DNA from: a virus
Strand: one strand, 5' to 3'
Virus record (IMG/VR): IMGVR_UViG_3300027852_000100
Coordinates: 1 to 38,455 of that record
DNA length: 38,455 nt
The stretch's first letter is position 1; each line of letters opens with the position of its first letter. This document shows positions 1-38,455 of this stretch, piece after piece. The position numbers and the translations under genes are program-made. The notes below the pieces were generated by a model. The model searched no databases, was not told where the DNA came from, and worked only from the letters and a program-made list of their open reading frames with translations.

Positions 1-78
1 TTCAACAAATTCTTTTTGTTTAATTATTACCCGATCAAAATAAAATTTAAATTCCTTTGCGTCTTTTTGTTCGTTCAT
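1..78 (-). CDS. Partial hypothetical protein, N-terminal 26 codons
   Basis: The ATG on the minus strand is preceded by AAAAGGAGACAATATC, an excellent ribosome site, and the frame stays open to the window edge. It encodes a charged start (MNEQKDAKEFKF...) without a recognisable domain. It is the most downstream visible gene of the leftward operon that begins near 2180. If the window is circular, the frame would continue into the right end and stop after 11 more codons (TAG at 38420-38422). Function unknown. Confidence 0.6.
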   Translation of the reverse strand, partial: MNEQKDAKEFKFYFDRVIIKQKEFVE

Positions 79-103
79 GATATTGTCTCCTTTTATTTTT
101 TAT

Positions 104-733
104 TTATTTAATGTATCTATGATAATTGCAAGTCATCCAAAGAATTTCCGAATAAAGGATGACATGAGTTAATACAAAGTTTCCAGGAATTTCTTTGAAC
201 TTCATCCCGTTTGTAGACTCCAGAAAAAAACCGTCTGCGAAGACCATCGCGTGGCCTACTCCTTTAATTTCGATAAAGTCGAGCGCAATAAAAAAAGAGG
301 GTATTCCTAGTTTATTTCGCAAAATGTATTGGAGCAGTATGGCTTTGTCTTCGCAGTCGCCTGTTTTCAACGTGTAAGTTTCCTCAGGTGTTTGCCAATA
401 ATCTGATGGGTCGAATTTATATTCGATGTCGCATGTGACATATATCAAAGCATCTTCCATAGTTGTGACAGATATATCGTTTTCAAAATCATAAAAATCT
501 ATTTGTCCTATATACTTTTCATCGATAAGCTCACAGGCCGGCACAGATAGCAGGCAAAGAAAGATAACTCCGTACATCAGCCTGTCTTTTATTGTTGGTT
601 TCGGCCTGCCTTGGTTGTATACACGTCGCATTTCTATAACTTGTTTGTGGCTTACATCCAAATATGTTACGATATTTCTGTTAATCCAACCGGCTTTTAT
701 TAGCTCCAAGATTTGCTCATTTTTTTTATTCAT
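104..733 (-). CDS. HTH + membrane segment + transglutaminase-like cysteine protein
   Basis: This 209 aa protein has three parts. Residues 5-45 look like a helix-turn-helix (LELIKAGWINRNIVTYLDVS). Residues 53-67 are a hydrophobic stretch ending in VPAC, like a lipoprotein box. Residues 90-185 carry transglutaminase/cysteine-peptidase-like motifs: TGDCEDK with Cys127 and GHAMVF with His161. The start has a strong site (AAAGGAGACAGCCCA) and overlaps the upstream stop by 8 nt. An in-frame ATG at codon 53 (position 577) would give a plain lipoprotein precursor, MYGVIFLCLLSVPAC. The third catalytic residue is unclear (Glu172 or Asn175). It could be a cell-envelope peptidase or crosslinking enzyme; the role of the N-terminal DNA-binding-like region is unexplained. 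Confidence 0.65.
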   Translation of the reverse strand: MNKKNEQILELIKAGWINRNIVTYLDVSHKQVIEMRRVYNQGRPKPTIKDRLMYGVIFLCLLSVPACELIDEKYIGQIDFYDFENDISVTTMEDALIYVTCDIEYKFDPSDYWQTPEETYTLKTGDCEDKAILLQYILRNKLGIPSFFIALDFIEIKGVGHAMVFADGFFLESTNGMKFKEIPGNFVLTHVILYSEILWMTCNYHRYIK

Positions 734-1181
734 TGGGCTGTCTCCTTTCTTTATTATTTTTCTCTTCTTTCACTTTGGGGAGTTCTTCCATTAGCATCTC
801 AGGAGTAATTCCTTTCCAGCTCCACCCTATCCAAAAAAACCGGTTTTCGTCCTTTAGTTCTTTTAATTTATAGAATGCTTCTATTCGCATCTCGTCTGTG
901 ATGCCTGACCAATCACAACCTGCCCTGATAAGATATTCAGTATCTTTTAATTTATAGAATGCTTCTATTCGCATCTCATCGGTAACGATGTCTTGACAGC
1001 ATCCCATTTGATATTTCCACTCATCAATAAATTCATCCCAATGCTTCACCGCTCCAGCTTCTTTCGCAAGAGGCAAAAGAATATTAAAACATTTTTCATC
1101 TTTAATAGCTTTTCTTAACTTTGCATACTTCTTGCCTTTGAATATTTGCAATGCTAACTTTTTTTGCTTGCTACATTCCAT
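726..1181 (-). CDS. Short member of the GITDEMR 28-residue repeat family
   Basis: This 151 aa protein begins with a cap (KKLALQIFKGKKYAKLRKAIK, then an EHW/KHW region) that closely matches the N-termini of two other proteins in the window, at 28137 and 31830. Two or three repeats follow, built on TDEMRIEAFYKLK. It ends in a Lys/Glu-rich tail. The start has an AAAAAGGAGAAAAAATC site. Repeats with an amphipathic helix and aromatic turn suggest a solenoid used for binding, but no enzymatic motif is present. I do not recognise a named family. Confidence 0.75.
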   Translation of the reverse strand: MECSKQKKLALQIFKGKKYAKLRKAIKDEKCFNILLPLAKEAGAVKHWDEFIDEWKYQMGCCQDIVTDEMRIEAFYKLKDTEYLIRAGCDWSGITDEMRIEAFYKLKELKDENRFFWIGWSWKGITPEMLMEELPKVKEEKNNKERRQPNE

Positions 1182-1213
1182 GATTTTTTCTCCTTTTTAT
1201 TTGTAGTTACTTA

Positions 1214-1245
1214 CTCCTGCCATCTCATTTCCGAGAGGGCAGGAG
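1214..1245 (-). promoter_or_regulatory. Intercistronic GAAA-capped hairpin, copy 3
   Basis: Read on the minus strand, 14 nt pair with the following 14 nt around a GAAA loop (closed by a G-U pair, one C-U mismatch). It lies between the stop of the 52 aa gene and the ribosome site of the repeat-protein gene. It has no U tract after it, so it is not a standard terminator. It shares loop, length and flanks with two other copies in the same operon, at 1440-1471 and 1923-1954. Confidence 0.75.
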
Positions 1246-1252
1246 TAAAGAG

Positions 1253-1411
1253 CTATAGATTGGCTATGTCTCCCCAAATTTTGGGCGGGATAGCCATCCA
1301 GCTAGTTTCCTTTCCTGGTTTTTCTTTACGACTATAAAGCTTGTCGCTATAATAAGAAAATATTGAACATGCTATGAGGTATGTTGCTAAAAACAGTATC
1401 AAGTAACTCAT
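1253..1411 (-). CDS. 52 aa small membrane protein
   Basis: The frame opens at an ATG with AAAAAAAGGAGAAAGTC upstream and encodes a hydrophobic N-terminus (MSYLILFLATYLIACSIF) followed by a basic stretch and an aromatic/proline tail (WMAIPPKIWGD). One membrane helix with the C-terminus probably cytoplasmic is likely; the LIAC string could also be read as a weak lipoprotein box. It sits between two copies of the conserved hairpin. No family is recognised. A Rz-like, holin-like or superinfection role is possible but unsupported. Confidence 0.6.
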   Translation of the reverse strand: MSYLILFLATYLIACSIFSYYSDKLYSRKEKPGKETSWMAIPPKIWGDIANL

Positions 1412-1439
1412 GACTTTCTCCTTTTTTTATAGTTGCTTG

Positions 1440-1471
1440 CCCTTGTTATCCCATTTCTGGAATAGCAAGGG
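1440..1471 (-). promoter_or_regulatory. Intercistronic GAAA-capped hairpin, copy 2
   Basis: It has the same 14-bp stem and GAAA loop architecture as its sister copies, here closed by an A-U pair and with one C-A mismatch. It lies directly after the stop of the 56 aa gene and before the ribosome site of the 52 aa gene. Several stem positions change in a paired fashion relative to the other copies (for example stem position 8 is U-A here and C-G in the others). Confidence 0.75.
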
Positions 1472-1478
1472 TAAAGAA

Positions 1479-1649
1479 CTATTCGGTTTCATTGCGTACG
1501 ACATATTGATAAGGCTCGTCGTATATTCCATATCTGTCCAATTCCATCGTGATTTCAATCTTTACATCTTCAGCGAAACCCGGCTCTGCTTTTTGCATTC
1601 GGTCGGCTATTTTTTTTGCTTCTTTAAATGAATTGGTGTAAGTTATCAT
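1479..1649 (-). CDS. 56 aa acidic protein, paralogue of the 61 aa upstream gene
   Basis: It encodes MITYTNSFKEAKKIADRMQK..., clearly related along its length to the product of 1962-2147: both have SxKEAKK near the N-terminus, EPxxAEDV in the middle, GIYD.PY.Y near the end, and both end in NETE. The start is preceded by AAAAGGAGATAATCAA, part of which encodes the last codons of the upstream gene. The two paralogues and their trailing hairpins look like a duplicated gene-plus-hairpin unit. Function unknown. Confidence 0.75.
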   Translation of the reverse strand: MITYTNSFKEAKKIADRMQKAEPGFAEDVKIEITMELDRYGIYDEPYQYVVRNETE

Positions 1650-1653
1650 TTGA

Positions 1654-1890
1654 TTATCTCCTTTTCCCGTAAAATGTTATGAGTCTCCCTGTTACATTAT
1701 CATGATGACTAGTAGAGCAAAAACCTCTTTCCTCAAATTCTTTTTTGTAAGAAGCGAGTAATGATTTTTCGCTTTCTTCTCCTCTGCCTTTGCATTTGTC
1801 ATGTTTATAATAACGATTGAGATAGTCCTCAACGCTATCGGCTTCTACTGCGCAATCTTGAAAAAATAGGTAAGTTTCTTCTTTTGTCAT
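1654..1890 (-). CDS. 78 aa hypothetical protein
   Basis: The start is the ATG preceded by AAAAGGAGAACAGAATT. An upstream in-frame ATG would run back through the conserved hairpin and lacks a ribosome site. The product is hydrophilic with scattered Cys and His (CAVEADSVEDYLNRYYKHDK, then CSTSHHD) and ends in a basic GKRR. It resembles the short (about 75-80 aa) phage proteins containing a YxLxRYYKHDxC-like stretch, but I cannot name the family. The stop lies 4 nt before the next start, implying translational coupling. Confidence 0.65.
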   Translation of the reverse strand: MTKEETYLFFQDCAVEADSVEDYLNRYYKHDKCKGRGEESEKSLLASYKKEFEERGFCSTSHHDNVTGRLITFYGKRR

Positions 1891-1922
1891 AATTCTGTTC
1901 TCCTTTTTTTTATAGTTGCTTG

Positions 1923-1954
1923 CTCCTACCATCCCATTTCTGAGATGGCAAGAG
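1923..1954 (-). promoter_or_regulatory. Intercistronic GAAA-capped hairpin, copy 1
   Basis: On the minus strand the 14-nt arms pair completely, with G-U wobbles, around a GAAA tetraloop closed by A-U. It follows the stop of the 61 aa gene, with a shared TAGTTCTTTAC flank on the 5' side and GCAACTATAAAA before the next ribosome site. Flanks are shared with the copy at 1440-1471, including the end of the coding sequence. Confidence 0.75.
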
Positions 1955-1961
1955 TAAAGAA

Positions 1962-2147
1962 CTATTCGGTTTCGTTATGAATTACATATTCGTAAGGCGC
2001 GTCATAGATGCCGGAGTCTTTATTGCCTGATCCGTCCGTGCTCTCTGTTACTTGTATCCTTACATCTTCTGCATATTCGGGTTCTTCTTTTTGCATTGCA
2101 AGCGCTACCTTTTTTGCTTCTTTAAGTGAGTTTGCGTATTTTACCAT
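1962..2147 (-). CDS. 61 aa acidic protein, first gene of the leftward operon
   Basis: The product (MVKYANSLKEAKKVALAMQK...) is the paralogue of the 56 aa protein encoded at 1479-1649, with a five-residue insertion in the middle. The start has AAAAGGAGAAAAGAAAA upstream and lies about 33 nt downstream of the predicted transcription start. It is followed by the conserved hairpin. No domain is recognised. The short alpha/beta appearance is compatible with a small regulatory or inhibitor protein, but nothing in the sequence proves this. Confidence 0.75.
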   Translation of the reverse strand: MVKYANSLKEAKKVALAMQKEEPEYAEDVRIQVTESTDGSGNKDSGIYDAPYEYVIHNETE

Positions 2148-2187
2148 TTTTCTTTTCTCCTTTTGTTTTTCTTTCTTTCTTACTTAT

Positions 2188-2216
2188 AATATACACAAGA
2201 TAAACAAAGTTGTCAA
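2188..2216 (-). promoter_or_regulatory. Sigma70-type promoter of the leftward operon
   Basis: On the minus strand the -35 box is TTGACA, a perfect match, followed by 17 bp and TATATT as -10 box. The predicted start is near 2181. It would drive the genes from 2147 down to the left edge of the window. Confidence 0.85.
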
Positions 2217-2274
2217 GTGGTTTAGTAAAAAAAGTAAAAAAAAGTAAAAAAAAGATAGAAAAGCAAAGAAGATA

Positions 2275-3219
2275 ATGGTATACATGGATCACATGAAAGA
2301 AACAACTAAAATAAAATACAAAATATATAGAATAAGATGGTGGTTGGTGCAGTATCTTGCGATGAAAAGACCTGTGCATGTTGATGTTGAGACAAACAAT
2401 ACATGTAATCAGAAATGCTTGTCATGTTGGCATTCTCAAGATGTATTGCCGTTTCGGCTAGGAAGCATGAAGCTGGGTGATGTCGAAAGAATTATAGACG
2501 AGGCTAGTCGACTTGGCGTGAAATCGATAAAGTTTAATTATCGGGGAGAGCCTTCTCTTTATAAATATATCACGGATGTTATTGATTATGCTAAAAGAAA
2601 GGGTATTGTTGATGTGATGATTAACACAAACGGGATAATGAGTCGGGAGAGACTGATAGACATAATAAAGGCAGGAATTACAACGCTAATTATTTCAGTT
2701 GATAGCTTTAAGTCTAACGTATACAGTATGATGCATAATACGACAAAGAGAATTCATTCACGTTTGTTGGGCAACTTAATTTTTTTGAATAGATTAAAAC
2801 AATTAAAACTAATAAAGACAACTCTTGTGATAAATATACACAAAAGCAATCTTAATAATTCGCAAGAGGATGAAGAGCATGACAAACAAAACATAAAGAA
2901 GCTTGATGGGTTTATTGTCAAGACGCGATATACTGAAGATAGAGAAGGCGATCATATCGCGTTTGTTCAGCACAAGAACAGAAAGAAAAGATGTCCGCAT
3001 ATGATGAGAAGGTTGGCAATTTTAGTTAACGGCAAGGTCTATCCTTGTTGTATGAGTTATCTCGAACCGAATGATTTACTTTTAGGAAATATATCTGAGA
3101 ACAAATTAGCGGATATTTGGAACGGAGAAAAGAGAAAGAAACTAATATCAGATTATGCAAAAGGGGTATATGTGAAATCATGTAAAAATTGCAAGTCGGG
3201 GGATATCTGGAAAAGATGA
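2275..3219 (+). CDS. Radical SAM protein with SPASM-type C-terminus
   Basis: The protein is 314 aa. The radical SAM [4Fe-4S] motif CNQKCLSC is at residues 44-51, followed by the typical NYRGEP and INTNGI barrel elements. The C-terminal region has Cys residues at about 240, 258-259, 303 and 306, with GKVYPCC and LGN, which is the SPASM/twitch pattern for auxiliary clusters. Such enzymes mature peptides or act on sugars and alcohols. The stop overlaps the next ATG (ATGA). Starts at 2275, 2284 and 2293 are all possible; none has a good ribosome site. It stands at the head of a rightward gene string leading into the terminase, next to a methyltransferase. The substrate is unknown. Confidence 0.85.
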   Translation: MVYMDHMKETTKIKYKIYRIRWWLVQYLAMKRPVHVDVETNNTCNQKCLSCWHSQDVLPFRLGSMKLGDVERIIDEASRLGVKSIKFNYRGEPSLYKYITDVIDYAKRKGIVDVMINTNGIMSRERLIDIIKAGITTLIISVDSFKSNVYSMMHNTTKRIHSRLLGNLIFLNRLKQLKLIKTTLVINIHKSNLNNSQEDEEHDKQNIKKLDGFIVKTRYTEDREGDHIAFVQHKNRKKRCPHMMRRLAILVNGKVYPCCMSYLEPNDLLLGNISENKLADIWNGEKRKKLISDYAKGVYVKSCKNCKSGDIWKR

Positions 3220-3497
3220 AAGATGTATTGACTATAGACAGAGAGATCTTTAGACTTCAGATAAGGTTTATCTCTTTTAGCAATCTAAAGACATTGCTTG
3301 AAGGTTTGTTTGTATACATAAAGGGAAGAGGAGAAAAATGGCTGGCAACGGCTGACGGAAAGGAGGTATTGTATGATCTCGAACGAAAACAAACAATTAT
3401 TTGGGCAGAACTTCAACGAAGAGGCAAGATGGATAAAAACGATATCGCAGAATTCCAGCGGTGGCTGTACAAAAAACACGAGAAAAAAATATATTGA
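3216..3497 (+). CDS. 93 aa hypothetical protein coupled to radical SAM gene
   Basis: The ATG overlaps the radical SAM stop as ATGA, which decides the start and suggests coupled translation. The product is basic and mostly helical (DREIFRLQIRFISF, then LKTLLEGLFVYIKGRG and a Lys-rich end). No domain is recognised. It is too long and lacks the usual short Cys/Gly-rich core expected for a modified-peptide substrate, so a partner role is a guess only. Confidence 0.65.
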   Translation: MKDVLTIDREIFRLQIRFISFSNLKTLLEGLFVYIKGRGEKWLATADGKEVLYDLERKQTIIWAELQRRGKMDKNDIAEFQRWLYKKHEKKIY

Positions 3498-3507
3498 GGG
3501 GTTTTTT

Positions 3508-4821
3508 ATGATTAAATTAATAGAATGTCCTGTTTGTGATAATGAGGATTGGAAGTCTTTAGATTATTTACGTGATAGGGATTACTGGATTGACAAAGAT
3601 TATATATTTGACGAGCAGATAGGGTTTAAGATATGCAAGACCTGCGGATTTGTTACATATGATTATGTCGAAGAAGAGATATTAAAAGAGAGATACAGGA
3701 GAGCGCGTCCTGTGATGCAATACGCTAATATTTTGACATGTAACAGGAAGAACGAATATCATAAAAAGTTTCTAACTTTAGATTTAATAAAGAAACTAGA
3801 AAGCGTCTACGATGTAGGCTGTGCGCAGGGGTCTTTTTTAAAGATGATGCGAGACAACGGAGTAAAAGAAGTTTCCGGATGTGAATGGAGCAAGGCTTTC
3901 AGAGATTACGCTATTTATGAATACGGGCTTAATGTTACTGAAGATGTCGAAATAGAAAATCGGCAGGACATGATTTGTTATTATCATGTATTCGAACATG
4001 TTCAATATCCGTCTGATGAGTTGCAAAAAGTAAACGAGCGCTTGAAAGATGATGGGTATTTATATATCGCAGTTCCTGAATACATGAATTATCTTGATGA
4101 GCCATCTGGAATGGTATGCGAAAACTTCGAGAAATTATATCAATTAGATCATGTGAACGTGTTTACAAAGACGTCCTTAAAAAATATTCTCAGTAGAAAC
4201 GGTTTTAAAATAATAAAAGAAGACGATAAAATATATGGATATACTGTTTTATGCCAAAAAGCGCTGATCGAAGCTTGCGTGAAAGAGGACCATGATGAGC
4301 TAGAGGGTATATTAAAAAAGCAAAAAGAGGCATTTGAGCATTTGAATAAAAACGAATTCAGTAAAGCGATAGAGGTTTTTCCAGCTTTCCCTGAAGCTTA
4401 CGTAGCTGCTTGTATACAACCGAACATGTTAAAAGATTTCGGAAAGCAGAAAGAGATGCTAGAGAAAGGGTTGAGCGTTTGCCCAGGTAGCGCAAAGATA
4501 AAGATGCAATTAGCAAGATTGTATTTTCAATGGGATGACAGCAATCCGCAAAAGACCTATTATTCTAATAACATAAGAAAGGCTGAAGAGATATTGAACG
4601 CTATAACAGAGGAGAAACCAGGAATAGAAGACTCTTATTATTTGCTTGCATTGATTGAAGCAAAGTATAAGAAAAACTATCAGAAAGCTAGAGAGTATTT
4701 GGGCAGAGTTCTGGAGATCAATCCGACTAAATTCACAGAGTGCAATCAGTTGATCGGATGGATATGGAAGGAACGAGGGCAAAACGAAGGGAAAGTTAAT
4801 GAAAGCGAAACGAGGTTATAA
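3508..4821 (+). CDS. Zinc-ribbon SAM-dependent methyltransferase with TPR C-terminus
   Basis: The start at ATGATTAAATTA follows TTGAGGGG; a longer upstream frame overlaps the previous gene and lacks a site. The 437 aa product has a CPVC...CKTCGF zinc ribbon (residues 6-45), a class I methyltransferase domain with motif I VYDVGCAQG and the post-motif YYHVFEHV, and the LDHVNVFTK string typical of Methyltransf_23-like enzymes of O-antigen and sugar clusters. From about residue 290 it becomes TPR-like (repeated YxxARxYxxWxxP/YxxAxEILxxI helices). Methylation of a sugar or small molecule is likely; the acceptor is unknown. Confidence 0.8.
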   Translation: MIKLIECPVCDNEDWKSLDYLRDRDYWIDKDYIFDEQIGFKICKTCGFVTYDYVEEEILKERYRRARPVMQYANILTCNRKNEYHKKFLTLDLIKKLESVYDVGCAQGSFLKMMRDNGVKEVSGCEWSKAFRDYAIYEYGLNVTEDVEIENRQDMICYYHVFEHVQYPSDELQKVNERLKDDGYLYIAVPEYMNYLDEPSGMVCENFEKLYQLDHVNVFTKTSLKNILSRNGFKIIKEDDKIYGYTVLCQKALIEACVKEDHDELEGILKKQKEAFEHLNKNEFSKAIEVFPAFPEAYVAACIQPNMLKDFGKQKEMLEKGLSVCPGSAKIKMQLARLYFQWDDSNPQKTYYSNNIRKAEEILNAITEEKPGIEDSYYLLALIEAKYKKNYQKAREYLGRVLEINPTKFTECNQLIGWIWKERGQNEGKVNESETRL

Positions 4822-4939
4822 AGAACAGAAATCAAAGATTAGTACAGGGAAATGGTTAGAACGTTATTTTAAAAAACGTACTTGCAGGAAAAGTATTATA
4901 AAACCAATGGTAAATGAGCATGACCATAAACTGGAATAA
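4799..4939 (+). CDS. 46 aa basic hypothetical protein
   Basis: The ATG has GAAGGGAAAGTTA upstream and overlaps the methyltransferase end by 23 nt and the terminase small subunit start by 26 nt. The product is very basic (MKAKRGYKEQKSKIS, then YFKKRTCRKS). It may be a real coupled small gene bridging the two, or chance; there is no homology evidence. Confidence 0.35.
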   Translation: MKAKRGYKEQKSKISTGKWLERYFKKRTCRKSIIKPMVNEHDHKLE

Positions 4940-5453
4940 GATCAAATCTGAGTATATATCAAGCAATATAAGCTATGCCGGATTAGTAGAAAAATATAAC
5001 GTATCCAAGAGCGCGATATTTGCTCAGGCGAAAATAGGGAAATGGGTAGAAAGAAGGAAACAATTCCAATATAATTCAGATACGAAGCTTCAGGAGAAAG
5101 CCGGCGATAGCGAGGCCGACGCCATTCTCAAGATGAAAGAGAAAGAGCGCAGTAAATTTGACAAAATAGAAACTTTGATCTGGCGTTCTATCATGGAGAG
5201 GCTAGTAGATCAGAATGGCAATTTGCTAGGATACGGAGAGAAAAAAGACTTAACTCCTCTACAAGTTGATCGGTTTATGTCTGCATTGATGAAATTACAG
5301 CTTATGCGATATAAAAGTTATGGTCTCGATAGGCTACAATTCACTAGTAAGCACGAAATCACAGGGGCTGACGGAGAGGAAATAAAGTATTTAGTTGAAA
5401 TAAAAGATGTGGCGGTAGATGCAACAAATAGAGATAGAAATAAACTTGAGTGA
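4914..5453 (+). CDS. terS: Terminase small subunit
   Basis: This 179 aa protein starts with an HTH (INWNKIKSEYISSN, then YAGLVEKYNVSKSAI and GKWVERRKQF) typical of small terminase subunits that recognise packaging sites. A helical oligomerisation region (EKERSKFDKIETLIWRSIM) and a C-terminal tail follow. It overlaps the large subunit gene by 35 nt, the usual arrangement. A second ATG two codons downstream (4920) is possible; neither has a clear ribosome site. Confidence 0.85.
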   Translation: MSMTINWNKIKSEYISSNISYAGLVEKYNVSKSAIFAQAKIGKWVERRKQFQYNSDTKLQEKAGDSEADAILKMKEKERSKFDKIETLIWRSIMERLVDQNGNLLGYGEKKDLTPLQVDRFMSALMKLQLMRYKSYGLDRLQFTSKHEITGADGEEIKYLVEIKDVAVDATNRDRNKLE

Positions 5454-6651
5454 GTGGCAGCGAGAAGTATTCAGACGAAGAAATGATTATAGATTTACGG
5501 TTATTAGTGCAGGACGACAGAGCGGGAAGACGTTTTTATGCGTTACATTAAATATATTGTATCTTATACAAAATCCTAATAAAACATGCTGGTGGGTAGC
5601 GCCAACTTTCACTCCTGCGAAGATAGCATTTAGACGCATGCTTACTGCAATCAATTTATACAAAATAGGCCATTCTGTCAATAAATCTGAATTGAGAATA
5701 GTTTTGGCGAATGGATGCGCTGTGGAATTCAAGTCGGCGGAACGAGAAGAGGGGTTAAGGGCTGAGTCAGTAAACTTTATGGTTGTTGATGAAATGGGAC
5801 TGATCAAGCGGGATGCGTGGCAGTACGCGATGAGGGGCACAATAACAGCGACGGAAGCGCCTGTCATTTTTATCGGCACGCCGAAAGGGAAAAACCTCTT
5901 TTATGAATTATTCTTGCAAGGGCAGGATAGAACAGAGAAAGACTCTATTTCTTATCAATTCAGCAGTAGGATGTCGCCTTTTTTCAGCGAAGCTGAATGG
6001 AGAAGAGTGCAGAATTTACCTGAAAGAATTTTTAGACAGGAATACCTTGCTGAATTTTTAGATGATGGTGGGGAAGTATTCCGGAACATACGAAATTGCA
6101 TAAAAGGGAAGTTGGAAGAGCCTCATCCAGGCAGGGCGTATTATGCAGGGATCGATTTAGCAAAGAGTGTTGACTATACGGTTATAATTATACTGAATGC
6201 GCAAGGGCATGTGTGCGCATTCGAGCGATTTAATGAGATAGCGTGGAGTGTCCAGAAAAGACGTATTATAGATATATGCACGAGATATGGAGCTATAGCT
6301 TTAATCGACAGTACAGGAATAGGTGATCCGATCCTGGACGATTTGCAAAGATCGTCTGTGAAAATTAGCGGGTTCAACTTTACTAATACATCTAAGAGAC
6401 ATTTGATAGAAACATTGTCGATGTCTATCGAACGAGAAGACATTAGCTATCCTGAAATTCCTGAGTTGATCAATGAGCTTAATATTTTTACGTTTGAGCA
6501 AACGCAGAGCGGGCTTATTAGATATTCCGCGCCGTCTGGGTTGCATGACGATATAGTGATCGCGTTAGCGTTAGCTAATAAGTTATATGTTGAAAGTTCA
6601 GGCAGGGGCATGATCGAGGCATACGATAGAGAGAATTATTACGAAAATTAA
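5419..6651 (+). CDS. terL: Terminase large subunit
   Basis: The packaging motor is 410 aa. Walker A GRQSGKT lies at residues 32-38 and Walker B MVVDE at 121-125, followed by the coupling string GTPKGKN. The RNase H-fold nuclease shows Asp246 (AGIDLAKS), Asp297 (LIDSTG) and the Asp pair at 377-378 (HDDIVIALA), which coordinate metal in this family. Length fits a Terminase_6/3-type protein. It is followed by a promoter-like sequence rather than an overlapping gene. Confidence 0.95.
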   Translation: MQQIEIEINLSEWQREVFRRRNDYRFTVISAGRQSGKTFLCVTLNILYLIQNPNKTCWWVAPTFTPAKIAFRRMLTAINLYKIGHSVNKSELRIVLANGCAVEFKSAEREEGLRAESVNFMVVDEMGLIKRDAWQYAMRGTITATEAPVIFIGTPKGKNLFYELFLQGQDRTEKDSISYQFSSRMSPFFSEAEWRRVQNLPERIFRQEYLAEFLDDGGEVFRNIRNCIKGKLEEPHPGRAYYAGIDLAKSVDYTVIIILNAQGHVCAFERFNEIAWSVQKRRIIDICTRYGAIALIDSTGIGDPILDDLQRSSVKISGFNFTNTSKRHLIETLSMSIEREDISYPEIPELINELNIFTFEQTQSGLIRYSAPSGLHDDIVIALALANKLYVESSGRGMIEAYDRENYYEN

Positions 6652-6659
6652 AAAAAAAG

Positions 6660-6687
6660 TTGACAGAGGAATAATAATTGCTAACAT
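6660..6687 (+). promoter_or_regulatory. Promoter for portal gene, predicted leaderless transcript
   Basis: TTGACA is followed by 16 bp and TAACAT. Only AACGTT separates the -10 box from the portal ATG, so the A of the start codon falls at the expected +1. No ribosome site precedes the ATG. Two other genes in the window show the same arrangement. Confidence 0.65.
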
Positions 6688-6693
6688 AACGTT

Positions 6694-8910
6694 ATGCAGA
6701 TAGGTAACTACAATTTCGGCTTTTTCAAGAAACAAGTTAGCGTTTCACCGCAACAACTGATGCGAGAAGTTTCATCTTCAGCATCCCCATATTTTTCTGA
6801 CTACCAACCCGGTATTTATAATCCTGATAAACTCTTCGAGAAAAGAGGCAATTACGATTTATTTGATAAGATGCGAGAAGATGATCAGATCTCATCTTTA
6901 CTCACGTTAAAGAAAATAGTAATTCTAAACACGGGCTGGGTTATAGAGTGCGAGAACGAGAACATAAAAGAATTTTTAACAAAGTGTCTGACTGAGTATT
7001 TAGATGATGTTTTTGAAAAAAAGATATTCAATATGTTGTCTGCGCTTGATTATGGCTTTTCGTTGTCCGAAAAGGTCGTTGAAACGATTGAAGATGAAGG
7101 CAAATCGAGATGGGTTTTTTCTAGTATAAAGACGAGAGCGCCGCATAGCTTTGAATTGCATAGCGACAAGTTTGGCGTAGTTGAGAAAGTTGTGCAGAAA
7201 ACAGAAGAAGGCGACGTTGAGATTGCTCCCCAGAAATTTATAATATATTCTTATAATGCTGAGTTTGACAATCCTTACGGGAAATCAGATCTGAACAAAG
7301 GCGTATACCGATCTTATACGAGTAAAGACGCTATTATTAAATTTTGGAATATATATCTTGAGCGGTTCGGAATGCCTCTGACAATTGGCAAAGTGCCGAA
7401 GACGGCAAGGGACAGCGATAAAACGACATTCTCTAAGATACTTGAGAAAATACAAGCGAAAACGAGCATGGTTATTCCCGATGATTTCAATGTTGACTTT
7501 CTAACTGCGGCTAACGGCGCGGGGGAATATGAGAAAGCAATAGACAAACATAACTTGATGATAGCAAGAAAGTTGCTAATCCCTGACCTTATCGGTCTTT
7601 CAGGATCGCAGACAGGCGGCGGGTCGTACGCGCTCGGGAAAAAGCAATTTGAGATATTCTATCAGACTATAGAATTTATTAGAAGTGACATCGAAATGCT
7701 GATAAACAGAGAGATGATAGATCCGCTTGTGTTCTGGAATTTCGGAGAGAATGAGAAGGCTACTTTCAAATTCAATTTCATTGATGAGGACAAAAAAGAG
7801 AAAGACGTAAGGTTGTGGCTAGATAGTATAAAAACTGGCAAAGTGCCCGTCGAAATTCCTCATGTGGATTGGCTACTAGAGAGAATAGACGCTCCTTGTT
7901 TGAGCGAGGAGAAGAAAAAAGAGATAGCAGAAGCGAAAGAACGAAATCCGTTCAAAGAGAAAGATGAAGAGGAAGAAGATGAGGGAGAGGAAGGCGAAGA
8001 GGAAGAGAATAACGAAGAGAATGAAGATGGCGAAGATGAGAAGACGGATGGGGATAAGAAGAAGCATACGAAGATAGTATATAAAAGAGAATTATCCATC
8101 TATGAAAAAAAAGTTGATTTCGGGAAAATAGTAAGCGACACTGAAGAGATTGAGAATAGATATAAGGACGAGTTGAGTTCTTTATATAAGTTATCGATCA
8201 ATAGTATTCTGGATGAAATAAAGCAGAAGAAAATAGTCGAACGGAAACGGTATGACCTTATCAATAGCTTGAAGTTGAAGTATACGGGAAGAATACATTT
8301 TTTGACTAAGAAAATGTTAAATGATGGCTATGAGAAAGGGCAAACAACAGTAAAGAAACATAAGCTAGTTTCTGGCGTAACGGATTTGAATGATATTGAT
8401 ATAGCGAACTGGATACGCGAGTATGCATATTATATTACAAGCGCGGAAAGTGATTTTATAATAGGCAAGATCAAACCGGTACTGATCGAAGGCATAACGG
8501 CGGGTAGGAGTATCAAGGATATGGTTATGTCGCTTGAGACTGCATTATCGGGTTATGACATATCGACGAAACCATATCGGCTTGAAGCGATAGTACGGAC
8601 TGTCACGTTATCGGGATATAATGAAGCTAGACTGAAAGAATATGATACGTTGAGTGATGATATAGTAGCTTTCCAATACTCTGCTATTTTAGATGATAGA
8701 ACATCCGCGCTGTGTGAAAGTCTAGATAAAAACGGGCAAGGGATATATAATCCTGACTACGCTCAAAGCATCAATCCGCCAAATCACTTCAATTGCAGAT
8801 CGGTGCTTGTGCCAATTTTCTCAGATGAGCCGACGCCGGATATTAAATCTTTACCGGCCAACATTGAAAAAGATGTCGGCGGATTTTGGAAAACGAGAAG
8901 AGGAATGTAA
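6694..8910 (+). CDS. Portal (DUF935, Mu gp29-like) fused to gpF-like head morphogenesis domain
   Basis: The protein is 738 aa. Residues 1-410 match the Mu gp29/DUF935 portal pattern (WVIECEN, LDYGFSLSEKVVE, NPYGKSDL, FGMPLTIGK, GGSYALGKKQFEI). Residues about 420-460 are a run of Asp/Glu. The C-terminal third matches the Mu gpF/SPP1 gp7 minor head family, including AILDDRTSALCESLDKNG and NPPNHFNCRSVLVPIF. In Mu these are two genes, so this is a natural fusion that tethers the minor head protein to the portal ring. The start codon lacks a ribosome site and lies 6 nt after a -10 box. Confidence 0.9.
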   Translation: MQIGNYNFGFFKKQVSVSPQQLMREVSSSASPYFSDYQPGIYNPDKLFEKRGNYDLFDKMREDDQISSLLTLKKIVILNTGWVIECENENIKEFLTKCLTEYLDDVFEKKIFNMLSALDYGFSLSEKVVETIEDEGKSRWVFSSIKTRAPHSFELHSDKFGVVEKVVQKTEEGDVEIAPQKFIIYSYNAEFDNPYGKSDLNKGVYRSYTSKDAIIKFWNIYLERFGMPLTIGKVPKTARDSDKTTFSKILEKIQAKTSMVIPDDFNVDFLTAANGAGEYEKAIDKHNLMIARKLLIPDLIGLSGSQTGGGSYALGKKQFEIFYQTIEFIRSDIEMLINREMIDPLVFWNFGENEKATFKFNFIDEDKKEKDVRLWLDSIKTGKVPVEIPHVDWLLERIDAPCLSEEKKKEIAEAKERNPFKEKDEEEEDEGEEGEEEENNEENEDGEDEKTDGDKKKHTKIVYKRELSIYEKKVDFGKIVSDTEEIENRYKDELSSLYKLSINSILDEIKQKKIVERKRYDLINSLKLKYTGRIHFLTKKMLNDGYEKGQTTVKKHKLVSGVTDLNDIDIANWIREYAYYITSAESDFIIGKIKPVLIEGITAGRSIKDMVMSLETALSGYDISTKPYRLEAIVRTVTLSGYNEARLKEYDTLSDDIVAFQYSAILDDRTSALCESLDKNGQGIYNPDYAQSINPPNHFNCRSVLVPIFSDEPTPDIKSLPANIEKDVGGFWKTRRGM

Positions 8911-8911
8911 T

Positions 8912-8965
8912 ATGTCAGGAATAAGTCAAAATGGCCTAAATCTTGGTGAGGTAGAAAACTCATGA
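8912..8965 (+). CDS. Possible 17 aa coupled peptide
   Basis: An ATG preceded by AGAGGAATGTAAT opens an 18-codon frame whose stop overlaps the next gene's start as ATGA. The linkage on both sides suggests it may be translated to couple the portal to the next gene. There is no other support. Confidence 0.3.
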   Translation: MSGISQNGLNLGEVENS

Positions 8966-9144
8966 AGATAAAAGTAGGAAACAAAGTATATGATAGCGCA
9001 GAAGAGCCTATAATGGTGATTTTGGCTGATCAGGATAAAATAAATATTATAAATATGCATCCGGATTGCACTAAATATGTTCAATATCCTAGCTTAGAAT
9101 ACAGTGTTGAAGATATAGAAATTTGGGTATCGAAAGAGGGATGA
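8962..9144 (+). CDS. 60 aa conserved-type phage protein
   Basis: The product starts MKIKVGNKVYDSAEEPIMVIL and continues DQDKINIINM... with a YxxYP segment. Small proteins with this KVGNKVYDS..EPIM pattern are recurrent in phage head regions, but they have no assigned function that I know. The start overlaps the preceding 17-codon frame. It probably has a role in DNA packaging or head assembly by position only. Confidence 0.65.
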   Translation: MKIKVGNKVYDSAEEPIMVILADQDKINIINMHPDCTKYVQYPSLEYSVEDIEIWVSKEG

Positions 9145-9203
9145 CAGATTAAGAAACAAAAGATTGGAAGGAGAGCATTGATATTTTTAAATGGGGGGAG
9201 TTT

Positions 9204-10844
9204 ATGCCGGTTATTCATGCAGGGATAGACACAGGAACACAGACTTATACAAAGAGCGCTAATTATATTTATTTTTTTAAGATAACCGCGACTGCAGGTG
9301 GGAAGGCGTTGGGTATCGGGTTCAGAAATGGGGTGAATTATGGCCTTGATCATCTCAAAGGCGCTCTTTATACAGACTCGTCCGGTCCCGATACTTTGAT
9401 AGCGGGTTCAGAAACAGAGGAACTTGAGGGATGGGTTGCGCCGTCGACATGGCATTGGCTGGAGATAACGTCGCCTCCCGATCTTGTATCTGGGACGGCC
9501 TACTGGGCTGCGATGTGGGGAGATACGACATGGAAGGGGCCGGACGGAACAACAGGCGCTTCTCATATAGAATATTTATCTGCGACGTATGCGTCGTCAT
9601 GGCCTGCCGGAGCGACTGGCTCTAGCTCGATGAATAACACGAATAATAATATATACATATCGATTGCTAACAGTTTGTCAGTTATAACAGTTCTTGACAG
9701 CGATACTTTGCAAAACGGATGCAAAGACAAAGCATACAGCGAGAATATCAGAGTAGCAAACGGAGTAGCTCCGTATACTTTTTCATGCACGGGTGGAGCG
9801 TTGCCGGATGGTTTAGCGGTGTCTGAAATAGGAGAGGTAATAGGCATACCGACGAAAGCTGGGCTGTTTAATTTTGATATAAGGGTAACTGATAACACTA
9901 CAAGCACATCTGCTGACACTAAAGCGTTATCGATTGTGATAGACGATTATAAAACGTATAATAAGAAGTATAAAAGAAATCCGATCTGTTACGGAATGAT
10001 AAGAAGCATCGTAAAGATGGGCGGAACGTATTATGCTTTTTTTGAAAAGAAACCGACAGACACATGGCAGATATACACGCGAAGTTCAACGGACGGTATC
10101 AAGTTCGGGAACTATACAGACGGGGCTTCTTCGGCATTGCTTGCCGCCGGGGGTGTTGGCGATTTTGATGAGTTTGGACAGGCGGATCCTGCTGTTCTGG
10201 TAGAAGAAGATGCAAATTTCCATATGTGGTACGATGCGCTGGCTGATAATAATGAATGGTTAGGGATAGGGTATGCTTATAAGATAGGGGCTGGAGCATG
10301 GACAAAGAACGCTACAAATCCTGTTCTTGAAGTTGGAGCGGCAGGGACTTGGGATGATAATTGGGTGCATCATCCTTGTGTTATCCACCACGAAGGACTT
10401 TGGTACATGTTTTATGGCGGTCATAGCTCTACAGAGGCGGCACAATGGATTGGTGTGGCGACTTCTCCGGACAGGGAAACATGGACAAAATATTCCGGCA
10501 ATCCGGTCATAAAACCGACGGGGGACGGACCTGACACAAACGACATAAGGCCTTCTAGACCGGTTCTCATTAATGGGGTCTGGCATATGTGGCTATGGGG
10601 ATATACAGACGCTAGTGACTCAAGCCGTAATTGTTTATTCACATCGAAAGATTTATATACATGGGCAAGAGTAGGCAACGGGAAAGATAGCGATCATGGC
10701 GGTCCAGATAGTGATGTTTGGTATTACGAAACTCAGTGCATGGATAGCATAGTCGAAAAAAACAAACTAAAAATGTACTTGCTTGGTTATGGTTACACAT
10801 ATACAGTAGGATATTCTGAACAAGATATACAAGAGGCGAAATAA
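9204..10844 (+). CDS. Ig-domain/five-bladed propeller glycosidase-like structural protein
   Basis: The start follows GGGGGAG. This 546 aa protein has a beta-rich N-terminal region (1-155, a jelly-roll-like module with repeated Trp/Gly), a putative Ig domain of the He_PIG type (about 160-250: VAPYTFSCTGGALPDGLAV, GEVIGIPTKAGLFNF), and a C-terminal region of about 290 aa with repeated blades of GH43/GH32-like propellers (QADPAVLVEEDANFHMWYDA, HHPCVIHHEGLWYMFYGG, RPSRPVLINGVWHMW, and TSPDRETWTKY). Acidic residues sit at the starts of blades, but the catalytic triad cannot be fixed by eye. Lying between portal and protease/scaffold, it is probably a virion protein: a decoration or sugar-binding/cleaving module. 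Confidence 0.75.
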   Translation: MPVIHAGIDTGTQTYTKSANYIYFFKITATAGGKALGIGFRNGVNYGLDHLKGALYTDSSGPDTLIAGSETEELEGWVAPSTWHWLEITSPPDLVSGTAYWAAMWGDTTWKGPDGTTGASHIEYLSATYASSWPAGATGSSSMNNTNNNIYISIANSLSVITVLDSDTLQNGCKDKAYSENIRVANGVAPYTFSCTGGALPDGLAVSEIGEVIGIPTKAGLFNFDIRVTDNTTSTSADTKALSIVIDDYKTYNKKYKRNPICYGMIRSIVKMGGTYYAFFEKKPTDTWQIYTRSSTDGIKFGNYTDGASSALLAAGGVGDFDEFGQADPAVLVEEDANFHMWYDALADNNEWLGIGYAYKIGAGAWTKNATNPVLEVGAAGTWDDNWVHHPCVIHHEGLWYMFYGGHSSTEAAQWIGVATSPDRETWTKYSGNPVIKPTGDGPDTNDIRPSRPVLINGVWHMWLWGYTDASDSSRNCLFTSKDLYTWARVGNGKDSDHGGPDSDVWYYETQCMDSIVEKNKLKMYLLGYGYTYTVGYSEQDIQEAK

Positions 10845-11446
10845 TGGAAATTAGAAATCCGATAATAAAAGGCGCGCCGATTGAGGTTGACGCATGGGTC
10901 GATGTGACTCAGAATGCTTTCAGAACAGGGGCTGACATTGATCTAAATAAATGCGATGGGACTTTATACATCGATGCGGCGCTGACAGATGAGACGGCTC
11001 ATACGGGAACGAAGTTAATAGCGCAGATATCTTCGGCTGCCGTAGACAATGAATTTTGGCTGGATTATACGACTACGACGTTTGCGACAGGAACAGCGAA
11101 CTTAGAGACGATAACGAGTAGTCCGTTAAACGCTGGCGATGACTCGATTACATGCGCAGACACTACAGGATATACAACAGCGGGCTGGAAGTTTATAAAG
11201 GATACAACGATAGCGGATAGTGAGATGATATATGAGATATCATTCAGCACAAACACAAGCGTAAAGATATTAGACGGCGTCAAGAGACAGCACTCTTCTG
11301 CTATGTTGTCTGATGTCACGGCGCAATGGATTGTTGATTTGCCAGAAACTGCGTCGAGAGCTAGAATTATATATGACAACACTAACGATCCAGACGGGGC
11401 TACGATAGCGACAAGATGTCGAGTCTCGAAACGATATAGCGTATAG
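10844..11446 (+). CDS. Probable virion protein, 200 aa, beta-rich
   Basis: The ATG overlaps the previous stop as TAATG, so the two genes are coupled. The product is Thr/Ala/Asp-rich with alternating hydrophobic residues, typical of structural beta proteins. Its C-terminal half (ITSSPLNAGDDSITC, TAGWKFIKDTTIADSEMIYE, VKRQHSSAML) resembles modules seen in phage fibre or decoration proteins, where a GAT.-like turn precedes a 'gv.RG..gT.a' motif. No enzymatic motif. A decoration or appendage role alongside the propeller protein is inferred from position. Confidence 0.6.
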   Translation: MEIRNPIIKGAPIEVDAWVDVTQNAFRTGADIDLNKCDGTLYIDAALTDETAHTGTKLIAQISSAAVDNEFWLDYTTTTFATGTANLETITSSPLNAGDDSITCADTTGYTTAGWKFIKDTTIADSEMIYEISFSTNTSVKILDGVKRQHSSAMLSDVTAQWIVDLPETASRARIIYDNTNDPDGATIATRCRVSKRYSV

Positions 11447-11456
11447 GGGTATTAAA

Positions 11457-12809
11457 ATGCCAACACCAAAACCGAAAACAGATGAGAAAGAAAAAGACTT
11501 TATCAATAGATGCATGAGTGACAAGACAATGCTTGAAGAGTTCCCTGATCAGGAAAAAAGAGCGGGAGTCTGTCACGCGCAATTGAAAGAAGAATTGAAA
11601 AAAGAAGAAAGCTTCGATTGCGAATGTATCGAATGCGGACATAAGACAACTTCTGAGGAACATTGTAAAGATTTAATATGTCCCGAGTGTGGTGGTAAGA
11701 CGAGAAGATTAGAAAGACCAGGCACGGGGCAGAAATTCGAGAAGACGATTGAAAAGAAAGAAGTTTATGATATCAATGATTTTGAGATTTTCAAAGTAGG
11801 GACATGGCACAAGCAAAAGTATACTGAAAAAGACCTCGACGACATTGTTGAAAGTTTCGCTGAGATAGGCGCTGAGATAAAGCCATTTTTGAAATTAGGG
11901 CACGAAGAAAATCAAAAAATATTGCAAAAGGAAGGATGGCCGGCAATCGGTTGGATTACAAATCTCAGAAGAGAAGGCGAGGCTTTGATTGCCAAGATAT
12001 CGAGTATGCCTAAAAAAATATACGAGTTAATAAATAAAAAGGCATATGGCAGAGCGAGCTCGGAAATATACTTTAATTTGCAGATGGGCAAGAAAAGATA
12101 TCCAAGGGTTTTGAGGGCGGTGGCTTTATTGGGAGCGGAAACGCCTGAAGTCACGACGTTGGATGACTTCATAAATTTATATCAGCATGACAATTATGAA
12201 AAAATACATTCATACCAAAATCACGATTATGAAAAAATTGAATATTGTGATTTGACAAAAGAAGAGGAAGGAAAAATGGATTTCGAAAAAGAAGTAAAAA
12301 AACTGAAAGAACAAATTGAAAAAATGACAAAAGAAAATGTGGAAAGCGTAAAAAAAAGCGAGTTAATAGCAAAAGAGAACGAAACACTAAAAGAAGAAAA
12401 AGAAAAATTCGCGCATGACAAGAGAGAAGACGAGGTCAGGACATACGTTAAGGAAAAAATAAAAGAAGGTAAAGTCTTACCGTCTCAAGAAGAATATTAT
12501 ATTTCAGTTGCGCTAGGAGACAATGACGAACTAGTGTATTATTCTAAAGACGAAAAGAAAGAAATTAAAGGCGATAGGTTTGCGTTTCTCAAGACAATAA
12601 TTGAAAACAATCCGAATATCGTTGAGATGGAAGAGAAGAGCAGACACATCGAGAAGAAGCATGTTGAAAAATTCTCATCGTTTAAGACTGAGGAAGAGAG
12701 AGGGGAATATCTCGATGCTGAAATTAAAAAACTTATGAAAGACGACAATTCTTTGACGTATAGCGACGCTTATTCTGCTGTAGTCGAAGAATTAGGGGAG
12801 GATACATAA
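11457..12809 (+). CDS. Prohead protease/scaffold (Mu gpI-like) with zinc-ribbon N-terminus
   Basis: The protein is 450 aa. An N-terminal segment (FINRCMSDKTMLEEFPDQEKRAG) precedes a zinc ribbon with CxxC pairs (CECIECG, CPECGG, residues 54-80). The middle (about 105-245) has the gpI-like pattern of head maturation proteases: FKVGTWHKQKYTEKDLDDIV, PFLKLGHEENQ, GWITNLRREG, and YGRASSEIY. From 265 onwards it is Lys/Glu-rich coiled coil, as expected for the scaffold, followed by a C-terminal capsid-binding tail. It sits directly before decoration and capsid genes, the standard order. It is expected to organise capsomers and then cleave itself. Confidence 0.8.
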   Translation: MPTPKPKTDEKEKDFINRCMSDKTMLEEFPDQEKRAGVCHAQLKEELKKEESFDCECIECGHKTTSEEHCKDLICPECGGKTRRLERPGTGQKFEKTIEKKEVYDINDFEIFKVGTWHKQKYTEKDLDDIVESFAEIGAEIKPFLKLGHEENQKILQKEGWPAIGWITNLRREGEALIAKISSMPKKIYELINKKAYGRASSEIYFNLQMGKKRYPRVLRAVALLGAETPEVTTLDDFINLYQHDNYEKIHSYQNHDYEKIEYCDLTKEEEGKMDFEKEVKKLKEQIEKMTKENVESVKKSELIAKENETLKEEKEKFAHDKREDEVRTYVKEKIKEGKVLPSQEEYYISVALGDNDELVYYSKDEKKEIKGDRFAFLKTIIENNPNIVEMEEKSRHIEKKHVEKFSSFKTEEERGEYLDAEIKKLMKDDNSLTYSDAYSAVVEELGEDT

Positions 12810-12810
12810 A

Positions 12811-13320
12811 ATGGCAATGGTTAACGGAGTAGGGAAAGAGTACGATATAACAATGAAATGCGGGACATACTGTAAAACGACTACATCGCAATATATGCTC
12901 TGTGGAATGCAGGGCAAAGACACAACTACCGCAGGGTTCACAGGCTATGTCACAAACGCAGAGGCGACAGGATTAAGCAGCTCTATCACGGCTGATTACG
13001 CGTTAGGTATTATTCAGTCTTATCAAAGCGCCAATTCAGAATATATGACAGTTAGACTATTCGGAATATCAAGAGCGATATGTTCGGCATCGGTCAACGC
13101 TGGTGATTGGGTAAAAGCTTACGAGGGATCTTCAGTAACGACTAGACGAGGGCAGGTAACGGCGATAGCTGACGCATCATCGATAACTGCGGGGATAGCT
13201 ACAACATCTTCTTTCACATGTATTCTCGGGAGAGCGTTGAACGACGGCCAGACAGGAGCGGCTATCTCGCTATTTTTGAACCCTCAATTATACGATAGAC
13301 AATTTATAGGGGAGTCATAA
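12811..13320 (+). CDS. Head decoration/cement protein (DUF2190-like)
   Basis: This 169 aa small-residue-rich beta protein ends with CILGRALNDGQTGAAISLFL, the signature stretch of capsid cement proteins of the DUF2190 type. It has five Cys in the N-terminal and middle parts. The position between scaffold and major capsid gene is typical. It probably binds the outer capsid surface at threefold sites after expansion. Confidence 0.75.
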   Translation: MAMVNGVGKEYDITMKCGTYCKTTTSQYMLCGMQGKDTTTAGFTGYVTNAEATGLSSSITADYALGIIQSYQSANSEYMTVRLFGISRAICSASVNAGDWVKAYEGSSVTTRRGQVTAIADASSITAGIATTSSFTCILGRALNDGQTGAAISLFLNPQLYDRQFIGES

Positions 13321-13321
13321 C

Positions 13322-14239
13322 ATGCCAGAAAAAAGTATTAGAGAAAACAAAGCGCTAAGTAATGTTAGCGTAAATTATAAAAATGCGGATTATATAGCTC
13401 AGGATGTACTGGCTGACTATAAAGTTACGCATCAGTCTGATAATTATCTGATCTATAATTCAGATTATAGATTGCCGGAAACTTATCAGGCGAACGGATC
13501 ACCAGCGAACGTAACGAAATGGAGCGCGTCGACTAGCAGTTATTTCTGCGCTAAACATTCGCTGAAGGATGTAATAACGGATGTTGACAAGAACAATGTT
13601 GACTCTCCGTTAAATTTGGACAGAGACACAGTTGAGTTTCTAACAGATAAGATACAATTAAGACAAGAGTACGATGCGGCGAAATTGTTGTTTACAACTA
13701 CTACATTTTCGAACTACACAGCTTTAACTGGAGATACCCATTGGGATACAACTACAGCCGCGCCTATACAAAATGTGTTAAGCGCAACTGGGGTCATTTT
13801 GCAAAGTGTGGGCAGAAGACCGAACAAAATAGCGATAGGTTGGACGCCTTACGTCGCTTTGCGGGAAAATTCAAGCGTATATGGCAGAGTTCAATATGTT
13901 GAACGGGCTGTATTAACGCCTGATTTGTTAGCGTCATTATTCGATGTTGGTAAACTATTCGCGGGCGCAGCTCAAAGAGACACATCTATGGAAGGGATAG
14001 CTGCATCGAAAAGCAATATTTGGGGCAACTATTGTCTAGTTGGGTTTTTTGAGAATGCTCCGGGGCTGAAGAAGGTATCAGCTGGCAATCTGTTTAGAGC
14101 GACAAGCGAAGGCTCGCCGTTCAAAGTCAGAAAGTGGTACGATGAGGATGTTGAAGGAACTTGGATACAGGTTCAGACGATGTATCAAGCAAAAACGGTA
14201 GCGACGTCTGCCGGATATTTATTTAGTGATGTATTGTAA
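13322..14239 (+). CDS. Major capsid protein (HK97-type fold expected)
   Basis: The 305 aa product has the organisation of Mu-like/HK97-type major capsid proteins: an N-terminal arm (NKALSNVSVNYKNADYIAQDVL), E-loop-like region, a long helix with RQEYDAAKLLFT, then GRRPNKIAIGWTPYVALREN and YVERAVLTPDLLASLFDVGK, and a C-terminal beta segment (KVRKWYDEDVEGTWIQVQ) ending in a domain that closes the A-domain. The gene starts one nucleotide after the decoration gene's stop. Confidence 0.85.
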   Translation: MPEKSIRENKALSNVSVNYKNADYIAQDVLADYKVTHQSDNYLIYNSDYRLPETYQANGSPANVTKWSASTSSYFCAKHSLKDVITDVDKNNVDSPLNLDRDTVEFLTDKIQLRQEYDAAKLLFTTTTFSNYTALTGDTHWDTTTAAPIQNVLSATGVILQSVGRRPNKIAIGWTPYVALRENSSVYGRVQYVERAVLTPDLLASLFDVGKLFAGAAQRDTSMEGIAASKSNIWGNYCLVGFFENAPGLKKVSAGNLFRATSEGSPFKVRKWYDEDVEGTWIQVQTMYQAKTVATSAGYLFSDVL

Positions 14240-14247
14240 GAGGTGAT

Positions 14248-14466
14248 ATGAAAGAAATAAAACTCAAAAGTATTGACAAAGATAAGACTGCAAAGAATGC
14301 TAAAGAGTATGAAAACATAACAAAGCAAAAGCAAAACGTTGAGAAGTCTGGCGATAAAGTATTATATCATCAGCGAACGGAGTATGGCAACGGAGTTGTT
14401 AAAAACAAACTGATTGGCATTCTGAAGGATGGCAAGACTATCTTTGATGTGGGGATAAAAAAATAA
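14248..14466 (+). CDS. 72 aa hypothetical, head-tail region
   Basis: A Lys-rich small protein (MKEIKLKSIDKDKTAKNAKE, then KLIGILKDGKTIFDVGIKK), preceded by AAGAGGTGAT, a good ribosome site. Its stop abuts the next ATG. By position it may help head completion. No family recognised. Confidence 0.6.
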   Translation: MKEIKLKSIDKDKTAKNAKEYENITKQKQNVEKSGDKVLYHQRTEYGNGVVKNKLIGILKDGKTIFDVGIKK

Positions 14467-14955
14467 ATGGCTTATGCTACTTCAACAAGCGTGTTAGTAA
14501 TATTGCCCGGACTGCCTCAAACAACGACAACGGAAGGATACACGGCGAGCGTGGCAATAATAGACGCGCATATTGTAAGAGCGGACAGTTTAATAAATTC
14601 GAAATGCGCTAACAGGTACGACGTGCCTTTTAGCGCAGTCCCTGCAATTATAAAAACAATAAGCGAAGATGTGTCTGTTTATTTATCCTATCGATCTTTT
14701 TATACTCAAGATAATCAGAATAGGACAGAATATTTTGAAGAGTTGCGGGACAGAGCTTACGATTGGCTTGAGCAAGTATCAGACGGATCGATGAAGCTTG
14801 TTGACTCAAGCGGAAATTTGATAGCGGAGAGAGCGTCTACATCCGCAGACTTTATAAGTTCCAATACTGAAGATTATCATTCATTCTTCGATTTTGATGA
14901 TTGTACTAATTGGGGATTTGACAGCGATATGTTGGACGCGATAGACCGTGGTTAA
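14467..14955 (+). CDS. Head-tail connector, Mu gp36-like (DUF1320)
   Basis: 162 aa. The N-terminal half is the helical connector pattern: AYATSTSVLVILPGLPQTTT, IIDAHIVRADSLINSKCANR, VPFSAVPAIIKTISEDVSVY, LSYRSFYTQDN, then RAYDWLEQVSDG. This is the DUF1320/gp36 family, which forms the ring between portal and tail. The C-terminus is an acidic tail (FDFDDCTNWGFDSDML). Confidence 0.85.
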   Translation: MAYATSTSVLVILPGLPQTTTTEGYTASVAIIDAHIVRADSLINSKCANRYDVPFSAVPAIIKTISEDVSVYLSYRSFYTQDNQNRTEYFEELRDRAYDWLEQVSDGSMKLVDSSGNLIAERASTSADFISSNTEDYHSFFDFDDCTNWGFDSDMLDAIDRG

Positions 14956-15478
14956 ATTCGAAGCAAAAAACTTGGTGAGAGTTTCTAAAAAGCTGGAAGG
15001 GCTTGAAGACAGGATGAAAAATCCGGCGATAGCATTTAAGCGGATATCGGTTGAAGGATGGAAAGACGTCCTTGATCATTTTAGAAAAGAAGAAGATCAA
15101 GATGGCGAAAAATGGGCGAAGCTACAAGGGAAAAAGCAGAAAGACGAAAAGGGGCTAATACGAAAAAAACCAAAGAAAAAAAAATTCGCAAAGTTAAAGG
15201 GGCTAATACGAAAAAAGCCAAAAAAAAAGCCAATTGGCAAAGGGATAAAAAGAAAGACAAGGAGTAAAGGGAAAATTTTGCAAGATACAGGAAGGCTGAG
15301 GGCTTCGATAAGACATAAAGTCATAAAAAATGAGGCTATTGTTTTTACAGTTGTGGAGTATGCTAAAGCTCATCAGGAGGGGATTGGAGTTCCGCAAAGA
15401 TCGTTTATGGGCTTGAGCAAAACAGCTTTAGAAAAAGCAACGGAGTTGATAAAAAAATATGTCCTTGAACTTAAATAA
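14948..15478 (+). CDS. Virion morphogenesis protein, Mu gpG-like, with Lys-rich repeat insertion
   Basis: The probable start is GTG overlapping the previous stop by 8 nt; an ATG at codon 22 (15011) is the fallback. The N-terminus (LVRVSKKLEGLEDRMKNP...) and C-terminus (ILQDTGRLRASIRH, VEYAKAHQEG, PQRSFMGLSKTALEKA) match the gpG tail-completion family. Between them lies an unusual insertion of about 50 residues, with a tandem duplicated GLIRKKPKKK unit. The insertion gives a strongly positive patch that could touch DNA; this is inference. Confidence 0.8.
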   Translation: MVKFEAKNLVRVSKKLEGLEDRMKNPAIAFKRISVEGWKDVLDHFRKEEDQDGEKWAKLQGKKQKDEKGLIRKKPKKKKFAKLKGLIRKKPKKKPIGKGIKRKTRSKGKILQDTGRLRASIRHKVIKNEAIVFTVVEYAKAHQEGIGVPQRSFMGLSKTALEKATELIKKYVLELK

Positions 15479-15938
15479 TATCAATAATAGCATAAAGAAT
15501 TTGTTGGATAAAAATAACACTACGACTTCAGCTTACAATATAAGCGCGGGGCTTAATAGCAAAGTGAAAAATGTTATAGTAGGCTTGTCTGAAGCGGTAG
15601 GTCTTGCGGAGACGTTATATCCTGTTGTCTATGTCGAGCTCAAAAGAAAAACAGAAGAGTTTGCGCAACTAGGGAACAACGCTATGAGAGATATTGATTT
15701 ATATTATGATATTGTTCCTATCGTATCATATGGGATGGGGAACTGTCGGGAAGAGTCGGACAATGAATTATATAGATTATCACAGAACGTTGAGACATTA
15801 TTTAGAAATTATATCAATTTATCTAACACGGTTGATTATGCAATTTTAGCGCGCACTGAGTATAACGTATCGTATAGCAACGATACTTGGAATAGTATAG
15901 CAAAAATATCATTAGAATGCAGGAAACTATCGACATAA
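15459..15938 (+). CDS. Tail completion/neck protein
   Basis: 159 aa, overlapping the previous gene by 20 nt. It shows the alpha/beta layout of tail terminator-type proteins: helix (INNSIKNLLDKNN), strand (YPVVYVELKRK), then DIDLYYDIVPIVSYG with helix (ELYRLSQNVETLFRNY) and strand (ARTEYNVSYS, AKISLECRKL). Position between gpG-like and tail tube genes fits a terminator or neck protein. Assigned by position and fold pattern rather than strong motif match. Confidence 0.6.
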   Translation: MSLNLNNINNSIKNLLDKNNTTTSAYNISAGLNSKVKNVIVGLSEAVGLAETLYPVVYVELKRKTEEFAQLGNNAMRDIDLYYDIVPIVSYGMGNCREESDNELYRLSQNVETLFRNYINLSNTVDYAILARTEYNVSYSNDTWNSIAKISLECRKLST

Positions 15939-16960
15939 TGTTATCAAAAGAAGAAATCTTAACACAATCTCGAACAACTTACAAACAGAATGAGTCGTTA
16001 TGGCGAGAGAACGCGTTACGCAATAAAGTAGTTTATGAAAAGCATAGAACTTCGCAACAAAGCTTAGTCTATGCTGGCGCGGGAAAGACTTTGTTGTGTA
16101 TTGCCTTCGGGGCAAGCTTCGAGGACAAAATAGACGTTATCAAAAAGTATCGGGGCAATGTTGATATAATTTGCGTCGATAAAGCTTGCGGCGCGTTATT
16201 AGAAAACGGTATAACGCCGGACTATGTTGTGATAGCGGATGCCAAAATTGATTATGATCGTTGGTGTAAATCGTGGGTAGGCAAGACAGACAAAATAAAA
16301 CTTCTCGCAAATGTAACGGGGAATCCTTTATGGGCGGAGAATTGGCGGGGAGAAATATATTATTATGTTAATAAAGACAATATCGGCACACAAGAAGTAT
16401 TCGGGGACTTGACAGGATGTAGAGAGACAATTCCGGCGTCGAGCAATGTCGGAAATACTGTCGTAGTTTTCGCGACACAAATATTGGGTTATGATAAATA
16501 TTTACTTGCAGGTTATGATTTTTGTTGGGGAGACGAAGACAACTACTACGCGTTCAACGATCCCGACAAACGCTATTGGATGAAGCATATGCACCTTGTC
16601 GATAAGATGGGCCGGCTGGTTTCGACGTCTAATAATTTGATGTTCTCGGCTAGATGGCTGTCAGACTATAAGCAGATACTACGACAAAACAATGTAAGAA
16701 TATTCGATTGTTCAGGAAAAGGAGTGTTGGAATTCCCAACATCCGATTTGGAGACACAATTAAAAATCAGTAAGCAAAGGGAAATAACGGAAGTTGAGAG
16801 AAGAAAGATATTTAATTCAAGGTTACAAAAAGTTGTAATAAGGGCGAACGATGATGGTAGAGAAGAAAAGCTAAAGGAAGCGTTGGAGACTTTAGAAATT
16901 GCAAATATATCAATTGAATACATTCCGAAAGAGGCAAAAGAATGGTTAAATTTAAATTAA
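15938..16960 (+). CDS. DUF115 (MptE/Maf-like) protein in tail operon
   Basis: The start at 15938 overlaps the previous stop as TAATG; an ATG seven codons upstream lacks a site. The 340 aa product matches the DUF115 pattern: LCIAFGASFEDKIDVIKKY, IICVDKACGALLENGITPDY, ADAKIDYDRW, SSNVGNTVVVFATQILGYDK and LLAGYDFCWG. DUF115 proteins include the pterin diphosphokinase MptE and the catalytic core of Maf flagellin glycosyltransferases, which attach CMP-activated nonulosonic acids to Ser/Thr. In this window, NeuB and NeuA homologues make a Maf-like sugar transfer role plausible. Its place inside the tail operon implies late expression with virion proteins. Function is inferred. Confidence 0.8.
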   Translation: MLSKEEILTQSRTTYKQNESLWRENALRNKVVYEKHRTSQQSLVYAGAGKTLLCIAFGASFEDKIDVIKKYRGNVDIICVDKACGALLENGITPDYVVIADAKIDYDRWCKSWVGKTDKIKLLANVTGNPLWAENWRGEIYYYVNKDNIGTQEVFGDLTGCRETIPASSNVGNTVVVFATQILGYDKYLLAGYDFCWGDEDNYYAFNDPDKRYWMKHMHLVDKMGRLVSTSNNLMFSARWLSDYKQILRQNNVRIFDCSGKGVLEFPTSDLETQLKISKQREITEVERRKIFNSRLQKVVIRANDDGREEKLKEALETLEIANISIEYIPKEAKEWLNLN

Positions 16961-17169
16961 AATTTATTGATCATCGGCCGGTCTATATCCCTAAACTGAC
17001 ATATCATAGAGGCGGTCTTTCTTTGAAAAAGGACGTTGAAATATTTGTAACTAAAAGCGAGAAAGATAATTTATTACGGATGAAGAACGGAAACAAGAAA
17101 TGTTTTATTGAGATAAAAGAGATGAAAGAAAAACTTGAAGAAGAGGTAAAAGAAAATGTCGATAGGTGA
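16942..17169 (+). CDS. 75 aa hypothetical between DUF115 and tail tube genes
   Basis: It overlaps the DUF115 gene by 19 nt; an AAAGAGGCAAAAGA site precedes its ATG. The product has a beta-rich start (FKLKFIDHRPVYIPKLTYHR), DVEIFVTKSEKDNLLRM and a charged tail. Small proteins of this shape accompany phage structural genes. No family recognised. Confidence 0.6.
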   Translation: MVKFKLKFIDHRPVYIPKLTYHRGGLSLKKDVEIFVTKSEKDNLLRMKNGNKKCFIEIKEMKEKLEEEVKENVDR

Positions 17170-18208
17170 TAATGCAAGATTTGGGTATGATGCTTTTTTG
17201 GGGGTCGCTGAAGAAACGACATTTGGTTCAACTGCGACATCGGCATCTTTCACATATGTGGAGTTTGGCACAGAATCATTGAAGCGAACAAGAGAGGAAT
17301 TGAAGCTTGAGTCTATAAACACATCAAGAGATTTCCGGCGACGTTTAACAATGAATGAAACAGTAGAAGGGGCGGTGGAATGCGATCTCAATGTCGCGTC
17401 GGACGCTGTTGTATATATTATGAAACAGGCGATGGGCGGAACTGTAGCTTCTGAGGTAGAGACAGCGGCAGTTTCTTACAAGCACACTTTTTATCAAGGC
17501 GATATGGAGAACAACAAGGGGACTTCAACCGCTGATGACGTAAAAAGTTTGACGTTTAGAGTTGCGAAAGGGGCGCATGATACAAGCACGACTAATATGT
17601 GGGACTTTAATGGATGTCGAGTAAATAATCTGTCTATAAAAGGAGAGGTTGGAAGTCCTGTGATCATGACGGCTGAGTTGGTAGGTAAGACTGCAAGTCT
17701 TTGTTCAACCGTGCCAACTGTGGCGTTTTCCAATGTCGCGCCTTGCACTTTCATAGGGGCAACGGTAGAAGTGGGCGACTCTCTAGACTCTACAACAGCG
17801 GAGTCTTTTACCGGTTTTGAGGTAAGCATCAATAATAATTTAGTGAGCGATACTAATGCGAGAGTTTTGGGGGAACGTACAGTGAAGATACTCCCTCCAA
17901 CTAGGCGAGAGATAGGATTGAAACTAACGCAAAGGTACGACACTACAACAGCTTATCAAAGAGCAATTGATGAAACATCGATGGCTATAATAATCAAGCT
18001 GGACTCTTTGCAAACAATAGGAGCAGCGGCAACGACTTATTCGATGCACATCAAGTTGCCGACATGTTATTTTAACTCGAACATGCCCGAAATCGGCGAC
18101 TTTGGAGTCATAACGCACGAATTAGAAGTAAGTCCAATTTCCTCGAATACTTCGACGGGGTATTCTATTCAATTAGAAATGTTTAACGCAACGGCTAATT
18201 ACGAATGA
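17156..18208 (+). CDS. Major tail tube protein
   Basis: 350 aa with the pattern of siphovirus tail tube proteins: GYDAFLGVAEETTFGSTAT, YVEFGTESLKRTREELKLES, an SRDFRRRL segment, EGAVECDLNVAS, LTFRVAKG, NNLSIKGEVGSPVIMTAEL, FTGFEVSINNNLV, then EIGLKLTQRYDTTTAYQ and a C-terminal strand (GYSIQLEMFNATANYE). Polymerises into the tail tube around the tape measure. It overlaps neighbours on both sides. Confidence 0.85.
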   Translation: MSIGDNARFGYDAFLGVAEETTFGSTATSASFTYVEFGTESLKRTREELKLESINTSRDFRRRLTMNETVEGAVECDLNVASDAVVYIMKQAMGGTVASEVETAAVSYKHTFYQGDMENNKGTSTADDVKSLTFRVAKGAHDTSTTNMWDFNGCRVNNLSIKGEVGSPVIMTAELVGKTASLCSTVPTVAFSNVAPCTFIGATVEVGDSLDSTTAESFTGFEVSINNNLVSDTNARVLGERTVKILPPTRREIGLKLTQRYDTTTAYQRAIDETSMAIIIKLDSLQTIGAAATTYSMHIKLPTCYFNSNMPEIGDFGVITHELEVSPISSNTSTGYSIQLEMFNATANYE

Positions 18209-18591
18209 AAATATTAAATTTAGACGAGTTTATAACTGAAGATAGAATTATCAGAATAGAAGCGGTGGACTATTTAATCCCTACTGACATTCCGTTGATG
18301 ATCACAGTCAGATTGATGGATTATTCTGATAAGATAAACGATCCTGAAAGCGACAACATGAAAGCAATGACGGACGGAGTTCTAACGCTGTATGATTTAT
18401 TTAAAATCAAACAGCCTGATTTGGAGTTTGAAAAGTTTGTCAACCTATTGTCAATGGAAAAGTTCACATCCGTTATAAATTTTATATACGCTGATAAGAC
18501 AGTTGCTGAGTCAAGAGATATAATCGAAAAGATCAAAACGGATCAAAAAAAAAATATAGCAGATACAACAGGTTCGAGCAATTCAACTTAA
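18205..18591 (+). CDS. Tail assembly chaperone, unshifted form
   Basis: This 128 aa helical protein lies between tail tube and tape measure genes, where lambda gpG-type chaperones are encoded. It contains DRIIRIEAVDYLIPTDIPL, MKAMTDGVLTLYDLFKIK and KFTSVINFIYADKT, a compact helical domain. Near the 3' end is a run of ten A's where a -1 slip would extend it (see the frameshift product). It binds and guides the tape measure protein during tail assembly. Confidence 0.75.
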   Translation: MKILNLDEFITEDRIIRIEAVDYLIPTDIPLMITVRLMDYSDKINDPESDNMKAMTDGVLTLYDLFKIKQPDLEFEKFVNLLSMEKFTSVINFIYADKTVAESRDIIEKIKTDQKKNIADTTGSSNST

Positions 18592-18749
18592 TCGAGGTGG
18601 TAGCAGAATTTTGTTTATTCTATGTGATACCGATTACTGACTATAAAAAAGTTCTGGATATGCCAACCAGAATTTTTTTATTATTGCTTGAATACAGGAA
18701 TAAAAAGATGGAGAGAGAGGCGAAGGAATGGAAACGTCTGAAGAAATAA
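18205..18749 (+). CDS. Tail assembly chaperone, -1 frameshift fusion
   Basis: After 116 codons in frame 0, a -1 slip on the A run leads into an open frame of 65 codons with no start codon of its own: YSRYNRFEQFNLIEVVAEFC..., then ITDYKKVLDMPTRIFLLLLEYRN and a Lys/Glu-rich end, stopping at 18747-18749. The total is about 181 aa. This is the gpGT-type arrangement known from lambda and many other phages. The shifted frame fills the otherwise empty gap 18592-18727 and overlaps the tape measure start by 22 nt, which strongly supports it. Confidence 0.8.
18545..18554 (+). other. Slippery A10 run for -1 ribosomal frameshift
   Basis: Frame-0 codons are CAA AAA AAA AAT, so an A AAA AAA heptamer (18546-18552) allows both tRNAs to re-pair one base back. 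Lys decoding on A-rich heptamers is a standard slippery site. I did not identify a clear downstream stem-loop or pseudoknot. Confidence 0.75.
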
Positions 18750-20533
18750 GATTGATAATCAGATCAGAGATGGGTAAAGCTATCGCTGATCTGAAAACTG
18801 TCAACACCCGCATGGGCAAGACAAAGAAAGAATCGTCTAAGCTAAAAAACTCTTTGGCAAAATTAAAAACCGGATGGGTAGGCGCTGGCGTGGCGCTGGG
18901 CGGGACAGTTCTGGCGATGAAGAGCGTTGTTTCTGCGGCAATGGAACAAGAAAAAGCTGAAAAGAATTTGCAGGCCGCCTTAAAAACAACTGGACAATAC
19001 ACGAAAGAAGTTAACACGGCATTGAAAAATCATGCCTCCGAACTTCAAAAAATAACAACAGTTGGCGACGAAACGTCTTTAGCGGCGATGCAGCTAGGAA
19101 TATCAATGGGCATTAGTGCTAAAGATATAGGCAAAGCGACAGAAGAGGCAATAGGGTTAAGCAAAGTATATAAGACTGATTTGCAATCGTCAATGAAAAT
19201 AATTGCATTTGCAAGAGCGGGCGATATCGATGCATTGAACGAATATATCCCGCAAATGAAAATGACAAAAGATGTGACAAAAAAGGCCACAATAGCTAAT
19301 GAATTTTTAGCAAAAGCGTATAAATTCGCTAAAGATGAAACAACAACATTTGCGGGTCAGATGGAACAGATGACAAATGAGTTAGGCGATACTAAAGAAG
19401 TTTTGGGGGCTGTATTATTGCCAATGCTGCTAAAGCTTGCGACATCGCTAAAAACTGTATCGTCTTATGTCAACAACTTAAATCCTGACATCCGGGACTC
19501 GATAGTGACATTCGGGTTAATGGGCTTGGCAATAGGAGTTTTAACAAAGGTCACTATTGGATTTGGCGTTGCGACTAGCGTCGCGTTTGGATGGATCACG
19601 GCGATAGCCGCGGCTGTGGCTGGCGTTGTCTTGCTTTATAAGAATTGGAACAAGATAATGGAGAAGGTCACAGCATACGCTATGGACAAAGTGGCCGAGA
19701 TGATTAATCCCTGGATCGAAGGTTTGAATTTGATCATAAAGGGAATAAATATAATTCCCGGCGTAAACATCGGAATGATCGAATTGATGAAGTCTCAGAA
19801 CGCAGAGTACAGAGAGTCAGAACAGACAGCGGACGAAGAGGCTTTCGCAGTGAAAAAATCGACGCTAGAAACTGCGCTTGCGGAACAGTCTGCGATAATA
19901 AAAAAAGCTAACGTAGAGAAGATAAAGACAGAGAAAAAGGAAGTAAAAGAAGTTCATAAACTCAAGAAATGGGCAAACGCAAGGCAAAAAGAATTACAAA
20001 GTGAAGAAATGCAAGGATACAGAAATTATGCAGATTTCATGCTGGCTAATCTCGATAAGGACTCTAAATCTCAATTTAGAGTCTGGCAGGTATTCGCAAT
20101 TAATAAAGCAATAATTGACACATACTCGGCCGCGACTGCGGCAATGGCAGCGATGTCGGGGATACCGGTTGTTGGGGCGGCTTTAGGGATTGCGATGGCC
20201 GGAACTATGGTAGCAATGGGAATGCAAAATGTAGCAAAGATATCCGCTATGAAAGTCGGCGGGGCAGAATACGGGGCGTTGATAAAAGGATCGCCCGGAG
20301 CAGGCACGCTTATCCGAGCGGGGGAACGAAACAAATCAGAGGCGATCATCCCGTTAGAGAACGAAGAGGCAATGGATGCGATTGGGGGATTGGGGGGGAC
20401 ACAGATTGTTTTTAATGTCGAGACGATGTTCGCCTCTGATGAGTTCCCTGAAGATATCGCGAATAAAATAGACGAAGCTCTATATAAATTGCATCAGAAC
20501 AAGAATAGCAGATTTGCGGAGGCTATCGCATGA
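18728..20533 (+). CDS. Tail tape measure protein
   Basis: 601 aa. It starts with a helical segment (EEIRLIIRSEMGKAIADLKT), has hydrophobic stretches near 49-73, 258-308 (FGLMGLAIGVLTK... to AAAVAGVVLLYKNW) and 463-495 (AAMSGIPVVGAALGIAMAG), and coiled-coil-like Lys/Glu regions around 370-420. The central part matches the phage tape measure core (TTVGDETSLAAMQLGISMGI). At about 0.15 nm per residue the tail would be near 90 nm, short for a siphovirus. The C-terminus (SGPGAGTLIRAGERNKSEAIIPLE pattern, residues about 520-545) is typical of tape measures that end in the tail tip. Confidence 0.9.
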   Translation: METSEEIRLIIRSEMGKAIADLKTVNTRMGKTKKESSKLKNSLAKLKTGWVGAGVALGGTVLAMKSVVSAAMEQEKAEKNLQAALKTTGQYTKEVNTALKNHASELQKITTVGDETSLAAMQLGISMGISAKDIGKATEEAIGLSKVYKTDLQSSMKIIAFARAGDIDALNEYIPQMKMTKDVTKKATIANEFLAKAYKFAKDETTTFAGQMEQMTNELGDTKEVLGAVLLPMLLKLATSLKTVSSYVNNLNPDIRDSIVTFGLMGLAIGVLTKVTIGFGVATSVAFGWITAIAAAVAGVVLLYKNWNKIMEKVTAYAMDKVAEMINPWIEGLNLIIKGINIIPGVNIGMIELMKSQNAEYRESEQTADEEAFAVKKSTLETALAEQSAIIKKANVEKIKTEKKEVKEVHKLKKWANARQKELQSEEMQGYRNYADFMLANLDKDSKSQFRVWQVFAINKAIIDTYSAATAAMAAMSGIPVVGAALGIAMAGTMVAMGMQNVAKISAMKVGGAEYGALIKGSPGAGTLIRAGERNKSEAIIPLENEEAMDAIGGLGGTQIVFNVETMFASDEFPEDIANKIDEALYKLHQNKNSRFAEAIA

Positions 20534-21318
20534 ATATGGAATTGCTTAACGTCAATTTTCTTGACACGACGACAATGGTTACAGTCGATAGCGGAACTAG
20601 CACTGTAGACGAGTTATTTGATAGAAGATCGACATTGCAGTATCAATCTTCCGGATATGCCGGCGATTCGACATATACAGCTATCAAAATAACTTTTCCA
20701 TCATCGAAAGATGTAGATAGAATAATACTACAAAACCATAATTTGAAAAGATTTGAGGTGTATTACAATACGATAGACGCGGCGTTTTATGTTCCGTTGA
20801 CCGGAGCGGATACGACTTCAGCAGTATGGACAGGCAACAGCGCGACTGATCTGTATTTATGCTGTTCGCTATCTTCTATTGACTCAATAATAATATATGC
20901 GAGGGATAGCATTGTTCCACTGCAAGAAAAAAAAATCGGAGAGCTATGGATAACAGAAAGCCAGCTTGAGCTGGAAGACAACCCGAATGCGAAACAATAC
21001 AAGCCGAAATACGAGCGTCGAGAATATACGCACAGGATGAGTGATGGCGGGGTATCGCAATACATAATTGATAAAACATTCTCAGCGGATATAAAGTTAA
21101 CGTTTCAATCAGAAACGATGAGAGACGATCTATTGACTATATATGACGATACGGATCCGGTTGTCTTTGTTCCTTTCCCGACAACGACGGGTTGGAACGG
21201 TAAAGAGATTTACGAAATGAATTGGGTGGGCGATTTCGAGTTTGTGCAACCCGCGGGAGAAAATTATAACACACTAGGTTGGAATGGTACTTTAAGATTG
21301 CGAGAGACGCCAAAATGA
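20530..21318 (+). CDS. Distal tail/tail-tip protein
   Basis: 262 aa, overlapping the tape measure stop as ATGA. The N-terminal part is discoidin-like (ITFPSSKDVDRIILQNHNLK, YVPLTGADTTS), and the C-terminal part has a two-strand pattern (KTFSADIKLTFQSETMRDDL, WVGDFEFVQPAGENYNTLGW) as in siphovirus tip proteins. Order after tape measure supports a distal tail protein that joins the tube to the hub. Confidence 0.7.
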   Translation: MNMELLNVNFLDTTTMVTVDSGTSTVDELFDRRSTLQYQSSGYAGDSTYTAIKITFPSSKDVDRIILQNHNLKRFEVYYNTIDAAFYVPLTGADTTSAVWTGNSATDLYLCCSLSSIDSIIIYARDSIVPLQEKKIGELWITESQLELEDNPNAKQYKPKYERREYTHRMSDGGVSQYIIDKTFSADIKLTFQSETMRDDLLTIYDDTDPVVFVPFPTTTGWNGKEIYEMNWVGDFEFVQPAGENYNTLGWNGTLRLRETPK

Positions 21319-22583
21319 GTATTAAGGCCGCAATTAAAAAAAATAAAATGGATGTTTTCAGGCGGCTTTATATTAAGCGTCGCATAGCTGGCGAATATGA
21401 GGCAGATTGGGAACGTATCGATAACAAGTATATTATAAATTTTGGTAGTGTAACATATGCGATAGATGACATAAAAGTTAACTTTATTAAGTTTAGCGGG
21501 ATGAAATTCACAGTTGACAATTCAGCCGGCAAGTTTTCTAATATAAATGAGAACAAATCTCTATTCTATGGAGCGACATCTATATATAAAACGATGGTCA
21601 AGCTAGAGGCCGGATATGATTATAACGATGTAGAATATCCGACATCTACAACGCTGTATATAGGCTTAATAGGAGAAGACTACAAATATCCTGAGTCGTC
21701 TAGAGTACAATTCAGCACTAAGCATTTGTCCAGTATATTTGACGAATTTCCGGCAGATCAATTGACAAACATGAATGTCACCTTAACGGCAAGCGAAATT
21801 ATAACGAAGATAAGAGATCACGAAGACTCAAGCAACACGGCTATTTTTCAGAAGTATATAACGACAGCGGCCTGGCATTTTTCGACAACGACTAATCCTT
21901 ATCTTTTTGCTACTAATAGTGCGTTAGAGGGTATGACTTGCTGGGAACTTCTAAAGAATTTAGCGGAGGCGGAGAACAAGGTTTGTTATATTTCAACGGA
22001 TGGGGAGTTTTATTTTTATCCGAAAACTACTACCGACTCGGTCGCTACTTATCACCTGTCTGGAGTGAATGACGACGATAGAACTTGGGGACATAATATA
22101 ATATCTAACGTTGAAGTTGATCCAGCTATAAGGAAAATATACAATAGGGTAAGGGCAAAGCATGACGAGGCCGATACGTCGAGCAGTTATTACATAAAAA
22201 AAGAGAGTTGGAACTGGAATGACAGCACATCGTCGTTTATATACGGAGTAAGAACTTATGATTTTGAAAACATATGGATGAATTCTGCAACGGCTCAAAC
22301 AATAGCTGACTCGTTATTTGATGAGTACCATTTCCCGAAAAATGAGATTTCTGTAAAAGTGAAGTTCGTCCCTCAACTGTTTATCAATGATCGCGTAAGC
22401 ATGACATATAGAACACAGGATATTCAGGGAGATTACCTTTGGGGCTATTTCGATTGGGGCGCGGGAGTATGGGGAGAGGCGAAAGGTTATAATATAGACA
22501 TAGACAATCAGGACTATCGGATAATAAGCATGAAGCATAACATAAACAAATTCAGCACAGATTTAATATTGAGGGAAATATGA
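21315..22583 (+). CDS. Tail hub/baseplate protein
   Basis: The start at 21315 overlaps the previous stop as ATGA; the frame extends further upstream but without a site. The 422 aa product includes NFIKFSGMKFTVDNSAGKFS, LSSIFDEFPADQLT, ITKIRDHEDSS, CWELLKNLAEAENKVCYIST and DGEFYFYPKT, the late-control/gp27-like hub pattern, followed by a C-terminal beta domain with IISMKHNINKFSTDLIL. A tube-capping hub is expected. No peptidoglycan hydrolase motif was seen. Confidence 0.75.
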   Translation: MSIKAAIKKNKMDVFRRLYIKRRIAGEYEADWERIDNKYIINFGSVTYAIDDIKVNFIKFSGMKFTVDNSAGKFSNINENKSLFYGATSIYKTMVKLEAGYDYNDVEYPTSTTLYIGLIGEDYKYPESSRVQFSTKHLSSIFDEFPADQLTNMNVTLTASEIITKIRDHEDSSNTAIFQKYITTAAWHFSTTTNPYLFATNSALEGMTCWELLKNLAEAENKVCYISTDGEFYFYPKTTTDSVATYHLSGVNDDDRTWGHNIISNVEVDPAIRKIYNRVRAKHDEADTSSSYYIKKESWNWNDSTSSFIYGVRTYDFENIWMNSATAQTIADSLFDEYHFPKNEISVKVKFVPQLFINDRVSMTYRTQDIQGDYLWGYFDWGAGVWGEAKGYNIDIDNQDYRIISMKHNINKFSTDLILREI

Positions 22584-23296
22584 GTTTTACAGTATTACAA
22601 AACAGCACGACAGCAGACGCTGACACTTTGATGGATAATTTGTATTATATAGCGCAAGGCAGCCGAATGCCAATGGGCGGGGATACTCTCGAAGCTACAG
22701 GAGATGCGTATGATTTGGGCTCTACATCAGCAAGATGGAATAACGTATACTGCCAAAATCTGAACATAACAGGCAGTATAACTTCAGATGGTAAATTTTG
22801 GTCGTTGGAGGCCGAAATAGAAACGACAGGGCAGGCCGGCGATATAGAATTTACAGGCTTAAACGGAGACGCGACAAATGTGTACAAAATTATAGCAAAT
22901 TATAAATTGCTAGGGTCTTCGATAGCGACAATTCGGCTATGGATAAATAGCGATACTGCGACTAATTATGGCTATCAAAAGCTAGATATAACCGGAAGCA
23001 CAGTCACAGCCGGAAGGACAGCAACTACTCATATGCTTTTTGGATATACGGCCTGGTCCACTACTCCAGCGCAATGTTTTGGGAAAGCGATATTGTCGAC
23101 GAAGGCTGGCAAAGAAAGAATGATGCTGAATGAACATATGCAATATGGAGGCGGAACATATGTAGAGAAACGCCAAGATTATGCGCAGATATGGGATAAC
23201 ACGACAGATACGATAACATCATTAAAACTTGACATATCTGTATCCGGGCAGTATTTTATCACTGGCTGTGTGTTTCAGTTATGGAGTACAAAATGA
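22580..23296 (+). CDS. Tail fibre/receptor-binding protein A
   Basis: 238 aa, overlapping the hub stop as ATGA. The N-terminal half has the attachment repeat AYDLGSTSARWNNVYCQNL followed by a SITSDG element, as in side fibres. The C-terminal half is a beta sandwich ending FQLWSTK. The domain between carries ILSTKAGKERMMLNEHM and AQIWDNTTDTITSLKL, both shared with the next gene. It is probably one of two receptor-binding proteins. Confidence 0.75.
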   Translation: MSFTVLQNSTTADADTLMDNLYYIAQGSRMPMGGDTLEATGDAYDLGSTSARWNNVYCQNLNITGSITSDGKFWSLEAEIETTGQAGDIEFTGLNGDATNVYKIIANYKLLGSSIATIRLWINSDTATNYGYQKLDITGSTVTAGRTATTHMLFGYTAWSTTPAQCFGKAILSTKAGKERMMLNEHMQYGGGTYVEKRQDYAQIWDNTTDTITSLKLDISVSGQYFITGCVFQLWSTK

Positions 23297-23994
23297 GCTG
23301 GACGATATTACAGAAAAATCATACTATTGACGCTGGCGAAGTTGATGGAGATTTGAAGTATGTAGGAAGCGGGCATCTATTACCGAGAGGCGGGACGTCT
23401 CTCGAAACTACAACAGATACATACGATCTAGGAGCTGATTCCGCAAGATGGGATAATCTATATTGTCAAAATTTGGATGTAGCCGACAGCGTAACTGCGG
23501 ATGAACGGTTGTGGGCGCTGGTGTCTGAAATAGAATTAACAACGCCATCTCTTTATATAGATTTCATAAACTTGAATGGAGATGCAACAAGCGAATTCAT
23601 GATAATAACTCATGCTATATTGGCGACTCTTCTTAGTTCGCAATATTTCTTTTTACAAATAAACGGAGTTAGTTCCGCCGCTTATGGATTTCAAGATTTG
23701 AGGGCGGAAGCCGCATCTCCTACAGCGCAGAGATACACAAGTCAGACTGCGATGTATATGGGGCAATCGCCTCTTACGACTTATCATAGTTTTGGTGAAG
23801 CGGTATTGTCCTCGAAGACAGGGCAAGAAAGAATGATGTTGAACAAATTCATGTCTGGTGAAGGGACTTTTGTTTTTAAACTCAATTTGCCTGCGCAGAT
23901 ATGGGATAATACGACAGATACAATCACATCGCTATTATTTTTTGCTGATAGTTTTGGGACCGGGACAACAATCCAACTTTGGAGCAGACAATGA
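23293..23994 (+). CDS. Tail fibre/receptor-binding protein B, paralogue of A
   Basis: The start is fixed by ATGA overlap with the upstream stop. The 233 aa product shares the N-terminal attachment pattern (TYDLGADSARWDNLYCQNLD) and C-terminal motifs (TGQERMMLNKFMSGEGTFVF, AQIWDNTTDTITSL, IQLWSRQ) with protein A, but the central beta domain differs strongly. This looks like duplication followed by divergence of the receptor-facing part. Confidence 0.75.
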   Translation: MSWTILQKNHTIDAGEVDGDLKYVGSGHLLPRGGTSLETTTDTYDLGADSARWDNLYCQNLDVADSVTADERLWALVSEIELTTPSLYIDFINLNGDATSEFMIITHAILATLLSSQYFFLQINGVSSAAYGFQDLRAEAASPTAQRYTSQTAMYMGQSPLTTYHSFGEAVLSSKTGQERMMLNKFMSGEGTFVFKLNLPAQIWDNTTDTITSLLFFADSFGTGTTIQLWSRQ

Positions 23995-24266
23995 AAAGAA
24001 TAAACGTAACGGAAGAAATAAACGAAAACGGGAAACATAAAGTCATCGAATTCAAAAATGGGGTTAAAGTCAAACTATTGAAAGAGCCTTCCGACTTATA
24101 CAGAAAGAAAATGAAAGCCAGGGCGGTTGAAGAAAAGATAAAACACGATGCGGAAGAGCTTAAACTTTCTCAGGAACGCCTGATAAAACAACGAATGAAA
24201 AATAATGCTATAAAAGAATTAATAAAAGAGGGGGCGTTACCGGAAAGCTATGGAGAAAAGACCTGA
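23991..24266 (+). CDS. 91 aa charged coiled-coil protein
   Basis: ATGA overlap with the fibre stop decides the start. The N-terminal part is a short beta hairpin (EINENGKHKVIEFKNGVKVK); the rest is a Lys/Glu-rich helix (EEKIKHDAEELKLSQERLIK). Likely a fibre assembly or tail accessory protein by location. No family recognised. Confidence 0.6.
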   Translation: MKRINVTEEINENGKHKVIEFKNGVKVKLLKEPSDLYRKKMKARAVEEKIKHDAEELKLSQERLIKQRMKNNAIKELIKEGALPESYGEKT

Positions 24267-24447
24267 AACTATCGGAGAATTATGCTTTCTTATCGAAGGC
24301 AATTTCGAAAGGCTGGAGGATAAGCTGGCGAGTATGGAAGAGAATATTGGCAGGATGCGTCATTTTGTTTATTGGGTTGCCGGCATTGTTGGCATGGCAA
24401 CAACTTCAATCTTTCTCGCCGGTTGTAAAATTCTCGGGATCATATAG
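24250..24447 (+). CDS. 65 aa membrane protein, XhlA/holin-accessory type
   Basis: It overlaps the previous gene by 17 nt. The N-terminal 38 residues are a helix with heptads (LCFLIEGNFERLEDKLASME), the C-terminal 25 form one membrane helix (FVYWVAGIVGMATTSIFLAG). This organisation matches XhlA-like lysis accessory proteins, usually found between tail fibres and lysis genes. Its 3' end overlaps the 3' end of the convergent neuA by 42 bp. Confidence 0.6.
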   Translation: MEKRPETIGELCFLIEGNFERLEDKLASMEENIGRMRHFVYWVAGIVGMATTSIFLAGCKILGII

Positions 24448-25119
24448 ATTTGATATCTTGTTTGCAATATCTAAATCTAGTTGCGTGTGTATGTCGCTGT
24501 CAAAAGAGGACTCATACGGAATTATGTGGCATTTATCGCCGATCCTTTTGCCTTCCCAAATCACAGATGGTCTTGTAGCTAACGCTATTCCGGTATCTTC
24601 TCTATATATGTGTTCCCGGATTTGTCGAGGTTTGCCATATGGGATCGTACTAGCAAGTCTTACAAAGTTATTTCCAACCGATCTCCAATAATTTTTATGT
24701 GTCGTCTTTCCCGCGAAACAACTATCTAGCTCGCAATTATCTATTAAAGCCTGAGCGCATTGGTCTATTATCCCTTGCGGTCTAAACAAGTCAGTGATTT
24801 GAGTATATACAATAATGTCGGGGTGATAGCGTTCGTTCCGGTCAAGCCACTTCAAAACGAACAATAAATTATTTTCAACTTCGGAATAGTATTCTGACAA
24901 ATACGAAGGACGGATAAAAGGCGTCTCAGCTCCTGCATCGTTTGCTATCAAAGCAATTTCGGGATTATCGGTTGAGACTATAATCCTATCGACAAGTTTC
25001 GCGTTTATTGAGTCGGTTATTGTATGCTCGATGAGAGGAACTTTATTAAACAACGCCAGATTTTTGCCTGGCAATCCCTTTGAATTTTTGCGGGCTAATA
25101 TAATTGAAAGTATTTTCAT
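24406..25119 (-). CDS. neuA: CMP-nonulosonate (sialic acid-type) cytidylyltransferase
   Basis: 237 aa starting at the ATG with GAGGTGATC upstream. The nucleotide-binding motif ARKNSKGLPGKNL is near the N-terminus, followed by IIVSTDNPEIALIANDAGAE, PFIRPSYLSE, an IIVYTQITDLFRP core (the equivalent of LQPTSPLR) and IHTQLDLDIANKI with the acidic pair near the C-terminus. The family activates Neu5Ac, legionaminic or pseudaminic acid with CTP. It is the last gene of a leftward operon with neuB and a glycosyltransferase. The exact sugar is unknown. Confidence 0.85.
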   Translation of the reverse strand: MKILSIILARKNSKGLPGKNLALFNKVPLIEHTITDSINAKLVDRIIVSTDNPEIALIANDAGAETPFIRPSYLSEYYSEVENNLLFVLKWLDRNERYHPDIIVYTQITDLFRPQGIIDQCAQALIDNCELDSCFAGKTTHKNYWRSVGNNFVRLASTIPYGKPRQIREHIYREDTGIALATRPSVIWEGKRIGDKCHIIPYESSFDSDIHTQLDLDIANKISNLYDPENFTTGEKD

Positions 25120-25127
25120 GATCACCT

Positions 25128-25736
25128 CTACGGAAAATTGTGTTGATGATAAACAACAGCGCCAGGCTCGTAAACAATTTGATGTTTTTCTTTAAGAACT
25201 GCTCGTGCCCAAATCTGGTCCTCTAAATGATCGGCGGTTTCATCAAATTTGATATCGTTCCAGATAGCCTTTTTTATAATACTGTTTGCGTTATGAAAAA
25301 AATCATCATCTATCCCTTTTTGGATTTTTTTCATGTCGCCAAATCGTTGATAAAAATAACCTGTAGGCATAAAATACTTATTCGCGACAAAAGGTTCCTG
25401 TTTCCCATATGCGCCTGCTACTGATTCAGGGAATATAGAATTCACTAAATTCGCTAATAAATGTTTGTTGCATGGAACGCAATGAGCGGATAGTATAACG
25501 ACATAATCACCCAAGGCTGCGTCTATTCCTAAATTAATAGCGGCGCCCGGTTTGTAATCAGTTATAGATAATATCTTTCTGATATTATGACGCTTTGCGA
25601 TATCAAGCGTTTTATCTATGCTTTCATTATCGACTATAATAATCTCGTAATCTTTAAATGATTGCTGATAAAGCATATTCAAACAATGCCCTAGCCATAT
25701 TTTTTCGTTTAGCGTTCTTATAACTATAGATATCAT
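25128..25736 (-). CDS. GT2-family glycosyltransferase
   Basis: 202 aa, starting at the ATG that overlaps the neuB stop as ATGA; a longer form begins 6 nt upstream. It has the GT-A nucleotide site (MISIVIRTLNEKIWL, IIIVDNESIDKTLDI) and, at the DxD position, YVVILSAHCVP, a variant seen in a GT2 subset. A likely base region is ADHLEDQIWARAV. It is short, lacking any membrane domain, so a cytoplasmic transfer onto a carrier or protein is expected. Donor and acceptor are unknown. Confidence 0.8.
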   Translation of the reverse strand: MISIVIRTLNEKIWLGHCLNMLYQQSFKDYEIIIVDNESIDKTLDIAKRHNIRKILSITDYKPGAAINLGIDAALGDYVVILSAHCVPCNKHLLANLVNSIFPESVAGAYGKQEPFVANKYFMPTGYFYQRFGDMKKIQKGIDDDFFHNANSIIKKAIWNDIKFDETADHLEDQIWARAVLKEKHQIVYEPGAVVYHQHNFP

Positions 25737-26530
25737 CCCCATCGCCCCCTGTAATTATTGTATGTATCCAATTCGCAAGTTTGCATGTCAACGCCTTTAT
25801 CGATATTGAACTTATCGAGATTATCTCTATATTCACATATTGCTTTAAGCTCATAAGGCAAGAGTGAAAATCGATTATCTCTGCCAGGCAGGGCGAGATC
25901 AATTGTGAAATGCTTCTCAAGATATGATATATCTTTATCTAATGCTGCGATGGAGTCCTGAATTCCAAAATAATGAGAGCTATATCCAACTGAGCGGCAT
26001 AACCGTTTCAGAAAATCTATGCGTGAGAGATTAACATTATCAGCCTCACAAGGATAATTAGAAACGCAATGCAATACAGACGCGCGATCAGGTGAGACGG
26101 TACGCAATGCCCTCTTGACTTCATTCGCGTAGCTTGCTCCTGTAGAAATAATAATGTTTTCGAAATTCGCATCAACGGCTTTCAATAGTTCTTTATTCGC
26201 TATTTCAGAACTGGGAACTTTAATAATGTCCATAAATTCCGATAGCCATTCAACATCCTCGACATTAAAAACTGACGTAAGAAATCTTACATTACGCGAC
26301 TTGCAATAATCGAATAAATCATAATGTTGTTGACGGGTTAATTCAGACTTTTTATAAATATCAAGACGGCCGTCAGTCATCCAAGGTCCTTCTTTCAAAT
26401 GCTTGACTTGCCATGTCTGAAATTTTACGAAATCTGCTCCCACCCTTGCGGCTTCGTCAATCATTTTTTTCGCTAGAGAGATGTCTCCGCCATGATTGCA
26501 TCCTATTTCAGCTATTATTTTACATTCCAT
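25733..26530 (-). CDS. neuB: NeuB-family nonulosonate synthase, barrel only
   Basis: 265 aa. The NeuB barrel motifs are complete: IAEIGCNHGGDISLAKKMID, ADFVKFQTW, VRFLTSVFNVEDVEWL, IKVPSSEIANKELL, IISTGAS, VLHCVSNYPC, GYSSHYFGIQDS and LEKHFTID...PGRDNRFSL. These condense PEP with an N-acylated sugar. Usual members are about 340-350 aa and carry a C-terminal SAF (antifreeze-like) lid; this one stops before it, and no separate SAF gene was seen. The start codon has no ribosome site and lies 6 nt after a -10 box. First gene of the operon. Confidence 0.85.
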   Translation of the reverse strand: MECKIIAEIGCNHGGDISLAKKMIDEAARVGADFVKFQTWQVKHLKEGPWMTDGRLDIYKKSELTRQQHYDLFDYCKSRNVRFLTSVFNVEDVEWLSEFMDIIKVPSSEIANKELLKAVDANFENIIISTGASYANEVKRALRTVSPDRASVLHCVSNYPCEADNVNLSRIDFLKRLCRSVGYSSHYFGIQDSIAALDKDISYLEKHFTIDLALPGRDNRFSLLPYELKAICEYRDNLDKFNIDKGVDMQTCELDTYNNYRGRWG

Positions 26531-26536
26531 AATGAC

Positions 26537-26565
26537 AGTATAAATAAATTTTCAAATAAATGCAA
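26537..26565 (-). promoter_or_regulatory. Promoter for neuB operon, predicted leaderless transcript
   Basis: On the minus strand TTGCAT is followed by 17 bp and TATACT (5/6 match). GTCATT separates the -10 box from the neuB ATG, so the start codon lies at the expected +1. No ribosome site is present. Confidence 0.65.
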
Positions 26566-26589
26566 GAAAAAAATTAAAAATTGTTGCGT

Positions 26590-26595
26590 TATAAT
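26590..26595 (+). promoter_or_regulatory. Possible -10 box for the holin-like gene
   Basis: A perfect TATAAT lies 44 bp upstream of the holin-like ATG in an A+T-rich spacer, divergent from the neuB promoter. No convincing -35 box lies 16-18 bp upstream (the stretch is A-rich), so the call is tentative. Confidence 0.4.
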
Positions 26596-26638
26596 GTTTT
26601 TATCGTTAATATAAATAAAATATCAATAAGGAGGAATT

Positions 26639-26800
26639 ATGCTTGACACAATTCTTAATAACTTAAAGACTTCGATTGCTGGGACGGCCTCTGCGATAGC
26701 AGCGATAATAGCGCTGTTTGGTTTCGATGTAGATCCGATGATAATATCATCTTTGTTAGCGGTAATTGTCGCAGTTTTGGGCTTGCTTGCTAAAGATTGA
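26639..26800 (+). CDS. 53 aa holin-like membrane protein
   Basis: The ATG follows AAGGAGGAATT, a near-perfect ribosome site. The product has two hydrophobic segments (SIAGTASAIAAIIALFGF and MIISSLLAVIVAVLGLLA) joined by DVDP and ends in AKD. Small phage proteins of this plan, ending GL..AKD, are commonly annotated as holins or holin-like. It is a monocistronic gene closed by a clear terminator. Confidence 0.65.
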   Translation: MLDTILNNLKTSIAGTASAIAAIIALFGFDVDPMIISSLLAVIVAVLGLLAKD

Positions 26801-26834
26801 TTCATTTTCAAATCTCCTAGATTTACTACACTTG

Positions 26835-26866
26835 CCCGCTATTCAAAAGATAGCGGGTATTTTTTT
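26835..26866 (+). terminator. Intrinsic terminator after holin-like gene
   Basis: CCCGCTAT pairs with ATAGCGGG across a 7-nt loop and is followed by TATTTTTTTG. It ends the holin-like transcript just before the next promoter. Confidence 0.9.
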
Positions 26867-26887
26867 GTTCTATTCTAGAAAAAAGTG

Positions 26888-26916
26888 TTGACAATAAATT
26901 TATCTATGCGTACATT
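26888..26916 (+). promoter_or_regulatory. Promoter for RusA-like operon, predicted leaderless transcript
   Basis: TTGACA, 17 bp, then TACATT. The next bases are ATGAGTATG, so the second ATG (26923) starts at the expected +1 and the first ATG (26917) would be upstream of the transcript. No ribosome site is present. Confidence 0.65.
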
Positions 26917-26922
26917 ATGAGT

Positions 26923-27273
26923 ATGAAAGAGCTTTTGAGGATGAACAAAGTCAAGCTTGTTGGAAAGAACGCGAAGTGGGTTAAGCAACCGATTACGACA
27001 AAAGAATACAAGGATTTTAAAAAGACTATTCATATGTTGGCTAAACCTGTTGATATAGTCTCTCCGCAGGAGTTGCTTATTCAAGTCCGGTCTTTTCATG
27101 ATATTGACGCCATCATCCAAGTTGTTTTAGACGGTATGCAAGGACGCGCCTATGAAAATGATAGAACAATTCAACGACTTGTTCTTGAGAAATTTCCAAT
27201 TGCGAAAGGTCAATTGGGGAGTGTGGGAGTATTTGGGCATACTTTAAAGAAAAAGCTTGTTTGGCGAAATTAG
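26923..27273 (+). CDS. RusA-like Holliday junction resolvase
   Basis: 116 aa, close to the usual RusA length (about 120). The core HDIDAIIQVVLDGMQGRAYEND matches the RusA motif (D-x-D-N...K...LDaLnG..y.DD), retaining the acidic residues; the usual Asn is Ala and the usual Lys is Gln here. It is followed by RTIQRLVLEKFPIAKG, the QI.EL...K strand. It would cut four-way junctions before packaging. The start is the ATG at the predicted transcription start; ATG at 26917 is the alternative. The changed residues leave some doubt about activity. Confidence 0.6.
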   Translation: MKELLRMNKVKLVGKNAKWVKQPITTKEYKDFKKTIHMLAKPVDIVSPQELLIQVRSFHDIDAIIQVVLDGMQGRAYENDRTIQRLVLEKFPIAKGQLGSVGVFGHTLKKKLVWRN

Positions 27274-27287
27274 AAAAAGGAGGTAAT

Positions 27288-27452
27288 ATGAAACGACGAA
27301 TGAGAGTAGTGCTAAGTATCAGCGCTCCTGTATCAGTTTATGAGCGGTTCTACAAACTTATCGATAATGATAAAACTGGTAGAAAGACTTATGAAATATT
27401 CGAAGAAATGCTCATCGTATATGAAAACTCAAAAAAAACAAAAGGAGATTAG
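27288..27452 (+). CDS. Ribbon-helix-helix-like small protein
   Basis: 54 aa; the ATG follows AAAAAGGAGGTAAT, which decides it over an upstream frame. The product fits an Arc/CopG-like layout: strand (RMRVVLSIS), helix (PVSVYERFYKLID), short turn (NDKTG), helix (RKTYEIFEEMLIVYENS). Such proteins bind DNA as dimers and might regulate the operon. The match is by pattern only. Confidence 0.5.
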   Translation: MKRRMRVVLSISAPVSVYERFYKLIDNDKTGRKTYEIFEEMLIVYENSKKTKGD

Positions 27453-27454
27453 TT

Positions 27455-27652
27455 ATGAAAAATCATACGTGTTGCCCTTACGGTCACATCTTCCCTTGTG
27501 GTGAAGATGGAGACGCTATCACTGCTTGTGTAGATATTGATGCTGATGGTAACCTTTGGGTTATGAATGACGAGTTAGAAACAAGAGTAAACTTTTGCCC
27601 TTATTGTGGTGAAAGATCAATAGACCAGATCGATTGGAGGACAGATAAATGA
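27455..27652 (+). CDS. 65 aa zinc-binding phage protein
   Basis: Two Cys sites: CCPYGHIFPCGEDG at the N-terminus and FCPYCGERS at the C-terminus, with an Asp-rich middle (DIDADGNLWVMN). The start has AAAAGGAGATTAGTT. Small Cys-pair proteins like this are frequent in phage early regions. Function unknown. Confidence 0.65.
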   Translation: MKNHTCCPYGHIFPCGEDGDAITACVDIDADGNLWVMNDELETRVNFCPYCGERSIDQIDWRTDK

Positions 27653-27813
27653 TAGCGGGAATTATAAACAAGCGATTAAAAAGAATATTTTGCAAACCGT
27701 TAAAAGAAGAAGAGATAAAAAAACTTTATCAAGCGAAGAAGATCAAGGAGACACAAGATGATAATTGTGATAATATTCATTGCGGCGCTATCCCTTTTTA
27801 TCGTCGCAGATAA
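27649..27813 (+). CDS. 54 aa basic hypothetical protein
   Basis: The ATG overlaps the previous stop (AAATGA) and follows GGAGGACAGATAA. The product is Lys/Arg-rich (MIAGIINKRLKRIFCK, then KKLYQAKKIKE) and ends FYRRR. It overlaps the following membrane protein gene by 56 nt. The ribosome site and tight coupling support it; no family recognised. Confidence 0.5.
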   Translation: MIAGIINKRLKRIFCKPLKEEEIKKLYQAKKIKETQDDNCDNIHCGAIPFYRRR

Positions 27814-28135
27814 TTGCGGGATAAACTTAATTCTGTTATTGGCGATGTTCTTCTTGTTAGGAACAATAGTTCATAGCGGGATGAATGATTACCCTGAGTT
27901 GTTGGCAAAGAAAAATGAGATACTCGCGATGGAAAACAGGTTGCACAGGCGGATGCCGTTTTATGATCAATCAGCTTTGAGGGCAACTGTGATGTTAACC
28001 GAAGCTGAGTATAACTTTGAGCTTACAAAGTCTCAATATTACAAATCGAATTGGAGAACGATACTATTCGCAGACGGTTTGTTTATCGACTCTAGGATTA
28101 TGGAATTAAAGCTAATACAAAAAAGGAGAAGATGA
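27758..28135 (+). CDS. 125 aa membrane protein
   Basis: The ATG follows AAGGAGACACAAG. Two membrane helices occupy the N-terminal 40 residues (IIVIIFIAALSLFIVAD, LILLLAMFFLLGTIVH), followed by a soluble helical part (PELLAKKNEILAMENRLHRR) and Tyr-rich C-terminus. It is followed at 1 nt by the repeat protein gene. Function unknown. Confidence 0.7.
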   Translation: MIIVIIFIAALSLFIVADNCGINLILLLAMFFLLGTIVHSGMNDYPELLAKKNEILAMENRLHRRMPFYDQSALRATVMLTEAEYNFELTKSQYYKSNWRTILFADGLFIDSRIMELKLIQKRRR

Positions 28136-28136
28136 A

Positions 28137-29096
28137 ATGGAATATGTTGAACAAAGAAAGCTGGCATCGCAAATATTCACAGGCAAGAAATATGCAGAGT
28201 TAAGAAAAGCGATTAGGGAAGGGAAGTGTTTTGTAATGCTTGCTCCCATCGCAGAAAAAGCTGGAGCTATAGAGCATTGGAATAGCTTTCTTGATGAGTG
28301 GAAATATTTAGCGGGTTGTAATTGGTCGGACATTACTAATGAGATGAGAATAGAAGCATTCGCTAAATTAAAAGATGAAAAGCATATTTATTATACAGGC
28401 TGCGATTGGTCGGGCATTACTGATGAGATGAGAATAAAAGCATTCACTAAATTAAAAGACGAAATATGGATATATTGGGCTGGTCGATATTGGCATGGCA
28501 TTACAGACGAGATGAGAAGAGAAGCATTCTTTAAATTAAAAGACGGGCATCAGACATATTATGCTGGTCGATGTTGGCATGGCATTACAGACGAAATGAG
28601 GATAGAAGCATTCTTTAAATTAAAAGACGAGCATTGGATATATTGGGCAGGCGAAGAGTTTTCGGGCATTACCGACGAAATGCGAGCAAAAGCATTCTTT
28701 AAAATGGAAAACGGAAGCTGGACGCACTGGACAGGCAGTAATTGGTCAGGCATTACAGACGAGATGAGAATAAAAGTATTCTATAAATTAAAAGACGCGG
28801 AATGGATATATTGGGCAGGCAAAGAGTTTTCGGGCATTACAGACGAGATGAGAAGAGAAGCATTCTTTAAATTAAAAGACGGGCGTTGGACATATTATGC
28901 AGGTCGATATTGGCATGGCATTACAGACGAAATGAGGATAGAAGCATTCTTTAAATTAAAAGACGGGCGTTGGACATATTATGCAGGTCGATGTTGGCAT
29001 GGCATTACAGACGAAATGCGAGCAAAAGCATTTTCTAAACTAAAAGAAAAAAAATGGATAGGTTATTCTAAGAAATATTGGAGCGGGATATCTTAA
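28137..29096 (+). CDS. Large GITDEMR repeat protein, nine 28-residue repeats
   Basis: 319 aa, starting after AAAAGGAGAAGATGAA. A 64-residue cap (EQRKLASQIFTGKKYAELRK..., EHWNSFLDEWKY) is followed by nine repeats of 28 residues (65-316) with consensus GITDEMRxEAFFKLKDxxWxY then YxAGxxWx, and a final GIS. Each repeat would form a helix and an aromatic-rich turn. The N-terminal cap and the repeats recur in the proteins at 726 and 31830. No catalytic motif or signal peptide. Probably a binding solenoid in the cytoplasm; target unknown. Nearly identical adjacent repeats indicate recent tandem duplication. Confidence 0.85.
   Translation: MEYVEQRKLASQIFTGKKYAELRKAIREGKCFVMLAPIAEKAGAIEHWNSFLDEWKYLAGCNWSDITNEMRIEAFAKLKDEKHIYYTGCDWSGITDEMRIKAFTKLKDEIWIYWAGRYWHGITDEMRREAFFKLKDGHQTYYAGRCWHGITDEMRIEAFFKLKDEHWIYWAGEEFSGITDEMRAKAFFKMENGSWTHWTGSNWSGITDEMRIKVFYKLKDAEWIYWAGKEFSGITDEMRREAFFKLKDGRWTYYAGRYWHGITDEMRIEAFFKLKDGRWTYYAGRCWHGITDEMRAKAFSKLKEKKWIGYSKKYWSGIS
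28329..29084 (+). repeat. Nine tandem 84-bp coding repeats
   Basis: Nine in-frame units of 84 bp. Units 7 and 8 differ at only a few bases, and the order IYWAG..FS, TYYAGR.WH recurs (units 3-4 and 6-8), which points to duplication of one- and multi-unit blocks. Repeat number is likely variable between relatives and prone to collapse in assembly. Confidence 0.9.
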
Positions 29097-29151
29097 ATAA
29101 AAGGGAAATAATAACCGGAAATAATTTGAAAAACAACAAGGAGATAAAATA

Positions 29152-29796
29152 ATGGAAGACAACAAAAACATCGAAGTTATCAAAAAGTTATCAGAGAATT
29201 TAGATCAGGCGGGCATACAAAGAACTGACAAAAACAAGACACACAAAGGGTATGACACGACGGGATTTGGATATCAGTATGATGTCGATAGGTTTAACGA
29301 AGTTTTGGGGATAGAATGGGGGTATAGCTGGGAGATCATTCATCATGAGAAGGGGGCATATCAATCTGGACAAGCTTGTCACGACATAACTGTGAGAGTA
29401 TATATTTGGATAATAGAAAGGGGAAACTGTAGAGATTGTGTTGGCGGGCATACAAGTTCTACTTATGCGGATGCTCTGAAGGGAGCAATGACGAACGGTT
29501 TTAAAAAGACAGCCGCTTTCTGGGGAGTAGGAAGAGAAGCTTATGCGGGAGAAATTGATGACGACAATAAGCCTTTACCCGATAAGCATGAGAATAGAGT
29601 AGTGACTCCCCAACTATCGCAAAAAGAGCAGGCGATCAAATATCTTGATGAGCTGCCTCAATCTGTAAAAGATTTTTTTAAAGTGGTGGGAATTCCGCAG
29701 GAAAGCCAGTGGGCGTTTTGTCAAAAACATAAATTCGATATCGATATGATCAGAGGGGAAGTTGAAGCTACAACGACCAAGGAGGAAAACAAATGA
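29152..29796 (+). CDS. Rad52/22-like single-strand annealing protein
   Basis: 214 aa, start after AACAAGGAGATAAAATA. The Rad52/22 (Sak-like) annealing signature is visible: GYDTTGFGYQYDVDRFNEVLG, a beta region with VRVYIWIIE, and YADALKGAMTNGFKKTAAFWG (residues about 105-125), then VGREAYAGEID. The C-terminal third is charged. It anneals complementary single strands during phage recombination and works here with the RusA-like resolvase. The next gene overlaps by ATGA. Confidence 0.85.
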   Translation: MEDNKNIEVIKKLSENLDQAGIQRTDKNKTHKGYDTTGFGYQYDVDRFNEVLGIEWGYSWEIIHHEKGAYQSGQACHDITVRVYIWIIERGNCRDCVGGHTSSTYADALKGAMTNGFKKTAAFWGVGREAYAGEIDDDNKPLPDKHENRVVTPQLSQKEQAIKYLDELPQSVKDFFKVVGIPQESQWAFCQKHKFDIDMIRGEVEATTTKEENK

Positions 29797-30230
29797 ATGA
29801 GCTAGAGCTAAAATTAGATGGTTTTTCGATTAACGAGATAATTGGGAATATTGACGATTATCCTGACGAGTCTGTTTTGGCAGCGTTTGATTTTATCAAA
29901 AAGATCGACTCGGAATTACGAGAAAAGAAACTCTATCTTAGCAAGGTACTGATCGACAGGATGGAAGCTGATCAATCTACAAAAACTCAATTTATAGATG
30001 TTAACGGTGAGAAGAAGATGGCAACTTTGAAAAAAGGCGTTATGCGATGCGATCATAAGGAAGCCGACATGAAATATAAGGAAGCGGGCTTTGATCCTCT
30101 GGAAATTGGGGAATACATATTTAAGCCGATTTGGAGTAAAGCAAAGAACGCTATAAAATTCGGTGGCGAAAAGAAGAAAATATTAGAAAAGCTGTTTGAA
30201 GAGACTTCTAAGTCAATAGAGATAGACTGA
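29793..30230 (+). CDS. 145 aa recombination-associated hypothetical protein
   Basis: It is translationally coupled to the annealing protein (ATGA). A helical N-terminal part (DESVLAAFDFIKKIDSELRE) is followed by a beta segment with VNGEKKMATLKKG and a Lys-rich C-terminus. Such partners often sit next to phage annealing proteins, but no named family is recognised. Confidence 0.65.
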   Translation: MNELELKLDGFSINEIIGNIDDYPDESVLAAFDFIKKIDSELREKKLYLSKVLIDRMEADQSTKTQFIDVNGEKKMATLKKGVMRCDHKEADMKYKEAGFDPLEIGEYIFKPIWSKAKNAIKFGGEKKKILEKLFEETSKSIEID

Positions 30231-30243
30231 TGATGTCGATTTT

Positions 30244-30286
30244 AAGGGTGCTGGAAGTGCGTTTCATCGAGCTTTCCAGCACCCTT
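30244..30286 (+). promoter_or_regulatory. 13-bp intercistronic hairpin
   Basis: AAGGGTGCTGGAA pairs perfectly with TTCCAGCACCCTT across a 17-nt loop. No U tract follows, so it is not a typical terminator. It may stabilise or process the operon mRNA, lying 31 nt before the next start codon. It is not related in sequence to the GAAA-capped hairpins. Confidence 0.55.
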
Positions 30287-30317
30287 GTTAAAAATCTGGT
30301 ACAAAAGGGTTAAAAGA

Positions 30318-30443
30318 ATGAAAACACCTAAAATTTTAACAGATGTACGCGGAAATCCCGATTGGGGCTGTTTGTTAGTTTGCATAATGCTGATACTTTT
30401 TGGAATAAATTTGATCTGGTTGATATGGGAGCTTGTGTTATGA
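30318..30443 (+). CDS. 41 aa single-span membrane protein
   Basis: A short ORF: MKTPKILTDVRGNPDWG then one membrane helix (LLVCIMLILFGINLIWLIW). AAAGGGTTAAAAGA precedes the ATG, and the stop overlaps the next ATG (ATGA), which supports its reality. Confidence 0.5.
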   Translation: MKTPKILTDVRGNPDWGCLLVCIMLILFGINLIWLIWELVL

Positions 30444-30688
30444 GAAATCACAAAAGAGCAGAGTGCTATTCTTGTATTTATTCCGTTAGGACGATAGGCA
30501 ATTATTATCTCGGATGTAACAAGCCTGATAAAAAAATGACCGGCAGTCCTTATGGTGTGATGAAGGGCTGGTTTGATTACCCAACGTTGTTCGATCCGTT
30601 ATGGAAAGAAGACTATTGCGTAAATTATGTAGAGAAGCCTGCAAAAGAGGAGGAACAAAAGGATGGAAAATCAATGCAAACACTTTAA
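30440..30688 (+). CDS. 82 aa Cys-rich phage protein
   Basis: The start is set by ATGA overlap. The product has CYSCIYS near the N-terminus, LGCNKP, then FDYPTLFDPLWKEDYCVNY and an acidic tail. This is the layout of small zinc- or metal-binding proteins of phage early operons. The last 26 nt overlap the next gene. Confidence 0.6.
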   Translation: MRNHKRAECYSCIYSVRTIGNYYLGCNKPDKKMTGSPYGVMKGWFDYPTLFDPLWKEDYCVNYVEKPAKEEEQKDGKSMQTL

Positions 30689-31025
30689 AACTTGTACGGC
30701 GACACTTTGTCCGCTAGATCAAGACACTTTAAAAAGCAAGTGGTTTCCCGACGAAGCTATATGTGTGAAGTTCAATTACAAATGGATTAAAGCTCAACGG
30801 AAGATATTAAAGATTTGTAGAGACAAGTCAAGATACTTCACATATTCTATGCTGGCGAGAGATTGTGTTATAGGAAAGCGTATGATTGGGCTTGATCCCG
30901 ACAAAGAGCAGAAAGTAGAGCTAAGTAAATGGCTCAAGAAACATGCCGCGAAAAAAGAGCTGAGCGAGGACGAAAGAACTAAGTTTATAAAGATGATGAA
31001 AAAAGCAAAAAAGGAGAACATATAA
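30663..31025 (+). CDS. 120 aa Cys/Lys-rich phage protein
   Basis: Start preceded by GAGGAGGAACAAAAGG. The N-terminal part holds CKHFKTCTATLCPLD and a CVKFNY Cys; the rest is a basic helical tail (KKELSEDERTKFIKMMKKA). It is followed by the methylase gene. Small proteins starting MENQCKHF/xTCTAxxCPL occur in many phages; function unknown. Confidence 0.6.
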   Translation: MENQCKHFKTCTATLCPLDQDTLKSKWFPDEAICVKFNYKWIKAQRKILKICRDKSRYFTYSMLARDCVIGKRMIGLDPDKEQKVELSKWLKKHAAKKELSEDERTKFIKMMKKAKKENI

Positions 31026-31035
31026 AGGAGACATG

Positions 31036-31662
31036 ATGAGAATTATTGTTGGGTGCGAATTCAGTCAGATTGTCACAAAGGCATTCAGAGAAAAAGGGCA
31101 TGAAGCATATTCATGTGACCTATTGCCTACGGAAGGCAATCTCGATTGGCATTTCAGGGAAGATATATTTAGCGTATTGGAAAACAACCAATTTGATATG
31201 GGCATTTTTCACCCGCCATGTACTTATTTGTCCAATGCTGGGATCGGATGGTTCAATGAAGCGAGATATGGAGAAAAGGCGATAAAAAGGAAAGAGTTAC
31301 GCCTTAAAGCTTTTGATTTTGTCATGGCTTTGTTCAACTCTGATATTCCTAAAATAGCGATGGAAAATCCTGTCGGTTGGATAAATAGCCATTTCAGAAA
31401 ACCTGATCAGATTATTCAGCCGTATCATTTTGGCGATGCTGAAAGCAAGAGAACATGCCTATGGCTTAAAAATTTGCCATTGCTTACTCCAACAAAGATA
31501 GTTTCCCCCCAAATTTATGCTTATTATAAAAGAGGGAAGAAAAAAGGACAACCTATTTATGGCGTTTCATATTGCAAATTTGGCAAAGATAGATGGAAAA
31601 TCAGGAGCAAAACTTTTCAGGGAATAGCAAACGCTATGGCAAATCAATGGAATTTTTCTTAG
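31036..31662 (+). CDS. Small DNA cytosine methyltransferase-like protein
   Basis: 208 aa. The second ATG (31036) has AAGGAGACATG at good spacing. It contains a nucleotide-like N-terminus (IIVGCEFSQIVTKAFREKGHEA, CDLLPTEG), the FHPPCTYLSNAG string resembling the PC motif of C5-cytosine methylases, AMENPVGWI (ENP-like), and a C-terminal region with TFQGIANAMANQW. It lacks the usual length (over 300 aa) and target recognition domain, matching the compact C5-like methylases of phages. It may protect the genome or regulate expression. Activity unproven. Confidence 0.7.
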   Translation: MRIIVGCEFSQIVTKAFREKGHEAYSCDLLPTEGNLDWHFREDIFSVLENNQFDMGIFHPPCTYLSNAGIGWFNEARYGEKAIKRKELRLKAFDFVMALFNSDIPKIAMENPVGWINSHFRKPDQIIQPYHFGDAESKRTCLWLKNLPLLTPTKIVSPQIYAYYKRGKKKGQPIYGVSYCKFGKDRWKIRSKTFQGIANAMANQWNFS

Positions 31663-31693
31663 CAAAAAAAATAAAAGTAAAAGGAGACAAGTT

Positions 31694-31822
31694 ATGAGAT
31701 GTAATGAATGCGATGCAGAAATGATAATCGATGAGTGGAGCGGCTGGATATGGTTTTGCTGCCATTGCGGCCATGAAGGCAGGAAAGCAACGTCGAAAGA
31801 AATTGAAGAGATGGAGGAATAA
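31694..31822 (+). CDS. 42 aa zinc-ribbon protein
   Basis: CNECDAEM and CCHCGHEG form a two-knuckle zinc ribbon with a Trp-rich link (EWSGWIWF). The ATG follows AAGGAGACAAGTT. Function unknown. Confidence 0.6.
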   Translation: MRCNECDAEMIIDEWSGWIWFCCHCGHEGRKATSKEIEEMEE

Positions 31823-31829
31823 AAGGGAA

Positions 31830-32021
31830 ATGGAATATGATGATCAAAAAAAGTTAGCATTGCAAATATTCAAAGGCAAGAAATATGCAGAGTTGAGAAA
31901 AGCTATTAAGAATAGAGAATGCAAGGTGCAAATGAAAACACCTTCTAAATTATGGGTATCTTCCGCAGGCCGTTTTAGAACTGGCTTTACCGATGAGATA
32001 AAAACGATAGGAGTTGAATAA
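31830..32021 (+). CDS. Degenerate member of the GITDEMR repeat family
   Basis: 63 aa. The N-terminal cap (DQKKLALQIFKGKKYAELRK) nearly matches the caps at 726 and 28137, but the body is short, with a single degenerate half-repeat (SAGRFRTGFTDEIKTIG). It looks like a decayed or recombined copy, although it keeps a ribosome-site-like AAAAGGGAA and couples to the next gene by TAATG. Confidence 0.65.
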   Translation: MEYDDQKKLALQIFKGKKYAELRKAIKNRECKVQMKTPSKLWVSSAGRFRTGFTDEIKTIGVE

Positions 32022-32110
32022 TGGAGCAAATAATTGACAAAGTATTCGCAGTGATATTATCAATAACAATAATTATATTTGTTGCAAGAATGTTCATAAA
32101 ATATACTTGA
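32021..32110 (+). CDS. 29 aa membrane peptide
   Basis: It is a tiny ORF with AGGAG 7 nt before the ATG, coupled to the preceding stop (TAATG). The product is a short charged start, a membrane helix (VFAVILSITIIIFVARMFI) and KYT. The strong site argues for translation. Function unknown. Confidence 0.5.
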   Translation: MEQIIDKVFAVILSITIIIFVARMFIKYT

Positions 32111-32135
32111 CTTAATGCAACTGATATATTATATT
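32107..32135 (+). promoter_or_regulatory. Promoter of small RNA/leader
   Basis: TTGACT, 17 bp, then TATATT (5/6 consensus), giving a start near 32142. No coding frame with a ribosome site follows before the large terminator. Confidence 0.75.
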
Positions 32136-32141
32136 GTAAGT

Positions 32142-32275
32142 GTATAAGTAAAGGTTTGCCAGCCTTTGAAAAACAACAATCACAATTGATCTAAGCTCTC
32201 TGGAGAGAGGGTAAGAATATTCTGTTTTGTGGTTGGCGGGATATTTTGGCGACCCTTTCTCCAGAGAGCTTTTTT
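32142..32275 (+). ncRNA. About 134-nt terminated RNA, sRNA or attenuator leader
   Basis: A promoter at its 5' end and an intrinsic terminator at its 3' end delimit it. It contains a small hairpin (AAAGG with CCTTT, loop TTTGCCAG) at 32150-32167, a linker, and the terminator rod. GCCAGCC (32158-32164) in the first loop is complementary (one G-U) to GGTTGGC (32231-32237) in the terminator's apical loop, so a kissing interaction is possible. It lies immediately before the DnaD/DnaB operon, whose transcription could depend on reading through this terminator. Confidence 0.6.
32193..32275 (+). terminator. Strong rod-like intrinsic terminator
   Basis: Arms 32193-32212 and 32252-32271 pair in 20 bp with one G-U wobble, and a TTTTTT tract overlaps the end. 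A second stem of 7 bp (32216-32222 with 32239-32245) closes the 39-nt loop. It ends the upstream early operon and the short RNA. Confidence 0.9.
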
Positions 32276-32339
32276 ATGCTTAAAGTTTAAATTAGAAACT
32301 ATTAGAGTCTATTAGCAAATTAACGAGGAGTTAACTTTT

Positions 32340-33185
32340 ATGGAAAAAACAAGTCAACAAAAAGCTGTATTCAATCTAATAAAATCTGTTTCAGGACAAA
32401 ACAATCTTTTAACTGTACCGAGAATGTTTATCGATTACACAGGAGACTGGACAAGCGCAATATTATTAAGTCAGCTTTTGTTTTGGTCGGACAGAGGAGA
32501 TAATAATGATGGTTGGATATTCAAAACTTATCAGGAATGGGAGGATCAGATCGCTATAAAAAAAGATACTCTCCGTAAAGCTGTTAATAAATTGAAAAAA
32601 ATGGACATTCTAGAGACTAAAGTTAAAAAAGCATTTGGCAATCCAACGGTACATTATCGCATAAAAGAGTACAACTTTTCACTTTCCTTAGTTGCTTTTC
32701 TAGACAAACGAAAGTTGGTAATACCCACAAACGATAGTAGTAAAAACCAAGAAACTATTAATAACATAGATTACAACATAAATATTCCTGAGGATTTTAA
32801 TAATCCTCTAATACCAACAAAAGAAGAAGAAAAAGTTAAAAGAAAGCCTATACTAAAGAGTAAAGACAAACTGGTACAGACTATTGATACTATAAAGAGC
32901 GCCGAGCAGAAAAAAATTAAGGAAAAGTTGAGATTAGCAAGTTTAGAGATCAAAGGCGAGGAGTATTATCACGATGCGAAGGAAGGGGCTTGCTTGTCGA
33001 AGTTAGCGAAGAGAGCTTCTCTGGATGTTGTTATGTCAAAGATCGATATATTGTGCAAAAAAATAAAAGGGGTTGATCCTTTTTGGCAGGAACAGCCAGT
33101 GTGTCCTTCATCGGTGTTGGCATTGTGGAACAGGCTTACTGTTACAGTTTCGAAGCATAATATAAAACCCTTTGAAGAGGTATGA
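32340..33185 (+). CDS. DnaD-like replication initiation protein
   Basis: 281 aa; the ATG follows AACGAGGAGTTAACTTTT. The N-terminal region is a winged helix of the phage replication initiator type (LLTVPRMFIDYTGDWTSAI, LLSQLLFWSDRGD, DGWIFKTYQEWEDQIAIKKD, LRKAVNKLKKMDILETKV). The middle is Lys-rich linker, the C-terminal part ends with a helical segment. It precedes the DnaB gene, so loading of the helicase at the origin is the likely job. Confidence 0.75.
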   Translation: MEKTSQQKAVFNLIKSVSGQNNLLTVPRMFIDYTGDWTSAILLSQLLFWSDRGDNNDGWIFKTYQEWEDQIAIKKDTLRKAVNKLKKMDILETKVKKAFGNPTVHYRIKEYNFSLSLVAFLDKRKLVIPTNDSSKNQETINNIDYNINIPEDFNNPLIPTKEEEKVKRKPILKSKDKLVQTIDTIKSAEQKKIKEKLRLASLEIKGEEYYHDAKEGACLSKLAKRASLDVVMSKIDILCKKIKGVDPFWQEQPVCPSSVLALWNRLTVTVSKHNIKPFEEV

Positions 33186-33187
33186 TT

Positions 33188-34438
33188 ATGAATAATCAGG
33201 AGAAAGAACAAGAAGAGTTGAAAAGTCTTGAAGAGATTGAGATTGCTTGTATCGGAGCGGCATTATTGTCAAAGCATGCTTTGATGGTATTTATTGAAAA
33301 TGTAATACCAGAATATTTTTATGTTAATAAATGCAGGACGGTTGCTAAGATAATATTTAGTATGTTCGAAAAGAAAGAAGATATTGATATTATCACATTA
33401 CGAACAAACTTGATAGCGCAAGGATATTTTAGCGTTGCTGATAAATTAACAGACTTTTATGATGTTGGTATAAGTTCAAGCAATGTCAAGACATACGTAA
33501 ATAAAGTGAAATTAGGATATAAACGGCGGGAATTGCAAAAGACATTATCTGACTCGTATCAGGATATGCAAGATAGAAGTAATGAAGTTGATGGTATTAT
33601 ACAGAAAATGTCTGAGAAAATTTTTGTATTTGATGATGATAAAACGAAAATAATCAAGATCGGTCAAAATATGAATTATGCCGATCTTGCGTGCGAAGGG
33701 GACGCTATCAAGACGGGGTTCAATAGAATTGATCAATATCTACATGGGCTTTTCAGAAAAGAATTGATAATATTGGCGGCAAGACCGTCTTTGGGGAAAA
33801 CAACGCTGGCGGTGAACATAGCTCAGAATATAGCGAAAGATAAGAATGTGTTAATGTATTCTCTTGAGATGAGTTGGCAAAGTATAGCAATCAGAATGCT
33901 TGCTAGTAAAACGGATATGATGTACATGAAGATCAAGACTGGGGCGGTGTCAGGCATAGAGAAAGAGAAGCTAGAGAAAGCGGGCGAGATGTTAGGGCGT
34001 TCAAATTTCTGGGTAAATGATAGAGCGGGGATTAGCGTTGAACAGTTAGTAAGATCTGCGACGACTTTCAAATTTAATAAAGGGCTTGATTTTATTGTTG
34101 TGGACTATTTACAACTTATGGCGGGTTCGGTCAAGGGTAATCGGAATGAAGCGTTAGGGGGCATTACAAGAAGTTTGAAAATTTTAGCTAAGGATTTGGA
34201 CGTTCCTGTTCTATTGTTATCTCAGTTATCTAGAGAAGTGGAGAGGAGAGAGGGGCAAATTCCGAGGTTATCAGATCTTAGGGATAGCGGGGAGATCGAG
34301 CAGAACGCAGATGTAGTAATGTTTATCTATGAAGATGGTGGGGCTAGTACTATACAGGTTGCGAAGAACAGGAATGGGAGGCTAGGAAGTTTTAGGATGA
34401 TATTAGAGAAACGATATTTTAGATTTCAGGATTTATAG
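33188..34438 (+). CDS. dnaB: Replicative DNA helicase
   Basis: 416 aa from the ATG with GAAGAGG 7 nt upstream; another ATG lies 6 nt before. The N-terminal domain (EIEIACIGAALLSKHALMVF, PEYFYVNKCRTVAKIIFSMF) is followed by the RecA-like domain: Walker A AARPSLGKTT, Walker B IVVDYLQLM, then LSQLSREVERR, SGEIEQNADVVMFI and VAKNRNGRLG. It matches DnaB throughout but is shorter than the chromosomal type (about 450). It should unwind the phage fork. Confidence 0.95.
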   Translation: MNNQEKEQEELKSLEEIEIACIGAALLSKHALMVFIENVIPEYFYVNKCRTVAKIIFSMFEKKEDIDIITLRTNLIAQGYFSVADKLTDFYDVGISSSNVKTYVNKVKLGYKRRELQKTLSDSYQDMQDRSNEVDGIIQKMSEKIFVFDDDKTKIIKIGQNMNYADLACEGDAIKTGFNRIDQYLHGLFRKELIILAARPSLGKTTLAVNIAQNIAKDKNVLMYSLEMSWQSIAIRMLASKTDMMYMKIKTGAVSGIEKEKLEKAGEMLGRSNFWVNDRAGISVEQLVRSATTFKFNKGLDFIVVDYLQLMAGSVKGNRNEALGGITRSLKILAKDLDVPVLLLSQLSREVERREGQIPRLSDLRDSGEIEQNADVVMFIYEDGGASTIQVAKNRNGRLGSFRMILEKRYFRFQDL

Positions 34439-34444
34439 AGGGCT

Positions 34445-34879
34445 ATGATGAGGTTAACAATGATAAAGCGGATGATTGATAAAGATATGATCGGGCAGCA
34501 TTGCTTTATTCCTTTTACTAATGCGGATGCGGAGAGATTTTCTAAAGCTAAAAGGAATGTCGCAGTTACGGTCAATGCGAGGTTTACAAGAAATCCCCTC
34601 CATCACAATAAATATTTCGGATTATGCAGATTGTTGGTTAATGCCGGATATTTTGTAGACGAGACTGCCGCCTCAGATTTCTTAAAATGCAAAGTTGGAT
34701 TAGTTGACGTGATAGAGATAACGTCCGAAAGGACAATTTTGAAGCCGAAAAGTATAAATTGGGAGTCGATGTGTCAGGACGAATTCCAAATTTATTACGA
34801 AAGGATTGAGGGGATAGTTGCCGAGAAATTAGGGTGTAGTTTAGAGGAGATCAAAAGTAATTTGATTTTCGAGATGTAA
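34445..34879 (+). CDS. DUF1367/NinB-like phage protein
   Basis: 144 aa. The signature segment TRNPLHHNKYFGLCRLLVNA matches DUF1367-type phage proteins (RNP.HH.KFF.L pattern). Starts at 34445 and 34448 are adjacent; GAGGG lies just upstream. The C-terminal half is helical (CQDEFQIYYERIEGIVAEKL). The family occurs near replication genes and is related in function by association to NinB-like recombination proteins; no proven reaction. Confidence 0.7.
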   Translation: MMRLTMIKRMIDKDMIGQHCFIPFTNADAERFSKAKRNVAVTVNARFTRNPLHHNKYFGLCRLLVNAGYFVDETAASDFLKCKVGLVDVIEITSERTILKPKSINWESMCQDEFQIYYERIEGIVAEKLGCSLEEIKSNLIFEM

Positions 34880-34895
34880 AAAAGGAGACAAAATT

Positions 34896-35213
34896 ATGAC
34901 ATTAGAAGAATATGAAAACTTTGATAAGTTGGCACAGTTGGGAAAATTTTTATTTTTGAATGATTTTTGTGTCATCAATAATGAGGCATCAGAAATCAAT
35001 AAAATTTATTATATTGAAGATGTTGATCTATATAGATATTATGCGGGGAGAGTCCTGAACTCGGATGTGGAAATTCGGGCTGATTTGGCTAATCATTTTG
35101 AAACTACTGGGTTCAAAATGGAAATTTCAATAGATGGGGAAAGGTCTTCTATTGATGATCTGAAAAGTTTAATTTCTGAGCTTCGGAAAACGATAACGGT
35201 TGACAATGAGTAG
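34896..35213 (+). CDS. 105 aa hypothetical protein
   Basis: ATG after AAAAAAGGAGACAAAATT. Alpha/beta protein with LGKFLFLNDFCVINNEAS, IYYIEDVDLYRYYAGR and an acidic C-terminal helix (SSIDDLKSLISELRKT). No domain recognised. Part of the replication operon. Confidence 0.65.
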   Translation: MTLEEYENFDKLAQLGKFLFLNDFCVINNEASEINKIYYIEDVDLYRYYAGRVLNSDVEIRADLANHFETTGFKMEISIDGERSSIDDLKSLISELRKTITVDNE

Positions 35214-35242
35214 AGTTTTAAAAAATAAAAGGAGATAAAATT

Positions 35243-35485
35243 ATGGATGAAGAAGAGATTGAAAGAAATATCAGTATCGTAAAAAGCATAATTTTTAAAA
35301 GCTATAAGGAGTTTAAGGGACATAAAAAAGATGCTAGATTGAAAAGGGCGGGTAGGTTAAAGAGATGTAGGAAATGTCTTGCGGTCTTCGATGTTGATGA
35401 TATGTTTAGTAAGACAGTAGGCAAGGCAAGGACGCAGATGAGCCATTATTGTCTTGAGTGCGCTAAGAAAATAGGGCTTATTTGA
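35243..35485 (+). CDS. 80 aa zinc-binding protein
   Basis: ATG after AAAAGGAGATAAAATT. A basic helical half (FKSYKEFKGHKKDARLKR) is followed by a zinc-type core: CRKCLAVFDVDDMFSK and HYCLECAKKIG. The CxxC...CxxC spacing resembles small recruitment or HNH-associated zinc proteins. It ends the replication operon. Confidence 0.6.
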   Translation: MDEEEIERNISIVKSIIFKSYKEFKGHKKDARLKRAGRLKRCRKCLAVFDVDDMFSKTVGKARTQMSHYCLECAKKIGLI

Positions 35486-35494
35486 ATATTCTTA

Positions 35495-35523
35495 TTGACT
35501 TAAGTCGCTGTTTGAATTATGGT
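35495..35523 (+). promoter_or_regulatory. Promoter before glycosidase gene
   Basis: TTGACT, 17 bp, TATGGT (4/6). Predicted start near 35530, giving a leader of about 20 nt with a GGGGG site before the ATG at 35551. Confidence 0.55.
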
Positions 35524-35550
35524 TATTTGTAAAAAAGAATGGGGGCAAAG

Positions 35551-37746
35551 ATGAAGAGGCGGAAGTTTTCCGGAAAATCTATGGTATTGGCATTAGCGAC
35601 AGTAATGGTCATCTGTTTTTGCAGAAATGTTAGGGCTGAAAATCTTATAGAAGGCGCAAGTTTTGAATGTGGGCTTGATGGTGTTGAGGCGGTTAATACG
35701 GTAATATCTAAAATGGAATTCCCTTTAAGCGATTTCGAAAAGCCTTCAATAGAAAACGGTGGCGTTCATGGAAATCGATGTTTAGAGATAGCGAAAGGAA
35801 ATCAGGCAGAATTAGGGATTTCGTATGCTTCTAGCGGGTTGGCAACAAAGCGATATAAGTTAGAGGCGGGCGTAATGTATACTTTGTCAGTCTACATGAA
35901 AGCAAGCGAAATATGTTATGTCGGATTGTATGTTGGCGAGGATATTTGGTGGCCTTCGCATTCTTGGCCGGATGTAAAAACGGTACAAGTCACAACTGAA
36001 TGGCAACGGTACGAAAAAGTTTTTATGATCGATGCTTTTTCGAAGACGGATGAATGTTTTGTTTGGGTAGGATTTGGCACGTCTGACACTCAAGCCGTAA
36101 CATTGTGGATGGATGCTATACAGTTGGAGGCAGGATATTATGCGACAGATTTTGAGAGTCAGGATTTAGATTTTTTTGCAAGTGTGGAGAGAGACAATAA
36201 GTTGTTTGAACTGGGAGAGAGTATCCCTTTAAAGCTTAATTTCAGGAACAATACTATAGCGATGGAAGCTTGTTGCGGTCAATATCAGATAAAGAATTTT
36301 TGGGGCGGCATAGAAAAGAGCGGTGTCTTTGCTGTAGAGATAGACGGAAACACAAGTGTAGAGAAAATTATTGATATACAGGGGCTGCCGTATGGGTCTT
36401 TCAAAACAATAGTTGATATAGGGGGAGAAGTAGAGGAAGTCATTTACGGAGTGTATAAAGAGCGAGATCCTGAAGGGTTAGTTTCAGAAAATTCAACGGT
36501 AGGGACACACAACAGGCCGTCGATTGAGATGAAAAAGCTAGGGTTTGGATTAATGAGGACTTGGAAATTCGGTTTTTATGATATGAGCAAGTTTTTAAAT
36601 GAGTCTCCTGATAAGGATTTTACTATAGCGGACAGGCTTTTTGATCTAATTCAAGTTTATGATATGAGGACAATGGCGGTTTTGGGTAGTGTCGGAGATG
36701 AGACTGTTCCGGTTTATGCAAGAGGACTAATAAAGCCGAATGGCATAGCTTTGCCGACTGTAGGATATTGGCAAGAGTATGTCACTATCGTTGTTGATAG
36801 GTATAAGGATGCTGTAGACTACTGGGCAATATACAATGAAATTGGATATTACTTTACTGCTGCTGAATACTTGCCGTATTTGCAAGCCGCTTATATTATA
36901 ATAAAGACTCTTGATCCGACCGCGTTAGTTGTCGGGGTATGCGGTTCTTTTGAGGGGGCGGATGCTGATCCTCAAGGATTTGTAGATCAAATAATTGAGA
37001 TAGGCGGTCTGAACTGTATGGATATTATGTCTTTTCATTTATACAATTCTACATTTCCGGAAGCTTACAGGGGGATTGGTATCGTTGAATATATCGAAGG
37101 GTTCAAGGTTAAGATGCGAGCTAAGGGCAAAGAAATTCCGATCTGGAATGGGGAACAGATGTATCATGTTAGGCAATCCGGATATTCGCAAGAGATTTTG
37201 TCTTTTCCTGCTAGTTTAATACGAGAAGGACATGACGCGATAGGGGTAGACACCGTTGAGGAGTATGCAGAAATTATTGTCAGAAGTCATATTTTGATGG
37301 ACGTGATGGGTGGGAAACAATTCATGCTAGGCAAGTATAACTCTGATGAGTTCTCAGCAAAGGCGACAATCATTTATCCCGCTTACAGTTCTCATGTTGA
37401 ATTCGACAATTCTTCCCGACCCTCCAAGGTGGCTCTCAATGCAATGATTAATATTTTAGATGGTTTCGAATATTGGGAAGAAGCCGACTGGGGAGATGGC
37501 AAGAGATGTTATTTATATAAAAATGACGAGATGATTACTGCGGTCATATGGGCGTACGACGGAGATGTATCTCATGATTTGGTTTTACCTGATGTTTCGT
37601 ACAGGGTGTTGGATTTTTTTGGGAATGTTACAAAGGAAACATCTATTGACGGAGGTTTTACTGTAGAGTTAACTGGCGACGTTAAGTATTTACAGATGTA
37701 TATCAATACTGCTGAAATGATTTTAGAGAAAGTTCAGGGGGAATAA
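35551..37746 (+). CDS. Secreted clan GH-A glycoside hydrolase with CBM-like N-terminus
   Basis: The chosen ATG follows GGGGGCAAAG; an ATG four codons upstream has no site. The 731 aa precursor has an N-terminal signal peptide (MKRRKFSGKSMVLALATVMV, cleavage near VRA|EN), a jelly-roll carbohydrate-binding-like region (about 35-190, with LIEGASFECG, YTLSVYMKAS, VTLWMDAIQLE), a linker beta domain, then a TIM barrel. The acid/base is probably Glu430 in WAIYNEIG and the nucleophile Glu535 in IWNGEQ, matching clan GH-A (GH5/39-like). A C-terminal beta domain closes the protein. It is expected outside the cytoplasm or in the host envelope, degrading a polysaccharide. Own promoter suggests independent control. 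Confidence 0.8.
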   Translation: MKRRKFSGKSMVLALATVMVICFCRNVRAENLIEGASFECGLDGVEAVNTVISKMEFPLSDFEKPSIENGGVHGNRCLEIAKGNQAELGISYASSGLATKRYKLEAGVMYTLSVYMKASEICYVGLYVGEDIWWPSHSWPDVKTVQVTTEWQRYEKVFMIDAFSKTDECFVWVGFGTSDTQAVTLWMDAIQLEAGYYATDFESQDLDFFASVERDNKLFELGESIPLKLNFRNNTIAMEACCGQYQIKNFWGGIEKSGVFAVEIDGNTSVEKIIDIQGLPYGSFKTIVDIGGEVEEVIYGVYKERDPEGLVSENSTVGTHNRPSIEMKKLGFGLMRTWKFGFYDMSKFLNESPDKDFTIADRLFDLIQVYDMRTMAVLGSVGDETVPVYARGLIKPNGIALPTVGYWQEYVTIVVDRYKDAVDYWAIYNEIGYYFTAAEYLPYLQAAYIIIKTLDPTALVVGVCGSFEGADADPQGFVDQIIEIGGLNCMDIMSFHLYNSTFPEAYRGIGIVEYIEGFKVKMRAKGKEIPIWNGEQMYHVRQSGYSQEILSFPASLIREGHDAIGVDTVEEYAEIIVRSHILMDVMGGKQFMLGKYNSDEFSAKATIIYPAYSSHVEFDNSSRPSKVALNAMINILDGFEYWEEADWGDGKRCYLYKNDEMITAVIWAYDGDVSHDLVLPDVSYRVLDFFGNVTKETSIDGGFTVELTGDVKYLQMYINTAEMILEKVQGE

Positions 37747-37749
37747 ACT

Positions 37750-38007
37750 ATGTCGTTCAAATATAGGAAACAGAGAGGAACACTTAGCGAGTCGATGAAA
37801 GCTGTTAAAGAGTTTCATTCAAGATCGGATTTTGTCAAATACTTGCAAAATGATCTTGATAAGGAGTTTGGCATTGGGGAGCTTGATCTTAACGAAGTAA
37901 AGGTTAAAAAATATAGCGATGGATTTGATGAAAGGATTGGGTGGGACACACATGTTGTTTATCTTGACGGGTATGGTGTTCTTGGGTTTACCGATGCGCC
38001 AGTTTAA
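37750..38007 (+). CDS. 85 aa conserved-type phage protein
   Basis: Start after CAGGGGGAATAAACT. The C-terminal half (GFDERIGWDTHVVYLDGYGV, then LGFTDAP) is a pattern seen in many small phage proteins near lysis or nuclease genes. The N-terminal half is basic (YRKQRGTLSESMKAV). Function unknown. Confidence 0.65.
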   Translation: MSFKYRKQRGTLSESMKAVKEFHSRSDFVKYLQNDLDKEFGIGELDLNEVKVKKYSDGFDERIGWDTHVVYLDGYGVLGFTDAPV

Positions 38008-38040
38008 ATCAAATCAGACTTTAAAACACAGGAGAAAAAG

Positions 38041-38367
38041 ATGTTTCAGCTCTGCCAGCATTGCTTTGAGAACAGAGGAACACAGCATCATCACAAATTT
38101 TCGAACTCTAAGGTTAATAAACGCAAATATGGTAGAAAGCTGATCGGAGACGAAAGGAATTTGATGCTTGTATGCGCTGATTGTAACAGCTCTCATGCGA
38201 AGTTGAAAGTGTTAACAGAGAGGGAATTCTGCGAGATGATGGGAATTTTGAAGTGTGTATTATGCAAACATGATTTAGACGGGCAATGTATATTTCATGA
38301 TAAGATGTTCGCGATGACGTGCAGAGATTTCTATTTTGACAAGGACAAGTATTATGTTAAAGAGTAG
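38041..38367 (+). CDS. HNH endonuclease-like protein
   Basis: 108 aa; ATG after ACAGGAGAAAAAG. It has the HNH-type zinc frame: CQHCFENRGTQHHHKFSN, LIGDERNLMLVCADCNSSHA, with an extra pair of Cys in CVLCKHDLDGQC. Phage HNH proteins of this size often help terminase cut DNA at packaging ends. The stop lies in the arm of the final hairpin. It is the last rightward gene in the window. Confidence 0.65.
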   Translation: MFQLCQHCFENRGTQHHHKFSNSKVNKRKYGRKLIGDERNLMLVCADCNSSHAKLKVLTEREFCEMMGILKCVLCKHDLDGQCIFHDKMFAMTCRDFYFDKDKYYVKE

Positions 38368-38389
38368 GGAGAGGATGTCCTCTCCCTAC
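38364..38389. terminator. Hairpin between convergent gene ends
   Basis: GTAGGGAGAGG pairs with CCTCTCCCTAC in an 11-bp stem with an ATGT loop, starting one base before the HNH stop codon. No strong U tract follows on either strand, so it is a weak or bidirectional terminator by position. Confidence 0.55.
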
Positions 38390-38396
38390 CAGGTGT

Positions 38397-38455
38397 TTAT
38401 TTGTACATTTTTTTAAGTTCTAGAAAGTCGGGTAAAGAATAAAGCTTTCCCCCGT
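38397..38455 (-). CDS. Possible 3' end of a leftward gene
   Basis: On the minus strand an open frame runs from the right edge to TAA at 38397-38399, giving GGKLYSLPDFLELKKMYK as last residues. This has a plausible helical C-terminus. A second frame stops at 38420-38422 and would be the in-register one if the window closes into a circle. Too short to assign. Confidence 0.35.
   Translation of the reverse strand, partial: GGKLYSLPDFLELKKMYK

Follow-up and report, generated by a model that had tools for sequence, protein, structure and literature searches.

Stem-loops that recur between phage genes have been described in several settings. In bacteriophage T7, R1.1, 60 nt long and located between genes 1.0 and 1.1, serves as an RNase III site of the early mRNA and contains an asymmetric 4/5-nt internal loop (PMC6121014). 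In T4-type phages, the promoter early stem-loops (PeSLs) are, in the account given of them in PMC4503421, repeated stem-loop cassettes located between variable-region genes and are said to mediate shuffling; the title of Comeau 2014 presents them as a promoter and a terminator combined, and PeSLs are also the subject of Arbiol 2010. The ESAS/SAS elements of cluster K mycobacteriophages are repeated imperfect inverted repeats just upstream of the starts of non-structural genes. ESAS are associated with different gene families, and the authors suggested that they may be targets for homologous recombination and found little support for pairing of the arms as RNA (PMC3203893).

Phages change their accessory and anti-defense genes quickly, and the means by which whole genes are swapped without breaking an operon are only partly understood. 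The subject of this study is a phage operon in which one structured element marks the 3' ends of successive genes, supplies a stop codon, and coincides with breakpoints between phages. The window, by which we mean the whole stretch of DNA analyzed, corresponds to one linear IMG/VR virus record (38,455 bases, GC 39%) and encodes a head protease, a major head protein, a tape-measure protein, and a DnaB helicase. The hairpin-bearing operon runs leftward at 1–2,216, in the orientation opposite to that of the structural genes, and its genes are swappable accessory genes of a little-known phage group. The same operon is present in L006, a related 14.8-kb contig, where it runs towards genes matching the far end of the window (window 38041–38367 matches L006 8494–8961). 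Judging from the gene order of L006, the window ends (1 and 38455) would adjoin in the phage genome, and the window probably represents a nearly complete genome in circularly permuted form. The predicted promoter-like site that precedes the operon genes, at its head, is kept in place, with counterparts in L006 (4212) and in a second related contig, L005 (10400). The sites of the three operons have in common TTGACA-17-TATATT or TATCTT, and the hairpin-bearing genes would lie on one transcript behind this single site. Coordinates of the features are given in Table 1.

Table 1. Features of the window that bear on the hairpin-bearing operon
Feature	Position	Strand	Remarks
Transglutaminase-like gene	104..733	-	Near operon end; common to all three phages
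151-aa gene	726..1181	-	After hairpin copy 1; at this place without counterpart in L005 or L006
Hairpin unit copy 1 (w1)	1202..1257	-	Core 1214-1245; 13/14 inner pairs; GAAA loop
52-aa gene	1253..1411	-	Hairpin directly 3' in window and L006, none in L005
Hairpin unit copy 2 (w2)	1428..1483	-	Core 1440-1471; 13/14 inner pairs; GAAA loop
Gene B, 56 aa	1479..1649	-	Paralogue of A; hairpin directly 3' in window and L006
78-aa gene	1654..1890	-	Between hairpin copy 3 and gene B; without own hairpin; phrog_11469
Hairpin unit copy 3 (w3)	1911..1966	-	Core 1923-1954; 14/14 inner pairs; GAAA loop
Gene A, 61 aa	1962..2147	-	Hairpin directly 3' in all three phages
Promoter-like site, head of operon	2188..2216	-	TTGACA-17-TATATT; consensus match 11/12
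Rad52-like single-strand annealing protein	29152..29796	+	PF04098; E 2.8e-5, above curated cut-off

Several other features of the window were recorded. Between the hairpin operon and the terminase, at 2275–4821 (+), are a radical SAM/SPASM protein and an adjoining 482-aa ORF that reads as methyltransferase-like; neither L005 nor L006 yielded a homologue. At 24406–26530 (−), part of a sialic-acid-type sugar pathway is encoded in the phage by three consecutive genes, for a NeuB-family synthase, a family 2 glycosyltransferase, and a cytidylyltransferase. The gene at 28137–29096 (+) contains eight 84-nt (28-aa) repeats and has relatives on both strands, at 726–1181 (−), which adjoins hairpin 1 on its downstream side, and at 31731–32021 (+); an N-terminal segment of ~30 aa is common to all three.

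The first-pass annotation had placed three GAAA-capped hairpins on the minus strand in the leftward operon, and all three were found there, on the coding strand of that operon. It described each as a 32-nt element with a 14-bp stem, situated between a stop codon and the next ribosome site. The 32 nt proved to be the inner hairpin of a larger unit of ~55 nt (56-nt spans in the window), and the full 14-bp stem occurs in copy 3, which has no mismatch; copy 1 has one C.U and copy 2 one C.A mismatch. The unit consists of a 6-bp outer stem (AUAGUU/AACUAU), a bulge, 3 bp (CUU/AAG), a small internal loop, and the 14-position stem that bears the loop. In all three window units the outer stem contains TAG, the stop codon of the upstream gene (1255–1253 for the 52-aa gene, 1481–1479 for gene B, and 1964–1962 for gene A), and the 3' end of the unit is ~10 nt before the next ribosome site. 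With 23 pairs over 54 nt between cistrons, the unit has the dimensions of a T7-type long imperfect hairpin (at least ~20 bp).

Both strands of the window were scanned for GNRA hairpins with a 14-position stem, no more than two mismatches, and at least five G-C pairs. Exactly three were found, compared with a mean of 0.05 and a maximum of 1 in first-order Markov sequences matched to the window in length and composition. The predicted fold energies of the three 56-nt units were −27.6, −23.4, and −27.0 kcal/mol, with z scores of −7.0, −5.5, and −7.0, and none of 200 shuffles folded as well. As the first-pass annotation had reported, no U tract follows the stems; an A tract is found there instead, and terminator prediction on the three contigs called no intrinsic terminator at the units. 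A scan for sigma-70-type promoters gave no sense-strand match inside any unit. In Rfam 15 no family scored above its gathering score; only microRNA models appeared, far below theirs.

A pattern search derived from the three copies identified two related viral contigs, L005 (also L003; IMGVR_UViG_3300027852_000238) and L006 (also L004; IMGVR_UViG_3300027852_000249), with four copies each, for a total of 11. The eight further copies lie in the same operon and in the same orientation as in the window, and all 11 are on the sense strand. A covariance model (R1), the check proposed for the three hairpins at the outset, recovered all 11 copies, pairs changed on both sides among them, and gave no additional match above chance, whether in the window, the related contigs, the terminase relatives, or a set of 56 loci sharing flanks by chance. 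One weak match, in the terminase relative L009 (19.6 bits, E 0.46), was not accepted as a copy. DNA patterns searched against viral contigs and bacterial and archaeal genomes returned only the two related contigs plus chance matches, which were dropped after failing folding or the covariance model. Only 23–27-nt chance matches were obtained by blastn against phage records, and relatives sought by means of the transglutaminase, capsid protein, and DnaB were either the same contigs or too distant. The element appears rare as judged by pattern searches. The sample comprises three contigs, two of which derive from a single metagenome, and the copy counts given below are inflated and not independent because the copies share ancestry.

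In 9 of the 11 copies, the upstream gene terminates on the TAG of the unit. In L6a this TAG directly follows a TAA stop in the same frame, and in L5d it is located 8 nt past a TGA stop. Ten copies have a GNRA loop (GAAA, GGAA, or GGGA); the sole exception is L6d, with a five-base loop. The tip of L6d (L006 6397–6474, +) reads CTTC where GAAAT would be expected. Downstream flanks of the units are A-rich and hold GGAG only.

The hairpins had been described initially as covarying, with pair changes quoted at stem positions 2, 4, and 8; the changes themselves were correct, apart from position 4 being listed in the order copy 3, 2, 1. Across the 11 copies, standard pairs occupied 95.7% of the 253 pair cells, compared with 40–57% when the partner was slid. 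Four pairs had changed on both sides. Compared with shuffles, this covariation was marginal (23/500 for the score and 48/500 for pairs changed on both sides), and the term covarying holds for these four pairs and is not strong proof. Few pairs were broken when substitution was modeled as uniform (P 0.013), but the number was that expected by chance once the changed pairs were fixed (P 0.59). Stem substitutions comprised 45 transitions and 2 transversions, compared with 370 and 181 in the neighboring genes; when distinct changes were compared with synonymous sites, the transition excess was not significant (P 0.17).

In all 11 copies the inner hairpin was predicted to have its more stable form on the sense strand (mean difference from the antisense strand 5.8 kcal/mol, Wilcoxon P 0.001, based on predicted energies), and in ten copies its stem contained 20 G.U cells versus 5 A.C cells. 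For the whole unit the sense and antisense energies did not differ (P 0.31), and four of the 11 copies folded clearly better on the antisense strand. Many unpaired positions, the outer ones included, were conserved as much as paired ones, a pattern that also fits conservation as DNA. From this mixture of strand, pairing, and covariation results, we conclude that selection probably acts on the inner hairpin as RNA and that the outer part of the unit may be kept for other reasons. These results support the structured sense-strand element of the first-pass annotation, which had missed the link between the hairpins and exchangeable cassettes.

Duplication accounts for part of the similarity among the window copies. 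Genes A and B are paralogues that share 73% DNA identity across 103 nt, and copies 3 and 2 follow them, so the similarity of these two copies is partly that of a duplicated gene plus its hairpin; copy 1 follows an ORF unrelated to A or B. Between phages, the hairpins that follow gene A differ at 4–8 of 60 positions, those that follow B at 4, and those that follow the 52-aa gene at 14.

Gene orders were compared among the three operons, with a few start codons assigned from the ribosome site; H denotes a hairpin. The order in the window is A-H, 78 aa, B-H, 52 aa-H, 151 aa. In L006 it is 55 aa, 50 aa, A-H, ArdC-like 275 aa-H, B-H, 70 aa, 52 aa-H, pentapeptide repeat, and in L005 it is 55 aa, 68 aa-H, 82 aa, A-H, 102 aa-H, 167 aa-H, 52 aa, pentapeptide repeat. 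The content between hairpins differs completely, and the flanking genes are 75–98% identical in protein. Where the phages share DNA homology, each block opens at a ribosome site or start codon and closes shortly after a hairpin; for example, the B block (window 1649–1415 versus L006 5786–6019) is 92% identical, and the A blocks stop at window 1894, L005 11485, and L006 4887–4906. The junction after the 52-aa gene contains a hairpin in L006 (6406–6461) and is empty in L005 (12583–12612), with ATA at both unit ends. Some copies share sequence in part despite unrelated neighbors: w3 and L6d have identical left arms, and w1 and L5a have the downstream 24 bases in common. On this comparison of sequences, each gene together with the hairpin behind it resembles a single exchangeable unit.

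The hairpin-bounded gene at L006 4890–5717 (+) encodes an ArdC-like anti-restriction protein (ArdcN plus MPTase-PolyVal). Its presence among the hairpin-bounded genes suggests that the operon may be an anti-defense operon.

We propose that the unit is an intercistronic hairpin that processes or stabilizes mRNA, travels with gene cassettes, and serves as a recombination linker; our confidence in this proposal is evenly balanced. Once ribosomes had cleared the stop codon, the hairpin would fold in the polycistronic accessory-gene mRNA and would either be cut by host RNase III or act as a barrier to 3'-to-5' decay. Each cistron would thereby gain its own protected 3' end, and the next ribosome site would stay open. 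The hairpin would be inherited as the 3' end of the preceding gene, and the ~55-bp copies would offer homology for swapping, duplicating, and losing gene cassettes. Proteins of the Rad52-like family anneal single strands and can recombine short homologies, and the one encoded in the window is a possible agent of cassette exchange. We infer both the processing or stabilization and the recombination route; the position of the unit, its repetition as a sense-strand hairpin, and its association with cassette boundaries are direct observations. Processing or 3'-end protection is favored because the stop-codon position, the exposed ribosome site, the length, and the serial layout resemble those of T7 RNase III sites. 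The three roles offered in the first-pass annotation would look alike at the level of sequence; among them, an RNase site or a stabilizer appears to fit best, and the poorest fit is a protein-binding operator that masks the ribosome site, since that site lies outside the stem. A broader idea, which we regard as doubtful, is that the locus of this tailed phage is an integron-like array of cassettes, in which a structured, stop-codon-fused element both matures the message and hosts gain, loss, and reordering of cassettes without a promoter or integrase of its own.

The leading alternative is that the unit is kept chiefly as DNA, as a ~55-bp homology linker or a small palindromic mobile element located where genes end and accessory genes are exchanged, with the RNA hairpin a by-product. 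This is a real possibility, if on balance an unlikely one. The complete difference in gene content between conserved flanks, the homology blocks that break at hairpins, the filled and empty junctions bounded by ATA, the partial sharing among copies with unrelated neighbors, the encoded Rad52-like protein, and the conservation of outer unpaired positions are all consistent with it. A pure DNA linker, however, requires neither a palindrome nor a fixed orientation; yet every copy is sense-oriented and placed at a stop codon, the inner stem is invariably better on the sense strand, and all copies but one have a GNRA loop. The linker role and the processing or protection proposed above can both be true.

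An improbable alternative is a translational element, which would either govern coupling between neighboring genes, by bringing the stop codon near the next ribosome site or keeping that site unstructured, or serve as the operator for a phage RNA-binding protein. The fixed placement of the unit, which starts at the stop codon and stops just short of the ribosome site, agrees with such a role, as does the GNRA loop, a common docking motif. However, the ribosome site is A-rich and outside the stem, hence not hidden, and genes that have no hairpin have the same type of ribosome site (e.g., L005 12583–12612). An operator would also have to accommodate a loop that is not invariant (L6d), and there is no candidate binding protein; the structure model of the small A protein is of low confidence.

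It is highly improbable that the units are terminators or attenuators of a type that needs no U tract. Each is a strong hairpin immediately 3' of a stop codon, but an A tract takes the place of the U tract, none was called, and serial terminators after nearly every gene behind a single promoter would silence the genes downstream. An integron-type recombination site (attC) is the least probable reading: the layout of one gene and one palindrome with exchanged cassettes recalls it, but by inspection the unit ends do not fit RYYYAAC/GTTRRRY, and no integrase was found in the subset of ORFs scanned, an enzyme that could also be the host's.

If our proposal is true, the hairpin unit would serve as a signature by which cassette exchange could be searched for, and would link gene shuffling to message processing in a way that can be tested. 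Of the known systems, the T7 RNase III sites appear analogous in being hairpins of ~60 nt that contain internal loops and separate the genes of a single early transcript. Compared with R1.1, the present units have a one-base bulge, a small internal loop, and usually a GNRA cap. Like PeSLs, as far as the cited accounts describe them, they repeat between shuffled genes of a variable region; unlike PeSLs as presented there, they had no promoter match in a scan for the sigma-70 type and no terminator-type stem-loop, an A tract following the stem and no terminator being called. They share with ESAS the repetition of inverted repeats between genes, but their arms pair (in the percentage of cells given above), their sequence is different, and the 13-bp SAS motif GGGATAGGAGCCC is absent at start sites here. 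They resemble attC sites in the succession of one gene and one palindrome within arrays of exchangeable cassettes, but the unit ends read TAGTTCTTTAC and GCAAGYAACTA in place of attC core sites, and the ORFs scanned, a subset, include no integrase. Because the promoter and terminator of PeSLs and the cores of attC were not found, and because ESAS are said not to pair, we assign the element to none of these classes and place it among the repeated intergenic stem-loops of phages.
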